Shown here: piece by piece, positions 1 to 64,000 of the stretch
Layout: every line of letters starts with the position of its first letter
Position numbering within the stretch: position 1 is the first letter of the stretch
Source of the DNA: Acuticoccus mangrovi
GTDB taxonomy: Bacteria > Pseudomonadota > Alphaproteobacteria > Rhizobiales > Amorphaceae
DNA length: 64,000 nucleotides
Direction of reading: 5' to 3'
Assembly (NCBI RefSeq): GCF_016411865.1
Contig: NZ_JAEKJA010000011.1
Span: 124,001-188,000, forward strand
The notes under the pieces: generated by a model
What the model saw: only the letters and a program-made list of their open reading frames with translations
What the model was told of the DNA's origin: nothing
The model's database searches: none
Made by a program: the position numbers and the translations under genes

Positions 1-1182
1 CAGCGTGGTCCCGTCGGCCCGCGTCAGCGTCGCCTCGGTCCGCTTGCTGACCGGATCGAACGGCACGAAGGCGGTCTGCGTATAGGTGGTGAGCACCGCC
101 GGATCGGTGAGCCCGGCGATCACCGCGAGGTCGATGGCGTCGCCGTCCTCCGCCTTGGAGGCGAGGGCGCCGGCGAGGATGATCTCGGCATCGTCCTTGG
201 CGTCGAACAGCGCTGGCTCGCCCAGCGTCAGGCGGTTCTGGGTGAGCGTGCCGGTCTTGTCGGAGCACAGGATGTCGATGCCGGCCATCTCCTCGATGGA
301 CTGGAGGCGCGACACGATGGCCCGCTCGCGCGCGAGCGCCATCGCGCCGACCGCCATCGTCATCGACAGCACCGCCGGCATCGCCACGGGAATCGCGGCC
401 ACGGTGAGGATGAGGGCGAACTGGACGAGCTCCAGCGCCGGCGCGCCGCGGAAGAGCTGGACGAGCACCAGCACCGCCGCGAGGGCGACGCTGAGGAAGA
501 TCAGATAGTCGCCGATGGTGATGACGGCCTTCTGGAAGTGCGACGGTGTGTTCGCCCCGGCGACGAGGGCCGCCGTCTTGCCGAAGAAGGTATTTGTGCC
601 CGTCGCCGTCACCACGGCGACCATCTCGCCCTGCCGCGCCACCGAACCCGAGTAGGCGGTGTCGCCGACCGTGCGCGAGACCGGCAGCGACTCGCCCGTC
701 AGCGCCGACTGGTCGACGGAGAGATAATCCCCTTCGGCGAGCTCCACGTCGGCGGGCACGATGTCGCCGAGGCGGATGCGGATCACGTCGCCCGGGACGA
801 GGGTCGGTGCGTCGATCTCCTTCCAGCGGCCGTCGCGCAGCACGCGGGCGCGCAGGGCGAGGCTCTTCTTGAGCGCGTCGAGCGCGTTGGACGCCTTGAA
901 CTCCTGCCAGAAGCCGACGCCGGCGTTGAAGAGGAGAAGCGCCAGGATGATGACGAAGTCGGCCCAATGCTGCACCACGGCCGACAGGATCGCCGCCACC
1001 TCGATCATCCAGGGGATCGGCCCCCAGAAGTAGCCGAGGAACTTGCGCAGCGCGCTGACGTGCTTCTCCTCGATGGCATTGCGCCCGAAGCGGGCGAGGC
1101 GCGCCTCGGCCTCCGCCTCGCTCAGCCCGGACTTGAGACCGCCCGGCGGCAGGTCGGACGCCACGTTGTCGCTCACCGGCAT
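1..1182 (-). CDS. Plasma-membrane proton-type P-type ATPase (C-terminus outside window)
   Basis: The first 394 residues of a P-type ATPase are present and the gene runs off the left edge. Visible elements are an N-terminal cation-ATPase domain, two hydrophobic segments at about residues 50-90, the actuator-domain TGES motif at 162-165, another membrane pair at about 210-265, and the phosphorylation motif DKTGTLT with Asp308. The short N-terminus and the SVDQSALTGES form resemble the type IIIA proton-efflux group rather than heavy-metal pumps; no CxxC metal-binding domain precedes it. The ATG at 1182 overlaps the end of the upstream PHA-synthase-like gene by 10 bases, so the two are probably cotranscribed. 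Ion specificity is inferred from family resemblance, because the transmembrane residues that would decide it lie outside the window. Confidence 0.85.
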   Translation of the reverse strand, partial: MPVSDNVASDLPPGGLKSGLSEAEAEARLARFGRNAIEEKHVSALRKFLGYFWGPIPWMIEVAAILSAVVQHWADFVIILALLLFNAGVGFWQEFKASNALDALKKSLALRARVLRDGRWKEIDAPTLVPGDVIRIRLGDIVPADVELAEGDYLSVDQSALTGESLPVSRTVGDTAYSGSVARQGEMVAVVTATGTNTFFGKTAALVAGANTPSHFQKAVITIGDYLIFLSVALAAVLVLVQLFRGAPALELVQFALILTVAAIPVAMPAVLSMTMAVGAMALARERAIVSRLQSIEEMAGIDILCSDKTGTLTQNRLTLGEPALFDAKDDAEIILAGALASKAEDGDAIDLAVIAGLTDPAVLTTYTQTAFVPFDPVSKRTEATLTRADGTTL

Positions 1183-2327
1183 GAACCGTTCTCCGCAATC
1201 CAGGCCCCGATTTCGGGCCACACGTCCGCCAGCGTCCGCGACCCCATGAAGAGGCCGATATGGCCGCCCGGAACCATCTTCCTCACGATCCGCTCGGCGG
1301 GAGTCGAGACGAGCCCCTCGGCGGCGAACACCTGCTCGTGGGTGGTGATGTCGTCGCGCTCGCCGGCGAGCAGATAGAGCGGACAGCGCACCGTCTTCAG
1401 CGACAACGTCTCGCCGAGCCCGACGAACTCGCCCTTGGCGAAGAGGTTGCGCTTGAACAGGAGATCGATCGCCTGAATGTAGAAGCGCCCGGGCAGGTCG
1501 ATCGGGTTCTCGTACCAGCTCTCGAAGGCCTCCGTGCGCTTCAGATAGGCCGGGTCCTCGACGTGGGCGTAGAGGTCGAGGAACTTGCCGAGATATTGCT
1601 CGCCCGGGTGCATGTTCTTCCAGCCGGCCAGCATGAACTGGCCGCGCATCAGGCCGCCGCCCGCCTCCACCAGCTCCTCGTAGAAGCTGAGCGGCAGGGT
1701 GTGGGCCATGCGCTTGATGGGGCCGTCGCCGGCGTCGGTGTCGATGGGCGAGCCGGCGAGCACCAGCGAGGCGACCTTCTGCGGGAAGCGGGCGGCATAC
1801 ATCGCCGACATCCAGCCCCCCTGGCAGAGGCCGACGAGATTGACCCGCCCGCCGAGGTCGTCGACCACCACGTTGATCTCGGCGAGATAGCGGTCGATGT
1901 CGAAATAGCGCATCTCCGGCGTGGCGGTCTTCCAGTCCATCGCCAGCACGCGGGAGAGGTTTGCGCCGAGGAGCGTTTCGACGAGGCTCTGGCCGGGCTG
2001 ATAGTCGGCGATGGTGGAGGCGTGCCCGGCGTAGGGCGGATCGACGAGCACGGGCACCGTGCCCGCGTCGGCCGAGGGCGAGGGCGAGGGGGCGGGCGAG
2101 AAGTCGCGCAGCCGCATCGTCGGCAGATCGCGGACGATCGTGTTGGCCGTCGCCCACTTCGCCGCCGGCGGCGCTTCGATGTCGGCGACCGCCGCGGTGA
2201 CGGCGTCGACATTGCGCCGGAACATCTCGGCGCCGGCTTCCTCCATCTCGATGGCTGCCGCCATCGGCCAGAACCAGGGGACGCTATGATCGTATTGGGG
2301 GATTTTGGCTTCGCTCGTCGTGCCCAT
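1173..2327 (-). CDS. PHA-synthase-like alpha/beta hydrolase
   Basis: A 384-residue alpha/beta-hydrolase fold protein. The nucleophile elbow reads GLCQGG with Cys168, the lipase-like box of polyhydroxyalkanoate synthases, where a Cys replaces the usual Ser. A GERDDIT segment near residue 325 and a GGHIGLF segment near 355 fit the acid and histidine of the triad. The length is close to class III PhaC (about 355 residues). No PhaE, PhaR or phasin gene is visible nearby, so a true synthase role is not shown; family members also include uncharacterised hydrolases. The start is the ATG at 2327. The gene overlaps the downstream P-type ATPase by 10 bases. Confidence 0.7.
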   Translation of the reverse strand: MGTTSEAKIPQYDHSVPWFWPMAAAIEMEEAGAEMFRRNVDAVTAAVADIEAPPAAKWATANTIVRDLPTMRLRDFSPAPSPSPSADAGTVPVLVDPPYAGHASTIADYQPGQSLVETLLGANLSRVLAMDWKTATPEMRYFDIDRYLAEINVVVDDLGGRVNLVGLCQGGWMSAMYAARFPQKVASLVLAGSPIDTDAGDGPIKRMAHTLPLSFYEELVEAGGGLMRGQFMLAGWKNMHPGEQYLGKFLDLYAHVEDPAYLKRTEAFESWYENPIDLPGRFYIQAIDLLFKRNLFAKGEFVGLGETLSLKTVRCPLYLLAGERDDITTHEQVFAAEGLVSTPAERIVRKMVPGGHIGLFMGSRTLADVWPEIGAWIAENGSCR

Positions 2328-2827
2328 AAGGCTGCTCCAGCTTCATTCGAATGCCGGTGCTCTCACGTCCGCTCGCCGCACGCGGCGAAAGGAGACCGTG
2401 CGACCATCGTGTCCTGCATAAGCCATTGTAGCGCTTTGGCGAATGCCTGAGCCGCGCAGCAGCTGCCCGCCGGTGTCGGATCACCGCATGGACGCGGGCG
2501 CGGCATCGTTTCCACCTGTCCGACATCGAAGACGGCTTGCCGTCCCCCGGCTCGCGCCGATGCCGCCCGACGTCGGAACCACGGCGATAGACATCCGTGG
2601 CGTTTGCCGATGTTTTCGCTTGGTTCATCGGGTGACGTCGACGCATGACGACAAGTTCATGCCACAATGACGACACCGTTCCGCCAGATATTCTGTTTCC
2701 TGCGCGTCATTTAGCTCATGTTCAAGATGAGCATCGTCTTATTATCTACGAGGCAATTGCCTGCGCGCCCGCATCCTCTGGTGCGGCGAAAGACCCGGGC
2801 GGACCGCCGGGGCGAAAGGATGAGGCT
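2328..2827. other. 500-base divergent intergenic region, no convincing gene
   Basis: The short open frames here on both strands start and stop without family features and have arginine/proline-rich shadow composition. The right part, about 2680-2770, is clearly less GC-rich than its surroundings and probably holds the promoter of the receiver gene at 2828. An inverted repeat in it is listed separately. Confidence 0.5.
2714..2732. promoter_or_regulatory. Inverted repeat upstream of receiver gene
   Basis: GCTCAT, seven bases, then ATGAGC: a perfect 6-base inverted repeat in the AT-richer stretch about 100 bases before the receiver gene. The spacing suits a dimeric DNA-binding protein, but no regulator can be assigned. 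Confidence 0.3.
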
Positions 2828-3184
2828 ATGGACCATGGTCACGGGATACTCGTCGTCGAAGACGAGGCGCTGATCGGCTTCGACCTCGCAGATCTCCTCG
2901 CCGACGCCGGTTACACGGTCTGCGGTCCGTTCGCCAAAGTGTGTGACGCTATGGAGGCCGTGCGGGTCTCACCCATCGCCCTCGCCATCCTCGACGTGCA
3001 TCTCGGCGAGGGGGAGACCAGCGGCAGCATCGCCGAGGCGCTCAGCCGCGACGGCACGCCGTTCATGTTCGTCTCCGGCTACAGCGAGGCGGGCAGCGAG
3101 GTGCTGCGTCAGTTCCCCGACGCGCGCCGCGTGTCGAAGCCCTGGGATCCCGACGAGCTGCTCGCCCTCGTCGCCCAATATTGA
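2828..3184 (+). CDS. Stand-alone response-regulator receiver domain protein
   Basis: A 118-residue CheY-like receiver with no output domain. The acidic pair is in VVEDEAL near residues 10-13, the phospho-acceptor is Asp56 in AILDVHLG, a Ser in FVSGYS fills the switch position, and the conserved Lys is in VSKPWD near 105. The frame stays open upstream to 2645, but the ATG at 2828 is chosen because an aaagga ribosome-binding site lies just before it and the receiver fold starts at once. No histidine kinase is adjacent, so its partner is unknown. Single-domain receivers of this type often take part in phosphorelays or act as phosphate sinks. Confidence 0.8.
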   Translation: MDHGHGILVVEDEALIGFDLADLLADAGYTVCGPFAKVCDAMEAVRVSPIALAILDVHLGEGETSGSIAEALSRDGTPFMFVSGYSEAGSEVLRQFPDARRVSKPWDPDELLALVAQY

Positions 3185-3208
3185 GCCCGTCCGGGCGCCG
3201 GGCCGACG

Positions 3209-4912
3209 TCAGAGGTCGGACGCCCCTTCCATGGTGAGGAAGTCGAAGTCGCAGCCCTCGGGCGCCTGGGAGACCCGCGCGGCGTAGAGGGCGCGGTAGC
3301 CCCGCTTGGGCGCCTCCGGCGACCGGTGGGTGACGAGCCGCGCCGCGATCTCCGCCTCGGGCACCAGGAGGTCGATGGACTTCTCGCGCACCGACAGGCG
3401 GATGCGGTCGCCCGTGCGCACGGCCGCGAGCGGCCCGCCCACCGCAGCTTCCGGCGCGATGTGGAGCACGATCGTGCCGAACGCGGTGCCCGACATGCGC
3501 GCGTCGGAGATGCGCACGATGTCCTTCACCCCCTGCCGGGCGAGCCGCTTGGGGATCGGCAGATAGCCCGCTTCCGGCATTCCCGCCGCGATCGGGCCCG
3601 CATTCTGCAGCACCATGATGTCGTCGGCCTCGATGTCGAGGTCCGGGTCGTCGATGCGCTTGGCGAGGTCCTCGAGGCTCTCGAACACCACCGCGCGCCC
3701 CTCGGTCTCGAAGAGCGCCGGCGTCGCGGCGGCGCGCTTGAAGATCGCGCCGGACGGGGCGAGGTTGCCGCCGAGGGCGATGAGCCCACCCTCGGCCGAC
3801 ACCGGGTCGGCGAACGGCCGGATCACCGCGCGGTCGACGAAATCGAACGGCTCGTCCAGCCGCTCGGCGAGGGTGCGGCCGGTAACGTCGATGGTGTCGA
3901 GGTGGAGGAGCGGCCGCAGCTCGCGCAGCACCGCGCCGACGCCGCCGGCGGCGTAGAAGTCCTCCATGTAACCCGCTCCGACGGGCTTGAGGTCGACGAG
4001 GACGGGCGTTTCGTCGGAGATGGCGTTGAGCCGCTCGGCATCGATGCGGATGCCGCGCCGGCCGGCGACGGCCGCGAGATGCACCACCGCGTTGGTGGAG
4101 CCCGACACCGCCATCAGCACCCTGAGCGCGTTCTCCACCGCGTGCGGAGTGATGATCTCGGACGGGCGGATCGGCGCCTCGACGAAACCGGCGGCCACCG
4201 TCCCCGCCGTCTCGGCGGCAACGAGGCGATCGGCGTGCACGGCCGGAATGGCGGCGGTGCCGGGCAGCGACATGCCGAGCACCTCGGCGATGATCGCCAT
4301 GGTGCTCGCCGTGCCCATGACGGCGCAGCTGCCGGCGGTGGTGGCAAGGCGCGATTCCACCGTGGCGATCTCCTCGTCGTCCACCTCGCCGGCGCGATAT
4401 TTCGCCCAGAAGCGGCGACAGTCGGTGCACGCGCCGAGACGCTCGCCGCGGTGGCGCCCGGTCATCATCGGCCCGGTGACGAGCTGCACGGCGGGAATAT
4501 CGGCGGAGGCGGCGCCCATCAGCTGCGCCGGCACGGTCTTGTCGCAGCCCCCGATGAGCACGACGGCGTCCATCGGCTGGGCGCGAACCATCTCCTCCGT
4601 GTCCATCGCCATCAGGTTGCGATAGACCATGCTCGTCGGATTGAGGAACACCTCGCCGAGCGAGGTGGTGGGAAAGGCGCGCGGCAGCGCCCCCGCGGCG
4701 AGCACCCCGCGCGACACCGCCTCGACGAGCTCGTCCATCGTCCGATGGCAGTTGTTGAAGTCCGACGGCGTCATGGCGATGCCGACGATCGGCTTGTCCA
4801 GCATCTGCCGCGACAGGCCCATGGAGCGGGCGAAGGAGCGGCGGAGATAGAGCGCGAAGTCGCGGTCTCCGTAGTTCGTCAGCCCGCGAGCGATACCCTT
4901 GTCCGCGCCCAT
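3209..4912 (-). CDS. IlvD/Edd-family dehydratase
   Basis: A 567-residue iron-sulfur dehydratase of the family that holds dihydroxy-acid dehydratase (IlvD), 6-phosphogluconate dehydratase (Edd) and pentonate dehydratases. The cluster-ligand cysteines are in GGCDKTVP, GACTDC and AGSCAVMGTAST. Enzymes of the family remove water from a 2,3-dihydroxy or sugar acid to give a 2-oxo acid. Branched-chain biosynthesis genes are not adjacent, so a role in sugar-acid or other hydroxyacid breakdown is as likely as the IlvD reaction. The ATG at 4912 follows a good aagggga ribosome-binding site. The gene is solitary, and tRNA-Val lies upstream on the same strand. Confidence 0.85.
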   Translation of the reverse strand: MGADKGIARGLTNYGDRDFALYLRRSFARSMGLSRQMLDKPIVGIAMTPSDFNNCHRTMDELVEAVSRGVLAAGALPRAFPTTSLGEVFLNPTSMVYRNLMAMDTEEMVRAQPMDAVVLIGGCDKTVPAQLMGAASADIPAVQLVTGPMMTGRHRGERLGACTDCRRFWAKYRAGEVDDEEIATVESRLATTAGSCAVMGTASTMAIIAEVLGMSLPGTAAIPAVHADRLVAAETAGTVAAGFVEAPIRPSEIITPHAVENALRVLMAVSGSTNAVVHLAAVAGRRGIRIDAERLNAISDETPVLVDLKPVGAGYMEDFYAAGGVGAVLRELRPLLHLDTIDVTGRTLAERLDEPFDFVDRAVIRPFADPVSAEGGLIALGGNLAPSGAIFKRAAATPALFETEGRAVVFESLEDLAKRIDDPDLDIEADDIMVLQNAGPIAAGMPEAGYLPIPKRLARQGVKDIVRISDARMSGTAFGTIVLHIAPEAAVGGPLAAVRTGDRIRLSVREKSIDLLVPEAEIAARLVTHRSPEAPKRGYRALYAARVSQAPEGCDFDFLTMEGASDL

Positions 4913-5023
4913 CTCAGTGTCCCCTTCCGACTATCCGGCAGCCACGATCTCGGATCGCGTGCTCGTCCCCTCGCACAGCGCGGTGCGATGGAAAAGAGGG
5001 GCCAGCGCTAAGCTTTTGAAAGA

Positions 5024-5098
5024 TGGTGGGCGGTACTGGGATTGAACCAGTGACCTCTGCCGTGTCAAGGCAGCGCTCTCCCGCTGAGCTAACCGCCC
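5024..5098 (-). tRNA. tRNA-Val (anticodon GAC)
   Basis: Read on the minus strand, the 75-base gene starts GGGCGGT and ends ACCGCCC-A-CCA. The D arm has TTAGCTCAGCGGGAGAGC, the anticodon stem is ctgcc/ggcag with loop TTGACAC, and the T arm has GGTTCAATCC. The 3' CCA is encoded. The anticodon GAC reads GUC/GUU valine codons. Confidence 0.96.
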
Positions 5099-5154
5099 GG
5101 GTTCGTCGTCAGCGAGCGCCCCCTATAGCGGGGGAAATCGTGCTCGGCAAGCGC

Positions 5155-5514
5155 TCACGCATATTCGAGCATGCGACCCACTTCGCGCACCAGCTCGCGC
5201 AGATGGAACGGCTTCGACAACACCTTCGAGCCGCGCGGCGCGCCGTGCTCGCCGTCGAGCGCCACGGCCGCGAAACCGGTGATGAACATCACCCGCAGGT
5301 CCGGGTCGAGCCGGGCCGCCTTGCGGGCGAGCTCGATGCCGTTCATCTCCGGCATCACGATGTCGGTGAGGAGCAGCGAGAACGGCTCCTCGCGCAGCCG
5401 CTCGTAGGCCGCCTGCCCGTCGTTGACGGCGGTCACCTCGTATCCCGCCCGCTCCAGCGCGCGGGTCAGGAAGCGCTTCATGTCGTCATCGTCTTCGGCG
5501 AGCAGAATCCGCAC
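5155..5514 (-). CDS. cpdR: CpdR, single-domain response regulator for ClpXP recruitment
   Basis: A 119-residue receiver that matches the CpdR pattern closely: AEDDDDMKRFL at the start, LLLTDIVMPEM, FITGFAAVAL and VLSKPFHLREL. In Caulobacter, unphosphorylated CpdR primes ClpXP to degrade PdeA and other substrates and helps bring about CtrA proteolysis; phosphorylation by the CckA-ChpT relay turns it off. The frame is open further upstream to 5637, but the GTG at 5514 gives the family length and puts the phospho-acceptor at Asp51, its position in Caulobacter CpdR. The gene is monocistronic and divergent from the HutG-like gene. Confidence 0.92.
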   Translation of the reverse strand: MRILLAEDDDDMKRFLTRALERAGYEVTAVNDGQAAYERLREEPFSLLLTDIVMPEMNGIELARKAARLDPDLRVMFITGFAAVALDGEHGAPRGSKVLSKPFHLRELVREVGRMLEYA

Positions 5515-5718
5515 GGCAGTCTCGCGAAAGGCCTCGCCCCTCGCGCCTCTTCCACTGAACAACGCCCCATCGTGCCCGCACTCATGTAAAGTCGCGGTCA
5601 AGCGTCTCGCTTTCGGGAGGCTTACCAGATCGTGCAAAATCGATGGGATCGGATTATTCCTGCCCTAAATTGGCAAGATCAGACTACGTGAGGGCGATAT
5701 GGGGGCCGCGCAATCGAT

Positions 5719-6621
5719 ATGAGAATCGTTGACGACTTCTCCGAAGGGCCGGCCTTCGAGATCCTCGAACCGACCGCACCGGCCGTCCCCTTCGTCTTCA
5801 ACGCTCCTCATAGCGGCACCACCTACCCGCGCGATTTGCTGCAACGCACAAAATTAGACCGCCTCACGCTGCGTCGATCGGAGGACACGTTCGTCGACGA
5901 ATTGTTCGACGGCGTGGTGAGGAAGGGCGCGCCGCTGATGCGGGCCCACTTCCCCCGCGTCTATCTCGACCTCAACCGCGAGGACAACGAGCTCGATCCG
6001 GCGATGTTCAGCGGCCCTCTCAAGGCGCCCGTCAACGCCGATTCGGCACGGGTTGCCGGGGGTTTGGGGGTAATCGCCCGGATCGTCGGCGAGCGCCAGG
6101 ACATCTATGCGAGCCTGTTGCCGCCCGCCGAGGCGGAGCGCCGCCTCGACACCTACTACCGCCCCTACCACCGCGCCCTGGCAAGCCGGATCGACGCGAC
6201 GGTGAACGCGTTCGGCACCTGCGTCCTCGTCGACTGCCACTCGATGCCCTCCGGCGCCGTCAAGTTCCTCGACGAGAAGGCCACCGCCCGGCCCGACATC
6301 ATCCTCGGCGACCGTTTCGGCACCAGCTGCTCGCCGCTTCTCACCGACGAACTCTCCCGCCTGCTGCGCCGTCGCGGCTTCGTGGTCGGCCGCAACCGGC
6401 CCTACGCGGGCGGCTTCATCACCGAGAAATACGGCACCCCGCCGCGCGTTCACGCCATCCAGATGGAGATCAACCGCGCGCTCTACATGAACGAAGCGAC
6501 CTTTGCGCGGTCCGACGGCTTCATCGATCTCCAGGAGGCGCTCGACGAGGTGTGCGCCGAACTCATCCAGTGGTTCGCTGCCGTCCACCTCGACACCGGC
6601 TGGTCCATGGCGGCCGAATAA
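5719..6621 (+). CDS. N-formylglutamate amidohydrolase family protein (HutG-like)
   Basis: A 300-residue protein of the N-formylglutamate amidohydrolase family (PF05013). It shows the metal-binding opening FNAPHSGTTYP near residue 35, a VDCHSMPSG motif near 175, and GGFITEKYG and HAIQMEINR further on. HutG enzymes release glutamate from N-formylglutamate in histidine breakdown, but no other hut gene is visible here, so the substrate is inferred only from family. Its TAA stop overlaps the U-tract of the small-RNA terminator on the opposite strand. This gene order, amidohydrolase / sRNA / IMPase family, is known for the suhB/MmgR RNA in rhizobia. Confidence 0.85.
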   Translation: MRIVDDFSEGPAFEILEPTAPAVPFVFNAPHSGTTYPRDLLQRTKLDRLTLRRSEDTFVDELFDGVVRKGAPLMRAHFPRVYLDLNREDNELDPAMFSGPLKAPVNADSARVAGGLGVIARIVGERQDIYASLLPPAEAERRLDTYYRPYHRALASRIDATVNAFGTCVLVDCHSMPSGAVKFLDEKATARPDIILGDRFGTSCSPLLTDELSRLLRRRGFVVGRNRPYAGGFITEKYGTPPRVHAIQMEINRALYMNEATFARSDGFIDLQEALDEVCAELIQWFAAVHLDTGWSMAAE

Positions 6622-6709
6622 AAAAAAGGCCGCTCCGAAGAGCGGCCTGAAGTCTAGGGAGGAAACGCCCAAGGAGGGCAGCGGGACGACCAACGTCGTC
6701 CTGCGCTGC
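6620..6709 (-). ncRNA. mmgR: suhB / MmgR-type (alpha-r8) trans-acting small RNA
   Basis: Read on the minus strand, a stem (6-base outer part 6709-6704 / 6683-6678, 7-base inner part 6701-6695 / 6690-6684, GUUG loop) is followed by a single-stranded pyrimidine-rich stretch. That stretch carries CCCUCCUU (6678-6671) and CCUCCCU (6662-6656), both able to pair with Shine-Dalgarno sites. A terminator hairpin with eight U then ends it. This architecture, and the position between an N-formylglutamate amidohydrolase-like gene and an inositol-monophosphatase-family gene, match the suhB motif, known in Sinorhizobium as the Hfq-bound sRNA MmgR, which limits polyhydroxybutyrate storage. The exact 5' end is inferred from the promoter spacing. 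Confidence 0.82.
6628..6647 (-). terminator. Intrinsic terminator of the suhB/MmgR-type sRNA
   Basis: An 8-base perfect stem with a four-base loop (TTCG on the minus strand), followed in the minus direction by an eight-base U-tract at 6627-6620. On the plus strand the hairpin lacks a U-tract, so it serves the sRNA rather than the HutG-like gene. Confidence 0.88.
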
Positions 6710-6711
6710 AA

Positions 6712-6740
6712 CAAATGAGGCCGCGGCGCACAATCGTCAA
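6712..6740 (-). promoter_or_regulatory. Probable promoter of the sRNA
   Basis: On the minus strand TTGACG at 6740-6735 and CATTTG at 6717-6712 are separated by 17 bases, a good alphaproteobacterial -35 with a plausible -10. This spacing predicts transcription starting near 6706, at the first stem. Confidence 0.5.
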
Positions 6741-6905
6741 GATGCCTGTTTCGCAATCAGCCGAAAAAATTGCCCACTCAGTCGGCATCTCCCGTTCAAT
6801 GAACTCACGGGTTATTTAAGGTCGCCGAATAGGGCAATAAATTCAGTCCCCTAAAAAACTCCCTTGAGAATGGCCCCGCCCAATGATTGACGTATCCCGA
6901 TCCGC

Positions 6906-7718
6906 ATGCCTCCCATGCGTATGATCAAAGACGACTTTTCGCTGCTCGACCGGCTCGCGGAGGCCTCCGCGGAAGCCATTTTGCCGCACTTCCGACGCCT
7001 CTCCGGCGTCGAGAACAAGGCTGACGACGGCTTCGATCCGGTCACCCAGGCCGACAAGGCGGCCGAGGCGGCGCTCCGCGCGATCCTCGCCAGCGAGCGG
7101 CCCGACGACGGCATCCTCGGCGAGGAATTCCAGAACCACGCCGGCAGCAGCGGCCGTACCTGGATCATCGATCCCATCGACGGCACCCGCGGGTTCATGA
7201 TCGGCTTGCCGGTGTGGGGCGTCCTCGTCGCCCTCGCGGACGCATCGGGCCCCGTCCTCGGCATGATGAGCCAGCCCTATGTGGGCGAGCGCTTCCTCGC
7301 CTCCCCCGACGGCGCCTTCCACGTCGATCGCGCGGGCCGTCGGACGCCGCTCGCGACACGCCCGTGCGCGAGCCTCGACGCGGCAATCCTCACCACCACG
7401 AGCCCGGACGGCTTCACCCCCGAGGTGATCCCCCGCTTCGCCGCCCTCGCCCGCCGCTGCCGCATGGTGCGCTACGGCACCGACTGCTACGCCTATGCGC
7501 TGCTTGCCGCAGGCCACGTGGACGTGGTGGTCGAGATGGGGCTGAAGCCGTTCGATATCGCCCCCTTCGTGCCCATCGTGGAGGCGGCCGGCGGGGCGAT
7601 CACCGATTTCGCGGGCGAGCGCATCGGCCCGACGCTGCCCCATACCTTCAACGGCGAGGCGGTGGCGGTGGGCGACGCCTCCCTGCTTCCGGCCGTGCTC
7701 GAGGTGCTGAACGGCTGA
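6906..7718 (+). CDS. hisN: Histidinol-phosphatase, inositol-monophosphatase fold
   Basis: A 270-residue metal-dependent phosphatase. IMPase-family motifs are ILGEEF near residue 80, WIIDPIDGTRGF near 97 and KPFDIAPFVPIVEAAGG near 215. The LKPFD form and the GTRGF motif favour the HisN histidinol-phosphatase branch over true SuhB, giving the penultimate step of histidine synthesis. The ATG at 6906 is used; in-frame ATGs at 6915 and 6921 are possible and none has a clear ribosome-binding site. A long-loop GC hairpin at 7723-7752 follows the stop but has no U-tract. The gene next to it is a convergent LysR regulator. Confidence 0.8.
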   Translation: MPPMRMIKDDFSLLDRLAEASAEAILPHFRRLSGVENKADDGFDPVTQADKAAEAALRAILASERPDDGILGEEFQNHAGSSGRTWIIDPIDGTRGFMIGLPVWGVLVALADASGPVLGMMSQPYVGERFLASPDGAFHVDRAGRRTPLATRPCASLDAAILTTTSPDGFTPEVIPRFAALARRCRMVRYGTDCYAYALLAAGHVDVVVEMGLKPFDIAPFVPIVEAAGGAITDFAGERIGPTLPHTFNGEAVAVGDASLLPAVLEVLNG

Positions 7719-7758
7719 GCCCCGGCGGTGTCGCGCCGATGGGGACCGCCGGCGCCCC

Positions 7759-8664
7759 TCAGTCGCGACCGGGCTTGTCGATCGCGGACTGGTGCACCTC
7801 CCGCACCAGCTCGAGCCAGGCCTTCGCCGCGTCGGACAGATATCCGCTGCGGCGCCAGGCCACGCACATGACCCAGGCCATGTTCGGCTCGCCGAGCAGC
7901 ACCTCGCGCACCGCGGGGTGCGGGCTCTGGGCGGCGAGCATGCGCGGCAGGAACGTCACCCCCATCCCGGCGCCGACGAGCTCGACCATGAAGTCCGTCT
8001 GGCTGCTCTCGGCGGCGATCGTCGGCTCGAAGCCCGCCTTGCGGCTCCGCTCCAGCACCAGACGGTGGAGGGCGAAGCCACCGTCGAACAGGATGAACGG
8101 CAGGTCCTTGAGATCGGCCAGCGAGAGCGAGGAGCGCTCGCCGAGCGGATGGTCCGCCGGCAGCAGCACCACCAGCGGCTCGCGCCGCACCGGCTGCCAG
8201 TCGAACTCCTGCGACGTCGGCGCCAGCATCCCGGCGACGTCGATGTCCCCCGCCCGCAGGATCTCTTCGAGCTCGGTGCTGCCGTGCTCCACGAGGCGGA
8301 TCTCGATGCCCGGATGGCGCTGCCGGTAGATCGCCAACAGCGGCGCGAACAAGGTGGAGCTGCCGACCGACGGAAGGCCGAGCCGCAGGACGCCCCGATT
8401 GAGACCGCGGATCTCGTCGAGCTCGGCGAGCAGGTCGTCGCGGTCGGCGAGCAGCTTGATGCCGCGCTGATAGACGATCTCGCCCGCCGCCGTCATGACG
8501 CTGCGGTGGCCGATGCGATCGAACAGCGGCAGCCCGATCTCGTCCTCGAGCTGCTTGACCGCCTTGCTGACGGTCGACTGGGTGGTGAACACCGCTTTGG
8601 CCGCCTGCGAGAAGCCACCCTGACGGACGACTTCGACGAAGGCCCGGAGCGTTCGAAATTCCAT
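7759..8664 (-). CDS. LysR-family transcriptional regulator
   Basis: A 301-residue LysR regulator with a winged-helix domain at about residues 1-60 (FSQAAKAVFTTQSTVSKAVKQLE) and a substrate-binding domain from about 90 onward. The frame is open far upstream, but the ATG at 8664 begins the domain in the usual register (MEFRTLRAF); an ATG at 8670 is an alternative. It is divergent from the aldehyde dehydrogenase / SDR / alcohol dehydrogenase operon across 272 bases, the standard LysR arrangement, so it probably controls that operon. The effector is unknown. Confidence 0.88.
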   Translation of the reverse strand: MEFRTLRAFVEVVRQGGFSQAAKAVFTTQSTVSKAVKQLEDEIGLPLFDRIGHRSVMTAAGEIVYQRGIKLLADRDDLLAELDEIRGLNRGVLRLGLPSVGSSTLFAPLLAIYRQRHPGIEIRLVEHGSTELEEILRAGDIDVAGMLAPTSQEFDWQPVRREPLVVLLPADHPLGERSSLSLADLKDLPFILFDGGFALHRLVLERSRKAGFEPTIAAESSQTDFMVELVGAGMGVTFLPRMLAAQSPHPAVREVLLGEPNMAWVMCVAWRRSGYLSDAAKAWLELVREVHQSAIDKPGRD

Positions 8665-8936
8665 CAGCATTCCATAGGGGAATAGCGAGAAGTCGCCCAA
8701 TTCATTTTCGCCATGCGGCAACAGGACATAGCTGTAGCGTATGGACCCACGCGCTCTCCCGATCCGTCCCCAAACGCCCGTTGTCGAGGCACGGCCGACG
8801 CCCGCCGCCGCGACGCGCCGGATGCGCCGCCGCTCGGCACTCCCTCGGGGCACTCGCTGGACAATCGACGCGCCGAGGGATGGCACCGCCCGGGCCCTTC
8901 ATGTCGGCCGGACGGAAGGTGCGAAAGGACACTGAC

Positions 8937-10328
8937 ATGGCCTATGCAACGATCAATCCCTACACGGGCGAAACCGTCGCGACGTTCCCCGACGCCACGG
9001 ACGGCGAGGTGCGCGCGGCGCTCGACAAGGCCGATGCGGCCTTCCGCCGCTGGAAGGAGACGTCCTTCGCCGAGCGGGGCCGGGTGCTCCAGAAGGCCGC
9101 CGATCTCCTGCGCCGCGACAGCGACGCCTACGCCAAGCTCCTGACGCTCGAGATGGGCAAGCTCGTCGCGGAGGCGAAGGCCGAAGTCGAGCTGTCGGCG
9201 AAGATCTTCGAATACTACGTTCGCCACGCCGAGCGACTGCTTGCGCCGCAGGACCTGCCGGTGCTCGATCCGGCCGAGGGCAAGGCGACCCTGGTGCACG
9301 AACCGCTCGGCATCCTGTTGGCGATCGAGCCCTGGAACTTTCCCTACTACCAGATCGCCCGGATCCTCGCGCCGCAGCTCGCCGCCGGCAACACGCTGCT
9401 GCTGAAGCACGCCTCCAACGTGCCCCAGAGCGCCGCCGCCTTCGACAAGCTGATGCGGGAGGCCGGCCTCGTCGAGGGGGCGTTCGCCAACCTCTACGCC
9501 ACGCGCTCGCAGCTCGAGATGATCATCAACGACCCGCGCGTGCACGGCGTCGCGCTGACGGGCTCGGAGGCGGCCGGCGCCGTCGTCGCCGCCCAGGCCG
9601 GCAAGGCGCTCAAGAAGTCCACCATGGAGCTCGGCGGCGCCGACGCGTTCGTGGTCCTCGCCGACGCCGACCTTCAGAAGACCGTCGACTGGGCGGTGTT
9701 CGGGCGCCACTGGAACGGCGGCCAGGTCTGCGTCTCCTCCAAGCGCATGATCATCGCCGATCCGGTCTACGACGCGTTCCTGGAGCGCTACCGCAAGGGC
9801 GTGGCGGCGCTGGTGCCGGGCGATCCCTTCGACGAGAAGACCACGCTGGCGCCGCTCTCCTCGCAGAAGGCGGCCGACGACGTGAAGGATCAGATCCGCG
9901 CCGCGGTGGAGCACGGCGCCAAGGCCGAAGAGGTCGGGCCGCCGGTCCCCAACCAGGGCGCCTTCGTGCAGCCGACCATCCTCACCGAGGTCGGCGAGGA
10001 CAACCCTGCCCGCTATTGGGAATTCTTCGGCCCGGTCTCGATGCTGTTCCGGGCGAAGGACGAGGACGACGCGGTGCGCATCGCGAACGACTCCCCCTTC
10101 GGTCTCGGCGGGTCCGTGTTCACCGCGAACGCCGCGCACGGCGAGGCGGTGGCGAAGAAGATCTCCACCGGCATGGTCTTCGTGAACCATCCGACCAAGG
10201 TCGAAGCCGACCTGCCCTTCGGCGGCGTCCGGCGGTCGGGCTACGGCCGCGAGCTCCTCGGCCTCGGCATCAAGGAGTTCGTCAATCACAAGCTCATCGG
10301 TGTCGTCGACATCGACGCGCACTTCTGA
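8937..10328 (+). CDS. NAD(P)-dependent aldehyde dehydrogenase, succinate-semialdehyde-type
   Basis: A 463-residue aldehyde dehydrogenase. It has the opening INPYTGE, the cofactor-binding PWNFPYYQ, the general-base motif MELGGADAF and the nucleophile Cys265 in GGQVCVSS. The short length and the ELGGADAFVV / GQVCVSSKR forms resemble the short succinate-semialdehyde dehydrogenases of the YneI/Sad type, but the true aldehyde is not fixed by sequence. The ATG at 8937 follows a gcgaaagga site; the frame upstream of it is arginine-rich shadow. It is first in an operon with an acetoin-reductase-like SDR and a zinc alcohol dehydrogenase. Confidence 0.88.
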   Translation: MAYATINPYTGETVATFPDATDGEVRAALDKADAAFRRWKETSFAERGRVLQKAADLLRRDSDAYAKLLTLEMGKLVAEAKAEVELSAKIFEYYVRHAERLLAPQDLPVLDPAEGKATLVHEPLGILLAIEPWNFPYYQIARILAPQLAAGNTLLLKHASNVPQSAAAFDKLMREAGLVEGAFANLYATRSQLEMIINDPRVHGVALTGSEAAGAVVAAQAGKALKKSTMELGGADAFVVLADADLQKTVDWAVFGRHWNGGQVCVSSKRMIIADPVYDAFLERYRKGVAALVPGDPFDEKTTLAPLSSQKAADDVKDQIRAAVEHGAKAEEVGPPVPNQGAFVQPTILTEVGEDNPARYWEFFGPVSMLFRAKDEDDAVRIANDSPFGLGGSVFTANAAHGEAVAKKISTGMVFVNHPTKVEADLPFGGVRRSGYGRELLGLGIKEFVNHKLIGVVDIDAHF

Positions 10329-10343
10329 GCATCGGCACCTAGA

Positions 10344-10372
10344 TCGGGGCGTCCGCCCGGCGGACGCCCCGA
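10344..10372 (+). promoter_or_regulatory. 12-bp GC hairpin between operon genes
   Basis: A perfect 12-base inverted repeat (10344-10355 / 10361-10372) with a five-base loop sits between the aldehyde dehydrogenase stop and the ribosome-binding site of the SDR. There is no U-tract, so it may be an mRNA 3' stabiliser or partial terminator that tunes the ratio of the two products. Confidence 0.5.
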
Positions 10373-10390
10373 CGGGACAGGAGGAGTTTC

Positions 10391-11170
10391 ATGGCTCTCA
10401 ACGGAAAGACCGCGCTGGTGACGGGGGCGAGCCAGGGCATCGGCCGCGGCATCGCCCTGCGCCTCGCCAAGGACGGCGCCAACGTCGCGCTGGTGGACAT
10501 CAAGGCCGACAAGCTCGAGACGGTGCGCGGCGAGGCCGAGGCGCTCGGCGTCAAGGCCACCACCTTCGTCGCCGACGTCAGCAAGCGCGACGAGGTCCAC
10601 GCCGCGGTCGACCATGCGGAGACCGCGCTCGGCGGCTTCGACGTGATGGTCAACAACGCCGGCATCGCCCAGGTGAAGCCCCTCGCCGACGTGACCCCCG
10701 AGGACACCGACCGCATCTACAACATCAACATCAACGGCGTCCTGTGGGGCATCCAGGCCGCGGCCCAGAAGTTCATCGACCGCGGCCACAAGGGCAAGAT
10801 CATCAACGCCTCCTCGATCGCCGGCCACGACGGCTTCGCCATGCTCGGCGTCTATTCGGCGACCAAGTTCGCCGTGCGCGCGCTGACCCAGGCGGCCGCC
10901 AAGGAGTATGCGAGCCGCGGCATCACGGTGAACGCCTACTGCCCCGGCATCGTCGGCACCGACATGTGGGTGGAGATCGACGAGCGCTTCGCCGAGATCA
11001 CCGGCGCGGCGAAGGGCGAGACCTACAAGAAATATGTCGAGGGCATCGCGCTCGGCCGCGCCGAGACGCCGGACGACGTCGCCGCTCTCGTCGCCTTCCT
11101 CGCCGGCGACGATTCCGACTACATTACCGGTCAGGCCATCCTCACCGATGGTGGTATGGTCTACCGCTGA
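10391..11170 (+). CDS. SDR oxidoreductase, acetoin reductase / butanediol dehydrogenase-like
   Basis: A 259-residue classical short-chain dehydrogenase. It has the [10 protein letters not shown] nucleotide-binding loop, the NNAG motif, a catalytic Ser in NASSIAG near 142, and Tyr155/Lys159 in YSATK. The overall pattern, [14 protein letters not shown] followed by [13 protein letters not shown], is that of (S)-acetoin-forming diacetyl reductase / meso-2,3-butanediol dehydrogenase (BudC). A strong aggagg ribosome-binding site precedes the ATG. With the aldehyde and alcohol dehydrogenases on either side, it fits oxidation or reduction of a small alcohol or hydroxyketone. Confidence 0.85.
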
Positions 11171-11191
11171 CAGGAAGGCACGGAGAGTCCG

Positions 11192-12175
11192 ATGCACGCC
11201 ATGGTGCTGAACGCCGTCGGTGCGCCCCTCGTCTGGACCGAGCTTCCCGATCGACAGCCCGGTCCCGGCGAGATCCGCGTGGCGGTGTCGGCCTGCGGCG
11301 TCTGCCGCACCGACCTTCACGTCGTCGATGGCGAACTCCCGGACCCGCACGTGCCGATCATCCCCGGCCACGAGATCGTCGGGCGCATCGACGCGCTCGG
11401 CGAGGGGGTGGAGGGGCTGCGGATCGGCGAGCGTGTCGGCGTGCCGTGGCTCGGCCACACCTGCGGGGTCTGCCCCTACTGCCGGAGCGAGCGGGAGAAT
11501 CTGTGCGACACGCCGGAGTTCACCGGCTACACGCGGGACGGCGGCTACGCGACGGCGGTGGTGGCCGACGCCCGCTTCGCCTTCCCGCTCGGCGAGGAGG
11601 GCGAGGACACCGCCCTCGCTCCCCTCCTGTGCGCCGGCCTCATCGGGTGGCGCTCGCTGTCGATCGCCGGCGAGGCGGAGCGGCTCGGCCTCTATGGCTT
11701 CGGCGCCTCCGCGCACATCATCGCCCAGGTGGCGCGCTGGCAGGGGCGGTCCGTCTACGCCTTCACCCGCCCCGGCGATACGGCGACGCAGGAGTTCGCC
11801 CGCGGTCTCGGCGCGGTGTGGGCCGGCAGCTCGGACGAGGCGCCGCCCGATGAGCTCGACGCCGCGATCATCTTCGCCCCGGTGGGCAGCCTCGTTCCCG
11901 CGGCACTAAAGGCCGTCCGCAAGGGGGGGCGCGTGGTCTGCGCCGGCATCCACATGAGCGACATTCCGCGCTTTCCCTATGCCCTCCTCTGGGAAGAGCG
12001 GCAGGTGGTGTCGGTCGCCAATCTCACGCGGCAGGACGGGATCGACTTCCTCGGCCTGGCGCCCAAGGTGGGCATCGTCACCCAGACGACGCCCTACCCG
12101 CTGCGCGAGGCGAACCAGGCGCTCGACGACCTGCGCGCCGGCCGTTTCGAGGGCGCGGCAGTGCTCGTTCCCTGA
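11192..12175 (+). CDS. Zinc-dependent alcohol dehydrogenase
   Basis: A 327-residue medium-chain zinc alcohol dehydrogenase. The catalytic zinc site is formed by Cys in GVCRTDLH and by GHEIVG; the structural zinc by four Cys in HTCGVCPYCRSERENLC. The nucleotide-binding region GLYGFGASAH carries an Ala and Ser where many members have GGLG, as seen in the AdhA-like subgroup. It lies 21 bases after the SDR and closes the operon. It would interconvert an alcohol and an aldehyde feeding the aldehyde dehydrogenase. Confidence 0.88.
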   Translation: MHAMVLNAVGAPLVWTELPDRQPGPGEIRVAVSACGVCRTDLHVVDGELPDPHVPIIPGHEIVGRIDALGEGVEGLRIGERVGVPWLGHTCGVCPYCRSERENLCDTPEFTGYTRDGGYATAVVADARFAFPLGEEGEDTALAPLLCAGLIGWRSLSIAGEAERLGLYGFGASAHIIAQVARWQGRSVYAFTRPGDTATQEFARGLGAVWAGSSDEAPPDELDAAIIFAPVGSLVPAALKAVRKGGRVVCAGIHMSDIPRFPYALLWEERQVVSVANLTRQDGIDFLGLAPKVGIVTQTTPYPLREANQALDDLRAGRFEGAAVLVP

Positions 12176-12203
12176 CGCGGGAGAACGACCCGCCCTCCGG
12201 GCG

Positions 12204-13157
12204 CTACCGGCCCGCCGCCGTCAGCCTTTCGAGGTCCTCGCCGGAGAGCGTCAGAGAGGCCGCCTTGGCGAAGCTCTCCACCTGCGAGACGCTGGTGGCG
12301 CTCGCGATCGGCGCCGTCACTCCCTCCTGGGCGATCAGCCAGGCGAGGGCGACCTCGGCCGGCTTGGCACCGTGGGCCGACGCCACGTCCTCGAGCACGT
12401 CGAGCAGGCGCATGCCGCGCTCGGTCAGATATTTCTCGACCATCCTGGCGCGCTGACGGCCCTTGAGGTCGGCTTCGCTGCGATACTTGCCGCTCAGGAA
12501 GCCCGAGGCGAGGCTGAAGTAGGTCACCACGCCGATATTCTTCTCGATGCAGAGCTGGCGCAGCGGCCCCTCGAAAGTCGCGCGGTCGTAGAGATTATAC
12601 TCGGGCTGGACCACCTGGTAGGCGGGCAGGCCCTCGGCCTCGGCGGTGGCGAGGGCCGCGGCGAGGAGATCGGCGTCGTAGTTCGAGGCCCCGATGGCGC
12701 GGATCTTACCCGCCTTCAGGAGCTTGTCGTAGGCGCCGAGCGTTTCGGCATGGCTCGTGTCGGGGTCCGGCCAGTGCGAGAAATAGAGGTCGATGAACTC
12801 CACCTTGAGGCGCGCCAGCGAGTTGTCGACCGCCTTGAGGATCCAGCCTTCCGACAGGCCCTTCTCGCCCGGGCCGCCCATGTCGGAGCCGACCTTGGTG
12901 AAGAGCTTCACCCTGTCGCGCATGCCGGGGCGCGCGGCGAACCACTTGCCCAGCACCGTCTCGGACTCGCCGCCCTTGTGGCCCTCGGCCCAGGCCGAAT
13001 AGACGTCGGCCGTGTCGATGGCGTTGAAGCCGTGATCGACGAAGGCGTCGAGCACGCGGAAGCTCTCCGCCTCGTCGGCCGTCCAGCCGAGGACGTTGCC
13101 GCCGAAGACGATGGGCGCGATGGCGAAGCCGGTCGTCCCGAGTGTTCTCGTTTCCAT
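12204..13157 (-). CDS. Aldo/keto reductase
   Basis: A 317-residue TIM-barrel NADPH-dependent oxidoreductase. The catalytic set is Asp in NAIDTADVYS near 49, Tyr of the same motif, Lys in KLFTKVG near 85 and His in YFSHWPD near 126. The later IASATS motif binds the cofactor. The ATG at 13157 follows an aggag site. It is the last gene of a minus-strand trio with an SDR and a VOC-fold protein, divergent from a LysR gene. The substrate is unknown. Confidence 0.88.
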   Translation of the reverse strand: METRTLGTTGFAIAPIVFGGNVLGWTADEAESFRVLDAFVDHGFNAIDTADVYSAWAEGHKGGESETVLGKWFAARPGMRDRVKLFTKVGSDMGGPGEKGLSEGWILKAVDNSLARLKVEFIDLYFSHWPDPDTSHAETLGAYDKLLKAGKIRAIGASNYDADLLAAALATAEAEGLPAYQVVQPEYNLYDRATFEGPLRQLCIEKNIGVVTYFSLASGFLSGKYRSEADLKGRQRARMVEKYLTERGMRLLDVLEDVASAHGAKPAEVALAWLIAQEGVTAPIASATSVSQVESFAKAASLTLSGEDLERLTAAGR

Positions 13158-13175
13158 CTCGAATCTCCTGATGGC

Positions 13176-13886
13176 TCAGATCAGCGCCCCGCCGCCGTCG
13201 ACGAAGACGGTGGCGCCGGTCATGTAGGAATTGGTCATGAAGGCGAGCGCCTGAATGGCGATGTGCTCCGGCGCTCCCACCAGGCCGACGGGCAGGCGTT
13301 GCGCTGCGCCGTCGAACATCGCCTTGCGCCCGTCGCCCGCGAGCCCGTCGTACATCTCGGTCATGACGAGGCCGGGCGAGACGCAGTTGACGCGGACGGG
13401 GGCGAATTCGAGGGCGAGGCCGCGCGTCAACCCTTCGAGCCCGGCGTTGATGGCGCCCTGGATGGCGGCCCCCGCCTTCGGCCGGATCGACAGGAAGCCC
13501 GAGGTGAAGGTGAGCGATCCACCCTCCCGGATCCGCGCCGCGCGGGCGAGGCGGTAGGCGCCCCAGAACTTGGAATCGAACGAGGCGTAGGCGTCTTCGA
13601 GCGGCAGCTCGCGCACGGCCGCGACCTTGGTCTTGGCGGCCGAGCAGAACACGTGGTCGAACGCCGGGCGCGCGGCGAAGAAGCGCTCGAGCGCCGCCGC
13701 GTCGCCGGTGTCGAGCGACACGCCCTCCGTCGCCCCGCCGAGGCGGCCGAGGGCGCGCTCGACCTTCTCCGGCGAGCGCGAGGCGATGGTGACCGTCGCG
13801 CCGGCCGCGAGCGCCGCCTCGGCGACGCCGAAGCCGATGCCGGACGAGCCGCCGAGAACCAGGATCGTCGCGTTGGTGAGCGTCAT
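13176..13886 (-). CDS. SDR-family oxidoreductase
   Basis: A 236-residue short-chain dehydrogenase with an LGGSSGIGFG nucleotide-binding loop near residue 10, VNCVSPGLVMTEM near 180 and the usual GATVFVDGGG end. The central NNAG is replaced by CSAAKTK and no standard YxxxK is visible: the corresponding region reads LSIRPKAGAAIQGAINAG, so the catalytic Tyr appears to be missing. That form is known in small SDRs of the divergent class. Its ATG is one base after the TGA of the VOC gene, so the two are translationally coupled. Confidence 0.8.
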   Translation of the reverse strand: MTLTNATILVLGGSSGIGFGVAEAALAAGATVTIASRSPEKVERALGRLGGATEGVSLDTGDAAALERFFAARPAFDHVFCSAAKTKVAAVRELPLEDAYASFDSKFWGAYRLARAARIREGGSLTFTSGFLSIRPKAGAAIQGAINAGLEGLTRGLALEFAPVRVNCVSPGLVMTEMYDGLAGDGRKAMFDGAAQRLPVGLVGAPEHIAIQALAFMTNSYMTGATVFVDGGGALI

Positions 13887-13887
13887 C

Positions 13888-14439
13888 TCACGTCTCCTCT
13901 TGGTCATTGGCCGCGGCCGGCAGCCAGCGCGTCGCGGTGACGCCGGGGTCATACGCCATCGGCGCCGGCAGCGCCTCGAATTCGATCAGCAAGCCCCAGG
14001 GGGTGAGGCCGAAGCGGCCGCGGTTGCCGGCACCCTCCTCCTGTCCGCTCAGCCGATAGGGTCCCTCGAGGAGGCTCCCGCCGGCCGCGGCGAAGCGCTC
14101 GGCGGCGGCGTCGATGTCGTCCACCGTCACGCTGAAATGGCTGATGCCGATGTCGGAAATGCTCGCCGCGCGGTGGCCGCGCGGACGATCGATCTCGAAG
14201 ATCTCGATGTTGGGTCCGTTGCCGAGCCGCAGCATCGACACGGCGACGATCGCCGTGTCCCGCAGCAGCCCGTTCTTGGCGCCGATGTCCTCGCCCCGAA
14301 GCGGTGCGCGGCGTTTGTCGGTGAGGGAGAAGAGCGGCTCCGCGCCGAACGCCTCCTCGAAGAAGCGGACGGCCTCGGCGTGGTCGGGCACCGTGATCCC
14401 GACGTGCTCCAGGCCGCGGAAACTGGCTTTGTCGCTCAC
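13888..14439 (-). CDS. VOC-superfamily protein (glyoxalase/dioxygenase fold)
   Basis: A 183-residue vicinal-oxygen-chelate protein. Likely metal ligands are His in LEHVGITV near residue 12, Glu in IEIFE near 77, His in GISHFSV near 100 and Glu in LLIEFE near 155. The GTG at 14439 is chosen because it follows a ggaagga ribosome-binding site and starts the fold at once; the longer open frame upstream crosses the promoter of the divergent LysR gene. It is the first gene of the VOC / SDR / aldo-keto reductase operon. The reaction (lyase, dioxygenase or binding) is not determined. Confidence 0.82.
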   Translation of the reverse strand: MSDKASFRGLEHVGITVPDHAEAVRFFEEAFGAEPLFSLTDKRRAPLRGEDIGAKNGLLRDTAIVAVSMLRLGNGPNIEIFEIDRPRGHRAASISDIGISHFSVTVDDIDAAAERFAAAGGSLLEGPYRLSGQEEGAGNRGRFGLTPWGLLIEFEALPAPMAYDPGVTATRWLPAAANDQEET

Positions 14440-14583
14440 GGGTCCTTCCTTTCGCGCGACGCGTCGGCGGGCGGCCGTCGGTCCGGCCGCCGGCTTGACC
14501 GCGCCTCTCCTCCCATCAGATGGCGTTCTGTCGTAAGAAAAAATTCGCGCGGCGCCGCAAACTGAGTTCGACTGAGCCGAAGA

Positions 14584-15471
14584 ATGGACGACACGAGACT
14601 GATGCGCCTCTTCATGGCCATCGTGGATCATGGGACGTTGTCGGCCGTGGCGCGCGCCTGGGGCGTCGCCCCGTCGACGGTGACGCACGGGCTGAAGCAG
14701 CTTGAGGACCGCCTCGGGGCGCAGCTCGTCCTACGCACCACGCGACAGCTGTCGCTGACGGCGGAGGGCGACCGATTTCTCGGCCACTGCCGCCGCATCC
14801 TCGCCGATCTCGACGAGGTGATGACCGACTTCTCCGAGCGTGGCGCACTCACCGGCAGTCTCGGCGTGACGGCGACCAACGACCTCGGGCGTCAGCGCAT
14901 CGCCCCGCTGATCGACGAGTTCATGCGGATCCATCCCGACCTGCGCATCCAGCTCTTCCTGAGCGACACAGTGGTGGATCTCGTCGACGCCGGCTTCGAC
15001 GTCGGCATCCGCACCGGCCCCTTGCGGGACTCCGACCTCAAGGCGCGTCTCCTCCTGCGCGGACGCAAGCTCGTCTGCGCCTCGCCCGACTACTGGCGAC
15101 GGCACGGCAAGCCGGCGCACCCCCGCGAGCTCGCCGATCACAATTGCCTCGTCCTCGGATCGCGGGAGGAGACGCAGGCCTACTGGTCCTTCCGCGAAGG
15201 GGCCGACCGCTTCCGGGTGCGCATCACCGGCGACCGCACCGTGAACGACGGGCAGGCGTTGAAGGACTGGGCCGTCGCCGGCGCGGGCGTCGTCATGAAG
15301 TCGGTGTTCGACGTCGCCGACGACCTCGCCGCGGCGCGCCTCGAGACGGCGCTCGACGCCTTCACCGGCGAGGCGACCAACCTTTACGCCGTGTTTCCCC
15401 CGCGCGGCCACGACTCCCGCCGGGTCCGCGTGTTCCTCGACCATCTGGCGGAGGGCCTCGCCCGCACCTGA
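14584..15471 (+). CDS. LysR-family transcriptional regulator
   Basis: A 295-residue LysR regulator: helix-turn-helix in the first 60 residues (VARAWGVAPSTVTHGLKQLE), then an effector domain of the broad DsdC/AaeR-like type (FDVGIRTGPLRDSDL, LLLRGRKLVCASP). It is divergent from the VOC / SDR / aldo-keto reductase operon across 144 bases and is its likely regulator. The intergenic part includes an AT-richer run and a TTCT-N6-AGAA repeat at about 14526-14539. Confidence 0.9.
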   Translation: MDDTRLMRLFMAIVDHGTLSAVARAWGVAPSTVTHGLKQLEDRLGAQLVLRTTRQLSLTAEGDRFLGHCRRILADLDEVMTDFSERGALTGSLGVTATNDLGRQRIAPLIDEFMRIHPDLRIQLFLSDTVVDLVDAGFDVGIRTGPLRDSDLKARLLLRGRKLVCASPDYWRRHGKPAHPRELADHNCLVLGSREETQAYWSFREGADRFRVRITGDRTVNDGQALKDWAVAGAGVVMKSVFDVADDLAAARLETALDAFTGEATNLYAVFPPRGHDSRRVRVFLDHLAEGLART

Positions 15472-15522
15472 GAGGCCCGGCCGCGGCGCCTCCCGCGAGG
15501 CGACGCGCCGCGACCGTCGCCG

Positions 15523-16953
15523 CTACAGCACCTTGCCGGGATTGAGGATGCCGTTCGGGTCGAGCGCCGACTTCATCGAGCGGAAGAGGTCGAGCTCGAC
15601 GGGGGATTTGTAGCGCCGCAGCGAGGCGCGGTAGCGCTGGCCGACGCCGTGCTCGGCGCCGAAGGTGCCGCCGAGGCTCATCGCGATGTCGTGCACCATG
15701 CCCGTCACGCGCGCCCCGAGCGCGGCCGGCTCGGCGGTGTCGTGCGCGAAGGTGACCGTATAGTGCACGTTGCCGTCGCCCATGTGGCTGACGCAGAACA
15801 CCTCGGCCTGCGCGAAGGCCTCCGCCACGGCCGCATCCGCCCGGTGCAGGAATTCGGGGATCTGCGCGATCGGCACCCCCACGTCGTGGGTGAAGTTCAG
15901 ACCGTGCCGGCGGTTCGATTCCGACACGCTGTGGCGCAGCCGCCAGATGTCCTCGATCTGGGCGCCGGACTGGGCGACGACCGCGTCGGCGACGATGCCG
16001 TCCTCCAGCGCGCCGGCGATCGCCGCCTCGAGGCGCGCCGTGAGATCCTGCGACCGCTCGGCGCTCTGGAGGTCGACGAGGACGTACCACGGGTGGCCCG
16101 GCAGCGGATTGCGGTTGCCGGGAACATGCCGGCAGACGATGTCGAGCTGCGAGGCGGAGAGAAGCTCGAAGGCGTCGAGCGAGGAGCCGAGCTCGCCGTG
16201 GCAGTGCCGCAAGAGGGCGGCGGCATCGTCGGCGCTCGCGACGGCGACGAGAGCGGTCGCCTGCAGCGTCGGCAGCGGGAAGAGCTTCAGCGCGACGCGC
16301 GTCACGATGCCGAGCGTGCCCTCCGAGCCGACGAACAGCGCCTTCATGTCGTAGCCGGTGTTATCCTTGCGCAGGGTGCGCAGCCCGTCCCAGATGCGGC
16401 CATCGGCGAGCACGACCTCGAGGCCGAGCACGAGGTCGCGCATCGTGCCGTAGCGCAGCACCGCGGTGCCCCCGGCGTTGGTGGAGACGTTGCCGCCGAT
16501 TTGGCAGCTTCCCTCCGACGAGAGGGTCAGCGGGAAGAGCCGCCCCTCCGCGGCGGCCGCCGCCTTGAGGTCGGCGAGCACGCAGCCGGCGCCGGCGATG
16601 ATCGCGTTGTTCTGCGGGTCGACGCGCTCGACTCGGTTGAGGCGGCGCACGCTGAGGAGCACGCCGCCGCTCGCCGGCAGCGGCACCGAGCCGCCGCACG
16701 AGCTGGTGTTGCCGGCCTGCGGAAACACCGGCAGCCCGCGCGCCGCGCAGAAGGCGACCACCGCGGCCACCTCGGCGGTGTCGGCCGGCTGGCAGACGCA
16801 CAGCGCGTCGCCCTTGGTGCGGTGGAGCCAATCTTCATAGAAGGGTTCGGTATCGTTCGGGTCGGAGAGGACGTGGCGGGCGCCGACGATGTCGGCGAGC
16901 CCTTCGAGCACGTTCTCCCGGCTCGCGGTCGGAACCGCGGCGGGGTGGTTCAT
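15523..16953 (-). CDS. FAD-dependent D-2-hydroxyacid dehydrogenase (GlcD / D2HGDH type)
   Basis: A 476-residue FAD-linked oxidase. The FAD-binding domain has FPQAGNTSSCGG near 72, GCVLADL near 115, GGNVSTNAGGTAVLRYGT near 145 and GSEGTLGIVT near 195. The C-terminal domain carries the metal-site pattern SHMGDGNVHY near 385 and GAEHGVGQ near 430. This set is typical of D-2-hydroxyglutarate and D-lactate dehydrogenases, which pass electrons to a flavoprotein or quinone. The ATG at 16953 overlaps the flavin-reductase-like stop by four bases (ATGA). With the TRAP genes upstream it probably oxidises an imported D-2-hydroxy acid to the 2-oxo acid. Confidence 0.88.
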   Translation of the reverse strand: MNHPAAVPTASRENVLEGLADIVGARHVLSDPNDTEPFYEDWLHRTKGDALCVCQPADTAEVAAVVAFCAARGLPVFPQAGNTSSCGGSVPLPASGGVLLSVRRLNRVERVDPQNNAIIAGAGCVLADLKAAAAAEGRLFPLTLSSEGSCQIGGNVSTNAGGTAVLRYGTMRDLVLGLEVVLADGRIWDGLRTLRKDNTGYDMKALFVGSEGTLGIVTRVALKLFPLPTLQATALVAVASADDAAALLRHCHGELGSSLDAFELLSASQLDIVCRHVPGNRNPLPGHPWYVLVDLQSAERSQDLTARLEAAIAGALEDGIVADAVVAQSGAQIEDIWRLRHSVSESNRRHGLNFTHDVGVPIAQIPEFLHRADAAVAEAFAQAEVFCVSHMGDGNVHYTVTFAHDTAEPAALGARVTGMVHDIAMSLGGTFGAEHGVGQRYRASLRRYKSPVELDLFRSMKSALDPNGILNPGKVL

Positions 16954-17567
16954 GAGTCGGCCTTGGCAAGCTCTTCGGGACGCAGCAACTCCCACGCTTC
17001 GGTGACGGTGGAGTAGTCGCGGTAGCCCATCCGGGCGATCGGGCGGGCGGCGGCGGTGTCGAAGCGGCCGTCGCGAACATATTCGTCGCGGATGTGGGTC
17101 TGAACCACCTGGCCGATCACGTAGTAGCGGTCGACCGGGTTGCCGTCGCGATCGTGGATCTGCGTCGCCTCGACGGTGACGCACTCCAGCGCCGCCGGGC
17201 TTTCGGCGACGAAGGGGGTGGCGATCTCGACCGACTGGCCGAGCGTCAGCCCCGCCAGCTCGAACTCGTTCGCCCCGTCCGCGACGGCCGCGGAGGAGAC
17301 GTTCATCGCCTCCGTCAGCGCCTCCGTCGCGAGCGAGAAGGTGAATTCCCCCCGCTCCTTCGCGTTGACGTAGGAGTGCTTCAGCCCCTCGCTGCTGAAC
17401 AGGATCATGTGCGGGTGCGAGCCGAGCGCGGCGAAGAAGGAGTAGGGCCCGAGATTGGGCACCCCGTCCGCGTTCAGCGTGCCGATCCAGCCGATCGGAC
17501 GCGGAGCGATGATCGCCTTGAACGGATCATATTTCAGGACCGAGGGCCGGGTTGCGCCATAGTGCAT
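16950..17567 (-). CDS. Flavin-reductase-like split-barrel protein
   Basis: A 205-residue FMN-binding split barrel of the flavin reductase-like group (PF01613). It shows the PRPIGWIGT motif near residue 22, GVPNLGPYSFFAALG near 35 and the usual KHSYVNAKERGEF segment near 62. Relatives either supply reduced FMN to a monooxygenase or are uncharacterised. No two-component monooxygenase is adjacent. It sits between dctM and the D-2-hydroxyacid dehydrogenase and overlaps the latter by four bases. Confidence 0.85.
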   Translation of the reverse strand: MHYGATRPSVLKYDPFKAIIAPRPIGWIGTLNADGVPNLGPYSFFAALGSHPHMILFSSEGLKHSYVNAKERGEFTFSLATEALTEAMNVSSAAVADGANEFELAGLTLGQSVEIATPFVAESPAALECVTVEATQIHDRDGNPVDRYYVIGQVVQTHIRDEYVRDGRFDTAAARPIARMGYRDYSTVTEAWELLRPEELAKADS

Positions 17568-17590
17568 GACTTCATCCTTTGTGCGCCGCG

Positions 17591-18874
17591 TCAGCCGACG
17601 AGGTAGAGCGAGATCTGGGGGAAGAGCACGAGGAGGGCGAGCAGCACGATCTCCATCGCCACGAACGGCGCGACGCCGCGGAAGCCGACCTTGGTCGGCG
17701 TGCCCGTCGCCGCGGAGGCGATGAAGACGTTGAGCCCGACCGGCGGCGTCACCAGCCCGATCTCCGCCGTCTTGGTGATCAGGACACCGAACCAGATCGG
17801 ATCGAAGCCGAGCCCGGTGATGATCGTGTAGGAGATCGGCACCGTGAGCACGAGGATCGCGAACTGGTCCATCAGCATCCCGAGGACGAGATAGACGAGC
17901 AGGATGCAGACGAGGACGACGTGCGGCCCCACCTCCGACGTGGAGATGAGCTGGAGCAGCGTGTTCGTGACCTGCGTGTAGGTCATGAAGTAGCCGAACA
18001 TCAGCGCGCCGAAGATGATGGTGACGATCATCACCGTGGTGCGCAGCGTGTTACCGATCGCCTGGACGAAACCGCGCCAGGTGAGACGCCGCAGGATCAC
18101 GGAGAGGACGAACGCGCCGACGGCGCCCAGCGCCCCGACCTCGGTCGGCGTCGCAAGCCCCGAATAGAGCGCCCCGAGCACGATGGCGACGAGCACGCCG
18201 ACGGGCCAGACGCGGCCCTTCTGCTTCAGCTCGCTCCCTTCCGCGTTGACGAGGGCGTCCTCCATCCGCGGCGCGTATTGCGGCCGGCGCCACAGGACGA
18301 GCGCGATGGTGAGGCCGTAGCCGAGCGCGGTCAGGATGCCGGGGCCGATGCCGGCGATGAAGAGGTCGCCGATGCTCTCCTCGGTGAGGATGCCGTAGAC
18401 GACGAGCGCGATCGACGGCGGGATCATGATCGCGAGCGTGCCGGAAATCGCGATGGTGCCGACCGACAGCCCCGGCTCGTAGCCGAGCCGCTTCATGGTC
18501 GGATAGGCGGCGCGGGCGATGGTCGCGACCGAGGCGGTCGAGGAACCGGACGTCGCCGCGAGCACCGCGCCGGCGAGCACGCACGCCATTGCGAGGCCGC
18601 CGCGCAGCCGCCGCATCAGGCGATTGCAGGCGATCATCATGTCGTCGGCGATGCCGCCGGCGGAAAGGAATTCGGACATCATCACGAACGAGGGGATCGT
18701 GAGGATCACGTAGTTCGACACCGTGTCGTGCACGATCTTCGACATCAGGCCGAGGATCAGCTGGGGGGTGCCGATGAAGATGAGCGAGACCGAGCCAGCG
18801 ACACCGAGCGCGAAGGCGACCGGAATGCCGATGACGAGGAGCCCGATGAGGAGGAGGATTCCGATGAGAATCAT
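17591..18874 (-). CDS. dctM: TRAP transporter large permease (DctM)
   Basis: A 427-residue integral membrane protein made of many hydrophobic segments. It starts MILIGILLLIGLLVIGIPVAF and contains LSAGGIADDM, GSSTASVATI and PPSIALVVYG motifs of DctM permeases. It forms the sodium-driven channel half of a TRAP importer with the small subunit just upstream. The ATG at 18874 is the family start; the frame upstream is shadow. Order dctP-dctQ-dctM, then the flavin-reductase-like and D-hydroxyacid dehydrogenase genes, suggests one operon for uptake and oxidation. Confidence 0.92.
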   Translation of the reverse strand: MILIGILLLIGLLVIGIPVAFALGVAGSVSLIFIGTPQLILGLMSKIVHDTVSNYVILTIPSFVMMSEFLSAGGIADDMMIACNRLMRRLRGGLAMACVLAGAVLAATSGSSTASVATIARAAYPTMKRLGYEPGLSVGTIAISGTLAIMIPPSIALVVYGILTEESIGDLFIAGIGPGILTALGYGLTIALVLWRRPQYAPRMEDALVNAEGSELKQKGRVWPVGVLVAIVLGALYSGLATPTEVGALGAVGAFVLSVILRRLTWRGFVQAIGNTLRTTVMIVTIIFGALMFGYFMTYTQVTNTLLQLISTSEVGPHVVLVCILLVYLVLGMLMDQFAILVLTVPISYTIITGLGFDPIWFGVLITKTAEIGLVTPPVGLNVFIASAATGTPTKVGFRGVAPFVAMEIVLLALLVLFPQISLYLVG

Positions 18875-18890
18875 GTGGCTTTCTGCGCCG

Positions 18891-19412
18891 TCAGTGTTCG
18901 GAGAGGTCGGCGGCGACGACAGGCCGTAAGGTGTCGACGAAGACTCGCAGGGTGAGGACGGCAAGGCCGATCGGGACCCAGATCCACGACCACCCGACGG
19001 GCCAGTCGATGATGCCCATCGTGTATTCCTGGTTGGCGAAGGCGGTGTAGGTCTTTTCCGCCGACAGCCAGCACAGCACCGCGAGATAAGGCAGGGCGAT
19101 GATGTTGCCGATGCGGAACAGGAGGTGCTGGACCTGCGGCGGCAAGGTGGCGAGGAGGAGCGCGATGCGGATGCGCCCGCCCGCGCGGTAGCCCCACGGC
19201 AGCGCCAGAGCGATGCCGGCGACCATCAGATAGCTCTCCGTCAGCGTGAACTGGAAGGTCAGCGGCGCGGAGAAGAGATGACGCGACACCGCATCGGTGG
19301 TGACGAGCACCATCGTACCCGCGAGAACGGCTCCCGCGATGACGGCGAGGAGGTTCTCGACGGCGCGCAAGGCGCCGTCGACCGGGGCAATGAAGCCGGT
19401 GGTTTCGCTCAT
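18891..19412 (-). CDS. dctQ: TRAP transporter small permease (DctQ)
   Basis: A 173-residue protein with four hydrophobic segments (about 20-42, 55-75, 95-115, 135-155) and the DctQ features VTTDAVSRHLF and PWGYRAGGRIRIALL. Start at ATG 19412 is chosen because it overlaps the dctP stop in an ATGA and removes an arginine-rich shadow extension. It bridges the binding protein and the large permease. Confidence 0.9.
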   Translation of the reverse strand: MSETTGFIAPVDGALRAVENLLAVIAGAVLAGTMVLVTTDAVSRHLFSAPLTFQFTLTESYLMVAGIALALPWGYRAGGRIRIALLLATLPPQVQHLLFRIGNIIALPYLAVLCWLSAEKTYTAFANQEYTMGIIDWPVGWSWIWVPIGLAVLTLRVFVDTLRPVVAADLSEH

Positions 19413-20437
19413 GCGCCGAGAGCCGCCGTGTACGTCTCGAGCGCCTTGTCGCCGGGCAGTCCGCGTTCGGTCAGGCGATCCGCCCACTCCTGCTGCACCG
19501 ACTTCATCTTCTCGTTGATCAGCGCCAGCTGATCGTCAGGGAAGTTGTATACGTTCATGCCGATGTCCATGAACTTCTTGGCGAGCGTCTCCTCGGAGGT
19601 CTTCATCACGTCGGTGATGTTGCCCTCCGTCCAGACGCCGGCCTCGAGCATCGCATCCTGGATGTCCTTGGGCAGCGAATCCCACTTGGACTGGTTGATG
19701 CACATGACGTTGGAGAAGTTGCCGAACGAGCCGTTGCGGCTCGCCGCCTTGCACAGCTCCGCGATGCCGTAGCCCTCGATGGTGAGGTAGGACGAGATCG
19801 TCGCGTTGACGGTGCCGCGCTGCATGGCGACGTAGATGTCGCCGGCGGCGACGTCGACCGGCGAGCCGCCGAGCGCCTGGATCGCGAGGTTCGTCGAGCC
19901 GCCCGCGGTGCGGATCACCTTGCCCTTGAAGCCGTCGAGCGTCGTCACCGCCTCGTCGGTCGCCACGTACTGGTAGGGCGGGAAGGCGAGGCTCCAGATC
20001 GGGACGAGGTTGTTCTTCTTGTACTCCTGGGCGAACATTTCGTCCTTGATCACCGCACCATAGGCGCTGATCACCTCGCCGGCGGAGCTGCCGAGGCCGG
20101 GGAGCATGGTCACGCCGTTGAGCGGCATCTGGTCGGAGGCGTAGCCGACGGGAATCGGCGCGGCGTCGGCGAGACCGCCGGAGATCGCGTCGAGCAGCCC
20201 CCTCAGCGGCGCGAGCTGGCCGGCCGGGAAGTACTTGTAGCTGACGGCGCCGTCGGTGAGCTCGGTGAGCTTCTTCATCCACGGCTCGACGCCGGCTGCG
20301 GAGATGACGTGCTTCTGCGGGCTGCCGCTGATGACGGTGAGCTGCACCGCGGAGGCGCCGCGCACGATGGCCGGCATCGCGAGTAGAGCGGTGCCCGCCA
20401 TCGTGGATTTGAGGAGCGTGCGTCGTGTCGGATTCAT
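19409..20437 (-). CDS. dctP: TRAP transporter substrate-binding protein (DctP)
   Basis: A 342-residue periplasmic solute-binding protein. The N-terminus MNPTRRTLLKSTMAGTALL has a twin-arginine export pattern, with cleavage probably after the ASA near residue 30. The mature part has a solute-binding fold and the FKGKVIRTAGG segment near 175, placed where TRAP binding proteins carry the Arg that holds a carboxylate. The second ATG (20437) is preferred over that at 20446 because a gggagg ribosome-binding site is nine bases before it and abuts the first. The ligand is not identifiable; a hydroxy or oxo acid is inferred from the operon. Confidence 0.88.
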   Translation of the reverse strand: MNPTRRTLLKSTMAGTALLAMPAIVRGASAVQLTVISGSPQKHVISAAGVEPWMKKLTELTDGAVSYKYFPAGQLAPLRGLLDAISGGLADAAPIPVGYASDQMPLNGVTMLPGLGSSAGEVISAYGAVIKDEMFAQEYKKNNLVPIWSLAFPPYQYVATDEAVTTLDGFKGKVIRTAGGSTNLAIQALGGSPVDVAAGDIYVAMQRGTVNATISSYLTIEGYGIAELCKAASRNGSFGNFSNVMCINQSKWDSLPKDIQDAMLEAGVWTEGNITDVMKTSEETLAKKFMDIGMNVYNFPDDQLALINEKMKSVQQEWADRLTERGLPGDKALETYTAALGA

Positions 20438-20482
20438 GGGTTTCATCCTCCCTGATTTTCGGTTTTCGAGCGGACTGGTGGG

Positions 20483-21076
20483 TCAGCCGATGGGGCGGGT
20501 TGCCGCGAACGATGGCCGCGCGCGCATGCGCTCCGAATGGGCGGCGAGCGCCGGCCGGCCGTCGTGCGGATCGATCTCGCCGTGGCGCAGCGCGATCCAC
20601 TCGGACGCGACCGCGATGGCGACATCAGCGTAGTCGAAGGCGGCCGTGTCGCTGAGCCGCTCTTCGACAGCGTCGAAGGCCCGGACGACAGCGGCGAGGT
20701 TCATGTCGATGACGCGCGCGCCCTCCTCGCTCGGCGTGCGCATCGTCTTCTCGACCCGGGCCGCCAGGCCGCGGTCGAGGATGCCGACGGCGAGGCCGAC
20801 GAGTGCCAGTCGCGCAGGGTCGGCATAGGCGGGCGCCACCAGACGTGATCCGCCGATACGGTCGAGAAAAACCGCGATCAGATCGGATTCGGTAAGCACA
20901 ACCTCGCCAGTGTCGAGTGCTGGGACGCGACCGACCGGGTTCGTTTCCCAATAGCCGGAGGACCCGTCTCGCGGATTGACGATGGTCTCTTCCACCTCAT
21001 CCGAGAGTTCGAGTTCGCGAACGAGGATTCTCACCTTCCGTGCGTACGGAGAGTTCCCCGTTACGTAAAGTTTCAT
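20483..21076 (-). CDS. Glutathione S-transferase family protein
   Basis: A 197-residue GST: thioredoxin-like N-terminal domain (KLYVTGNSPYARKVRIL, NPVGRVPAL, LTESDLIAVFLD) and an all-helical C-terminal domain from about 85. The Ser in NSPYARK is at the catalytic position. The ATG at 21076, seven bases after gggagg, is preferred to the TTG just before it. It is upstream of dctP by 45 bases and probably heads that operon. A detoxification or thiol-transfer step for the imported compound is possible but unproven. Confidence 0.85.
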   Translation of the reverse strand: MKLYVTGNSPYARKVRILVRELELSDEVEETIVNPRDGSSGYWETNPVGRVPALDTGEVVLTESDLIAVFLDRIGGSRLVAPAYADPARLALVGLAVGILDRGLAARVEKTMRTPSEEGARVIDMNLAAVVRAFDAVEERLSDTAAFDYADVAIAVASEWIALRHGEIDPHDGRPALAAHSERMRARPSFAATRPIG

Positions 21077-21103
21077 CAACCGCCTCCCACCGGCATTTTT
21101 TGG

Positions 21104-21129
21104 AAACGCTATGCGCTGCCTCAGCGTTT
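21104..21129. promoter_or_regulatory. Inverted repeat upstream of the GST-TRAP operon
   Basis: AAACGCT, 12 bases, then AGCGTTT: a 7-base perfect inverted repeat centred about 40 bases before the GST start. It lies between the GST and the LysR gene on the same strand and could be an operator or a weak transcription stop for the LysR message. Confidence 0.4.
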
Positions 21130-21174
21130 AGGCAAATGGAAAGATCGCAACTATGATTCGAAAAAATTGAATTG

Positions 21175-22098
21175 TCAGATGTGCAGCTGAAAGTGTTCCC
21201 GATAGCGGGCGGCGGTCTCCTGAAGCGTCTTGACGAACAGCGCCGACACGGGTGACAGCGCCTCTCCGCGGCGTGCGATGACGCCGATCTTGCGCGACAC
21301 CCGACGGGCGCGGAAGGGCACCGCGACGAGCCGCGACGCGGCGAGGAAGTTGGGGTCGACGACCGGCATCACCGTCGCGCCGAGGCCGCCCGCGACGAGC
21401 GCATAGAGCGTCGGATATTGCAGCGTCTCGTAGCGGGGGACCACCTGAATGCCGGCCTCGCGGGCGAGCTCTTCGAGCACCGTGCGGGCCGTCGAGCCGG
21501 GGACGGGGCATAAGAGATCGAGATCGCGCAAGTCGCACGCGACCGCGTAGCCCCGCCGCACGATGGGGTGTTTTTCGGGCAGGATCAGGTGGAAGAGCTG
21601 CTCGAACATGCGCTCGAAGGTCAGCGTCGGCGGCACGTCGGTGTAGGGGCCGATGCCGAAGTCGACCGCCCCCCGCTCGACCGAGTTGACGACGTCGTCG
21701 CGCAACCCCTCGAACAGCGAGATCTTGACCTCGGGATGCTCTATGCCGAGCGCCTCCACGACCTTCGGCACCAGGCTGACGGCGATGGTCGGCGACACCG
21801 ACAGCTCGACCTTGCCGGAGAAGGTGTCGCCCTGGCCGCGGAAGTCGCGGATCAGGCGCTCGGTCTCGTTGAGGATGCGGCGCGAGCGGGCGAGGAACTC
21901 CTCCCCCGCACCCGACAGGTGGACGTGGCGGGTGGTGCGCACGATGAGCCGCACGCCGAGGATCGCTTCGAGCTGGTTGATCTGGGTCGTGATGGTCGAG
22001 GGCGAGCGGCCGACGGTCTCGGCGGCACGCTTGAAACTGCCGAGCTCGGCGACGGCGACAAACGTCGCGATCAGTCCCATGATCCGCTGGTCTTGCAT
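21175..22098 (-). CDS. LysR-family transcriptional regulator
   Basis: A 307-residue LysR protein with winged helix at about 5-65 (FKRAAETVGRSPSTITTQINQLE) and an effector domain (VDFGIGPYTDVPPTLTFERM). The ATG at 22098 is used because the domain begins there; the long upstream extension would cross the divergent promoter. It faces the FMN hydroxyacid dehydrogenase operon and is upstream of the GST-TRAP operon on the same strand. It is the best candidate regulator of both halves of the cluster. Confidence 0.88.
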   Translation of the reverse strand: MQDQRIMGLIATFVAVAELGSFKRAAETVGRSPSTITTQINQLEAILGVRLIVRTTRHVHLSGAGEEFLARSRRILNETERLIRDFRGQGDTFSGKVELSVSPTIAVSLVPKVVEALGIEHPEVKISLFEGLRDDVVNSVERGAVDFGIGPYTDVPPTLTFERMFEQLFHLILPEKHPIVRRGYAVACDLRDLDLLCPVPGSTARTVLEELAREAGIQVVPRYETLQYPTLYALVAGGLGATVMPVVDPNFLAASRLVAVPFRARRVSRKIGVIARRGEALSPVSALFVKTLQETAARYREHFQLHI

Positions 22099-22181
22099 CC
22101 CGTTCGCCTCGATCCCTCCCACCGACGTCAGAGACCGAAACGATCGTGGACGCAACGAAAAGCGCGACGAGTTCGATTTCG

Positions 22182-22196
22182 GAAACACGGTGTTTC
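22182..22196. promoter_or_regulatory. Palindromic operator candidate 1 (GAAACAC-G-GTGTTTC)
   Basis: A perfect 15-base palindrome in the LysR / hydroxyacid dehydrogenase divergent region, 84 bases from the LysR start. Its TGTTTC/GAAACA half-sites recur in the second palindrome 46 bases on. Confidence 0.6.
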
Positions 22197-22242
22197 TCGT
22201 TTTTCTACATCCAAGGTGATCAACGCGCCGATCATTGCGGTT

Positions 22243-22258
22243 ATGTTTCGCGAAACAT
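22243..22258. promoter_or_regulatory. Palindromic operator candidate 2 (ATGTTTCGCGAAACAT)
   Basis: A perfect 16-base palindrome 58 bases before the FMN hydroxyacid dehydrogenase start. It carries the same TGTTTC/GAAACA half-sites as candidate 1 in the opposite arrangement. Confidence 0.6.
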
Positions 22259-22316
22259 GTGCGAGCCGACGCGGCCTGGCGCCGCGAGTCCGACCGCGCT
22301 CGCCGAAGGGAGAGGA

Positions 22317-23612
22317 ATGACGCCACCCGACGCGCCGCGCGCCTCGCGCCGCAGGCGGAAGATCGTCGCCCGTTGCCGCTCGATCGCCGATCTCAGGGCG
22401 GCGGCGCGTCGGCGGCTGCCCCGCTCCGTGTTCGACTTCGTCGACGGCGGAGCGGAGGACGAGCGCACGCTCACCGACAATGCCGCCGCCTTCAAGCTGC
22501 TGCGCTTCCAGCCGAAGATGCTCGTCGACGTCACCACCGTCGACATGCGGACGACGCTGCTCGACGGCCCGTCGGCGCTGCCCGTCATCGTCGCTCCCTA
22601 CGGCGCGTGCGGCTTCTCCTGGCCGCGCGGCGATCACGCCGGCGCCGAGGTGGCGGAAGCTGCCGGCATTGCCTACGCGATGTCGTCCACGGCGAGCGTC
22701 GCGCTGGAGGACATCGCCGCGCGCCATCAGGGCAGACGCTGGTTCCAGTGCTACATCTTCCGCCGGCGCGAGATCACCGCCGAGCTCATCGCCCGCGCCG
22801 AAAAGGCCGGCTTCGAGACGCTCGTCATCACCGTGGATCTGCCCGTGGGCGGCAACCGCGAGCGGGACTATCGCAACGACTTCTCCGTGCCGTTCCGCTA
22901 CACGCCGCGCAACGTGACCGACTTCGCGCTTCATCCCGAATGGTCGATCACCACGCTGCGCAACGGTATGCCGACGCTTGCGAACCTTGCCGCCTTCGGC
23001 AACGTCAACGACGTGAACGCCACCGCCTCTTCCGTCGGCCGCAACTACGATCCGTCGTTCAACTGGGACGACCTCGCCGCCATCCGCGACCGCTGGCGCG
23101 GCAAGCTCGTGGTGAAGGGCATCGCCCGCGGCGAGGACGCGCGCCGGCTCGTGGCGCTCGGGGCCGACGCCATCGCCGTGTCCAACCACGGCGGCCGCCA
23201 GCTCGACGGGGCGCTGCCCACGCTGTTCTGCCTGCCCGAGATCCGCGACGCCGTCGGCCGTGCCGCCGAGGTCTATCTCGACGGCGGCATCCGCCGCGGC
23301 ACCGACATCGTGAAGGCGCTCGCCCTCGGCGCCGACGCCGTCATGCTCGGCCGCTCCCTCCTCTACGGCATCGCCGCCGGCGGCGCCGTCGGCGCGCGCC
23401 GGGCGCTCGACATCCTCACCCAGGAGCTCGGCCGCACGATGCAGCTCCTCGGCGCGCCGCGGCTCGCCGACATCGGCCCCCACCTCATCGCGAGGAGCGA
23501 CCTCCTCGCCCACCTCGACCCCTCCATCGCTCGCACGCTCTTGCCCGAGGCCGACGCCTCGCCGGCCGTCGCGCGCCCCGAGCACCATTACGAGAAGGAC
23601 CCCGTGTCATGA
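22317..23612 (+). CDS. FMN-dependent L-2-hydroxyacid dehydrogenase (LldD family)
   Basis: A 431-residue FMN alpha-hydroxyacid oxidase/dehydrogenase. Signs are FDFVDGGAEDERT near residue 40, APYGACGFSWPRGD near 97, STASVALEDIA near 125, the catalytic His in VSNHGGRQLDG near 290, and DGGIRRGTDIVKAL near 320. Relatives oxidise L-lactate, glycolate, mandelate or similar to the 2-oxo acid. The ATG at 22317 sits directly after gggagagga; an in-frame ATG at 22257 overlaps the palindromic operator and is less likely. The stop overlaps the next gene as ATGA, showing translational coupling with the homocitrate-synthase-like enzyme. Confidence 0.88.
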   Translation: MTPPDAPRASRRRRKIVARCRSIADLRAAARRRLPRSVFDFVDGGAEDERTLTDNAAAFKLLRFQPKMLVDVTTVDMRTTLLDGPSALPVIVAPYGACGFSWPRGDHAGAEVAEAAGIAYAMSSTASVALEDIAARHQGRRWFQCYIFRRREITAELIARAEKAGFETLVITVDLPVGGNRERDYRNDFSVPFRYTPRNVTDFALHPEWSITTLRNGMPTLANLAAFGNVNDVNATASSVGRNYDPSFNWDDLAAIRDRWRGKLVVKGIARGEDARRLVALGADAIAVSNHGGRQLDGALPTLFCLPEIRDAVGRAAEVYLDGGIRRGTDIVKALALGADAVMLGRSLLYGIAAGGAVGARRALDILTQELGRTMQLLGAPRLADIGPHLIARSDLLAHLDPSIARTLLPEADASPAVARPEHHYEKDPVS

Positions 23613-24820
23613 TCCAGCCCCCCGCGAACGGCATGTGGCCGAGCCCCTTCAACCCGGCCTCCGACACCTGGGGCGCCTCCGAGCGCACCATCCGCATCGC
23701 CGACTGCACCCTGCGCGACGGCGAGCAGCAGGCCGGTGTGGTGATGGACCGCGATGCCAAGCTCGAGATCGCCGGCATGCTCGACGAGCTCGGCGTCTAC
23801 GACATCGAAGCCGGCACCGTGGCGAGCAGCGAGGAGGACCGCGCGGCGATCTCCGCCATCGTCAACGCCGGCTTCAAGGCGAAGACCAGCGTGCTCTGCC
23901 GCGGCCTCACCAAGGACATCGACCTCGCCCACGAACTCGGGGCCTGGGGCGTGCGCCTCTCCTTCCCGATCAGCGAGGTGGAGCGGACCTACAAGCTGAA
24001 GGGCATCTCCAACGCCGACTATCTCGAAAAGGCGCTCGGCCTCACCCGCTACGCCAAGGACAAGGGCCTCGCCGTCATCTTCAGCCCGTACGACACGACG
24101 CGCGCCGACCCGGCCTTCCTGGAGGAGCTCGTCGGCGCCCTGTCCGAGAGCGGCACCGTCGACCGGCTGCGCATCGTCGACACCACGGGCTGCGCGCTGC
24201 CGGAGGCGATCACCGACATCGTCACCCGCATCCGCAAGGCGGGCCCCGACCTGCCGCTCGAAATCCATTGCCACAACGATTTCGGCCTCGCCTGCGCCAA
24301 CACCCTCGCCGGGGTGCGCGCCGGCGCCGACTACGTGTCGAGCACCATCAACGGCCTCGGCGAACGCTGCGGCAACGCCGCCACCGAGGACGTCGTGATG
24401 GCGCTGGAGGTATTGGAGGGCTACCGCACCGGGCTGAAGCTCGACATGCTGCGGGCGATCTCGCGCCGTGTGTCGGAGCTCTCCGGCATCCCGGTGCCGG
24501 TGAACAAGGCCGTGGTGGGTGACAACGCCTTCCGCCACGAGGCGGGCATGGTGGTCGCCGGCGTCCTCAAGGAGCCGTTCACGGCCGAGGCCTACAAGCC
24601 GGAGATCGTCGGCCAGACGCGCGAGATACTGCTCGGCAAGAAGAGCGGCCTCGTCTCCGTCGCCCACAAGCTGGAAGTGCTCGGCATGCAGCTTCCCGAG
24701 GACAAGCACCAGGCCCTCCTCGACGAGGTGAAGGTGATCGCCACGCAGAAGCACCGCGCCGTCACCAACAACGAGCTCAAGGACCTGCTCGCCCAGTTCG
24801 GCGCCGTCGCCGCGGAGTGA
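23609..24820 (+). CDS. Homocitrate / isopropylmalate-synthase-like enzyme (HMGL-like family)
   Basis: A 403-residue DRE-TIM metallolyase. It has the signature IADCTLRDGEQQAGV near 35, EIHCHNDFGLACAN near 225 with metal His residues, and NGLGERCGNAATE near 250. The order and length resemble NifV homocitrate synthase and short 2-isopropylmalate synthases, without a C-terminal regulatory domain. Such enzymes condense acetyl-CoA with a 2-oxo acid. Here the coupled dehydrogenase would produce the 2-oxo acid. There are no nif, leu or lys genes nearby, so the acceptor is probably not the classical one. Start ATG 23609 overlaps the previous stop. Confidence 0.82.
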   Translation: MIQPPANGMWPSPFNPASDTWGASERTIRIADCTLRDGEQQAGVVMDRDAKLEIAGMLDELGVYDIEAGTVASSEEDRAAISAIVNAGFKAKTSVLCRGLTKDIDLAHELGAWGVRLSFPISEVERTYKLKGISNADYLEKALGLTRYAKDKGLAVIFSPYDTTRADPAFLEELVGALSESGTVDRLRIVDTTGCALPEAITDIVTRIRKAGPDLPLEIHCHNDFGLACANTLAGVRAGADYVSSTINGLGERCGNAATEDVVMALEVLEGYRTGLKLDMLRAISRRVSELSGIPVPVNKAVVGDNAFRHEAGMVVAGVLKEPFTAEAYKPEIVGQTREILLGKKSGLVSVAHKLEVLGMQLPEDKHQALLDEVKVIATQKHRAVTNNELKDLLAQFGAVAAE

Positions 24821-24825
24821 GTTGG

Positions 24826-24857
24826 TTCGAAAATTGAAACAATGGTGTTCGAATTTT
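24826..24857. promoter_or_regulatory. Imperfect palindrome before the TauD-type gene
   Basis: An AT-rich block just after the synthase stop. It holds TTCGAA at both ends, AAAATT and AATTTT as outer arms, and GAAACA then TGTTCG inside. The inner halves resemble the two perfect palindromes at 22182 and 22243, which suggests the same regulator acts at a separate dioxygenase promoter. Confidence 0.45.
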
Positions 24858-24937
24858 TGCCCTGTTCGGGCACCATCACGCGGAATAGGTGAGACGAAGA
24901 CCGGCGCCACAAGACGCCTTCGCCCTTAGGAGGAGAC

Positions 24938-25825
24938 ATGATGAAGATCACCCCGTCCGGAGAATCCCTCGGCGCGCGCATCGAGGGGATCGACCTCTCG
25001 CAGCCGCTGTCGGATGAGGATCAAGAGGCCATCAAGCAGGCTCTCGGCCGCTACGGCGTCGTGAGCTTCCCGAACCAGAATCTCGAGGCCGAAGACCTCA
25101 AGACGTTCTCGAGCCGCTTCGGGACGCTCGAGATCAACGTCGCCAACGCCTACCAGGAGCCCGGCCATCCCGAGGTGATGATCCTGTCGAACATCGTCGT
25201 CGACGGGAAGCCGCTCGGCCTCGCCGACGCCGGCCAGGACTGGCACACCGACATGTCCTATTCCAAGGAGATGGCGTTCGCGAACGTGCTCTACGGGATC
25301 GAGATTCCCCGGCGCAACGGCGAGCCGCTCGGCTGCACCGAGTTCTGCAACATGCGTCAGGCCTATCTCGACCTGCCGGAGGAGCTCAAGACCAAGCTCG
25401 AGGGCCGTACCGCGACCCACGACTTCAACAAGTTCTGGGAGGCGATGCGCCGCGAGCGGGGCTCCAAGCGTCCGCCGCTCACGCCCGAGCAGCGCGCCAA
25501 GAAGCCGCCGGTGTCGCATCCGATCTTCATGAACCACCCGATCACCGGCGAGAAGGTGCTCTACTGCAACCCGGGCTACGCCGAGCAGATCGACGGCATG
25601 GACAAGGCGGAAAGCGACGAGATCCTCGCCTTCCTGTTCAAGCACCAGCTGCAGGACAAGTACCGCTACCGCCACCGGTGGACCGAGCACGACGTCCTCA
25701 TGTGGGACAATTTCGGCACCATCCACAACGCGGTCGCCGACTACACGCCGGAAGAGCACCGGCTGATCAAGCGCTGCCAGGTGATGGCCGACCAGGTGAT
25801 GGCCGAAGCCGCCGCCGCGGCGTGA
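24938..25825 (+). CDS. TauD/TfdA-family Fe(II)/2-oxoglutarate dioxygenase
   Basis: A 295-residue dioxygenase. The N-terminus GARIEGIDLSQPLS is typical of TauD/TfdA. Iron ligands are His and Asp in DWHTDMSY near residue 105 and a distal His, probably that in NFGTIHNAVADY near 265. The later Arg in HRLIKRCQV would bind the 2-oxoglutarate carboxylate. It would hydroxylate, and perhaps split, an organic acid. A strong aggagg precedes ATG 24938; the second ATG at 24941 has better spacing. It follows the synthase by 117 bases, with its own likely promoter. Confidence 0.88.
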   Translation: MMKITPSGESLGARIEGIDLSQPLSDEDQEAIKQALGRYGVVSFPNQNLEAEDLKTFSSRFGTLEINVANAYQEPGHPEVMILSNIVVDGKPLGLADAGQDWHTDMSYSKEMAFANVLYGIEIPRRNGEPLGCTEFCNMRQAYLDLPEELKTKLEGRTATHDFNKFWEAMRRERGSKRPPLTPEQRAKKPPVSHPIFMNHPITGEKVLYCNPGYAEQIDGMDKAESDEILAFLFKHQLQDKYRYRHRWTEHDVLMWDNFGTIHNAVADYTPEEHRLIKRCQVMADQVMAEAAAAA

Positions 25826-25828
25826 GGC

Positions 25829-26737
25829 TCAGCGCGCGGCCGGGAGGAACCAGTCCGACTGGCCGTGCAGCCACGTCCTGAGGAAGTCGAGAAGCGCCAG
25901 CACGCGGCGTGGCCGGAAGCGCCGCTCCGCGTACACGGCGTAGATCGACATCGCCTCGGGGCTGTGGTCCGGGAGCACGCGCACCAGCGCCCCGCTCTCC
26001 AGCTCGTGGCTCACCATGTAGGTGGGATGGATCGAGATCCCCTCCCCAGCGAGCGCCGAGGCCCGCAGCATCTCGCCGAGATTGGAGCTGATCGTGCCCT
26101 CCACGCGCACCTTGTGCCCGTCTTCGAAGGTCCACAGCCGGTCCGGCGACTTGATCGTGTGGACGAGGCAGTTGTGCCGGGCGAGATCGTCGGGCGTCGC
26201 CGGCATCCCGCGTGCCTCGAGGTAGGCGGGTGAGGCAACCATCACCTGCGGCACCTTGAGGAGCAGGCGGGCGAGCAGCGCCGTGTCGAGCAGGATCGGC
26301 GCGATGCGGATCGAGAAGTCGAGCCCCTCGCGGGCAAGGTCGGCGGAGCCGTCGTCGAGCGCGATCTCGAAGCTCACGTGGGGATGCTCGCCGCGAAACT
26401 CCCGCAGCGCCCGCAACAGGTGGGCCGAGGCGAAGGACGGCGGCGCGCCGAGGCGGATCACCCCGGCGATCTCGGACTGCTCCTCGCCGATCTTCTGATT
26501 GAGCCGCTCGACCTGCGACAGGATCGACCGCGCCTCGTCGGCGAAGATGTGCCCCGCGGTGGTCGGCGACACGTGGTGCGTCGAGCGGATGAGAAGGCGC
26601 ACGCCGAGCCGCGCTTCGAGCCCGGCGACGATCTTGGTGACGGTCGAGCGGGAGACCCCGAGCCGCCGGGCCGCACGGGTGAAGCTGCGGCTCTCCTCCA
26701 CCGACAGGAACGTCTCCATCTCGCGCAACCGGTCCAA
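25829..26737 (-). CDS. LysR-family transcriptional regulator
   Basis: A 302-residue LysR regulator with helix-turn-helix FTRAARRLGVSRSTVTKIVAGLE near 18-40 and the CrgA-type effector domain (LDFSIRIAPILLDTALLARLL). The TTG at 26737 lies after a gggagg ribosome-binding site with good spacing; ATG 26719 is the alternative. It is convergent with the TauD gene (3 bases apart). It is not divergent from any obvious target, so its regulon is uncertain. Confidence 0.88.
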   Translation of the reverse strand: MDRLREMETFLSVEESRSFTRAARRLGVSRSTVTKIVAGLEARLGVRLLIRSTHHVSPTTAGHIFADEARSILSQVERLNQKIGEEQSEIAGVIRLGAPPSFASAHLLRALREFRGEHPHVSFEIALDDGSADLAREGLDFSIRIAPILLDTALLARLLLKVPQVMVASPAYLEARGMPATPDDLARHNCLVHTIKSPDRLWTFEDGHKVRVEGTISSNLGEMLRASALAGEGISIHPTYMVSHELESGALVRVLPDHSPEAMSIYAVYAERRFRPRRVLALLDFLRTWLHGQSDWFLPAAR

Positions 26738-26922
26738 CAGGCTCCTCCCGTTTCCGCCCTCGTCGCTCGCATCGGCCGGACGGGCGGGCGGCTTCGACGG
26801 CCGCGTCGTCCTACCGGAGCGAGCTCACTAAGAGCCTAGAAGGGCGCCCGCCCGCAACCGCGGCAGGCCGTCGTCAACCGCGAAACGGGAGCCGGGGAGA
26901 ACGGCGCAGGCGCGGCGGGGTC

Positions 26923-26956
26923 GAGCGGGCGCCGGCGACGAGCGCGGCGCCCGCTC
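26923..26956 (-). terminator. GC hairpin after the hydantoinase/ABC operon
   Basis: A 12-base perfect stem (26923-26934 / 26945-26956) with a 10-base loop directly after the binding-protein stop on the minus strand. There is no U-tract, so it may be a 3' protective hairpin or weak terminator. Confidence 0.45.
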
Positions 26957-26963
26957 TCGGGCG

Positions 26964-27956
26964 TCAGTCCGGCACGAACTCGTTGGTGTAGAGAACGGAG
27001 AGGTCGTCGAACTTCGTCTTCAGGCCGCCATATTCCAGCATCAGGGCCTCGGCGTCGGCGAGCTTCGCCTCGTCGAGCCAGCCGATGCCGTGCTCTTCGG
27101 TCGCCGGACCCGTCATCAGCGCGGCCGTCGCCTTCAGCTTCTCGACCTCGACCGCCTTGTCGATCTTCGGGGAGTACTGGGCGAGGACGTCGATCGACTC
27201 TTCCGGATGCTCGAGCGCATAGGCGTAGGAGCGCAGCGTCGCCTTGACGAAGCCCCGGACGAGCTCCGGATCGCTCTCCAGCGTCTCGTTGTTGACGGCG
27301 ATCCCCTCGCCCATCGTGTCGATGCCGAAGTCGGCATAGAGGAAGTCGGACGTCTTCCCGTCGGTCAGCGCCTGCAGGCCGATGACGGAGTCGTTCGCGA
27401 ACGCGGTCACCGCCTCGGTGCGCTTCGACAGGAAGTTCTGAATGCGCGTGCCGCCGTCCGACGCCACCACCTTCACGGCGTTGCGGTCGATGCCGTTCTT
27501 GTTCAGCATCGCATAGAACATCGTGGTGGACGCATCGCCCTGGATCACCGCGACGGTCTTGCCGACGAGCCCCTCGGGGCCGCTGATGTCGAGGTCGGTC
27601 CAGGTGACGATCGCGGTCGGGTTGGTCTGGTAGAGCTGCACCACCTGCGTCAGCGGCATGCCCTTCTCGACCGCGAGCATCAGCGCCGGCGGCTCGGCCA
27701 CGGCGAAAGTGTCCTGCCCGGCGGCGAGCAGCTGCATCGACGTCGACACGCCCTTGCCTTCAAGGACGGTGAGATCGATCCCCTCCTCGGCATAGAAGCC
27801 CTTCTCCACGCCGAGGAGATAGGGGGAGCGATGCCCGTTGTAGGTATAGGGCAGGCGCAGCGTGGCTTCCTTCAGGTCCTGCGCCGCGGCGGGGAGGCTG
27901 CCGGACAGCGCGAGGGCCGTCACCATGCACACGCCGAAAGCTCTGCGGTTTAGCAT
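26964..27956 (-). CDS. ABC transporter substrate-binding protein, NMT1/SsuA-type
   Basis: A 330-residue periplasmic binding protein with a Sec signal peptide (about 1-25, ending LPAAAQ). The mature part shows the NMT1/THI5-SsuA-TauA fold: LRLPYTYNGHRSPYLLGVEKGFY near 35 and LLAAGQDTFAVAEPPALM near 75. The family binds taurine, nitrate, alkanesulfonates or pyrimidine precursors. It lies 39 bases downstream of the ATPase gene at the end of the hydantoinase operon. The ligand is probably the compound cleaved by the hydantoinase-like enzymes. Confidence 0.88.
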   Translation of the reverse strand: MLNRRAFGVCMVTALALSGSLPAAAQDLKEATLRLPYTYNGHRSPYLLGVEKGFYAEEGIDLTVLEGKGVSTSMQLLAAGQDTFAVAEPPALMLAVEKGMPLTQVVQLYQTNPTAIVTWTDLDISGPEGLVGKTVAVIQGDASTTMFYAMLNKNGIDRNAVKVVASDGGTRIQNFLSKRTEAVTAFANDSVIGLQALTDGKTSDFLYADFGIDTMGEGIAVNNETLESDPELVRGFVKATLRSYAYALEHPEESIDVLAQYSPKIDKAVEVEKLKATAALMTGPATEEHGIGWLDEAKLADAEALMLEYGGLKTKFDDLSVLYTNEFVPD

Positions 27957-27995
27957 CGTCGTCTATCTCCAATGTCGTTGGGAGTTGGGCTGGGG

Positions 27996-28769
27996 TTAGA
28001 TCGTCTTCAGGATCCCGGTTTCTTCGAAGATCGTGCGGATACGCCCCACGGCGGCTCCGAACTCGGGGATTTGCTTGATGCGCATGTCGCGCGCCTCGGG
28101 AAGGTTGGGGGTGATGATCTCGGCGATCCGACCCGGGCGGGGCGTCATCACCACCACGCGGTCGGCGAGAAACACCGCCTCCTCGATGTCGTGGGTGATG
28201 AACAGGATGCTCTTGCGCGTCGCGAGCCACAGGCGGTGCAGCTCGAGCACCATCATCTCGCGCGTCAGCGCATCGAGCGCGCCGAACGGCTCGTCCATGA
28301 GGAGCAGCGACGGGTCGTGCACCAGCGCACGGCAGATGGAGGCGCGCTGTCGCATGCCGCCCGAGAGCTCGTGCGGATACTTGCCGCCGAACCCGTCGAG
28401 CCCCGTGGTGCGCAGGAGCTCTTCGGCCCGCGCCCGATAGGTGGCGCGGTCGAGCTTGCGCATCTCGGCCTGGATCATGACGTTCGACAGGACCGTGCGC
28501 CATTCGAGCAGAACGTCCGTCTGGAACACGATGCCGACGTCGGTGATCGGCGCCCTGATCGGCACGCCGTCGAGCGAGACCTCGCCGCTCGTCGGAAATT
28601 CCAGCCCCGACACCAGGCTCATGAGGGTGCTCTTGCCGCAGCCGGACGGACCCACGACGGAGACGAACTCGCCCTCGCCGATGGTCAACGAGATGCGGTC
28701 GAGGGCATGGATGCGGTCACGCCGGGTCTTGTAGACCTTGCTGAGGTTGTCGATGACGACGCGGGTCAT
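27996..28769 (-). CDS. ABC transporter ATP-binding protein, SsuB/TauB-type
   Basis: A 257-residue ATPase with Walker A GPSGCGKST near residue 40, signature LSGGMRQR near 138, Walker B LLLMDEPFG near 160 and the switch His in FITHDIEEAV. The subgroup is that of nitrate/sulfonate/taurine importers. Its start is three bases after the permease stop. It powers the importer made with the permease and binding protein next to it. Confidence 0.92.
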   Translation of the reverse strand: MTRVVIDNLSKVYKTRRDRIHALDRISLTIGEGEFVSVVGPSGCGKSTLMSLVSGLEFPTSGEVSLDGVPIRAPITDVGIVFQTDVLLEWRTVLSNVMIQAEMRKLDRATYRARAEELLRTTGLDGFGGKYPHELSGGMRQRASICRALVHDPSLLLMDEPFGALDALTREMMVLELHRLWLATRKSILFITHDIEEAVFLADRVVVMTPRPGRIAEIITPNLPEARDMRIKQIPEFGAAVGRIRTIFEETGILKTI

Positions 28770-28772
28770 GGC

Positions 28773-29693
28773 TCAGCGCCCCCCTGCGGCGAGGTCGTTG
28801 TGGCGCTGCGAGACGTGCCACGGTAGGGCGAGCCGCTCGCACACGTCGACGACCGCGAAGACGAGGATGCCGAGAACGCTCAGCACCACGAGGATCGCGA
28901 TCGACAACTCGACGTCGAGCAGTCCGTTCGCCACGATCAGCTGGTAGCCGAGGCCGCTGTCGGCGGCGACGAACTCGCCCACCACGGCGCCCACCACCGC
29001 CAGCGTGCTCGCCACTTTGATCCCGGCGAAGATGTTGGGCAGCGCCGCCGGCACCTGGAACTGGGTGAACATGTGCCACCGGCTCACCCCCATCGACTTG
29101 GCGAGCCAGCGCACCTCCTTGGAAAGCGAGCGGAAGCCCACCAGCGTGTCGACGACGATCGGGAAGAAGCAGATCAGGAAGGTGATCAGGATCTTCGGCG
29201 TCAGCCCGAAGCCGAACCAGACCACCATCAGCGGCGCCAGCGCGACCTTGGGGATGGTCTGCGAGGCGACGAGCAGCGGATAGACCGTGTGCTCGATCCA
29301 CGCGTACTGGGCGAGCACGGCGGCGAGCGGAATGCTGACGACGATCGACAGCGCGAAGCCGGCGGTGACGGCGATCATCGTGACACCGGCGTTGTAGAGA
29401 ATGAAGTCGCGGTCGGAGAAGATCCGCAGGAACACCGTCGAGGGCGGCGGCAGCAGGTAGGCCGGCACGTTGCCGACCCGCACGACGAGCTCCCAGATCA
29501 CGAAGAGCAGCGCCAGGGCGATCAGCGATCCGGCGCTGCGGGGAAGGCGTGGCATCGTCCGTGCCGGTTCCGCCGGCGCGGGTTCGCCCGACGGCTCGGC
29601 GACAGGCGGTTGTTTGGGGGCGTCGACCATGGCGCTCTCCGGCTCGTGCCTGTGGGGGTCTGGCGGCGACGTCGCCGCCATGGCGCCGCTCAT
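28773..29693 (-). CDS. ABC transporter permease, SsuC/TauC-type
   Basis: A 306-residue permease. About 50 residues of proline/alanine-rich, likely cytoplasmic, sequence precede the first of roughly six hydrophobic segments (LIALALLFVIWELVV near 55). The coupling-loop EAA motif is AKSMGVSRWHMFTQFQVPAA near 205. Start ATG 29693 overlaps the upstream PLP-enzyme stop as ATGA; an internal ATG at about 29630 would trim part of the extension. Confidence 0.88.
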   Translation of the reverse strand: MSGAMAATSPPDPHRHEPESAMVDAPKQPPVAEPSGEPAPAEPARTMPRLPRSAGSLIALALLFVIWELVVRVGNVPAYLLPPPSTVFLRIFSDRDFILYNAGVTMIAVTAGFALSIVVSIPLAAVLAQYAWIEHTVYPLLVASQTIPKVALAPLMVVWFGFGLTPKILITFLICFFPIVVDTLVGFRSLSKEVRWLAKSMGVSRWHMFTQFQVPAALPNIFAGIKVASTLAVVGAVVGEFVAADSGLGYQLIVANGLLDVELSIAILVVLSVLGILVFAVVDVCERLALPWHVSQRHNDLAAGGR

Positions 29694-30814
29694 GCGAGCG
29701 CCGCCATGGCGCGCAGGGCCCGGGCCACGTCGCCGGCGTGGTTGTAGCCGTGGAAGCTGAAGCGCACCCGGCCGTGGCCGCCCCAGGCGAGCACCCCGTC
29801 CTGCGCGAGCCGCGCGACCACCGCCGGCGGATCGGGGTGGCGGATGCAGACACTCGCGCCGTGGCACTCCCGCTCGGCCGGCGTCGTCACCGCGAGCCCC
29901 ATCTCGCCGAGCCCGAGGATCAGCGACGTGGTGAGATCCTGGACGTGGGCAGCGAGCGCCAGGGCGTCGAATCGGCCCAGAAAGTCGAGCGCGTTCTCGA
30001 GGATCATCAGGGCGAGGTGCGCCGGGTTGCCGCGGGTGAAGACGCCGGCATCGTCGCGGGCGCGCAGGGCCGCGTCGTCGAGCTTGAAGGGCGCGTTGTG
30101 CACGAGGCCGCCCCAGCCGGACGCGCGCGGGCGCCAGTCGGGCCGGCGCGTCCTGTTCCAGTAGCAGACCGCGGCGCTCGTCGTGCCGAGCAGCCACTTG
30201 TAGCAGGAGGAGAAGGCGAAGTCGGTGATCGCGAGGTCGACCGGCAGCACGCCGGAGCACTGGGTGAAGTCCACCCACAGCGCCGCGCCGAGCGCGTCGG
30301 CGAGCCTGCGGAACGCCGCGAGGTCGACGCGCCGGCCATCGACATAGGAGACGTAGGAGACGGCGATCACGCGCACCGGACCGCCAGGGGTCGCTTCGAT
30401 CGCCTCGGTGAAGGCGGCGCAGTCGGGGTTCCGCGCCTCGACGAGCGCGACGTCCGAGCGCATCGCGAGCGGCACGGCGACGGAGGGAAATTCGTGCCGC
30501 GCCACGACCACCCGGTCGCCGGCCTCGAACCCGGCATTGGCCGCGGCGATGGCGACGCCGTCGGCGACCGATCCGGCGAAGCCGATCTCGCACGGGTCGG
30601 CGCCGAGATAGTCGGCCGCCCGCGCCCGCACCCGCTCGGCCATCGCGTTCAGCCGCTCGCGGCCGGCGAGGCCGCGACTCTTGTCGTCGGCATAGCGGGC
30701 GAAGATCGCGTCGTGGGAGTGGAGGAAGGGCGTCTCCCCGCCCGCCGCGAGGTGCGCGGTGCCCGGCGGAATGCGGAAGGCGGCCGGGTCGAAGAGGGCG
30801 GTCTCGGTCGTCAC
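29690..30814 (-). CDS. Class-V aminotransferase-fold PLP enzyme
   Basis: A 374-residue fold-type I PLP enzyme of the class V group, which includes NifS, isopenicillin-N epimerase and kynureninase. The PLP Lys is in SSCYKWLLGT near residue 206, the Asp that pairs with the pyridine nitrogen is in LWVDFTQCSG near 185, and GFAGSVADG near 80 binds phosphate. The GTG start overlaps the hydantoinase B stop as GTGA. Its coupling to hydantoinase-like genes and an ABC importer suggests an amino-acid product is processed, but no specific reaction can be assigned. Confidence 0.82.
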   Translation of the reverse strand: MTTETALFDPAAFRIPPGTAHLAAGGETPFLHSHDAIFARYADDKSRGLAGRERLNAMAERVRARAADYLGADPCEIGFAGSVADGVAIAAANAGFEAGDRVVVARHEFPSVAVPLAMRSDVALVEARNPDCAAFTEAIEATPGGPVRVIAVSYVSYVDGRRVDLAAFRRLADALGAALWVDFTQCSGVLPVDLAITDFAFSSCYKWLLGTTSAAVCYWNRTRRPDWRPRASGWGGLVHNAPFKLDDAALRARDDAGVFTRGNPAHLALMILENALDFLGRFDALALAAHVQDLTTSLILGLGEMGLAVTTPAERECHGASVCIRHPDPPAVVARLAQDGVLAWGGHGRVRFSFHGYNHAGDVARALRAMAALA

Positions 30815-32523
30815 GCCTTGCGCCCTTCCCGTTCGAGCCGGGCGAGTGCCTCGGGATAGTCGCGCTCGGCCGCCTCCCGGCTCACGCGCCCCTCGGCGAG
30901 GTCCTCGGCGAGTGCCGCGGGATCGCGATCGGCCGGTGCGCCGAAGCCGCCTCCGCCCGGCAGCTCCATCACCAGGACGTCGCTGCCCTCGATGCCTTGG
31001 AGCCCCTTGCCGCGCAGGCGCCGTCCCTCGCTCGTGCGCAGCGCGCCGGGCGCCCCGTCACCACCGCCCTCGCGGCCGAGCGCGGGATGGGCGATCCGGT
31101 CGAACATCGCCTGGATCTCGAACGGGTCGCCCGTCGCGCTCTCGATCTCGATCACCTGGCCGAGGCCACCGCGATACCGGCCGGCGCCGCCGGAGTCCGG
31201 GCGGAACTCCTTCCTCCGATAGCGGATCGGCGCCACCGTCTCCGCGACCTCGATCGGCACCACCTTCACGCCGCCGGGGAACACCGTGGCCGACAGGCCG
31301 TCGGCGCCCGGCGTGCCGCCCATGCCGCCTGAGTGGAAGCTGTAATACTCCCAGGGCAGGGCGCGGCCATCGACGTGGCGCAGCCCGCGCAGCATCGGGT
31401 TCCACATCATCGAGCTTTCGGCAGGCATCCCTTCCGCCACCACCTGGTGCAGGCAGCCGAACAGCGCGTCGGGCACCATGTGGCCGATGACGTGGCGGGC
31501 GGCGACGGGCGACGGCTTCTGCGCGTTGAGGATCGAGCCCTCGGGCGCCACGGTCCGGATCGGCAGCATCGAGCCGTAATTGTTCGGCAGGTCGGGGGCG
31601 ACGGCGCACTTGATCGCGAACGTCACGTACGCCGCCGTGTAGTTGTAGACGACGTTGATGCCGAACTTGCTCGCGCCGCTGGTGCCGGCGAAGTCGGCGG
31701 TGATGCCGTCCTCGCCCACGTCGAGCGTCGCGGCGATCGTCACCGGCGCGTCGTAGCCGTCGCCGGTGACCTCGTGGCGATAGCGACCGCGCTTCATCGA
31801 GGCGATCTGCGCCGCCATGGCGCTCCGGGAGCTGTCGATGATGTGGCTCGCCAGCCCAGCGATGGAGGTGATGGCGAACTCCTCCATCATCGCCACCAGG
31901 CGACGGGCACCCTCCTCGCCCGCCGCGCAGGCGGAGAACACGTCCCCCTCGACCTGCGCCGGCTCGCGGGTGTTCGCCCGCAGGAGGCGCAGCAGGTCGT
32001 CGTTCATCTCGCCGCCGCGGGCGAGATACATCACCGGGATGTAGAAGCCTTCCTCGTAGACCTGGGCGCCGTCGGGCCCCATCCCCCGCCCGCCGATGTC
32101 GACGACGTGGATCGTGGAGGCGAGAAAGGCCACCGGCCGATCGCCGAGGAACGCCGGCGTGACGACGGTGATGTCGTGGAGGTGGCCGGAGACGAGCCAC
32201 GGATCGTTGGTGATGTAGGCGTCGCCCGGGCGCATCGTCTCGAGCGGAAATTCCGCGAGAAACGGCGCGATGGCGACGGCCATGGAGTTCACGTGGCCGG
32301 GCGTTCCGGTCACCGCCTGCGCCAGCATGCGCCCCTCGAGGTCGAAGACGCCGGCCGACAGGTCCCCGGCCTCGCGCACCGTCGGACTGAACGAGGTGCG
32401 GATCAGCGTCTGCGCCTGCTCCTCCACGACCGAGATCAGACGGTCCCACATGACCTGCATGCGGATCTTCGTCAGCTGATCGCCGACGGCGACGCCGCGC
32501 TCGATGTCGTCTACGCCGGGCAC
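30811..32523 (-). CDS. hyuB: N-methylhydantoinase B / oxoprolinase subunit B family
   Basis: A 570-residue HyuB-family protein. Signs are GDLSAGVFD near 52, AYITNDPWLVSGHLHDITVV near 103, GMGPDG near 145, DFAGTSGASKFGINVVYNYTAAY near 275 and a glycine-rich ELPGGGGFGAP near 520. With HyuA it makes an ATP-dependent amidohydrolase or carboxylase; the family covers N-methylhydantoinase, 5-oxoprolinase and acetone/acetophenone carboxylase. The GTG start is one base after the hyuA stop. The lack of a small third subunit argues against acetone carboxylase. Confidence 0.9.
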   Translation of the reverse strand: MPGVDDIERGVAVGDQLTKIRMQVMWDRLISVVEEQAQTLIRTSFSPTVREAGDLSAGVFDLEGRMLAQAVTGTPGHVNSMAVAIAPFLAEFPLETMRPGDAYITNDPWLVSGHLHDITVVTPAFLGDRPVAFLASTIHVVDIGGRGMGPDGAQVYEEGFYIPVMYLARGGEMNDDLLRLLRANTREPAQVEGDVFSACAAGEEGARRLVAMMEEFAITSIAGLASHIIDSSRSAMAAQIASMKRGRYRHEVTGDGYDAPVTIAATLDVGEDGITADFAGTSGASKFGINVVYNYTAAYVTFAIKCAVAPDLPNNYGSMLPIRTVAPEGSILNAQKPSPVAARHVIGHMVPDALFGCLHQVVAEGMPAESSMMWNPMLRGLRHVDGRALPWEYYSFHSGGMGGTPGADGLSATVFPGGVKVVPIEVAETVAPIRYRRKEFRPDSGGAGRYRGGLGQVIEIESATGDPFEIQAMFDRIAHPALGREGGGDGAPGALRTSEGRRLRGKGLQGIEGSDVLVMELPGGGGFGAPADRDPAALAEDLAEGRVSREAAERDYPEALARLEREGRKA

Positions 32524-32524
32524 C

Positions 32525-34621
32525 TCAGCTCCTCACGCTCTTGCGGACACAATCGATGACGAGATCGGCGCCGATCCGGGCGACGAAGGCGGCGGGCACC
32601 AGCGTCGTCGTCTCCATCTCGCTGATGATCGCCGGCCCCTCGACCACGGCGCCCGGCGGCAGGCCCGCCCGCTCGTAGACGGGAACCTCGACGGAGGCGC
32701 CGCGCGCCTCGTCGAACATCGGGCGCCGACCGACGGGGCGGGCCGCGCTCGGCTCGGCCTGCGCCGCGGACGCCGCCGCCGGGGGGGCCGCTGGCGTCGC
32801 GACCTTCACCACCCACGTCAGCACCTCGATGTCGACGTCGGGCACGCTGCGGCTATAGAGGCGCGCATATTCGGCCTCGAAGCTCGCCCGCAGGAGGGGG
32901 ACGGTGCCTGCCACGATCGGCCCGTCCGGCAGGGTGACGGCGATCTGGTGGCCCTGGCCGAGATAGCGCATGTGGATGATGCGCTGCGTCGTGAGCGCGG
33001 CGTCGTCGAGCCCGCCGCCGGCGCTCCGCACCACGGCCCGCGCCTCAGCCTCCATCTGGCCGAGCGTCGCGCCGACGAGATCGAAGTCCATCCGGTCGAG
33101 GCGCTGGTGGAGGCTGCGCACGATCTCGTAGCCGAGCGGGGCGAGGAGGAAGCCCACCGCCGAGCCCACGCCGGCCCTGACCGGCACGATGAAGCGGTCG
33201 AGCTTCAGCTTCTCGGCGATGCGCCCGGCGTGGAGCGGCGCGGCGCCGCCGAACGCGATCATCGTGCGCGCCGACGCGTCCATGCCGCACTCGATGGCGT
33301 GGACGCGGGCCGCCGCCGTCATGTTCTCGTCGACGATCTCGCGGATGCCGTAGGCCGCCATCGGAATGTCGAGGCCGAGGCGGCTGCCGATATTGTCGGC
33401 GACGGCCGCCTCGCACGCGGCGCGATCGACGGGGATGGTGCCCGCCGCGAAGCCTTCCGGCGCGATGGCGCCGAGGACGACGTCGGCGTCGGTCACCGTC
33501 GCATCCGTTCCGCCCCGGCCGTAGCAGGCCGGGCCGGGCTCGGAGCCGGCGCTGTCGGGGCCGACGGTGATGCGCCCCATCGCGTCCACGCGGGCGATCG
33601 AGCCGCCGCCGGCGCCGATCTCGACGAGCTCGATCACCGGAATGCGCAGCGGCAGCCCGCTGCCCTTCTTGAAGCGGTAGATGCGGGCGACCTCGAAGCT
33701 GTGCGCGGTCTGCGGCTCGCCGTTCTCGATCATGCAGATCTTCGCGGTGGTGCCGCCCATGTCGAAGGAGAGCACCTTGGCAAGGCCCGCCCGCTCCGCG
33801 ACGCTGCGGGCGAAGAGGGCACCGCCGGCCGGGCCGGATTCGACGAGCCGCACCGGGAAGCGGGCGCTCATGTCCACCGTGGTGAGGCCGCCGCTCGAGA
33901 GCATCATGAGCAGCTGGCAGTCGTAGGAGGCGGCGGCGAGCCCTTCTTGAAGGCGGCCGAGATAGCCCATCATCAGCGGCTGCACGTAGGCGTTGGCGCA
34001 GGTCGTGGAGAAGCGCTCATATTCGCGCATCTCCGGCGACACCTCGCTCGAGAGCGACACGGGAACGCCGGGCAGCCGCCGGTCGAGCACCTCGCGCACC
34101 AGCTGCTCGTGCGCGTCGTTGCGATAGCTGTGGAGAAAGCCCACGGCCACGGCCTCGACGCCGTCGTCGACGAGCCGCGGAACCAGCGCCTCGACGGCAT
34201 CCCGGTCGAGCGGACGCAGCACCTCGCCCGCGGCCGAGACGCGCTCCACCAGTACGTGCCGCCGCGAGCGCGGCACCAGCGGCTCCGGCAGCCGCAGACC
34301 GATCGCGTGGTGGTCGTAGCGATCCTCGCCTCGGATCTCGAGGATGTCGCGAAATCCCTCGGTGGTGATCAGCGCCGTGCGCGCACCCTTGCGCTCGATG
34401 AGGGCGTTGGTGGCGAGCGTGGTGCCGTGGACGATGAGCCCGATGTCCGACGGCGCGAGTCCCGCCTCTTCGACCAGCCGGTCGATCGCCTCGCGCAGCC
34501 CGCGCTCGGGCGCGTCGTGGGTCGTCAGCACCTTCAGCGAGATCTGCCGACCGTCCAGCTCGAGCACGCCGTCGGTGAAGGTCCCGCCGATGTCCACCCC
34601 GATGCGCGCCTTCGTCGTCAT
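32525..34621 (-). CDS. hyuA: N-methylhydantoinase A / oxoprolinase subunit A family
   Basis: A 698-residue HyuA protein with an ASKHA ATPase fold: IGVDIGGTFTDGVLE at the N-terminus, HGTTLATNALIERKGA near 90, VESGPAGGALFAR near 265, SFDMGGTTAKICMIENG near 290 and GAGGGSIA near 345. It hydrolyses ATP to activate a cyclic amide for opening. First gene of the operon hyuA-hyuB-PLP enzyme-ABC permease-ATPase-binding protein. The ATG at 34621 has a gggga ribosome-binding site. No hydantoin racemase or carbamoylase is seen. Confidence 0.92.
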   Translation of the reverse strand: MTTKARIGVDIGGTFTDGVLELDGRQISLKVLTTHDAPERGLREAIDRLVEEAGLAPSDIGLIVHGTTLATNALIERKGARTALITTEGFRDILEIRGEDRYDHHAIGLRLPEPLVPRSRRHVLVERVSAAGEVLRPLDRDAVEALVPRLVDDGVEAVAVGFLHSYRNDAHEQLVREVLDRRLPGVPVSLSSEVSPEMREYERFSTTCANAYVQPLMMGYLGRLQEGLAAASYDCQLLMMLSSGGLTTVDMSARFPVRLVESGPAGGALFARSVAERAGLAKVLSFDMGGTTAKICMIENGEPQTAHSFEVARIYRFKKGSGLPLRIPVIELVEIGAGGGSIARVDAMGRITVGPDSAGSEPGPACYGRGGTDATVTDADVVLGAIAPEGFAAGTIPVDRAACEAAVADNIGSRLGLDIPMAAYGIREIVDENMTAAARVHAIECGMDASARTMIAFGGAAPLHAGRIAEKLKLDRFIVPVRAGVGSAVGFLLAPLGYEIVRSLHQRLDRMDFDLVGATLGQMEAEARAVVRSAGGGLDDAALTTQRIIHMRYLGQGHQIAVTLPDGPIVAGTVPLLRASFEAEYARLYSRSVPDVDIEVLTWVVKVATPAAPPAAASAAQAEPSAARPVGRRPMFDEARGASVEVPVYERAGLPPGAVVEGPAIISEMETTTLVPAAFVARIGADLVIDCVRKSVRS

Positions 34622-34808
34622 TTGGTCCCCGTATCGCCCGGCGTGCCCGGCGTTTCCACTTTAGTATTCCTTATCGCATACGAAATGGTATATCAAGAAC
34701 GCAGCGAATTGACATTTGAGTCCGAATGATGCGGTTGCGGGGGATCGAGCCTGCGCCGCGCGCTGCCGGATCGGCCTCTTTGTTCCAAGACGCGACGGGA
34801 GAATCGCC
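34622..34808. promoter_or_regulatory. Divergent hyuA / GntR control region
   Basis: This 187-base gap has an AT-rich core at about 34660-34725, in sharp contrast to its surroundings. It contains ATAC-N6-GTAT (34678-34691), the type of short inverted repeat bound by FadR-class GntR proteins, and a TTGATA on the minus strand at 34695-34690 that could be the hyuA -35. No convincing -10 was found for either side. Confidence 0.45.
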
Positions 34809-35474
34809 TTGCCATCGAGCCTCGCCCCTGCAGCCACCGAGACGAAGACGGGCATCGCACTGAGCGAGTTCGTCTACGCCCAGCTGCGACGCGAGATCCT
34901 GAGCGGCGTGTTGCGGCCGAACCAGGCGCTGGTGGAGGCCGACCTTGCCGAGCGCCTGATGGTGTCGCGCATGCCGGTGCGCGAGGGCCTGCTGCGGCTC
35001 GCCAACGACGGCCTCGTGGAATCAAAGCGGCGCCGCTGGACGGTGCACGAGCATACGCAGGACGAGGTGCGCTGGATCTACGAGGTGCGCGCCGCGCTGG
35101 AGGCGGAAGCGGCCTCGCTCGCGGCGCTGCGCGCGAGCGAGGAGCAGCGGGCGGTGATCCTCGAGACGGGGCAGCCCCATCTCTTCGCCAAGGCGCCGAC
35201 GCGCGACATCCGCTTCGACGCGAACGAGACGTTTCACGGCCACATCATCGCCGCCGCCGCCAATCCGCGCATCGCCGACACGCTGGCGCGCAACGTCACC
35301 TACTTCAACTTCCGCTTCGCCCTGTTCTCGTCGCAGGTCGAGCTCGACGAGTCCGGCGAGCAGCACCTCGAGATCGCCCAGGCGATCGCGGCGGCGAACG
35401 TGGAGCGGGCGCGCCAGGTGGCGCACGATCACGTCATGCACGCCCTACGGATCATCGAGCGCGCCGTCGAATAG
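34809..35474 (+). CDS. GntR-family regulator, FadR/FCD subgroup
   Basis: A 221-residue regulator: GntR winged helix at about 15-75 (LRREILSGVLRPNQ, ERLMVSRMPVREGLLRLANDGLV) and an all-helical FCD effector domain. Conserved metal-site residues in the second domain include Asp/His in RFDANETFHGHIIAAAANP and His in EQHLEIAQAI. The TTG at 34809 is chosen because it follows gggag and gives the usual short N-terminus; an open frame reaches back to 34716. It is divergent from hyuA and probably represses that operon until its ligand appears. Confidence 0.85.
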   Translation: MPSSLAPAATETKTGIALSEFVYAQLRREILSGVLRPNQALVEADLAERLMVSRMPVREGLLRLANDGLVESKRRRWTVHEHTQDEVRWIYEVRAALEAEAASLAALRASEEQRAVILETGQPHLFAKAPTRDIRFDANETFHGHIIAAAANPRIADTLARNVTYFNFRFALFSSQVELDESGEQHLEIAQAIAAANVERARQVAHDHVMHALRIIERAVE

Positions 35475-35501
35475 CGCCCGCCCGGCCGCGGCGGCCTGCC
35501 G

Positions 35502-36539
35502 TCACAAGGCGGTGTCGAGACCGTTGCCGCAGAGCACCGAAGCGGCGGGCGTATCGCCCAGGTCCGCCGTGGCCGCGAGGATACGGGCGAAGGCGATGAA
35601 GCCCGCGCGCTCGTCGCCGAGCTTCGCCCACACGCTGTCGGCGCCGGCGCCGGCGCCGAGCGGCTTGCGCAGCGGCGCATAGCCCTCTTCGGCGACCGAC
35701 CACAGCGCCTCGTCGCTCACCTCGGGGTCGGCCGCGGCCGCCTCCGTCATCAGGCGCAACAGGCGGTCGTAGGCGAACTGGGTGTAGCGCAGCGGCCGCT
35801 CGGCGGACGAACCGTCGGGCAGCATGGCGACCCGGCGGTCGAGCGCGGCGATGCTACCGGCGAGGTGGGCGGCGGCGGCGATGCCGCGGTCGGCCGGCGT
35901 CGGATCCGGCGCGACCTCGGCGAGGATCGCGCGGCGCATCACGCAGCGGTCGAGCGCGTGGTGGCCCACATTGAAGCGGCTCTCGAACGCGATGGCCGCC
36001 TTGGCGGCTTGAAGGTCGCCGCGCAGGAAGCGGGCGCGGCCGGCGATCCGGTCCGTCGGCGTGCCGATGAAGGCGACGCCCAGCGGCCCCCATTCGGCCC
36101 GTGCGCTCTCCATGAAGCCGATCACCGGATCGATGATGAAGGGGCGGTCGACGCGCGGATCGTCGATCATCTCCTGCGGCGCTTCCGTCACCTCGACGTC
36201 CGACACCGTCAGCGTGCCGTCGGCCGCGGTCGAGGCGGTCAGCGACAGCGCGTTGACCGCCTGGGCGCACTGCCCGTCGGTGTAGCAGCGGTTGGCGTTA
36301 CCCGCGTCCTCGGTGAGGAAGGTGAAGTCCATCCGCTCGCCGTCCACCCGAAGCACGACGAAGATCGGCGAGATGATGCCGGAATCCTCCCCCGTCAGCC
36401 ACTCGTCGACGAGGACGTAGGAGCCGTCGTGCGTCGCGTCCTCCCCGCTCGTGGCGGCTGCGGGTGCGGCGGCCACCGGCGCAGAGGACGGGCCGGCGAG
36501 GCTCGCCAGCACGATGAGGAAGGCGATGAGAACGCGCAT
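35502..36539 (-). CDS. Exported protein of unknown function
   Basis: A 345-residue protein with a clear signal peptide (MRVLIAFLIVLASLAGPSSA, cleavage near residue 25-30). The mature part has one cysteine pair (NRCYTDGQC near 84-90), further Cys near 205 and 337, and an Ala-rich helical second half. No catalytic motif or known domain was recognised. It converges with the GntR gene and is divergent from tolQ, so it lies beside but not inside the tol operon. Confidence 0.75.
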   Translation of the reverse strand: MRVLIAFLIVLASLAGPSSAPVAAAPAAATSGEDATHDGSYVLVDEWLTGEDSGIISPIFVVLRVDGERMDFTFLTEDAGNANRCYTDGQCAQAVNALSLTASTAADGTLTVSDVEVTEAPQEMIDDPRVDRPFIIDPVIGFMESARAEWGPLGVAFIGTPTDRIAGRARFLRGDLQAAKAAIAFESRFNVGHHALDRCVMRRAILAEVAPDPTPADRGIAAAAHLAGSIAALDRRVAMLPDGSSAERPLRYTQFAYDRLLRLMTEAAAADPEVSDEALWSVAEEGYAPLRKPLGAGAGADSVWAKLGDERAGFIAFARILAATADLGDTPAASVLCGNGLDTAL

Positions 36540-36836
36540 GGGGCAGGGCCTCGGGGAAAGACGGCGAACGGATCGAGGTGGGGCGGATGACGCTCCGCTC
36601 GCTCTGTGATGGTATCGGAAGGCGGCTAAAAAAAGGGGTCGCGCGCATCCGTGATCATCGCGTCGGTGCGAGACGTTCCGTCGCAGACGCGGGGTGGAGC
36701 GTCTAGCCAGCGCTCGGCCGACGCGTTAGAGGGGGCCAAACCCTCCTGTGTCCGAGCGGCAACTGCCAAGGGTCTGTGTTGGAGTGTCTAGTGTTCACGA
36801 ACCCCTCCCAGTCACGTTTTAAAGGAAGTGTCGCCC
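36540..36836 (+). promoter_or_regulatory. tol operon promoter region
   Basis: 297 bases with no gene, between the exported protein and tolQ. A small hairpin (GAGGG-N7-CCCTC) lies near 36729-36745, and an aaaggaag ribosome-binding site at 36821-36828 fixes the tolQ start. No ybgC is seen ahead of tolQ, unlike many tol loci. Confidence 0.5.
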
Positions 36837-37546
<710 letters not shown>

Positions 37547-37547
<1 letters not shown>

Positions 37548-37996
37548 TGGGTATGTCATCGCCGAACATGGGGGGAGGAGCCGGCCGCGGCCGCCGTCGC
37601 GGGCGGCGCTTCCAGCCGGTTGCCGAGATCAACGTCACGCCCTTCGTGGACGTGATGCTGGTGCTCCTCATCATCTTCATGGTGTCCGCGCCGCTGCTCA
37701 CGGTGGGCGTGCCCATCGACCTGCCGCAGTCGACGGCCAAGCCCCTCGAGGGTGACGTCGACCCGCTGACCATCTCGATCCAGGCCGACGGCAAGATTTT
37801 TCTGCAGGAGGAGGAGATCGACATCGACACCCTCATCACCCGCCTGCAGGCGATCGCCGGGGCGGGATATGAGGAGCGCATCCTCGTCCGCGGCGACGCC
37901 TCGTCGGACTATGGGGCGATCATGCGCGTCATGGGCCGCCTCAACCGGGCGGGTTTCAATCGTATCGGCCTCGTGACCACCGAGGAGCCGTCATAG
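37547..37996 (+). CDS. tolR: TolR, proton-channel partner of TolQ
   Basis: A 149-residue ExbD/TolR protein. A basic, glycine-rich N-terminus is followed by the family motif AEINVTPFVDVMLVLLIIFMV near 28-48, whose Asp carries protons in the membrane. The periplasmic domain is the remaining 100 residues. Position between tolQ and tolA confirms the call. Confidence 0.95.
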
Positions 37997-37999
37997 GGC

Positions 38000-38953
38000 A
38001 TGCGTAACGCCCTCATCGTCTCCGCGATCCTGCACTTCTCGTTGCTCGCGGCGGCGATCATCAGCCTGCCCACCTCGCATTTCGAGACGCCGACGGTGAA
38101 CGCGCTGCCGGTGGAGCTCGTCACGATCGCCGACGAGACCGACCTCACCGAGGGTCGGCCGGAGGAGACGGAGGTGGTGGAGGAGGCCGCGACGGAGACG
38201 GTCGAGGCGGAGACCCCGCCGGAGCCGGAGGCCCAGCCCGGCGCCACCGACACGCCGGCCGACGAGGTGGCGACCGACGCCGACGCGATCGCGACGGCCG
38301 CCGAATCGTCCGCGCCCGAGCCCGCCGGCGAGCCGGAGCCGGTGGAGGCGACCGAGCCGGAGCCCGAGCCCGACCCGACGCCGCAGACCGAGGTGGCGGC
38401 CGTGGAGCGGCAGCCGGTGGAGCCCGAGCCGCAGCCCTCCGAGACGCCCGCTCCGGTGCCGGAGACGGTGGTGCCGACGCGCAAGCCGCCGCCCCCGCCG
38501 CGCCGCACCCAGACGGCACGGTTGGAGCAGCAGAGCTCGGAGTCGTTCGACGCTGACCGATTGTCGCAGCTGATCAACCGGACGGCCCCCTCGGGCGGCG
38601 GCTCGGGCTCGGCACAGGCCTCACTCGGATCGGAATCGGGCCGCGCGCAGGCCTCCCTCACCCTGTCGGAGATGGATGCGCTCCGCGCCCAGATGCAGCG
38701 CTGCTGGAACCCGCCGATCGGCATCGAAGGTGGCCAGGACCTGGTGGTGACCGTCCAGATCCGCCTCGCGCCCGACGGCTCCGTGGTGGAGATCAAGCAG
38801 ATCGGGGCGCAGGGCCTCGGCGCACTCTACGACGTCGCCGCCGACGCCGCCCGCCGCGCCGTGGTCCAGTGCCAGCCCTACCGCCTGCCACCGGCCAAGT
38901 ACGAAGTGTGGAAGGACGTCCAGGTCAACTTCGACCCGCGCGATCTGTTCTGA
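38000..38953 (+). CDS. tolA: TolA, envelope-spanning linker of Tol-Pal
   Basis: A 317-residue TolA/TonB-type protein. One N-terminal membrane segment (about 5-25, SAILHFSLLAAAIISL) contains the His that contacts TolQ. The middle (about 45-185) is a glutamate/proline-rich stretch rather than the Lys/Ala-rich helix of enterobacterial TolA. The C-terminal domain (about 220-317, MQRCWNPP, VVQCQPYRLP, NFDPRDLF) binds Pal/TolB. Three bases separate it from tolR. Confidence 0.93.
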   Translation: MRNALIVSAILHFSLLAAAIISLPTSHFETPTVNALPVELVTIADETDLTEGRPEETEVVEEAATETVEAETPPEPEAQPGATDTPADEVATDADAIATAAESSAPEPAGEPEPVEATEPEPEPDPTPQTEVAAVERQPVEPEPQPSETPAPVPETVVPTRKPPPPPRRTQTARLEQQSSESFDADRLSQLINRTAPSGGGSGSAQASLGSESGRAQASLTLSEMDALRAQMQRCWNPPIGIEGGQDLVVTVQIRLAPDGSVVEIKQIGAQGLGALYDVAADAARRAVVQCQPYRLPPAKYEVWKDVQVNFDPRDLF

Positions 38954-39147
38954 GCGCCGACGCGGCGCGCCATTTGACGAAACGGTTCCGTTGCGGCTTT
39001 CTCCCGCACCGGTGCCCTCTAGATGAGTGCGGTATCGCCGTTCGACCCCGCGTCGCAGGCCACCGCACCGCGACTTGACCCGATTGCCCGCAGGCCACCC
39101 CGGCCGCGGACCGAGAGACGACCGACCTGACCGTGAGGCCGAGACAG

Positions 39148-40464
39148 ATGCTCACCCGCTCCATGCTTCTTGCGACCCTGTGCGCGCTCGTGGCGTTGGT
39201 CACCACCGCGCCGGCGGCACGCGCGCTGGTGTCGATCGACGTGACCCAGGGCGAGGTGCGGCCGCTGCCGATCGCCATTCCCTACTTCTCCGGCCAGGTG
39301 CGCGACGACCAGCTCGGCGCCCAGATCGCCGAGGTGGTGCTGGCCGACCTGACGGGCTCCGGCCTCTTCGCCGGGGTGGACCGCAACGCCTACATCGAGC
39401 AGACGCTCGGCGTATCGACCATGCCCCGCTTCGGCGACTGGCGGGCGATCGGGGCGGAGGCGCTGGTGACCGGCTCCGTCGTGCGCGAGAACGGCGACCG
39501 GCTGCGGGTGGAGTTCCGCCTCTGGGATCCGCTGCAGGAGCAGCAGATCCTCGGCCAGCAATTCTTCACCACCCCCGAGAACTGGCGCCGCGTCGCCCAC
39601 ATCGTGGCCGACGCCATCTACGAGCGGCTGACCGGCGAGAAGGGCTATTTCGACACCCGCATCGTGTTCGTCGCCGAGAGCGGCCCGAAGAATGCGCGGG
39701 TCAAGCGGCTCGCCATCATGGACCAGGACGGGGCGAACGTGAGCTATCTCACCGACGGCTCCAACCTCGTCCTCACGCCCCGCTTCAGCCCGGCCGGCCA
39801 GTACGTGACCTACATGAGCTACGAGGGCGCCCAGCCGCACGTCTATCTACTCGACATCGAGACCGGCAAACGTCAGCTCCTGGGCGACTTCTCCAACATG
39901 AGCTTCGCCCCCCGCTTCTCTCCCGACGGCAACCGCGTGGTGATGAGCCTGCAGGAGGGCGGCAACGCCAACATCTTCGTGATGGATCTGCGCTCGCGCA
40001 AGCTGAGCCGCCTCACCAACACGCCGGCGATCGACACCGCACCGTCCTACTCGCCGGACGGCTCGCGCATCGTGTTCGAGAGCGATCGCGGCGGCACCCA
40101 GCAGCTCTATGTGATGGGCGCCGACGGCTCCAACCCGCAGCGCATCTCGTTCGGCGACGGCCGCTACTCGACGCCGGTCTGGTCGCCCCGCGGCGATCTC
40201 ATCGCCTTCACCAAGCAGGGGCAGGGCCGCTTCTCGATCGGGGTGATGCGGCCCGACGGCACCGGCGAGCGCATTCTCACGACCGGATTCCACAACGAGG
40301 GGCCGACCTGGGCGCCAAACGGTCGCGTTCTCGCATTTTTCCGCGAGTCGGGTGGTGCGCAGGGCGGCGCAAGCATCTATACCGTCGACATTACCGGTCG
40401 GAACGAGCGGCGAGTCGACGTGGCGACCATTGCTTCGGATCCCGCATGGTCGCCGCGCCGCTGA
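39148..40464 (+). CDS. tolB: TolB, periplasmic beta-propeller of Tol-Pal
   Basis: A 438-residue TolB. The signal peptide (about 1-25) is followed by the N-terminal alpha/beta domain and then a beta-propeller built from repeats such as [37 protein letters not shown] and [13 protein letters not shown]. It binds Pal and TolA and moves Pal along the envelope. ATG 39148 gives a standard signal peptide; an in-frame GTG at 39133 would add five residues. Confidence 0.95.
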
Positions 40465-40545
40465 TCCGGCCGGTTAAGGACAATTGCCAAGACCGCATTA
40501 ACTGTCCCTCCCGTACCTCAACCTCTTCCCGTTCTTCGGAGTCAC

Positions 40546-41025
40546 ATGATGACTGAGTTCCGAGCGAAGCGCTGGCTGATGACGCTGGCTGTCATGTCGA
40601 TGCTGGTGGTCGTCGCGGCCTGCGCGCAGAAGCCCACCAATACGGCCGGTGGCGCGGCGACGCCGGGCTCCCCGCAAGACTTCTCCCAGAATGTGGGCGA
40701 CCGCGTCTATTTCACCGTCGACTCCTCGTCCCTCGACGCGACGGCCACGGCCACCCTCACCCGGCAGGCCCAGTGGCTGAACCAGTATCCGCGCTACCAG
40801 ATCACCGTCGAGGGTCACGCCGACGAGCGCGGCACGCGCGAATACAACATCGCCCTGTCGGCACGACGCGCCGAGGCGGTGCGCGCCTATCTCGCGAGTC
40901 GCGGCGTCTCGGCCGGCCGCATCAACACGATCGGATTTGGCAAGGAACGACCCGTCGCCGTGTGCGATGCCGAATCGTGCTGGTCGCAGAACCGCCGCGC
41001 GGTCACGGTGCTGCGCGGGTCCTGA
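40546..41025 (+). CDS. pal: Pal, peptidoglycan-associated lipoprotein
   Basis: A 159-residue lipoprotein with signal peptide and lipobox VVAAC (lipidated Cys near 27), then an OmpA-type peptidoglycan-binding domain: ITVEGHADERGTREYNIALS near 88 and ARRAEAVRAYL. It anchors the outer membrane to the wall and is the cargo of TolB. ATG 40546 and 40549 are both possible starts. A separate 81-base gap after tolB may hold an extra promoter. Confidence 0.95.
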   Translation: MMTEFRAKRWLMTLAVMSMLVVVAACAQKPTNTAGGAATPGSPQDFSQNVGDRVYFTVDSSSLDATATATLTRQAQWLNQYPRYQITVEGHADERGTREYNIALSARRAEAVRAYLASRGVSAGRINTIGFGKERPVAVCDAESCWSQNRRAVTVLRGS

Positions 41026-41126
41026 CCCCGCGCTCACGTAGCCGCCGGCGGCCTTCGGCGTTCAACTGATGGGCCGGCCGCGCTATATGGCGGCTACGGC
41101 CCATCGATTGCCGCAGGAGATTGCCG

Positions 41127-42014
41127 ATGCGCCCCAGAACTTCCGTGATGCTTCGTTCCGCGGCGATGGCGCTGATCCTCGCCGCGTCGTCCGCGAGCGC
41201 CGCCGTGGCGCTGCCGCGGCTCGCCGCGCCGGCCGACCGCCACGCGGCGGTGGTGGAGGTGCAGCAGCGCTTCCTGCCGCGTCTCTTCGGCGGCGACGAT
41301 CAGCGACAGAGCAACGAAGCCGACCTCGCACTGCGCGTGCAGCAGCTCGAGGAGCAGGTGCGCATGCTCACCGGCCAGGTGGAGGAGCTGACCTTCACCC
41401 TGCGCCGGATGGAGCGGGAGCGCCCGCAGGCCCCCGACCAGCATAGCGACGCGGGTCGCCCCGGCCCCGGCGCGCCGCCGCGCTCGCTCGGCTCGCTGCC
41501 GGCGAGTGGCGCCACGGCGCCACGCCCCGGAACCGGCGGCCCGGTGGACCTTTCGGCGCTCAACCGCAACCTCGACGCCGCGGCCCGGGCGGTGGACGAG
41601 CCGGTACCCGCCGCGACCACCGCGACGCCCGCGGGCAACCCCGCCTTGCAGGAGGTCCGCTCGCTGCAGGGGTCCGGCCGCTACGCCATGGCCGCGCAGC
41701 AGGCGCGCGAGGTGCTCGCCGACAATCCGACCGGCCCCGTCGCCGGCGAGGCGCGCTTCCTGCTCGGCGAGGCGATGCTGGCGCAGGGCGACTACCGCAA
41801 CGCCGCCAGCGTGTTCCTCGAGAACTACACGACCGACCCGAACGGGGCCCACGCCCCGGCGAGCCTGTTGCGCCTCGGCAGCGCCCTCAACGGGCTCGGC
41901 GAGCGGGAGGCGGCGTGCTCCTCGCTCGCCGAGTTCTTCGGCGCCTATCCCAACGCCGCCGAGGATCTCAAGGCCGCCGCCCGGCGCGAGCAGCAGGCGG
42001 CGCACTGCGTCTGA
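41127..42014 (+). CDS. cpoB: CpoB/YbgF, Tol-Pal coordinator of cell division
   Basis: A 295-residue exported protein: signal peptide (about 1-25), a coiled-coil segment with leucine heptads (NEADLALRVQQLEEQVRMLTG, about 65-105), a Pro/Ala-rich linker and a C-terminal TPR domain from about 170 (GRYAMAAQQAREVLADNP, GEAMLAQGDYRNAASVFL). CpoB links peptidoglycan synthesis with Tol-driven constriction. The ATG at 41127 has a caggaga ribosome-binding site; a TTG six bases upstream is unlikely. It overlaps tilS as TGATG. Confidence 0.9.
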   Translation: MRPRTSVMLRSAAMALILAASSASAAVALPRLAAPADRHAAVVEVQQRFLPRLFGGDDQRQSNEADLALRVQQLEEQVRMLTGQVEELTFTLRRMERERPQAPDQHSDAGRPGPGAPPRSLGSLPASGATAPRPGTGGPVDLSALNRNLDAAARAVDEPVPAATTATPAGNPALQEVRSLQGSGRYAMAAQQAREVLADNPTGPVAGEARFLLGEAMLAQGDYRNAASVFLENYTTDPNGAHAPASLLRLGSALNGLGEREAACSSLAEFFGAYPNAAEDLKAAARREQQAAHCV

Positions 42015-43255
42015 TGCAGACGGCGCCCGGGCGGCTCGACGAGGACGTCGCCGACCCCGCCGCGATGCTCGACATCGACCTCTTTCCGGCGGCGGGGCGG
42101 ATCGGTCTCGCCGTCTCCGGCGGCGGCGACAGCACCGCGATGGCCGTGCTCGCCGCCGAGGCGCTGCCGACGGAGCGGCTCGCGATCCTCACCGTCGATC
42201 ACGGACTGCGGCCGGACGCCGCCGCCGACGTCACCTTCGTGGAGCGCCTCGGCGCCCGCCTCGGCGTGCCGGTGGCGGCGCTGAAGGTCGACGGTCCGCC
42301 GAGCGGGTCGGTGCAGGCCTGGGCGCGGGCCGAGCGCTATCGCCTCTTCGGCGAGGCGGCGGGCCGGCTGGACCTCGCCGCGATCGCCACCGCCCACACG
42401 CTGGAGGATCAGGCGGAGACGCTGCTCCTGCGCCTCGCGCGCGGCAGCGGGCTCAAGGGGCTCGGCGCGATCCGCCCGGTCGCGCGCCGCGACGGGCTCA
42501 CCATCGTGCGCCCGCTGCTCGGCGTCCGGCGCGAGGCGCTGCGGGCGGCCCTCGTCGCGCGCGGCATCGGCTGGCGGGAGGACCCCTCCAACACCGACCC
42601 CCGCTTCGACCGGGTGGCGATGCGCCGGCTCGCGCCCCGCCTCGCCGCCGTGGGGCTGACCGCGGAGCGCCTCGCCGCCACCGCCGCCCACCTTGCCCGC
42701 GCCGGCGAGGTGATCGAGGCCGACGTCGCCGCCCTCGCGGCGCGGCTGCGGACCGACCGGGCGGGCGCCGTGCGCCTCCCCCTCCCGCTCTGGCGGGCGG
42801 CGCCGGAGGAGGTGCGGTTGCGCGTCCTCGCCGACATGGTGTGCCGGGCGGGCGGACTGCCACAGACGCCGCGTTTCGCCCCGCTCCGCGCCGCCGCCGA
42901 CGCGGTGAGCCGCGGCGTCGGCGCGAGCCTCGGCCGGGCCGCGCTCGCCGTCGCGGCGGACGACATCGTTGCCTGGCGGGAGCCCCGCGCGATCGCGCCG
43001 ATCACCCTCGCAGGCGGCGAGCGCGGGGTGTTCGACGGCCGCTTCAGCGTGGAGCTTGCCCGAGGCTTCCCGCGTGTGAGCATTGCTGCTATCGGGGAAA
43101 GCGTTGCGAAAGCTTGCCCAGCGATCGCGCACCGCCCGGCCATCGCCACGGCACCCGGCATTTTCCTCAACGATCGTCTGGTGCTGGCGCCGACCCTCGG
43201 GGTACGCCGCCGAGATTTCCCGGCCGATGGGGCGATCGTGCGGCCCATGCGCTGA
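42014..43255 (+). CDS. tilS: TilS, tRNA(Ile)-lysidine synthase
   Basis: A 413-residue PP-loop ATPase with AVSGGGDSTAM near 37 (nucleotide binding), TVDHGLRPDAAADV near 70 and ATAHTLEDQAETLLLRLARGSG near 128. The rest is the TilS substrate domain. It adds lysine to C34 of the CAU anticodon so that the tRNA reads AUA. Start ATG 42014 overlaps the cpoB stop by one base. The cpoB-tilS-ftsH order is common in alphaproteobacteria. Confidence 0.92.
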   Translation: MQTAPGRLDEDVADPAAMLDIDLFPAAGRIGLAVSGGGDSTAMAVLAAEALPTERLAILTVDHGLRPDAAADVTFVERLGARLGVPVAALKVDGPPSGSVQAWARAERYRLFGEAAGRLDLAAIATAHTLEDQAETLLLRLARGSGLKGLGAIRPVARRDGLTIVRPLLGVRREALRAALVARGIGWREDPSNTDPRFDRVAMRRLAPRLAAVGLTAERLAATAAHLARAGEVIEADVAALAARLRTDRAGAVRLPLPLWRAAPEEVRLRVLADMVCRAGGLPQTPRFAPLRAAADAVSRGVGASLGRAALAVAADDIVAWREPRAIAPITLAGGERGVFDGRFSVELARGFPRVSIAAIGESVAKACPAIAHRPAIATAPGIFLNDRLVLAPTLGVRRRDFPADGAIVRPMR

Positions 43256-43381
43256 TTCGTCCGATCATGCTGTGGGTCCCACGGTAGTTGGCAGGCGGGA
43301 CGCTTCTTCCTATGTTGATGGAACATCGGCGGCGCGTATTCCGCCTCCCGCGCCTCACAAGGGTGCAACGCAAGGTCCGCT

Positions 43382-45304
43382 ATGAACAATCATTTCCGCA
43401 ATTTCGCGCTGTGGGTGGTGATCGCTCTGCTGCTGATCGCCCTCTTCCAGCTGTTCCAGAATCCGGGGCAGCGGGCGAATCCCTCGGAGATCCCCTATTC
43501 GCAGTTCATCTCCGAGGTGAACAACGGCAACGTTCGCGCCGTAACGATCCAGCAGCGCGAGATTACGGGTCAGTACAATTCCGGTGCCCGCTTCCAGTCC
43601 TACGCGCCGGAAAACGCGAACTACATCGATACGCTCGAGAAGCAGAACGTGCTGATCCGCGCCGAGCCGCCGAACGACGGCATCTCGCTGTGGGGCATCC
43701 TCGCCACCTGGTTCCCGATGCTCCTGATCCTCGGCATCTGGCTCTTCCTCATGCGTCAGATGCAGGGCGGCGGCGCCGGCAAGGCCATGGGTTTCGGCAA
43801 GTCCAAGGCCAAGATGCTGACCGAGGCGCACGGCCGGGTGATGTTCGAGGACGTCGCCGGCGTCGACGAGGCCAAGGAAGATCTTCAGGAAATCGTCGAC
43901 TTCCTGAAGGACCCCTCGCGCTTCCAGAAGCTCGGCGGCAAGATCCCGCGCGGCGTGCTCCTCGTCGGCCCTCCGGGCACCGGCAAGACGCTGCTCGCCC
44001 GCGCCATCGCCGGCGAAGCCAACGTGCCGTTCTTCTCGATCTCGGGTTCGGACTTCGTGGAGATGTTCGTGGGTGTCGGCGCGTCCCGCGTGCGTGACAT
44101 GTTCGAGCAGGCCAAGAAGAACGCCCCCTGCATCATCTTCATCGACGAAATCGATGCGGTGGGCCGTCACCGCGGCGCCGGTCTCGGCGGCGGCAACGAC
44201 GAGCGCGAGCAGACGCTGAACCAGCTGCTGGTCGAGATGGACGGGTTCGAGGCGAACGAGGGCATCATCCTCATCGCCGCGACCAACCGTCCGGACGTGC
44301 TCGACCCGGCGCTCCTGCGTCCCGGCCGCTTCGACCGTCAGATCGTGGTGCCGAACCCCGACCTCGTCGGCCGCGAGAAGATCCTCAAGGTCCACGTGCG
44401 AAAAGTGCCGCTGGCGCCGGACGTGAACCTCAAGGTGCTCGCGCGCGGCACGCCGGGCTTTGCGGGCGCGGACCTTGCCAACCTCGTGAACGAGGCGGCG
44501 CTGCTCGCCGCGCGTCGCAACAAGCGGCTCGTGACGCACCAGGAGTTCGAGGACGCCAAGGACAAGGTGATGATGGGTGCCGAGCGGCGCACCCTCGTCA
44601 TGACCGAGGACGAGAAGAAGCTGACCGCCTATCACGAGGCCGGCCACGCGCTGGTGGCGCTGCACATGCCCGCCTCTGACCCGATCCACAAGGCGACCAT
44701 CATCCCCCGCGGCCGCGCGCTCGGCATGGTGATGCGCCTGCCGGAGCGGGATCAGATCTCGCTCACCCGCGCCAAGTGCAAGGCGGACCTCGCGGTCGCC
44801 ATGGGCGGGCGCGTCGCCGAAGAGCTGATCTTCGGCCACGAGAAGGTCACCTCGGGCGCCTCGGCCGACATCAAGATGGCGACTAAGCTGTCGCGCGCCA
44901 TGGCGACCCAGTTCGGCATGTCGGACGAGCTCGGCCCGCTCCTCTATGGAGAGAACGAGGAGGAGGTGTTCCTCGGCCATTCCGTGGCGCGCAACCAGCA
45001 CGTCTCGGAGAAGACGCAGGAGCTCGTCGACCGCGAGGTGAAGCGCTTCGTGAACGACGGCTACGAGACGGCGATGGCGGTCATCAAGACCAACCTCGAC
45101 GACCTGCACACCATCGCCAAGGGCCTCCTCGAATACGAGACGCTGACGGGCGACGAGATCCGCAACCTTCTGAAGGGCAAGCCGCCGACGCGGGAGAGCA
45201 CGGACGACGAGCCGCCGGCGCGCGCCTCCACCGTGCCGCCGACCGGCGCCTCGCGGCCCCGCCCGCCCGCCGGCGAAGGCGGCTTCGAGCCTCAGCCCTC
45301 CTGA
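43382..45304 (+). CDS. ftsH: FtsH, membrane AAA+ zinc protease
   Basis: A 640-residue FtsH: two membrane segments (about 7-25 and 105-125) around a periplasmic domain, Walker A GPPGTGKT (Lys202), Walker [11 protein letters not shown] near 250, arginine finger region [12 protein letters not shown] near 305, and the zinc protease motif HEAGH at 418. The C-terminal 35 residues are Pro-rich and variable. It degrades misassembled membrane proteins and short-lived regulators. A strong terminator follows. Confidence 0.97.
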
Positions 45305-45331
45305 GCCGAGCCGCCCCGACCGACCCCTTTC

Positions 45332-45370
45332 GCGGCCGCCACGCCCACAGCGTGGCGGCCGCTTCGGTTT
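45332..45370 (+). terminator. Intrinsic terminator after ftsH
   Basis: A perfect 13-base stem (45332-45344 / 45350-45362) with a five-base loop, followed by TTCGGTTT. It probably ends the tol-ftsH transcript. Confidence 0.8.
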
Positions 45371-45521
45371 GCAGAGCCCGCCATCGGTGTCGGGCCTCGC
45401 ACCAACTGTCCCGCACGGCGGCTTCGGCCGGCGGCTTCGGCACTGGGGTCCCGCCCACCCCGACGGGGGACGGGCGGCGCTGGACGCTCGCCCCGCGGTG
45501 CCGAGCATGTATTCTGGAGCG

Positions 45522-46088
45522 ATGAGCGATATCGAGGGCATGAAGTTCGGCGCGCTCCCACCCGGGCACGTTCCGGACCTTCTGGCGCCGGGGCTACGGC
45601 TCGTCTTCTGCGGCACGGCGCTCGGGCGCGTCTCGGCGAAACGCCGCGCCTACTACGCCCACCCCGGCAACCTCTTCTGGCGCGCCCTCCACGACACCGG
45701 GCTGACCCCCACCCGCTTCCGCCCGGAGGACTGGCCCCACCTCGTCGAGCACGGCATCGGGCTGACCGATGTGGTGAAGTCCCACTTCGGCAACGATGCC
45801 GAGCTCCCCGTCGAGGCCTTCGACGGAGAGGCCTTGCGCGCCAAGATCCTGCGTTATCGCCCGCACGTCGTCGCCTTCACCTCCAAGAAGGCGGCCTCGG
45901 CCGTGCTGGAGCGCCCGACGGGGCGCATCCCGCTCGGCTTTCAGGCCGAGATAATCGGCGACACGCGCCTCTACGTGCTCACCTCCCCCTCCGGCCAGGC
46001 GCGCGGCTACTGGGACCTCGCCGTGTGGCAGCGCCTCGCCGACGCGGTGTCGCCCGCGGCGGGCGTCCTGCCGGGGCCGGCCGGCTGA
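45522..46088 (+). CDS. Uracil-DNA-glycosylase superfamily protein, Mug-like
   Basis: A 188-residue UDG-fold protein. Family elements are LVFCGTALGRVSAKRRAYYAHPGNLFWRAL near 27-57 and the second motif TSPSGQARGYW near 150 (NPSG in Mug). Mug-type enzymes remove uracil or ethenocytosine opposite G. The first motif is GTALGR instead of GINPG, so the Asn that positions the catalytic water is absent; activity may be different. Start at ATG 45522 follows ctggag; an ATG at 45507 is also possible. It lies between ftsH and glmM. Confidence 0.78.
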   Translation: MSDIEGMKFGALPPGHVPDLLAPGLRLVFCGTALGRVSAKRRAYYAHPGNLFWRALHDTGLTPTRFRPEDWPHLVEHGIGLTDVVKSHFGNDAELPVEAFDGEALRAKILRYRPHVVAFTSKKAASAVLERPTGRIPLGFQAEIIGDTRLYVLTSPSGQARGYWDLAVWQRLADAVSPAAGVLPGPAG

Positions 46089-46191
46089 GAAACGGGGTCG
46101 CGCCCGACCATTCGAGGCATCGCGCCGGTGAGGCGCTGTTGACTCAACCCATGCAGGATCGCTTAGTCCCAATGTGGGTGAGGGTGGAACG

Positions 46192-47538
46192 ATGGCGCGC
46201 AACTATTTCGGCACCGACGGCATCCGCGGCCGTGCCAATGACGGCGTGATGACGCCGGAGATCGCGATGCGCGTGGGGATGGCCACCGGCCTCGCCCTCG
46301 CCAAGGCGGACAGCCGCCAGCGGATCGTCATCGGCAAGGATACGCGTCTGTCGGGCTATATGCTGGAGACCGCGCTGGTGGCGGGCTTCACCGCCGTCGG
46401 ATCCGACGTCTTCCTGCTCGGCCCGATGCCCACCCCCGCGGTGGCAATGCTCACCCGCTCGCTCCGCGCCGACGTGGGGGTGATGATCTCGGCCTCCCAC
46501 AACGCCTTCTACGACAACGGCATCAAGATCTTCGGGGCGGACGGCTACAAGCTCTCCGACGCGATGGAGCTGCGCATCGAGGAGCTGATCGACAGCGACC
46601 TCACGAGCCGCCTCGCGACCGACTCCCGCATCGGCCGCGCCACCCGCCTCGATGGCGTGCGCGACCGCTACGTGGAGTTCGCCAAGCGCACCTTCCCCCG
46701 CCAGCTCTCGCTGGACGGGCTGCGCGTGGTGGTGGACTGCGCCAACGGCGCCGCCTATCGCGTCGCGCCGGACGCGCTCTGGGAGCTCGGCGCCGAGGTG
46801 GTGACGATGGGCGTCAAGCCCGACGGCACCAACATCAACCGAGACTGCGGCTCCACCTCGCTCGACACCATCCGCGCCAAGGTGCTCGAGGTGCGCGCCG
46901 ACATCGGCATCGCCCTCGACGGCGACGCCGACCGCGTCATCATCATCGACGAGAAGGGCAAGGTCGTCGACGGCGACCAGCTCCTCGCCGTGATCGCCGC
47001 CTCCTGGCTGCGCTCGGAGAGACTGAAGCAATCCACCGTCGTCGCCACCGTCATGTCCAATCTGGGGCTCGAGCGCTATCTGGAATCGATCGGCGTGGAG
47101 CTGCTGCGCACGCCGGTGGGCGATCGCCACGTCTCCGAGCGCATGCGTAAGGGCGGCTACAATATCGGCGGCGAGCAGTCCGGCCACATCATCCTGACCG
47201 ACTACACGACCACGGGCGACGGCCTCCTGGCGGCGCTGGAGCTTCTGTCGGTGGTCGCCGAGTCGGGCAAGCGCGTGTCCGAGATCTGCCACCGTTTCGA
47301 GCCGGTGCCGCAGATCCTCAAGAATGTTCGCGTCAACGGTGGGGCGCCACTCGAGAGCGACAAGGTGGCGAGCGCCATCGACGCGGCCAAGGAGCGCCTC
47401 GGCGACGCGGGCCGCCTGCTCATCCGTCCCTCCGGCACCGAGCCCCTCATCCGCATCATGGCGGAGGGCGACGACGCGGGGCTGATCAACGCGCTGGTGG
47501 ACGAGCTCGCGTCCGTCGTGGTCAGCGCGCACGACTGA
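46192..47538 (+). CDS. glmM: GlmM, phosphoglucosamine mutase
   Basis: A 448-residue alpha-D-phosphohexomutase. The N-terminus [15 protein letters not shown], the phosphoserine loop [14 protein letters not shown] near 100, the metal loop [10 protein letters not shown] near 240, the sugar loop GGEQSGHII near 325 and the phosphate loop [10 protein letters not shown] near 415 are all present. It turns glucosamine-6-phosphate into glucosamine-1-phosphate for peptidoglycan and LPS. Start ATG 46192 fits the family; the ribosome-binding site is agggtgga. Confidence 0.96.
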
Positions 47539-47541
47539 GCG

Positions 47542-48111
47542 ATGGACTCCGCAAGCCTCACCTTCGCGCCCGTCGACGCCGCCCGCTTCGCCGACATCGA
47601 GCGCCTCTTCGGCCCCAAGGGCGCCTCCGACGGCTGCTGGTGCCGCTACTGGAGCGATCCCGCCCGCGTCTGGCGGGAGGGGACGGCCGGCGAGCGGCAC
47701 GACGCCTTCGCCGCCGAAGTCGCGAGCGAGGCCCCGGTGGGCCTCATCGCCTATGACGGAGAGACGCCCGTCGGCTGGTGCCGCATCACCCCGCGCGCCG
47801 CCGTGCCGCGCTTCAACACCACGCGTACCGGCCGCCCCGATGGCGACATCGACGACGTGTGGGCCCTTACCTGCTTCTACATCGCCCGGACCTGGCGCGG
47901 ACAGGGATTGATGCGCCGCCTCGCCGAAGAGGCCGTCGCCTACGCCGCCGCGCACGGGGCGCGGGCGGTGGAGGCCGCGCCGATCGAACCCAAGCGGCCG
48001 TTGATGTGGGGCGAAGGCTATGTCGGCATCGCCTCCAGTCTCGCCGCGGCGGGATTCGAGGAGGTGGAGCGGCGCACGCCGATCCGCCCGTTCATGCGCT
48101 ACCGGGTGTAG
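47542..48111 (+). CDS. GNAT-family N-acetyltransferase
   Basis: A 189-residue GNAT protein. The acetyl-CoA-binding segment is ARTWRGQGLMRRLAEEAVAYA near 115-135, preceded by the beta-strand VWALTCFYIA. A Cys-Trp-Cys cluster (DGCWCRYW near 30) occurs near the start and recurs in related proteins of unknown substrate. It begins four bases after glmM and may be cotranscribed. Confidence 0.82.
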   Translation: MDSASLTFAPVDAARFADIERLFGPKGASDGCWCRYWSDPARVWREGTAGERHDAFAAEVASEAPVGLIAYDGETPVGWCRITPRAAVPRFNTTRTGRPDGDIDDVWALTCFYIARTWRGQGLMRRLAEEAVAYAAAHGARAVEAAPIEPKRPLMWGEGYVGIASSLAAAGFEEVERRTPIRPFMRYRV

Positions 48112-48139
48112 CCCGTCCGTCCACAGGGCGAACTTATGG

Positions 48140-48155
48140 TTAATGATCGCTTAAC
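48140..48155 (+). promoter_or_regulatory. CtrA-type binding site (TTAA-N7-TTAAC)
   Basis: TTAA, seven bases, TTAAC: an exact match to the full CtrA box, 57 bases before the ATG of the small exported protein. It stands out from the GC-rich background. Confidence 0.6.
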
Positions 48156-48211
48156 CGTTGCGGCGCACCTTCTGGGAAGCGGCCACCGGCCGGACCCACA
48201 GGAGGGTACCC

Positions 48212-48556
48212 ATGGCGACGACGTTCATGGCGAAGAGGTGGGCGATCGTGTTGTCGGCGCTCGCCATCGGGGCGGGGGCCGCGGCGATCACGCTGCCGAC
48301 CTCGGGCGCCACCCGCCCCGTGCCGAGCGCGGTCGCGGCGTGGAAGAATAATCGGCTCGTCGAGATCGCTTTCCGCGAGGTTGTTTCCGCGCCGACCCCG
48401 GGTATCGCAATCGCTCCGGAGGCGCCGCGGGAGCTTGCCGGAACCGCCGGCCAGACGGAGGCGGCGAGCGTCGCCGCGTGGGCCGACGCGTTCCGCCTGA
48501 CGTCGGCCGCCGTCCCCATGCCGCCGCAAGCCGCGCGCGACCTCGCCGAACAATAG
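48212..48556 (+). CDS. Small exported or membrane-anchored protein, unknown function
   Basis: A 114-residue protein. Residues 8-28 (RWAIVLSALAIGAGAAAITL) form a signal peptide or single membrane anchor; the remainder is Ala/Pro-rich with no recognised domain or cysteine. The ATG at 48212 has a strong aggaggg ribosome-binding site, which supports a real gene and excludes the frame open to 48158. A CtrA-type box upstream suggests cell-cycle control. No homologue family was recognised. Confidence 0.7.
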   Translation: MATTFMAKRWAIVLSALAIGAGAAAITLPTSGATRPVPSAVAAWKNNRLVEIAFREVVSAPTPGIAIAPEAPRELAGTAGQTEAASVAAWADAFRLTSAAVPMPPQAARDLAEQ

Positions 48557-48565
48557 GCTTGCCAT

Positions 48566-48637
48566 CCACCGCCGACAGGCGTAGTGCCGGCGGTGGGACA
48601 CCCCTCCCCAACGAGGGGCGCCTATCTGAGAGGATAG
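48566..48637 (+). ncRNA. serC-type leader RNA
   Basis: Just before serC three stems occur in order: 9 base pairs at 48566-48574 / 48588-48596, 6 pairs at 48601-48606 / 48613-48618, and 5 pairs at 48622-48626 / 48633-48637. The last encloses part of the gagagga ribosome-binding site. Position and form fit the serC motif described upstream of serC-serA in alphaproteobacteria; its ligand is not known. The motif identity is from position and shape, not from alignment. Confidence 0.6.
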
Positions 48638-48641
48638 TTAC

Positions 48642-49808
48642 ATGACGACTGTTGCGATGCCTGGCCGTCGGCCGGGCAATCCCTGTTTTTCGTCCGGACC
48701 GTGCGCCAAGCGCCCCGGGTGGACCCCCGAAGCGCTGGCGGACGCCGCGCTCGGCCGCTCCCACCGCTCCAAGATCGGCAAAGCCAAGCTGAAGGTCGTG
48801 ATCGACAGCACGCGCGCGCTGCTCGGCGTGCCGTCCGACTATCGCATCGGCATCGTGCCGGCGTCGGACACCGGCGCCGTCGAGATGGCGCTGTGGTCGA
48901 TGCTGGGCGCCCGCCCGACGACACTGCTCGCCTGGGAATCCTTCGGCGAGGGCTGGGTCACCGATGTGGTGAAGCAGCTGAAGCTCGACGCCACCGTGCT
49001 CAAGGCGGACTACGGCCGGCTTCCCGACCTCACCAAGATCGACTTCACCAACGACGTCGTCTTCACCTGGAACGGCACCACCTCCGGCGTGCGCGTGCCG
49101 AACGGCGACTTCATCCCCGCCGACCGCGAGGGGCTGACCATCTGCGACGCCACCTCCGCCGCCTTCGCCCAGAAGCTGCCCTTCGACAAGCTCGACGTGG
49201 TGACCTTCTCCTGGCAGAAGGCGCTCGGCGGCGAGGCGGCGCACGGCATCCTCATCCTGTCGCCACGCGCCGTGGAGCGGCTCGAGACCTACACCCCGGC
49301 CTGGCCGCTACCGAAGATCTTCCGCATGACGAAGGGCGGCAAGCTCAACGAGGGCATCTTCAAGGGCGAGACGATCAACACCCCCTCGATGCTCGCCGTC
49401 GAGGACTGCCTCGATGCGCTCGCCTGGGCGGAAAGCCTGCCGGAGACGCTCGCCGAGCGGTCCGACCGCAACCTCGCCGTCCTCGCCGACTGGGTGGCGA
49501 AGACGCCGTGGGTCGACTTCCTCGCCGAGGATCCGGCGACGCGCTCCAACACCTCGGTGTGTCTCAAGGTGGTGGACCCGCGCGTGACGGGGGCCTCGAA
49601 GGACGAGCAGGCCGCCTTCTCCAAGGCGCTCGCCACGCGCCTCGAGGCGGAGGACGCGGCCTACGACATCGCGGCCTATCGCGATGCCCCTCCGGGCTTG
49701 CGGATCTGGGCCGGCGGCACGGTGGAGTCCGCCGATCTCGCCGTGCTGACCGAATGGCTCGACTGGGCCTTCGCCGTCACGCCGAAGCCGCAAGCCGCCG
49801 CGGCCTAA
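48642..49808 (+). CDS. serC: SerC, phosphoserine aminotransferase
   Basis: A 388-residue class-V PLP enzyme of the alphaproteobacterial SerC type: [15 protein letters not shown] near 10, [10 protein letters not shown] near 40, the PLP Lys in [15 protein letters not shown] near 192. It makes 3-phosphoserine from 3-phosphohydroxypyruvate and glutamate. It is first in serC-serA, with the product of SerA as its substrate. Start ATG 48642 lies behind gagagga, part of which is folded in the leader. Confidence 0.95.
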
Positions 49809-49879
49809 CCCGCCCGACGACAATCGACATTCCTCAAAGGCGCGCGGCCCTCGGCCGCGGCGCCGGAAGAAGCACGCAC

Positions 49880-51466
49880 ATGCCCACCGTTCTCATTTCC
49901 GACAAGCTCTCCCCGACCGCCGTCGACATCTTCAAGGAGCGCGGCGTCGACGTCATCTACGAGCCCGATCTCGGCAAGGACAAGGACGCCCTCCTGAAGG
50001 CCGTCGCCGAGGTGGACGGGCTCGCGATCCGCTCCGCCACCAAGGTGACGGAAAAGGTCCTCGAGGCCGCCAAGAACCTGAAAGTCATCGGCCGCGCCGG
50101 CATCGGCGTCGACAATGTCGACGTGCCCGCCGCCTCCCGCGCCGGCGTGATCGTGATGAACACGCCCTTCGGCAACTCCATCACCACCGCCGAGCACGCC
50201 ATCGCGATGATGTTCGCGGTGTCGCGCCAAATCGCCGCCGCCGACGCCTCCACCCAGGCCGGCAAGTGGGAAAAGAACCGCTTCATGGGCCGTGAGCTGA
50301 CGGGCAAGACCCTCGGCATCATCGGCTGCGGCAACATCGGCTCCATCGTCGCCTCGCGGGGCATCGGGCTGCGCATGCGCGTCATCGCCTTCGACCCGTT
50401 CCTCACCGCCGAGCGAGCCACCGAAATCGGCGTCGAGAAGGTGGAGCTCGACGCCCTCTTCCGCCGTGCCGACGTCATCACGCTGCACACCCCCCTCACC
50501 GAGCGCACCAGGAACATCGTGTCGGAAGACGCGATCGATACGATGAAGGACGGGGCGATCCTCATCAACTGCGCCCGCGGCGGGCTGGTCGACGAGGCGG
50601 CGCTGCGGGCCGCGCTCGACTCCGGCAAGCTCGGCGGTGCGGGCGTCGACGTGTTCTCCGAGGAGCCGGCCAAGGACAACGTGCTGTTCGGCGCGCCCAA
50701 CCTCGTCTGCACCCCGCATCTCGGGGCGGCGACCACCGAGGCGCAGGAGAACGTCGCCCTGCAGGTCGCCGAGCAGATGTCGGACTATCTGATGCGCGGC
50801 GCCGTCTCCAACGCGCTCAACATGCCCTCGATCACCGCCGAGGAAGCGCCGATCCTCACTCCCTTCGTGACGCTCGCCGAGCGGCTCGGCTCGTTCGCGG
50901 GCCAGCTCACCGAGACCGGCATCAAGGGCGTGCGCATCGAGTACGAGGGCGACGTCGCCGAGCTGAACCTCAAGGCGTTGACCGCGGCGGCCGTCACCGG
51001 GCTGATGCGCCCGCTGCTGCAGGACGTCAACATGGTGTCGGCGCCGACCATCGCGCGCGACCGCGGCATCCACGTGGAGGAGGTGCGGCGCGAGCAGCAG
51101 GGCGCCTACGAGAACTATATCCGCCTCACGGTGAAGACCGAGCGGCAGGAGCGCTCCGTCGCCGGCACCGTGTTCTCCGACGGCAAGCCGCGGATCATCC
51201 AGGTGAAGGGCATCAACCTCGACGCCGACTTCGCCCCGAACATGATCTACGTGACGAACCAGGACAAGCCGGGCTTCATCGGCAATATCGGCACGGCGCT
51301 GGGCGAGGCGGGGGTGAACATTGCCAACTTCACCCTCGGCCGCGCCGAGCGCGGGGGCGAGGCGATCTGCCTGATCGAGGTCGACGGCCTGCCCGACCCG
51401 AGCGTGCTCGCCAAGGTCGAGGCGCTTCCCCTCGTCAACCAGGCGAAGGCGCTGAGCTTCGGCTGA
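49880..51466 (+). CDS. serA: SerA, D-3-phosphoglycerate dehydrogenase
   Basis: A 528-residue long-form PGDH. The nucleotide-binding domain shows GIIGCGNIGSIVA near 150; catalytic Arg, Glu and His are in NCARGGLVDE near 233, DVFSEEPAKD near 260 and CTPHLGAAT near 280. An intervening domain (about 315-450) and a C-terminal ACT domain (about 455-528, YVTNQDKPGFIGNIG) give serine feedback in relatives. It performs the first committed step of serine synthesis, 71 bases after serC. Confidence 0.96.
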   Translation: MPTVLISDKLSPTAVDIFKERGVDVIYEPDLGKDKDALLKAVAEVDGLAIRSATKVTEKVLEAAKNLKVIGRAGIGVDNVDVPAASRAGVIVMNTPFGNSITTAEHAIAMMFAVSRQIAAADASTQAGKWEKNRFMGRELTGKTLGIIGCGNIGSIVASRGIGLRMRVIAFDPFLTAERATEIGVEKVELDALFRRADVITLHTPLTERTRNIVSEDAIDTMKDGAILINCARGGLVDEAALRAALDSGKLGGAGVDVFSEEPAKDNVLFGAPNLVCTPHLGAATTEAQENVALQVAEQMSDYLMRGAVSNALNMPSITAEEAPILTPFVTLAERLGSFAGQLTETGIKGVRIEYEGDVAELNLKALTAAAVTGLMRPLLQDVNMVSAPTIARDRGIHVEEVRREQQGAYENYIRLTVKTERQERSVAGTVFSDGKPRIIQVKGINLDADFAPNMIYVTNQDKPGFIGNIGTALGEAGVNIANFTLGRAERGGEAICLIEVDGLPDPSVLAKVEALPLVNQAKALSFG

Positions 51467-51513
51467 GCCGCACAGCCCGCCGGTCCCGCTTCGGGCCACG
51501 CTGCAGACGCCGA

Positions 51514-51550
51514 GGGCGCCGGACCATGGTCCGGCGCCCTTCTTCGTTCG
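51514..51550. terminator. Bidirectional terminator between serA and the DUF4139 gene
   Basis: A perfect 26-base palindrome at 51514-51539 followed by TTCTTCGTT on the plus strand. It lies between two convergent genes and can end both transcripts. Confidence 0.75.
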
Positions 51551-51552
51551 TC

Positions 51553-53544
51553 TCAGAGATCGGCGAGCTTGTCCGCCTCCATGCGCCGCTCCTCGCGCAA
51601 GGTGCGCAGCTCGGCAAGGCCCTTGTTGATCTCCTCGGTGCGATCGAGAATGCGGCGGCGCACCTCCCGGCCTTCCGAGGTGCCGGCGTCGATCGCTTCG
51701 AGGTTCTTGCGGTCGAAGTCGACGGCGTTGCGCATCTCGGTCTGATCGGTCTCGATGGTCTTGATCCGGCGATCGATCTCGTCGATGCGATGGCGAATCT
51801 CGACGAGGCGACCGAGGACGTCGCGGGTCTCCTGGTCGACGGCGCCGCCGACGGACAGCACCTCCTCGATGAGCTCGTCGCTCACGCCCAGAAGCCGGTA
51901 GCCGTCGGCCAAGACGTCGTTGAGCGTCACGTTGAGTGTGATCGTGCCTGCGGGAAGATCGGCGCGCAGGCGCGCACGGCCGGTATCGACCCGCTCCACG
52001 CGGACCGTGACCCCCTCCGCCTCGGCGGTGACGGTGCGGTTCGCCGGGGCCGGGATGTCGGCGACGAGGGTCAGCGGCTCGCGCACTTCGAGGCGCACAG
52101 TGCGTTGCGTCACCACCTCGCGCGAGACGTGGAGCAACCCGTTGGCGCGGTGCGCGCGCGAGATGCGGCGGGTGGTGTCGTTCGTGATGGTGCCGTCGAG
52201 ATCGGCGTTGTGGGCGAAGGGCAGGATGGTGATCTTGCCCCCGTCGGCGCCGGCGAAGCGGGCGTCGCCCACGAAGTTCGCGCCGTCGTACACCGCGACG
52301 AGGCCGCCGGGGACGGTCGCCTCGGCATCGAAGGCGATCTCCAGCGCATCCATCGGCGCGAGCGTGCTAATGAGGCTCGGCACGTAGGCGATGCGGCCCG
52401 CCTCCGCCGCCTCGCCGAGGAAGGGGACGTTGAGGGTGCGCCCCGCGGCGAGGTCGATGTGGCCGGCGACCGGGAAGAGGGTGACGGCCGACGTCGCCTC
52501 GGCCTCGTCGCCGGTGACGAGACGGGCGATCTCCGGGGACGGCGCGGACACGCTCTCGCGCTGGTCGTTCGACAGAAGCGCCGCCACGCTGCGACCCCGG
52601 ATCTTACCCAGAGCGACGCGCCGCTGCGGCGCCATGGCCCCCGGCGAAGGGGCGACGATCTCCGCCTCCGCCGTCCGCCCCACCTCGAAGGGCGCGGTCG
52701 GCCGCTCGGTTCGGAGGGGGCTGTAGACGTCCTGGAAATAGGCGACCGGGGTGCCGACGGCGAGGTTCAGCTCGATATTCTCCCAGTCGAGGCCGGTGGT
52801 GTTCTCGAGCGTCGCCCAGCCTTGGAGCGTCACGCCGTCGTCGCCGATCACGGCGCGGTAGGACGGCCGCCAGACCGTCGTCGGCACCACGAAAGAGAAG
52901 CCCGCGACGGTCTCGCCTTCGAGCCGAATGGTGAGGTCGCGCCGGCCGTCGTCAACGGTCTCGCCGAGCGCCGGCACCACGCCCGCCATCCGCTCCTCCA
53001 CCGCGGTACCCTCGATCGACAGGGTGTCGAGCGAGGCGAAGGTGGCGAAGGCGACGCGCCCGTCGGCGGTGGCGAGGGCGACGCGCACGCCGGGCTTCTC
53101 CGGCGTGTTGTCGGCACCGGGGATCGTCACCGGATTGAACGCGAGGAGGCGACCCGACACCGTGGTGATACCGCCGGAGAGCTGCACGGTCTCGCCGATG
53201 AGCGAGGTGAGGAGGGTCGCGGGATCGGCGAGGTCGCCGGCGAGGAGGCGGCCGGTCACGGAGCGCTCGCCGACGGGCTCGGCCGCTTCGAGGTCCACCG
53301 ACACCACCGCCGCGTTGCCGCTGACGAGGAGGGTTCGCAGGACGTCGGCGATCTGCGGCCGCTCGATGGCGAGGCGCATCTCGTCGCCCGCGCCGCGCAT
53401 CCGCCCTTCCACCTGGGCGAGCCCTCCGGTGGCGAGCGTCACGCGGGTGACGGCGATGTTGCCCCGGTCCGGCGTCGGCTGGGCGAGCGCCGTGGTCGAC
53501 AAGAGGGCGGCGAGGAGAACGCCGGAAGCGGTGGGAACGCGCAT
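51553..53544 (-). CDS. DUF4139-type exported protein with C-terminal coiled coil
   Basis: A 663-residue protein. A signal peptide (about 1-22, ending TTALA) is followed by beta-rich sequence and a segment like DUF4139 (WRPSYRAVIGDDGVTLQGWATLENTTG near 250). The last 100 residues are a charged coiled coil (RHRIDEIDRRIKTIETDQTEM, EEINKGLAELRTLREERR). Relatives of DUF4139 are uncharacterised envelope proteins. The ATG at 53544 gives the signal peptide. It is alone and convergent with serA. Confidence 0.75.
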   Translation of the reverse strand: MRVPTASGVLLAALLSTTALAQPTPDRGNIAVTRVTLATGGLAQVEGRMRGAGDEMRLAIERPQIADVLRTLLVSGNAAVVSVDLEAAEPVGERSVTGRLLAGDLADPATLLTSLIGETVQLSGGITTVSGRLLAFNPVTIPGADNTPEKPGVRVALATADGRVAFATFASLDTLSIEGTAVEERMAGVVPALGETVDDGRRDLTIRLEGETVAGFSFVVPTTVWRPSYRAVIGDDGVTLQGWATLENTTGLDWENIELNLAVGTPVAYFQDVYSPLRTERPTAPFEVGRTAEAEIVAPSPGAMAPQRRVALGKIRGRSVAALLSNDQRESVSAPSPEIARLVTGDEAEATSAVTLFPVAGHIDLAAGRTLNVPFLGEAAEAGRIAYVPSLISTLAPMDALEIAFDAEATVPGGLVAVYDGANFVGDARFAGADGGKITILPFAHNADLDGTITNDTTRRISRAHRANGLLHVSREVVTQRTVRLEVREPLTLVADIPAPANRTVTAEAEGVTVRVERVDTGRARLRADLPAGTITLNVTLNDVLADGYRLLGVSDELIEEVLSVGGAVDQETRDVLGRLVEIRHRIDEIDRRIKTIETDQTEMRNAVDFDRKNLEAIDAGTSEGREVRRRILDRTEEINKGLAELRTLREERRMEADKLADL

Positions 53545-53713
53545 TGTCTCTGTTGCTCCGATCACGGGCGGCTCTGTCGACCGCTCTTGCGTCAGGCACG
53601 CAGGGATCGGCGTGCCGCTCGGCTCGGACTATGGAGCGGTGAGACCAACTTGCGATGAACGATCGCACGAGAGGCCGCGACACCCGCGCGCACGCGGGCC
53701 GGCCCCGCCGGGG

Positions 53714-56572
53714 TCAGCTCCCCGGCCGCCCCGTCTTGCGCTTGCGGCGACCGCGGCGCTTCTGGTCGGCCGGGTCTTCGTGGCTACCGATGCCGACGCG
53801 GTGGCGCACGATGAGCTCGTCGGCGTCTTCCTTGCGGCGGGGCTTCTCGGTGCGTCTCACCGTCATCTCGTCGAGGGTGTTCTTGCGGGCGCGGGTGGGC
53901 GGCAGCTCGCCGTCGTCGCGGCGGACCTTGCCGCGGTCGGTGCCGGGGCCCATGTCGTCGAGCGACGGCTTCTTGGCGCGCGTCTTGAGGTTGGCTGACG
54001 GGCCGTAGGCGCGCTCGCCCGCGTAGCGCCCGGCGCTCGCCTCCACGTCGCGCTGGCGGCCCATCGGGTCGTCCGAAATCGCGAGCTCGGTCCGCTGCAG
54101 GCGCTGGATCTCGTCGCGCAGCCGGGCGGCCTCCTCGAACTCGAGGTTGGCGGCGGCGTCGCGCATCCGCTTTTCGAGGTCCTCGAGGGTCACCTTCATG
54201 TTGTGACCGAAGACCGCCGCCTCTTCCTCGGCGTAGCCCTTGTCGACGCGCACGTGGTCGCGCTCGTACATCGATTCCAGGATGTCGCCGATGGAGCGCT
54301 TCACCGATTCCGGCGTGATGCCGTGCTCCTCGTTGAAGGCGAGCTGCTTCTCGCGCCGCCGGTTGGTCTCCTTGATGGCGCGGTCCATCGAGCCCGTCAC
54401 CGTGTCGGCATAGAGGATCACGCGGCCGTCGACGTTGCGGGCGGCGCGGCCGATCGTCTGCACCAGCGAGGTCTCGGAGCGCAGGAAGCCTTCCTTGTCG
54501 GCGTCGAGGATCGCGACGAGGCCGCACTCGGGAATGTCGAGCCCCTCGCGCAGGAGGTTGATGCCGACGAGCACGTCGAACGCGCCGAGGCGGAGGTCGC
54601 GGATGATCTCGATGCGCTCGATGGTGTCGATGTCGGAGTGCATGTAGCGCACGCGCACGCCGTTGTCGTGGAGGTACTCGGTGAGGTCCTCCGCCATCCG
54701 CTTGGTCAGCACGGTGACGAGGGTGCGGTAGCCCTGGTCGGCAACGGTGCGGATCTCGCCGAGCACGTCGTCGACCTGGTGCTTGGCGGGGCGGATGTCG
54801 ACCGGCGGGTCGATCAGCCCGGTCGGGCGGATCACCTGCTCGACGAAGACGCCGCCGGACTCCTCCATCTCCCAGTTGCCGGGCGTCGCGGAGACGCAGA
54901 TCGTCTGCGGGCGCATGATGTCCCACTCCTCGAAACGGAGCGGGCGGTTGTCCATGCACGAGGGCAGGCGGAAGCCATACTCGGCGAGGGTCGCCTTGCG
55001 GCGGAAGTCGCCGCGGTACATCGCCCCCACCTGCGGCGCCGTCACGTGGCTCTCGTCGAGGAAGACGAGGGCGTTGTCGGGCAGATATTCGAACAGCGTC
55101 GGCGGCGGCTCGCCCGGCTTGCGGCCCGTCAGATAGCGCGAATAGTTCTCGATGCCGGCGCAGGAGCCCGTCGCCTCCAGCATTTCGAGGTCGAAGCGGG
55201 TGCGCTGCTCGAGCCGCTGCGCCTCCAGCAGACGACCGGCATTGTTCAGCTCCGTCAGGCGGTGCCGCAGCTCCTCCTTGATGGACTTCATCGCCTGCTG
55301 CAGCGTCGGCCGCGGCGTCACGTAGTGCGAGTTGGCGTAGACCTTCACGAGCTCCATCTCCTCCGACTTCTTGCCGGTCAGGGGATCGAACTCGGTGATC
55401 GTCTCCACCTCGTCGCCGAACAGCGAGACGCGCCAAGCGCGGTCCTCGTAGTGGGCGGGGAAGATCTCGATGGTGTCGCCGCGCACGCGGAAGGTGCCGC
55501 GCACGAAGTTGGCCTCGGCGCGCTTGTACTGCAGCGCGACGAGGTCGGCGAGGAGCTGGCGCTGGTCGAGCCGCTCGCCCACCTGGATGGAAAAGGTCAT
55601 CGCCGTGTAGGTCTCGACCGAGCCGATACCGTAGATGCACGAGACGGAGGCGACGATGATCACGTCGTCCCGCTCCAGCAGCGCGCGGGTGGCCGAGTGG
55701 CGCATCCGGTCGATCTGCTCGTTGATCGACGATTCCTTCTCGATATAGGTGTCCGTCCGCGGTACGTAGGCCTCAGGCTGGTAGTAATCGTAGTAGGACA
55801 CGAAATATTCGACGGCGTTACTCGGAAAAAACGACTTGAACTCGCCGTAGAGCTGCGCCGCCAGCGTCTTGTTGGGGGCGAGGATGAGCGCCGGGCGCTG
55901 CATCGTCTCGATGACCTTGGCCATCGTGTAGGTCTTGCCCGAGCCGGTGACGCCGAGGAGCACCTGGGTGCGGTCGCCGCCGGTAAGGCCGTCCACCAGC
56001 TCGGCGATCGCCTGAGGCTGATCGCCGCGCGGCTCGTAGCTCGACACGATCTCAAGCGGCACGCCGCCTTCCGACTTCTCCGGGCGCGGCGGGCGGTGGG
56101 GCTGCCACTCGCCGGCGCGAAACTCCGGACGGCCGTCCTGGATCAGCCGCTCGAGCGCCGACACGGTGGCGGTGACGCCCGACTCGGGCAGCTTCTCCGC
56201 CTCCTCCAGCGCGATGTCGAGGCCGGGGATGGGGTTGAGGCCGGAGGCCGCACGCTCGCGGGCGCTCGCCTTGCCGCCCATCGAGGTGCCGCGCGCGGTG
56301 CGGCCGGACGCGGTGCCGCCCTTGGCGCGCGTCTTCGGCTCCTTCGCCGACGCCTCCTTCTTGGCGGCTGCGTCCTTCTTGCTGACGGCGTCCTTCTTGG
56401 CGCGCGGCTTCGCGGCGCCCTTCGCCTTCGTGGCGACGGGCTTCGGCGCGCCGGCCTCAGCTCCCTCGGCCTCCCCCGCCTCGACCTCGGCCGCCCAGCG
56501 CGCGATGGAGCCGTCCTTGAAGGGCGCCTCGCCTGCCTCGCCGAGCCCGTCCGGATCGTCGTCGTGTGCCAT
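53714..56572 (-). CDS. uvrB: UvrB, excision-repair helicase subunit with long N-terminal extension
   Basis: A 952-residue UvrB, longer than the usual 670-700. Core starts near residue 172 with [20 protein letters not shown]; Walker A GVTGSGKT near 205, beta-hairpin [20 protein letters not shown] near 260, helicase motif [10 protein letters not shown] near 690, and a C-terminal UVR domain ([24 protein letters not shown]) that contacts UvrC. The N-terminal 170 residues are Lys/Ala-rich and low complexity. The C-terminal 110 after UVR are also basic and variable. UvrB receives damage from UvrA and loads UvrC. Confidence 0.95.
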
Positions 56573-56620
56573 ACCCCGAATATGGCGCACGGCAATGGCG
56601 ATTGAAAGGCGAGGTCCTGC

Positions 56621-57349
56621 CTAGAATTGCTGCGCCGCGAACATCACCAGCGTGAACAGGATCGGCTGGTGGACGAGGTAGATCAGCAGGCTGTTGCGCC
56701 CCATCAGGGCGAGCCATCCGGTGCCCGCCGGCGCCGGGCCTCCGGCGAGGTCCATGGTGCGCGCCGTCGCGATGCCGGCGAGGGTGAGCGCGAACCAGGG
56801 GAAGATCGGCTCGTAGTCGAAGGTGATGGGGGCCACCGGAGCGAGGCCGAAGGGCACCAGCCAGGCCGCCTCGAAGATCGCCGAGCGGAACACGAAGGGC
56901 AGCACGAACACCACGACCGCGGCGAGGCCGGTGAGCCAGGCGGGGGCGAAGAGAAAGGGCAGCGCCAACACGCTGAAGGTGGCGATGGCGTGGAGGATGC
57001 CGAAGGTGATCGGCACCGGCATCGCGAAATAGGTGCCGACGGTGACGACCGCCGCCGCCGCGACGATGATCGCGAAGCGCCGCCAGAACGACCCCCAGCG
57101 GATGCGGGCCGGGTGGGCCGCCACGAGGCTGACGCCGACGAGGAACAGGAAGGTGCCCGCGATCGCGGCGGCGAAGCCGCGCCAGGCCGGCGCCGACGTG
57201 ACCGGCCAGTCGACGATGCCGAAGAACATCAGGTCGAACGAGCCGTGGTAGACGATCATCGCGACGAGTGCGACGCCGCGGGCGACGTCGAGCCAGCCGA
57301 GACGCTGGCGGCGGGCCGCGTTCCGGCGGGAGGCGGGGGGCGGGCTCAG
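56621..57349 (-). CDS. DUF1624/YeiB-type acyltransferase-like membrane protein
   Basis: A 242-residue integral membrane protein. It begins RLGWLDVARGVALVAMIVYH, typical of the heparan-alpha-glucosaminide N-acetyltransferase-like DUF1624 group, and ends GRNSLLIYLVHQPILF with about six or seven membrane segments. No in-frame ATG, GTG or TTG precedes the conserved N-terminus. The CTG at 57349 overlaps the upstream LysR stop as CTGA and follows a ggcggagg site, so it is taken as the start; the next ATG (57259) would remove the domain opening. Confidence 0.8.
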   Translation of the reverse strand: MSPPPASRRNAARRQRLGWLDVARGVALVAMIVYHGSFDLMFFGIVDWPVTSAPAWRGFAAAIAGTFLFLVGVSLVAAHPARIRWGSFWRRFAIIVAAAAVVTVGTYFAMPVPITFGILHAIATFSVLALPFLFAPAWLTGLAAVVVFVLPFVFRSAIFEAAWLVPFGLAPVAPITFDYEPIFPWFALTLAGIATARTMDLAGGPAPAGTGWLALMGRNSLLIYLVHQPILFTLVMFAAQQF

Positions 57350-58236
57350 AAGCGCCAGGCCTCCGCCTTCGCCAGGATGAAGTCGCGGAAGGCCTGCACG
57401 CGGGCGGAGTTCCGCAGCTCCTCGGCATAGACGAAGTAGAGTTCGTAGGATGGGGCTTCCGCGCCGAGATCGAGGCGCACCAGCGTCTCGTCGTCCTCGA
57501 CCACGAAGTCGGGCAGGACGCCGATGCCGCAGCCGGTGGCGACGGCGTAGCGCAACGCGATGATGTTGGAGATCCGCGCCGCCGCGTGACGCGGATCGTC
57601 GGGCGCGCGGCCCGCCGTCTCCAGCCAGTTGAGGTCGCGCAAATAGGCCGGCGGGTTGGGGCCGAACGCCACGATGCGGTGCTGCGACAGGTCCTCCAGC
57701 GACTTCGGCGCACCGTATTTGTCCACGTAGCTGCGCGCGGCATAGACGTGGAAGTGGACCGTGAACAGGCGGCGCTGCACGAGGTCGGGCTGGACCGGCT
57801 GGCGCCAGCGGATCGCGATGTCGGCCTCGCGCATGCCGATGTCGAGCTCGTGATCGTCGAAGATCAGCGAGAGCTGGACGTCGGGATAGAGCTCCACGAA
57901 GTCGGAAATGCGCGAGCAGAGCCAGGACGAGCCGAGGCCGATGGTGGTGGTGACCCGCAGGATGCCGCGCGGACGGTCGCGCGAGTCGAGGAGAGCCCCC
58001 TCGACCGTCTGCAACTCGCGCGCGATCTGGCTGGTGGTGCGGAACAGGCGCTCGCCCTGCTCGGTGAGCAGCAAGCCCCGGGCGTGGCGGTGGAAGAGGG
58101 CCACGCCGATCTGCATCTCCAGCGCATGAACCTGACGGCTCACCGCCGATTGGCTGATGCCGAGGTCTTCGCCGGCGTGAGTGAAGCTGCCCTTCTGCGC
58201 GGCGGCGTGAAAGACCCTCAGCTTGTCCCAGTCCAT
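57346..58236 (-). CDS. LsrB/VtlR-like LysR regulator
   Basis: A 296-residue LysR protein (MDWDKLRVFHAAAQKGSFTHAGEDLG, helix-turn-helix near 20-40). In Sinorhizobium and Brucella the regulator next to trxB is LsrB/VtlR, which controls envelope, redox and small-RNA genes. Gene order trxB then LysR, 47 bases apart on the same strand, supports that assignment. Only two cysteines are present, Cys107 and Cys236, fewer than reported for the redox-sensing rhizobial protein. It overlaps the DUF1624 gene by four bases. Confidence 0.8.
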   Translation of the reverse strand: MDWDKLRVFHAAAQKGSFTHAGEDLGISQSAVSRQVHALEMQIGVALFHRHARGLLLTEQGERLFRTTSQIARELQTVEGALLDSRDRPRGILRVTTTIGLGSSWLCSRISDFVELYPDVQLSLIFDDHELDIGMREADIAIRWRQPVQPDLVQRRLFTVHFHVYAARSYVDKYGAPKSLEDLSQHRIVAFGPNPPAYLRDLNWLETAGRAPDDPRHAAARISNIIALRYAVATGCGIGVLPDFVVEDDETLVRLDLGAEAPSYELYFVYAEELRNSARVQAFRDFILAKAEAWRF

Positions 58237-58283
58237 GGATGGCCTCCGTCAGTCCGCGGATGGGAGAATGTGAGCGCGAGACG

Positions 58284-59255
58284 TCATGCGGCGACCTTTT
58301 CCTTCGAGGGTACAGGATTCGCGGCGAGGAATCGCTCCACCTCGAGCGCGGCCATGCAGCCCATGCCGGCGGCGGTGACGGCCTGGCGGAACGTCTCGTC
58401 GGCCACGTCGCCGGCGGCGTACACGCCGGGAATGTTGGTGGCGGTGGAGTCGGGCTCCGTCCACACATAGCCCGAGGGGCGCAGCTTGAGCTGGTCCTTG
58501 ACGAGCTCGGTCGCCGGCGCGTGACCGATGGCGATGAAGACCCCGTCGACCTTCACCCGGCGTTCCTCGCCCGTCACCGTGTCGCGCAGGACGGCGCCGG
58601 TGACGCCGGCCGGCGTGCCCTCGCCTTCGACCTCGGCGAGCTCGGCGTTCCAGATCACCTCCACCTTGTCGTGGGCGAACAGGCGGTCCTGCAGGATCTT
58701 CTCGGCACGCAACGAGTCGCGGCGGTGAACGAGGGTGACCTTGGAGGCATGGTTCGTCAGGTAGAGGGCCTCTTCCACGGCGGTGTTGCCGCCGCCGATC
58801 ACGAGCACCTCCTTGCCGCGATAGAAGAAGCCGTCGCAGGTGGCGCAGGCCGACACGCCGAAGCCCTTATATTGCTCCTCCGAGGGCAGCCCGAGCCACT
58901 TCGCCTGGGCGCCGGTCGCGAGGATCACGGCATCGGCGACGTAGGTCGTGCCGCCATCGCCCTCGAGGCGGAAGGGGCGCGCGGAAAGATCGGCGCTCGT
59001 CAGGTGGTCGTAGACGATCTTGGTGCCGACGTGCTCGGCCTGGGCGCGCATCTGCTCCATCAGCCAGGGGCCCTGCACCACGTCGGCGAAGCCCGGGTAG
59101 TTCTCCACGTCCGTGGTGATCGTCATCTGGCCGCCCGGCTGGATGCCGGCGACGAGCACGGGCTCCAGCATCGCCCGCGCGGCGTAGATGCCGGCGGTGT
59201 ATCCGGCCGGGCCGGAACCAATGATGAGGAGCTTCGTTCTGACGGTATCGCCCAT
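58284..59255 (-). CDS. trxB: TrxB, thioredoxin reductase
   Basis: A 323-residue flavoprotein with FAD motif IGSGPAGYTAGIYAARA near 12, the redox centre SACATCDGFFYRG (Cys-Ala-Thr-Cys, near 140), the NADPH motif VIGGGNTAVEEAL near 157 and the C-terminal VYAAGDVADETFRQAVTAAG near 288. It reduces thioredoxin with NADPH. First gene of trxB-lsrB-DUF1624 operon on the minus strand. ATG 59255 is the family start. Confidence 0.96.
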   Translation of the reverse strand: MGDTVRTKLLIIGSGPAGYTAGIYAARAMLEPVLVAGIQPGGQMTITTDVENYPGFADVVQGPWLMEQMRAQAEHVGTKIVYDHLTSADLSARPFRLEGDGGTTYVADAVILATGAQAKWLGLPSEEQYKGFGVSACATCDGFFYRGKEVLVIGGGNTAVEEALYLTNHASKVTLVHRRDSLRAEKILQDRLFAHDKVEVIWNAELAEVEGEGTPAGVTGAVLRDTVTGEERRVKVDGVFIAIGHAPATELVKDQLKLRPSGYVWTEPDSTATNIPGVYAAGDVADETFRQAVTAAGMGCMAALEVERFLAANPVPSKEKVAA

Positions 59256-59321
59256 AGTCGTGATCCTTCTCCTCTGGAACTGTCGCAGGGCTCTCTCACC
59301 CCACAGATGCGCTGCAGCGCA

Positions 59322-60245
59322 TCATCGGACAAGACCCATGCGTTTTTGAAGGGCCTCGGCGATCACTTGTGCCGCGTCGAGCGGTGGATAAGTCCAGTGG
59401 GAGAGACCGCCGTCGAACCAGCGCATGGTGCCGTGGGCGAGGAGACTGCCATAGAAGCGCTCGAACTTGGCCTTGCCACCGGGAAGGCGCCAGCCGTAGA
59501 GCGGCACGCCGGCGGCGGCCACGTCCGACATCATGGCCACCGAGTCGGCGGTCGCGACGATCGCGTCCGAGCGCGCCAGGATGCCGGCGTAGAGGGTGGA
59601 GGCGTCGGCGTCGGGCGTGGCTCCGTCGACGAAGAGGTCCGCCGCGTCACCGAGCCGCGCGGCAAGGAGCGCGGTCAAATCGGCTCCGGTGCGGCGGCTG
59701 GTCGTGATAAGCAGGCTCGCGTCGTGCGCCTTGGCGAAGCCGGCGAGGCGGGCCGCCAGCTCGACGGCCTCCGTCGGGCCGAACCGATGGGCCTGGTTGG
59801 CGCCGCCGATCAGCACCCCGACCACCGGCTTGGCGAGGCCGGGCAGGCGCCGGTTGATCTCGGCGAGGCCGGCGGCGCGCTCCTCGGCGGTGACCGCGGA
59901 CGGAGCGGTGGCGGTCTCGAGCCGGCCGCGGCGGGCGAACGGCGCTGCATATCGGTCATGCGCCGGCGCCCAGACGAGATCGAAGCAGCTGGCGCGCCAC
60001 GCAACCGGTTGAAGCAAAGCAACGAATGGGCGAGGTTTCCTACCACGTGCAATAGTTCTTGCCGGCGCGATGCTCTGGCGACCGGCGCCGATCACCAACG
60101 CAATGTCTTCGTCGATGGCCGGAACAGTGGACTGCGGGCCGACTTCCATGACATCGATGGTAAAGGGCAAACGGCGGGCGACGGCGAGGGCCTGTCGGAG
60201 ATGCCCTTTCTTACCGTGCGACGCAAGAATCAAACACCGCTTCAT
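59322..60245 (-). CDS. ELM1-like protein (DUF1022)
   Basis: A 307-residue protein of the mitochondrial-fission ELM1 family. It starts KRCLILASHGKKGHLRQALAVARRL, the typical nucleotide-sugar-like opening, and carries GVLIGGANQAHRFG near 160, LLITTSRRTG near 190 and the late segment ATADSVAMMSDVAAAGVPLYGW near 242. Bacterial members resemble glycosyltransferases and are uncharacterised. ATG 60245 begins at the conserved part; an open frame reaches a GTG at 60311. It is divergent from the Lrp gene. Confidence 0.75.
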   Translation of the reverse strand: MKRCLILASHGKKGHLRQALAVARRLPFTIDVMEVGPQSTVPAIDEDIALVIGAGRQSIAPARTIARGRKPRPFVALLQPVAWRASCFDLVWAPAHDRYAAPFARRGRLETATAPSAVTAEERAAGLAEINRRLPGLAKPVVGVLIGGANQAHRFGPTEAVELAARLAGFAKAHDASLLITTSRRTGADLTALLAARLGDAADLFVDGATPDADASTLYAGILARSDAIVATADSVAMMSDVAAAGVPLYGWRLPGGKAKFERFYGSLLAHGTMRWFDGGLSHWTYPPLDAAQVIAEALQKRMGLVR

Positions 60246-60374
60246 GAATTCTGTTCGCACTTCGGCCTCGGATCCAAGCATGGAATGCTTGACCTCGTCG
60301 CGAAAGGACACAAATCGTCTGAAGCGGTCAGCGACAAAGATAGCTGCCTATTATGAAAGTGTACGTACCGCGCC

Positions 60375-60884
60375 ATGAAAGTTCGTCTGGATTCTGTGGA
60401 CTGGAAGATCCTCGCCGCATTGCAGGCCAATGGGCGGATCACCAATGTGGAGTTGGCGCGGCGCGCAGGCATCTCGGCCCCGCCGTGTCTGAGGCGCGTG
60501 CGCGCGTTGGAACAGGGCGGCATCATCAAAGGATACCGCACGCTCATCGATGAGAAAGAGCTCGGATACGACCTGACTGCCTTCGCCTTCGTGGGGCTGA
60601 AGAACCAGACGGAGGCCGAACTCGTCCGCTTCGAAGAACAGCTGCGCACGTGGTCCATCGTCCGCGAGGCGTGGATGGTCTCGGGCGAGGTGGATTTTAT
60701 TCTCTTCTGCATCACCGACACGCTGCGCTCGTTTCAGAACTTTATCATCGAGACGCTGACGGCGACCGAGAATGTGGAGAGCGTGCGGACGTCGCTGACG
60801 ATCCGCCAGTCCAAGGCGGAACCGCGCATCCCGATGGACCTGCCGGAGGCGGCAGGCGACGCACCGAGCTTCGTGCCGGCCTGA
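60375..60884 (+). CDS. Lrp/AsnC-family regulator
   Basis: A 169-residue regulator. The DNA-binding domain is at 1-60 (LDSVDWKILAALQANGRITNVELARRAGISAPPCLRRVRALE) and the RAM effector domain at 65-150. A Pro/Ala tail of about 15 residues follows. The gene sits near trxB as in several Rhizobiales. It probably senses an amino acid; the adjacent DMT exporter, convergent with a three-base gap, could be a target. Confidence 0.88.
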   Translation: MKVRLDSVDWKILAALQANGRITNVELARRAGISAPPCLRRVRALEQGGIIKGYRTLIDEKELGYDLTAFAFVGLKNQTEAELVRFEEQLRTWSIVREAWMVSGEVDFILFCITDTLRSFQNFIIETLTATENVESVRTSLTIRQSKAEPRIPMDLPEAAGDAPSFVPA

Positions 60885-60887
60885 GCC

Positions 60888-61805
60888 TCAGCGCCCGCGG
60901 GCGAGGCGGCTGATCCGGCCCACGAGATCGAAGCCCGGCAGGATCATCAGCATCGCGAGCGCCACGAGCACCAGCGCCGTCACCTCGGTCAGGCCGACCG
61001 GCTCGCCGAGCATCAGCGCCGAGAAGAACACGCCGAGCGGCGGCACCATCAGCGTGCCCATCGAGGCGATCGACGGCGGCAGCAGGCGCACCATCGCGAA
61101 ATAGACCGCCTGGCAGAAGATCATCGGGATGAGCGCCGCGAAGGCGAGGCAGAGAAGACTGACCGCGCTCGCGCTCAGCAGCGTCTCCGGCCGCCCCGCG
61201 AGGGTGGCGGTGAGGATGATCCCCGGCGCCCCGATGCACAGGAGCCAGCCGTTGATGACGAGCGGCGTCACCGACCAGCTCGAGCCCTTGGCGACGATGG
61301 TCGCCGTCGCCCAGCTCATCGCGGCACAGATCATCAGGAAGGCACCGAAGCTCTGCGTCGCCACCGCGTCGATCGAAGGAAGCACGAGGAGCGCCATCGC
61401 CAGCATGCCGAGGACGAGCCCGAGGATGCGCCGCGGCGTGACCCTTTCGCCGAGGAAGATCACCGAGCCGAGCGTCGCCCACACCGGCATGCTGAAGGCG
61501 AGCACGGTGGCCCGGCCCGCCTCGATCTCCGACAGGCCGAGGATCGAGCAGGCGTTCCACAGATAGCCCTGGAACAGGCCGAGCCACAGGAGCGGGATCC
61601 ACTCGCCGCGGGGCACCCTGATGCGGTGACCGAGAAGGTAGGCGACGAGCAGCGAGCCGACGCCGCCGCCCAAGGCCGTGCCGCTGCGGAAGGCCCAGGG
61701 CTCGATGGTGGTCAGCCCGATCTTCATGATCGGCCAATTCACGGCCCAGAAAATCGACAAGAGGGCGACGGCCGTCACTTGCGCGGCCCGATTGTGCTGG
61801 ATCAT
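60888..61805 (-). CDS. DMT-superfamily (EamA-type) transporter
   Basis: A 305-residue membrane protein with about ten hydrophobic segments and two EamA repeats (FWAVNWPIMKIGLTTIEPWAFRSG, then AMSWATATIVAKGSS, and PPLGVFFSALMLGEP). Members export amino acids or metabolites. Start ATG 61805 is eight bases from the start of the divergent 2-hydroxyacid dehydrogenase, so the two promoters must overlap. Confidence 0.88.
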   Translation of the reverse strand: MIQHNRAAQVTAVALLSIFWAVNWPIMKIGLTTIEPWAFRSGTALGGGVGSLLVAYLLGHRIRVPRGEWIPLLWLGLFQGYLWNACSILGLSEIEAGRATVLAFSMPVWATLGSVIFLGERVTPRRILGLVLGMLAMALLVLPSIDAVATQSFGAFLMICAAMSWATATIVAKGSSWSVTPLVINGWLLCIGAPGIILTATLAGRPETLLSASAVSLLCLAFAALIPMIFCQAVYFAMVRLLPPSIASMGTLMVPPLGVFFSALMLGEPVGLTEVTALVLVALAMLMILPGFDLVGRISRLARGR

Positions 61806-61813
61806 ATCGACCG

Positions 61814-62848
61814 ATGCGTATCCTGATCGTCGAGCCCCAGTTCGCGGACCCTGACATGGAGCGGGCCATTCTAGGCCCCGAGGCGGAGATCGTGCTCTAT
61901 AGCGCGATCCGGGACGGGCCCGTGCCGCGCGCCGAGCTGGCGGCATGCGACGGGCTCATTCACTACCGAAGCCGGAACGCGATCACGCGCGCCGACGTCG
62001 AGGCGATGGAGCGGTGCCGGATCGTCGCGCAGGCGGGCGTGGGCTTCAACCACATCGACCTCGTCGCCTGCGCCGAGCGCGGCATTCCCGTGTGCAACAC
62101 CCCCGACTACGGCACCACGGAGGTCGCCGACCACACCGTGGCGCTGGCGCTTTCGCTGGTGCGCGGGGTCGCCGCCTACAACGATCGGCTGCGTCGCCGG
62201 GCGATCGGCTGGGACGCGATGGCCGTGCCCAACATCCGCCGCCTGCGCGGAGCGACCTTCGGGGTGGTGGGGCTCGGCCGCATCGGCCTCGCGGCCGCGC
62301 TGCGGATGAAGGGCTTCGAGTGCGAGATCGCCTTTCACGACCCCTATCTCGCCCCCGGCGCGGAGCGTGCCTTGGGCTTCCGGCGGACCGAGACGCTCGC
62401 CGAGCTGATGGCGACGAGCGACATCCTCAGCGTCAACACCCCACTCAACGCCGAGACGGCGGGACTGATCGGCCCGGCGAGCCTCGCGGCGGCAAAGCCC
62501 GGGCTGATCCTCGTCAACACCGCCCGCGGCGGCACGATCGACCTCGACGCGCTCGAGGCGGCGCTGCGGTCGGGCCAAGTCGCGGCGGCGGGGCTCGACG
62601 TGCTGCCGCGCGAGCCGCTCGACTACGCCCACCCCCTCCTCGCCGCCTGGGAGCGCGGCGAGACGTGGCTCGACGGCCGCCTGATCGTGACGCCCCATGC
62701 GGCCTTCTACAGCCCCGATTCCATCACCGACATGCGCCGCATCGTGACCGAGACGGCGGCCAACTATCTGACGCGCGGCGTGTTGCGCGCCTGCGTGAAC
62801 GCGGCACTCCTCGCCGAGCCGCGCCCGGCGTCGCTGAGCGCGGCCTAG
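61814..62848 (+). CDS. D-isomer 2-hydroxyacid dehydrogenase (CtBP-like)
   Basis: A 344-residue NAD-dependent dehydrogenase. The nucleotide-binding motif is GVVGLGRIGLAAA near 153; catalytic Arg is in LVNTARGG near 238, Glu in LDVLPREPLDY near 262 and His in VTPHAAFYS near 298. The subgroup is the C-terminal-binding-protein-like set seen in bacteria. The substrate is not determined. It is divergent from the DMT exporter with an 8-base gap. Confidence 0.88.
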   Translation: MRILIVEPQFADPDMERAILGPEAEIVLYSAIRDGPVPRAELAACDGLIHYRSRNAITRADVEAMERCRIVAQAGVGFNHIDLVACAERGIPVCNTPDYGTTEVADHTVALALSLVRGVAAYNDRLRRRAIGWDAMAVPNIRRLRGATFGVVGLGRIGLAAALRMKGFECEIAFHDPYLAPGAERALGFRRTETLAELMATSDILSVNTPLNAETAGLIGPASLAAAKPGLILVNTARGGTIDLDALEAALRSGQVAAAGLDVLPREPLDYAHPLLAAWERGETWLDGRLIVTPHAAFYSPDSITDMRRIVTETAANYLTRGVLRACVNAALLAEPRPASLSAA

Positions 62849-63109
62849 GCCGTCCCGCGTCCCATCGACCGCCGGCTGCGCCATCTCGCCGGCGGCGTGC
62901 GTGCGTTTCCCGCTCGCGCGCTGCCGTGTGAGCGGGACGTGCTTCAGCGGCGAGGCTCCCCGCCCCCGCGATGCCTCGCGTCGGCCGGCGCACACGGCAT
63001 CGTCGACATGATGGGGCAAGAACGGGCTCCGGGAGGCGGAAGAGCGGCAGGGCACCCTTTGTGAACCTCTCCGCCGCGGATGGAAAGTCTTCTTCGCCAT
63101 ACGAGCGGC
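62849..63109. other. Intergenic region, nothing recognised
   Basis: 261 bases between the 2-hydroxyacid dehydrogenase and the convergent moeB-like gene. Open frames in it are shadows. No clear hairpin with a U-tract was found. Confidence 0.5.
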
Positions 63110-63853
63110 TCAGCCGGGCCGGGCGTAGCGGATCGTTTCGAAGCGGCTGTCGCGGGCGTCGAACATCAGCAAGGTGCCCCGCAGCGGCGTGCCGAGGCCG
63201 AGGATGAGCTTCAGCACCTCGTTCGCCTGCAGCGTGCCGATGATCCCCGTCACCACGCCGAGGATGCCGGTGCGGGCGCACTCGTCGACCAGTGCGTCCG
63301 GCGGCGGGTCGGGGAACAGCGAGCGGTAGGAGGGCCACAGCGTGCCGTCGGGCCGCCTCTCGTAGGGGGTCAGCGTGGTGACGTGCCCATCGAAGCCGTT
63401 GACCGCGGCGCTGACGAGGGGGATGCCGGCGCGCTCGCAGGCGTCGGCGACGGCATAGCGCGTGGCGGGATTGTCGGAGCCGTCCGCGACCACGTCGCAG
63501 CCGTCGAGGAGCGCTTCGGCCGTCGCCTCGGTAAAGCGCATGTCGCGCGGTTCCAGCCGCACGTGCGGATTGAGGCGGGCGACGGCGTCGGCGGCGCTCG
63601 CCACCTTCTTGCGGCCGACGTCGGCGGTGGCGTGGAGCACCTGGCGCTGCAGGTTCGAGAGGGCGACGATGTCGTCGTCCACGACGCGGAGCGTGCCCAC
63701 CCCGGCGGCGGCGAGATATTGGATCACCGGCGAACCGAGCCCGCCCGCCCCCACCACCAGCACGCGGGCGGCGCCGAGCTTGCCCTGACCCGGCCCCCCC
63801 ACCTCGGCGAGGACGATGTGGCGAGCGTAGCGCTCGAGCTCCTCGCGGTTCAT
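63110..63853 (-). CDS. MoeB/ThiF-family adenylyltransferase
   Basis: A 247-residue E1-like enzyme. [20 protein letters not shown] near 33 and [19 protein letters not shown] near 57 bind ATP; the [10 protein letters not shown] segment near 118 is typical. The ECARTGILG Cys near 195 is the conserved position. The zinc-site cysteines are gone: CYRC-type becomes SYRS near 177, and the C-terminal CxxC is absent because the chain ends soon after. It should adenylate the C-terminal glycine of MoaD or ThiS. It overlaps dut by four bases (ATGA). Confidence 0.85.
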
Positions 63854-64000
63854 CGGCCGGTGGAGCCGAAGCCACCTGCGCCGCGGGTGGTCTCGTCCAG
63901 CGACGCCACGGCGACGGGCGCGACGCGCGTCACCGGCGCCACCACCATCTGCGCGATGCGCTCGCCGCGGGCGACGGTGAACGGGATGTCGGACAGGTTG
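63850..64000 (-). CDS. dut: dUTPase, C-terminal 49 residues
   Basis: The end of a trimeric dUTP pyrophosphatase; the rest lies beyond the right edge. Visible are [15 protein letters not shown] (motif IV region) and the flexible C-terminal arm [10 protein letters not shown] (motif V), which closes over the substrate. It hydrolyses dUTP to dUMP. The stop overlaps the moeB-like start. Confidence 0.93.

Follow-up and report, generated by a model that had tools for sequence, protein, structure and literature searches.

The closest described relatives of the RNA studied here are MmgR of S. meliloti (SmelC689, RF00519) and SisA, its alpha-r8 sibling at the FGase locus of Caulobacter crescentus. According to a review, MmgR has three stem-loops (PMC7143759), and a conserved dyad lies between the -35 and -10 elements of mmgR, as another review describes (PMC8401924). 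PhaR (AniA) was shown by EMSA to bind the S. meliloti mmgR promoter, which it represses via a palindrome in the spacer (PMC12542648); the site reads CAATTGTGCACCGCAGCATTA (Table 3 of that paper). No direct target of MmgR is known, and direct pairing with phasin mRNAs has been shown in no species (PMC7143759, PMC12559287). SisA represses several mRNAs through the core UUUCCUCCCU, and in Caulobacter CrfA acts as its sponge (PMC12559287).

An Rfam covariance search was run on the window, which is the whole 64-kb stretch of DNA analysed here. Positions 6686-6612 on the minus strand matched RF00519 (suhB = MmgR, alpha-r8) with 77.8 bits over model positions 1-77 of 77 (E 2.2e-14), the gathering score of the family being 41 bits. 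An earlier note on this DNA had named a suhB/MmgR-type RNA here, and the score, full-length and above rather than below the threshold, confirms that identity. The interval 6620-6740 given in that note comprises promoter and RNA together, while the RNA alone is predicted at about 6704-6620 minus. This is the one RF00519 copy in its own genome; the RNA genuinely belongs to a known family, is present once and is found at the usual place of that family. SisA differs in this respect, as the Caulobacter copies number four, their promoters are unrelated and the CrfA sponge is present, whereas here one copy carries PhaR-type boxes. An alpha-r8 copy above the cut-off was found in 31 of 41 near relatives and, order-wide, in 121 of 149 genomes. 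Genomes in other families of that order (G035, G054, G113, G156 and others) carry as many as seven copies, sometimes in tandem. The window also holds a serC leader RNA (RF00517, 72.4 bits) at 48591-48642 on the plus strand, directly 5' of an ORF starting at 48642. The features of the locus are collected in Table 1.

Table 1. Features of the predicted MmgR/alpha-r8 locus, with positions in the window.
Feature	Position	Strand	Basis or remark
FGase (N-formylglutamate amidohydrolase family) gene, convergent	5719-6621	+	PF05013, 247 bits
Predicted MmgR/alpha-r8 sRNA, 85 nt	6620-6704	-	RF00519 match, fold, accessibility
Rho-independent terminator (predicted)	6620-6648	-	9-bp stem 6648-6627, then U-tract
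Seed core UUUCCUCCCU (CU-rich motif 2)	6656-6665	-	Single-stranded (predicted), downstream of the weak SL2 hairpin
Middle stem-loop SL2, UGCCCUCCUUGGGCG	6666-6680	-	5-bp hairpin with CU-rich motif 1
5' stem-loop SL1	6681-6704	-	Outside the RF00519 model; 5'-most bases coincide with the right half of PhaR-type box 2
PhaR-type box 2, ATTTGTTGCAGCGCAGGACGA	6696-6716		Over -10 and start site; 13.17 bits
-10 element CATTTG (putative)	6712-6717	-	17-nt spacer; weak match to E. coli consensus
PhaR-type box 1, CGATTGTGCGCCGCGGCCTCA	6716-6736		In -35/-10 spacer; 5.35 bits (weak)
-35 element TTGACG (putative)	6735-6740	-	Sequence; TTGA at fixed distance from box 1 in relatives
Inositol-phosphatase-family gene, divergent	6906-7718	+	PF00459, 159.6 bits; best NCBIfam match HisN

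The fold of 6712-6612 had a z-score of -4.17, and none of 200 shuffles was equally stable. Based on the position of the -10 element and the conserved 5' hairpin we placed the start of the RNA at about 6704, with the end in the U-tract. At 85 nt, the predicted length of the RNA exceeds the 77-78 nt of MmgR. The predicted transcript is made up of a 5' hairpin (SL1), a short middle hairpin (SL2) and a terminator, in line with the stem and terminator read from the letters earlier. SL1 was kept as a hairpin across 58 copies, each folded on its own, with a mean z-score of -4.0 and as many as six pair types at a single position of the stem; these pair-type counts lean towards pairing because they were taken from single-sequence folds, whereas the z-scores are free of this bias. 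The sequences were folded singly since RNAalifold on an unanchored alignment missed SL1, owing to differing loop lengths. The hairpin is not new to the family, as MmgR has already been described with three stem-loops (PMC7143759).

Two anti-Shine-Dalgarno motifs had been pointed out, and both are present. The first, CCUCCU at 6677-6672, lies partly in the SL2 loop, and CCTCC was found in 69 of 115 located copies. The second is the seed core, for which 94% of unpaired state was predicted within the 85-nt transcript. The RNA therefore resembles MmgR in family score, three stem-loops, seed core and terminator, and it shares with SisA the 10-mer seed, the FGase linkage and the terminator (PMC12559287). 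A CU-rich single-stranded seed directed against the ribosome sites of transporter genes is likewise described for the rhizobial AbcR1 and AbcR2 (PMC8844928); these differ in family and promoter, and the resemblance is one of mode only.

The flanking genes agree with the MmgR neighbourhood that had been recognised earlier, with the FGase gene convergent and a HisN/SuhB-type phosphatase gene divergent, as is usual for the family and as with MmgR itself. The label "HutG-like" for the first gene holds as far as the FGase family (PF05013) is concerned, but the HutG equivalog cut-off was not reached. The "SuhB" gene likewise stayed below the cut-off of the family that gives it its name; its best score was for HisN (TIGR02067), with 273.4 bits just under the cut-off of 275.15. 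Among 229 located copies, which come from fetched loci including some picked by the exact seed pattern and in which a few genera are over-represented, the FGase gene had the same place and orientation in 161. Both neighbours were found in 136 of these copies and at least one in 166, and the orientation was constant.

The RNA and the FGase gene meet tail to tail as had been claimed, the complement of the U-tract (A8, 6620-6627) overlapping the FGase stop codon TAA at 6619-6621. This overlap, together with the widely conserved adjacency of FGase, would fit an element that works chiefly in cis and regulates or terminates the convergent FGase mRNA by way of its terminator and the antisense overlap. 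We regard this as extremely unlikely, since the overlap is confined to a few same-genus genomes, the genes lying further apart elsewhere, some paralogous copies are situated away from FGase, and conservation falls on the promoter boxes, the hairpins and the seed and not on the overlap.

Upstream of the RNA, the promoter TTGACG-17 nt-CATTTG can be recognised by eye, as in the earlier note, and its geometry recurs in relatives, where CATTTG aligns with CATATT-type hexamers; a strict E. coli sigma-70 scan left it unscored. PhaR-type sites were scored with a 21-bp matrix trained on 17 EMSA-positive S. meliloti PhaR sites, with the mmgR site left out. Box 1 is located in the -35/-10 spacer, the same place as the S. 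meliloti mmgR site, to which it is identical at 16 of 21 positions. The centre of box 2 lies 20 bp downstream of that of box 1, and both boxes contain the YGCRNYGCR core. The bare 9-mer is uninformative in this GC-rich DNA (86 matches against 130 expected), whereas matrix and spacing are informative: boxes 1 and 2 form the sole box pair 18-23 bp apart within the window. One site was reported for S. meliloti mmgR (PMC12542648), and the second box over the start site is a promoter feature that the cited MmgR and PhaR papers do not describe.

NtrC activates mmgR in S. meliloti. Here, simple consensus patterns gave no match to an NtrC or sigma-54 site in the 210 bases up to 6905. At 5834-5854, within the FGase coding sequence near its start, a PhaR-type box was also observed that is very strong (25.5 bits, ATTTGCTGCAACGCACAAAAT); it is weaker (17.1) in the same-genus locus L003 and was found in none of the other same-genus loci checked.

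The putative double box of the promoter is conserved across relatives. A PhaR-type box of at least 6 bits was present in 77% of 221 alpha-r8 promoters compared to 9% of dinucleotide shuffles, and a class-level sample had a box in 21 of 27 located copies. Two boxes were found in 54 of 88 boxed copies, the spacing was 19-22 bp in 49 of 57 box pairs, and in 39 copies box 1 starts 10 nt after a -35 TTGA/TTGC. As a positive control, all 30 phasin upstream regions of relatives had a box of at least 16 bits, and the main phasin gene of the own genome has a PhaR box of 26.2 bits. In L017 and L030 two alpha-r8 copies situated a few hundred bases apart differ in the presence of a PhaR-type box.

The boxes were also found to go together with PhaR. 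Counted on one locus set tied to genomes, 77 of the 86 genomes with PhaR had a box of at least 8 bits, against 0 of 5 without it (Fisher p 4e-5). In these five complete genomes the alpha-r8 core is kept, with best box scores of -3.4 to -1.2. They belong to two families and three of them have only sub-threshold alpha-r8 matches, so that the loss stands for 2-3 independent events at most, which is suggestive and not proof. G034, which is 67% complete and has a box and no phaR match, was set aside as incomplete. Weak boxes despite PhaR were seen in G072 (4.5) and G125 (5.5), whose family is shared with one PhaR-less genus. The RNA itself was missing from 12 of 20 PhaR-less genomes compared to 7 of 129 PhaR-bearing ones (p 3e-8, uncorrected for kinship).

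Because box 2 and the beginning of the 5' hairpin share bases, part of this box is constrained by the RNA, and the boxes might thus be no more than a side effect of promoter composition and of the 5' stem that is transcribed. This is very unlikely in our judgement: box 1 lies outside the transcript, which takes in no more than the right half of box 2, the shuffles reached 9% against the 77% of real promoters, and the PhaR-less genomes keep seed and terminator yet have no box. The PhaR-type boxes support a link of the RNA to PHB control, as far as can be judged from sequence and conservation.

The host genome has phaR, two phasin genes and two true PhaC genes, the latter on contigs C65 and C9. 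The gene at 1173-2327 on the minus strand, put forward earlier as "PhaC-like", did not hold up as a PhaC: it scored 127 bits with TIGR01836 against a cut-off of 365, PhaC_N was unmatched, and it stayed below all PhaC cut-offs. It belongs to the PhaC/PhaZ group of alpha/beta hydrolases and matches PHB_depo_C and DUF3141.

Pairing of the seed was compared against a sample of 638 gene starts, taken from the window and from 120 loci in other genomes. In S. meliloti, mutation of mmgR leads to over-accumulation of PHB as well as of PhaP1/PhaP2 (PMC8401924), and PhaR control as such ties the RNA to PHB; the RNA could therefore bind phasin or PHA synthase mRNAs and in this way limit storage directly, an idea first put forward for S. 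meliloti and taken up in the earlier note. The pairing results make this unlikely. The 30 phasin starts of relatives paired no better than background (p 0.97), so phasins were rejected as targets, and the two own phasin starts, at the 51st and 92nd percentiles of the 638, showed no preferential pairing with the seed. The ribosome-binding region of the PhaC-like gene, which had been offered as a possible target, paired poorly (-11.0 kcal/mol, 92nd percentile) and was discarded, and the top-ranked start of the C65 PhaC was at the 45th percentile of seed pairing. The lack of any demonstrated phasin pairing in any species (PMC12559287, PMC7143759) also counts against direct binding. A PHB-limiting role of the RNA, as brought up in the earlier note, would be one carried over from S. 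meliloti.

The own genome has three exact matches to the anti-core AGGGAGGAAAC. One is the opposite strand of the sRNA gene itself, another forms the ribosome site of a receptor gene of the DctP (TRAP transporter) type at G000:C23:214672, and the third lies antisense to a gene on its leader side. Neither of the two non-self matches is an obvious CrfA-like sponge. At the DctP ribosome site the match to the RNA extends to 14 bp without mismatch (AGGGAGGAAACGCC), directly before the ATG, and the predicted pairing energy of -29.6 kcal/mol was the best of the 638 starts. The 14-mer is not kept in DctP orthologs, several of which have a GGGAGGA-type site. The genome has 46 DctP genes, and their starts paired slightly better than 107 other starts of the same genome (means -17.6 and -15.9 kcal/mol, p 0.009; p 0.017 after matching ribosome-site strength), an enrichment that is small, partly reflects strong ribosome sites and was obtained with start codons called by a simple rule. 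The DctP receptor gene is thus the best predicted target, as a hypothesis and a lead.

Two further stretches were observed. The DctP gene of the window, at 19409-20446 on the minus strand, has the leader CAGGGAGGATGAAACCC. At G000:C1:613585-613595 (L292 ~1501-1511), on the plus strand, a seed-like CGTTTCCTCCCT follows a T-run and precedes a gene start; it lies outside any called alpha-r8 copy, and its minus strand is the exact anti-core.

These pairing data would also fit an RNA that mainly restrains nutrient uptake and not PHB, with DctP mRNAs as principal targets, in the way AbcR and SisA act on other transporters. At gene starts of the genome, the 11-nt anti-core is matched on the sense strand by this DctP ribosome site alone, and the top-ranked energy and the many DctP genes point the same way. 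We consider this possible though doubtful, as the 14-mer is unconserved in orthologs and the enrichment is as slight and as dependent on ribosome-site strength and start calling as stated above.

Taken together, we favour, with a probability of about 0.85, a single trans-acting MmgR/alpha-r8 sRNA that is switched by PhaR via the two boxes and represses its targets through the core. When PHB is absent, free PhaR would occupy both boxes, in the -35/-10 spacer and over the start site, and block transcription. During PHB synthesis PhaR would be drawn off the DNA onto the granules, so that the promoter is released and the RNA accumulates. The exposed 10-nt core UUUCCUCCCU would then pair with ribosome-binding sites of the GGGAGGAAA type and lower translation of the targets, presumably assisted by Hfq. 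The PhaR half of this mechanism draws on the S. meliloti experiments and on the conservation found here, and the pairing at ribosome sites on Caulobacter SisA; PhaR binding and repression, Hfq dependence and repression by base pairing are thus expected from these two species. The DctP receptor gene is the best candidate among the predicted targets. Several points were counted against the favoured explanation: the weak box 1, the few independent events behind the PhaR-less genomes, the weak boxes of G072 and G125, the lack of an NtrC or sigma-54 consensus match in the bases read, and the phasin starts without preferential pairing. In addition, PhaR would repress an RNA that lowers phasins, which implies a feedback that may have either net sign. 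For the most part the mechanism is probably that of MmgR/SisA by inheritance, and the PhaR operator is extended.

A broader reading, which we hold to be speculative and rather unlikely, is that the alpha-r8 RNA is the standard granule-sensor arm of PhaR throughout the class. The tandem operator would then have its boxes two DNA turns apart with the right half reused at the very start of the 5' hairpin, and in TRAP-rich lineages such as that of the host the output would be uptake (DctP) and not phasins. If this were true, a full store would throttle import.

The locus is ordinary as an RNA, and its interest, which is moderate, lies in the generality of the PhaR link. Among alpha-r8 RNAs, MmgR alone has been tied to PHB storage, and PhaR was previously shown to control it in one species. 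With boxes at most of the sampled alpha-r8 promoters of the order, and at most of those located in the class, and with their absence where PhaR is absent, the PhaR link becomes a testable general rule. The TRAP receptor gene with its 14-bp match would in addition provide a concrete candidate target for a family in which MmgR has no known direct one.
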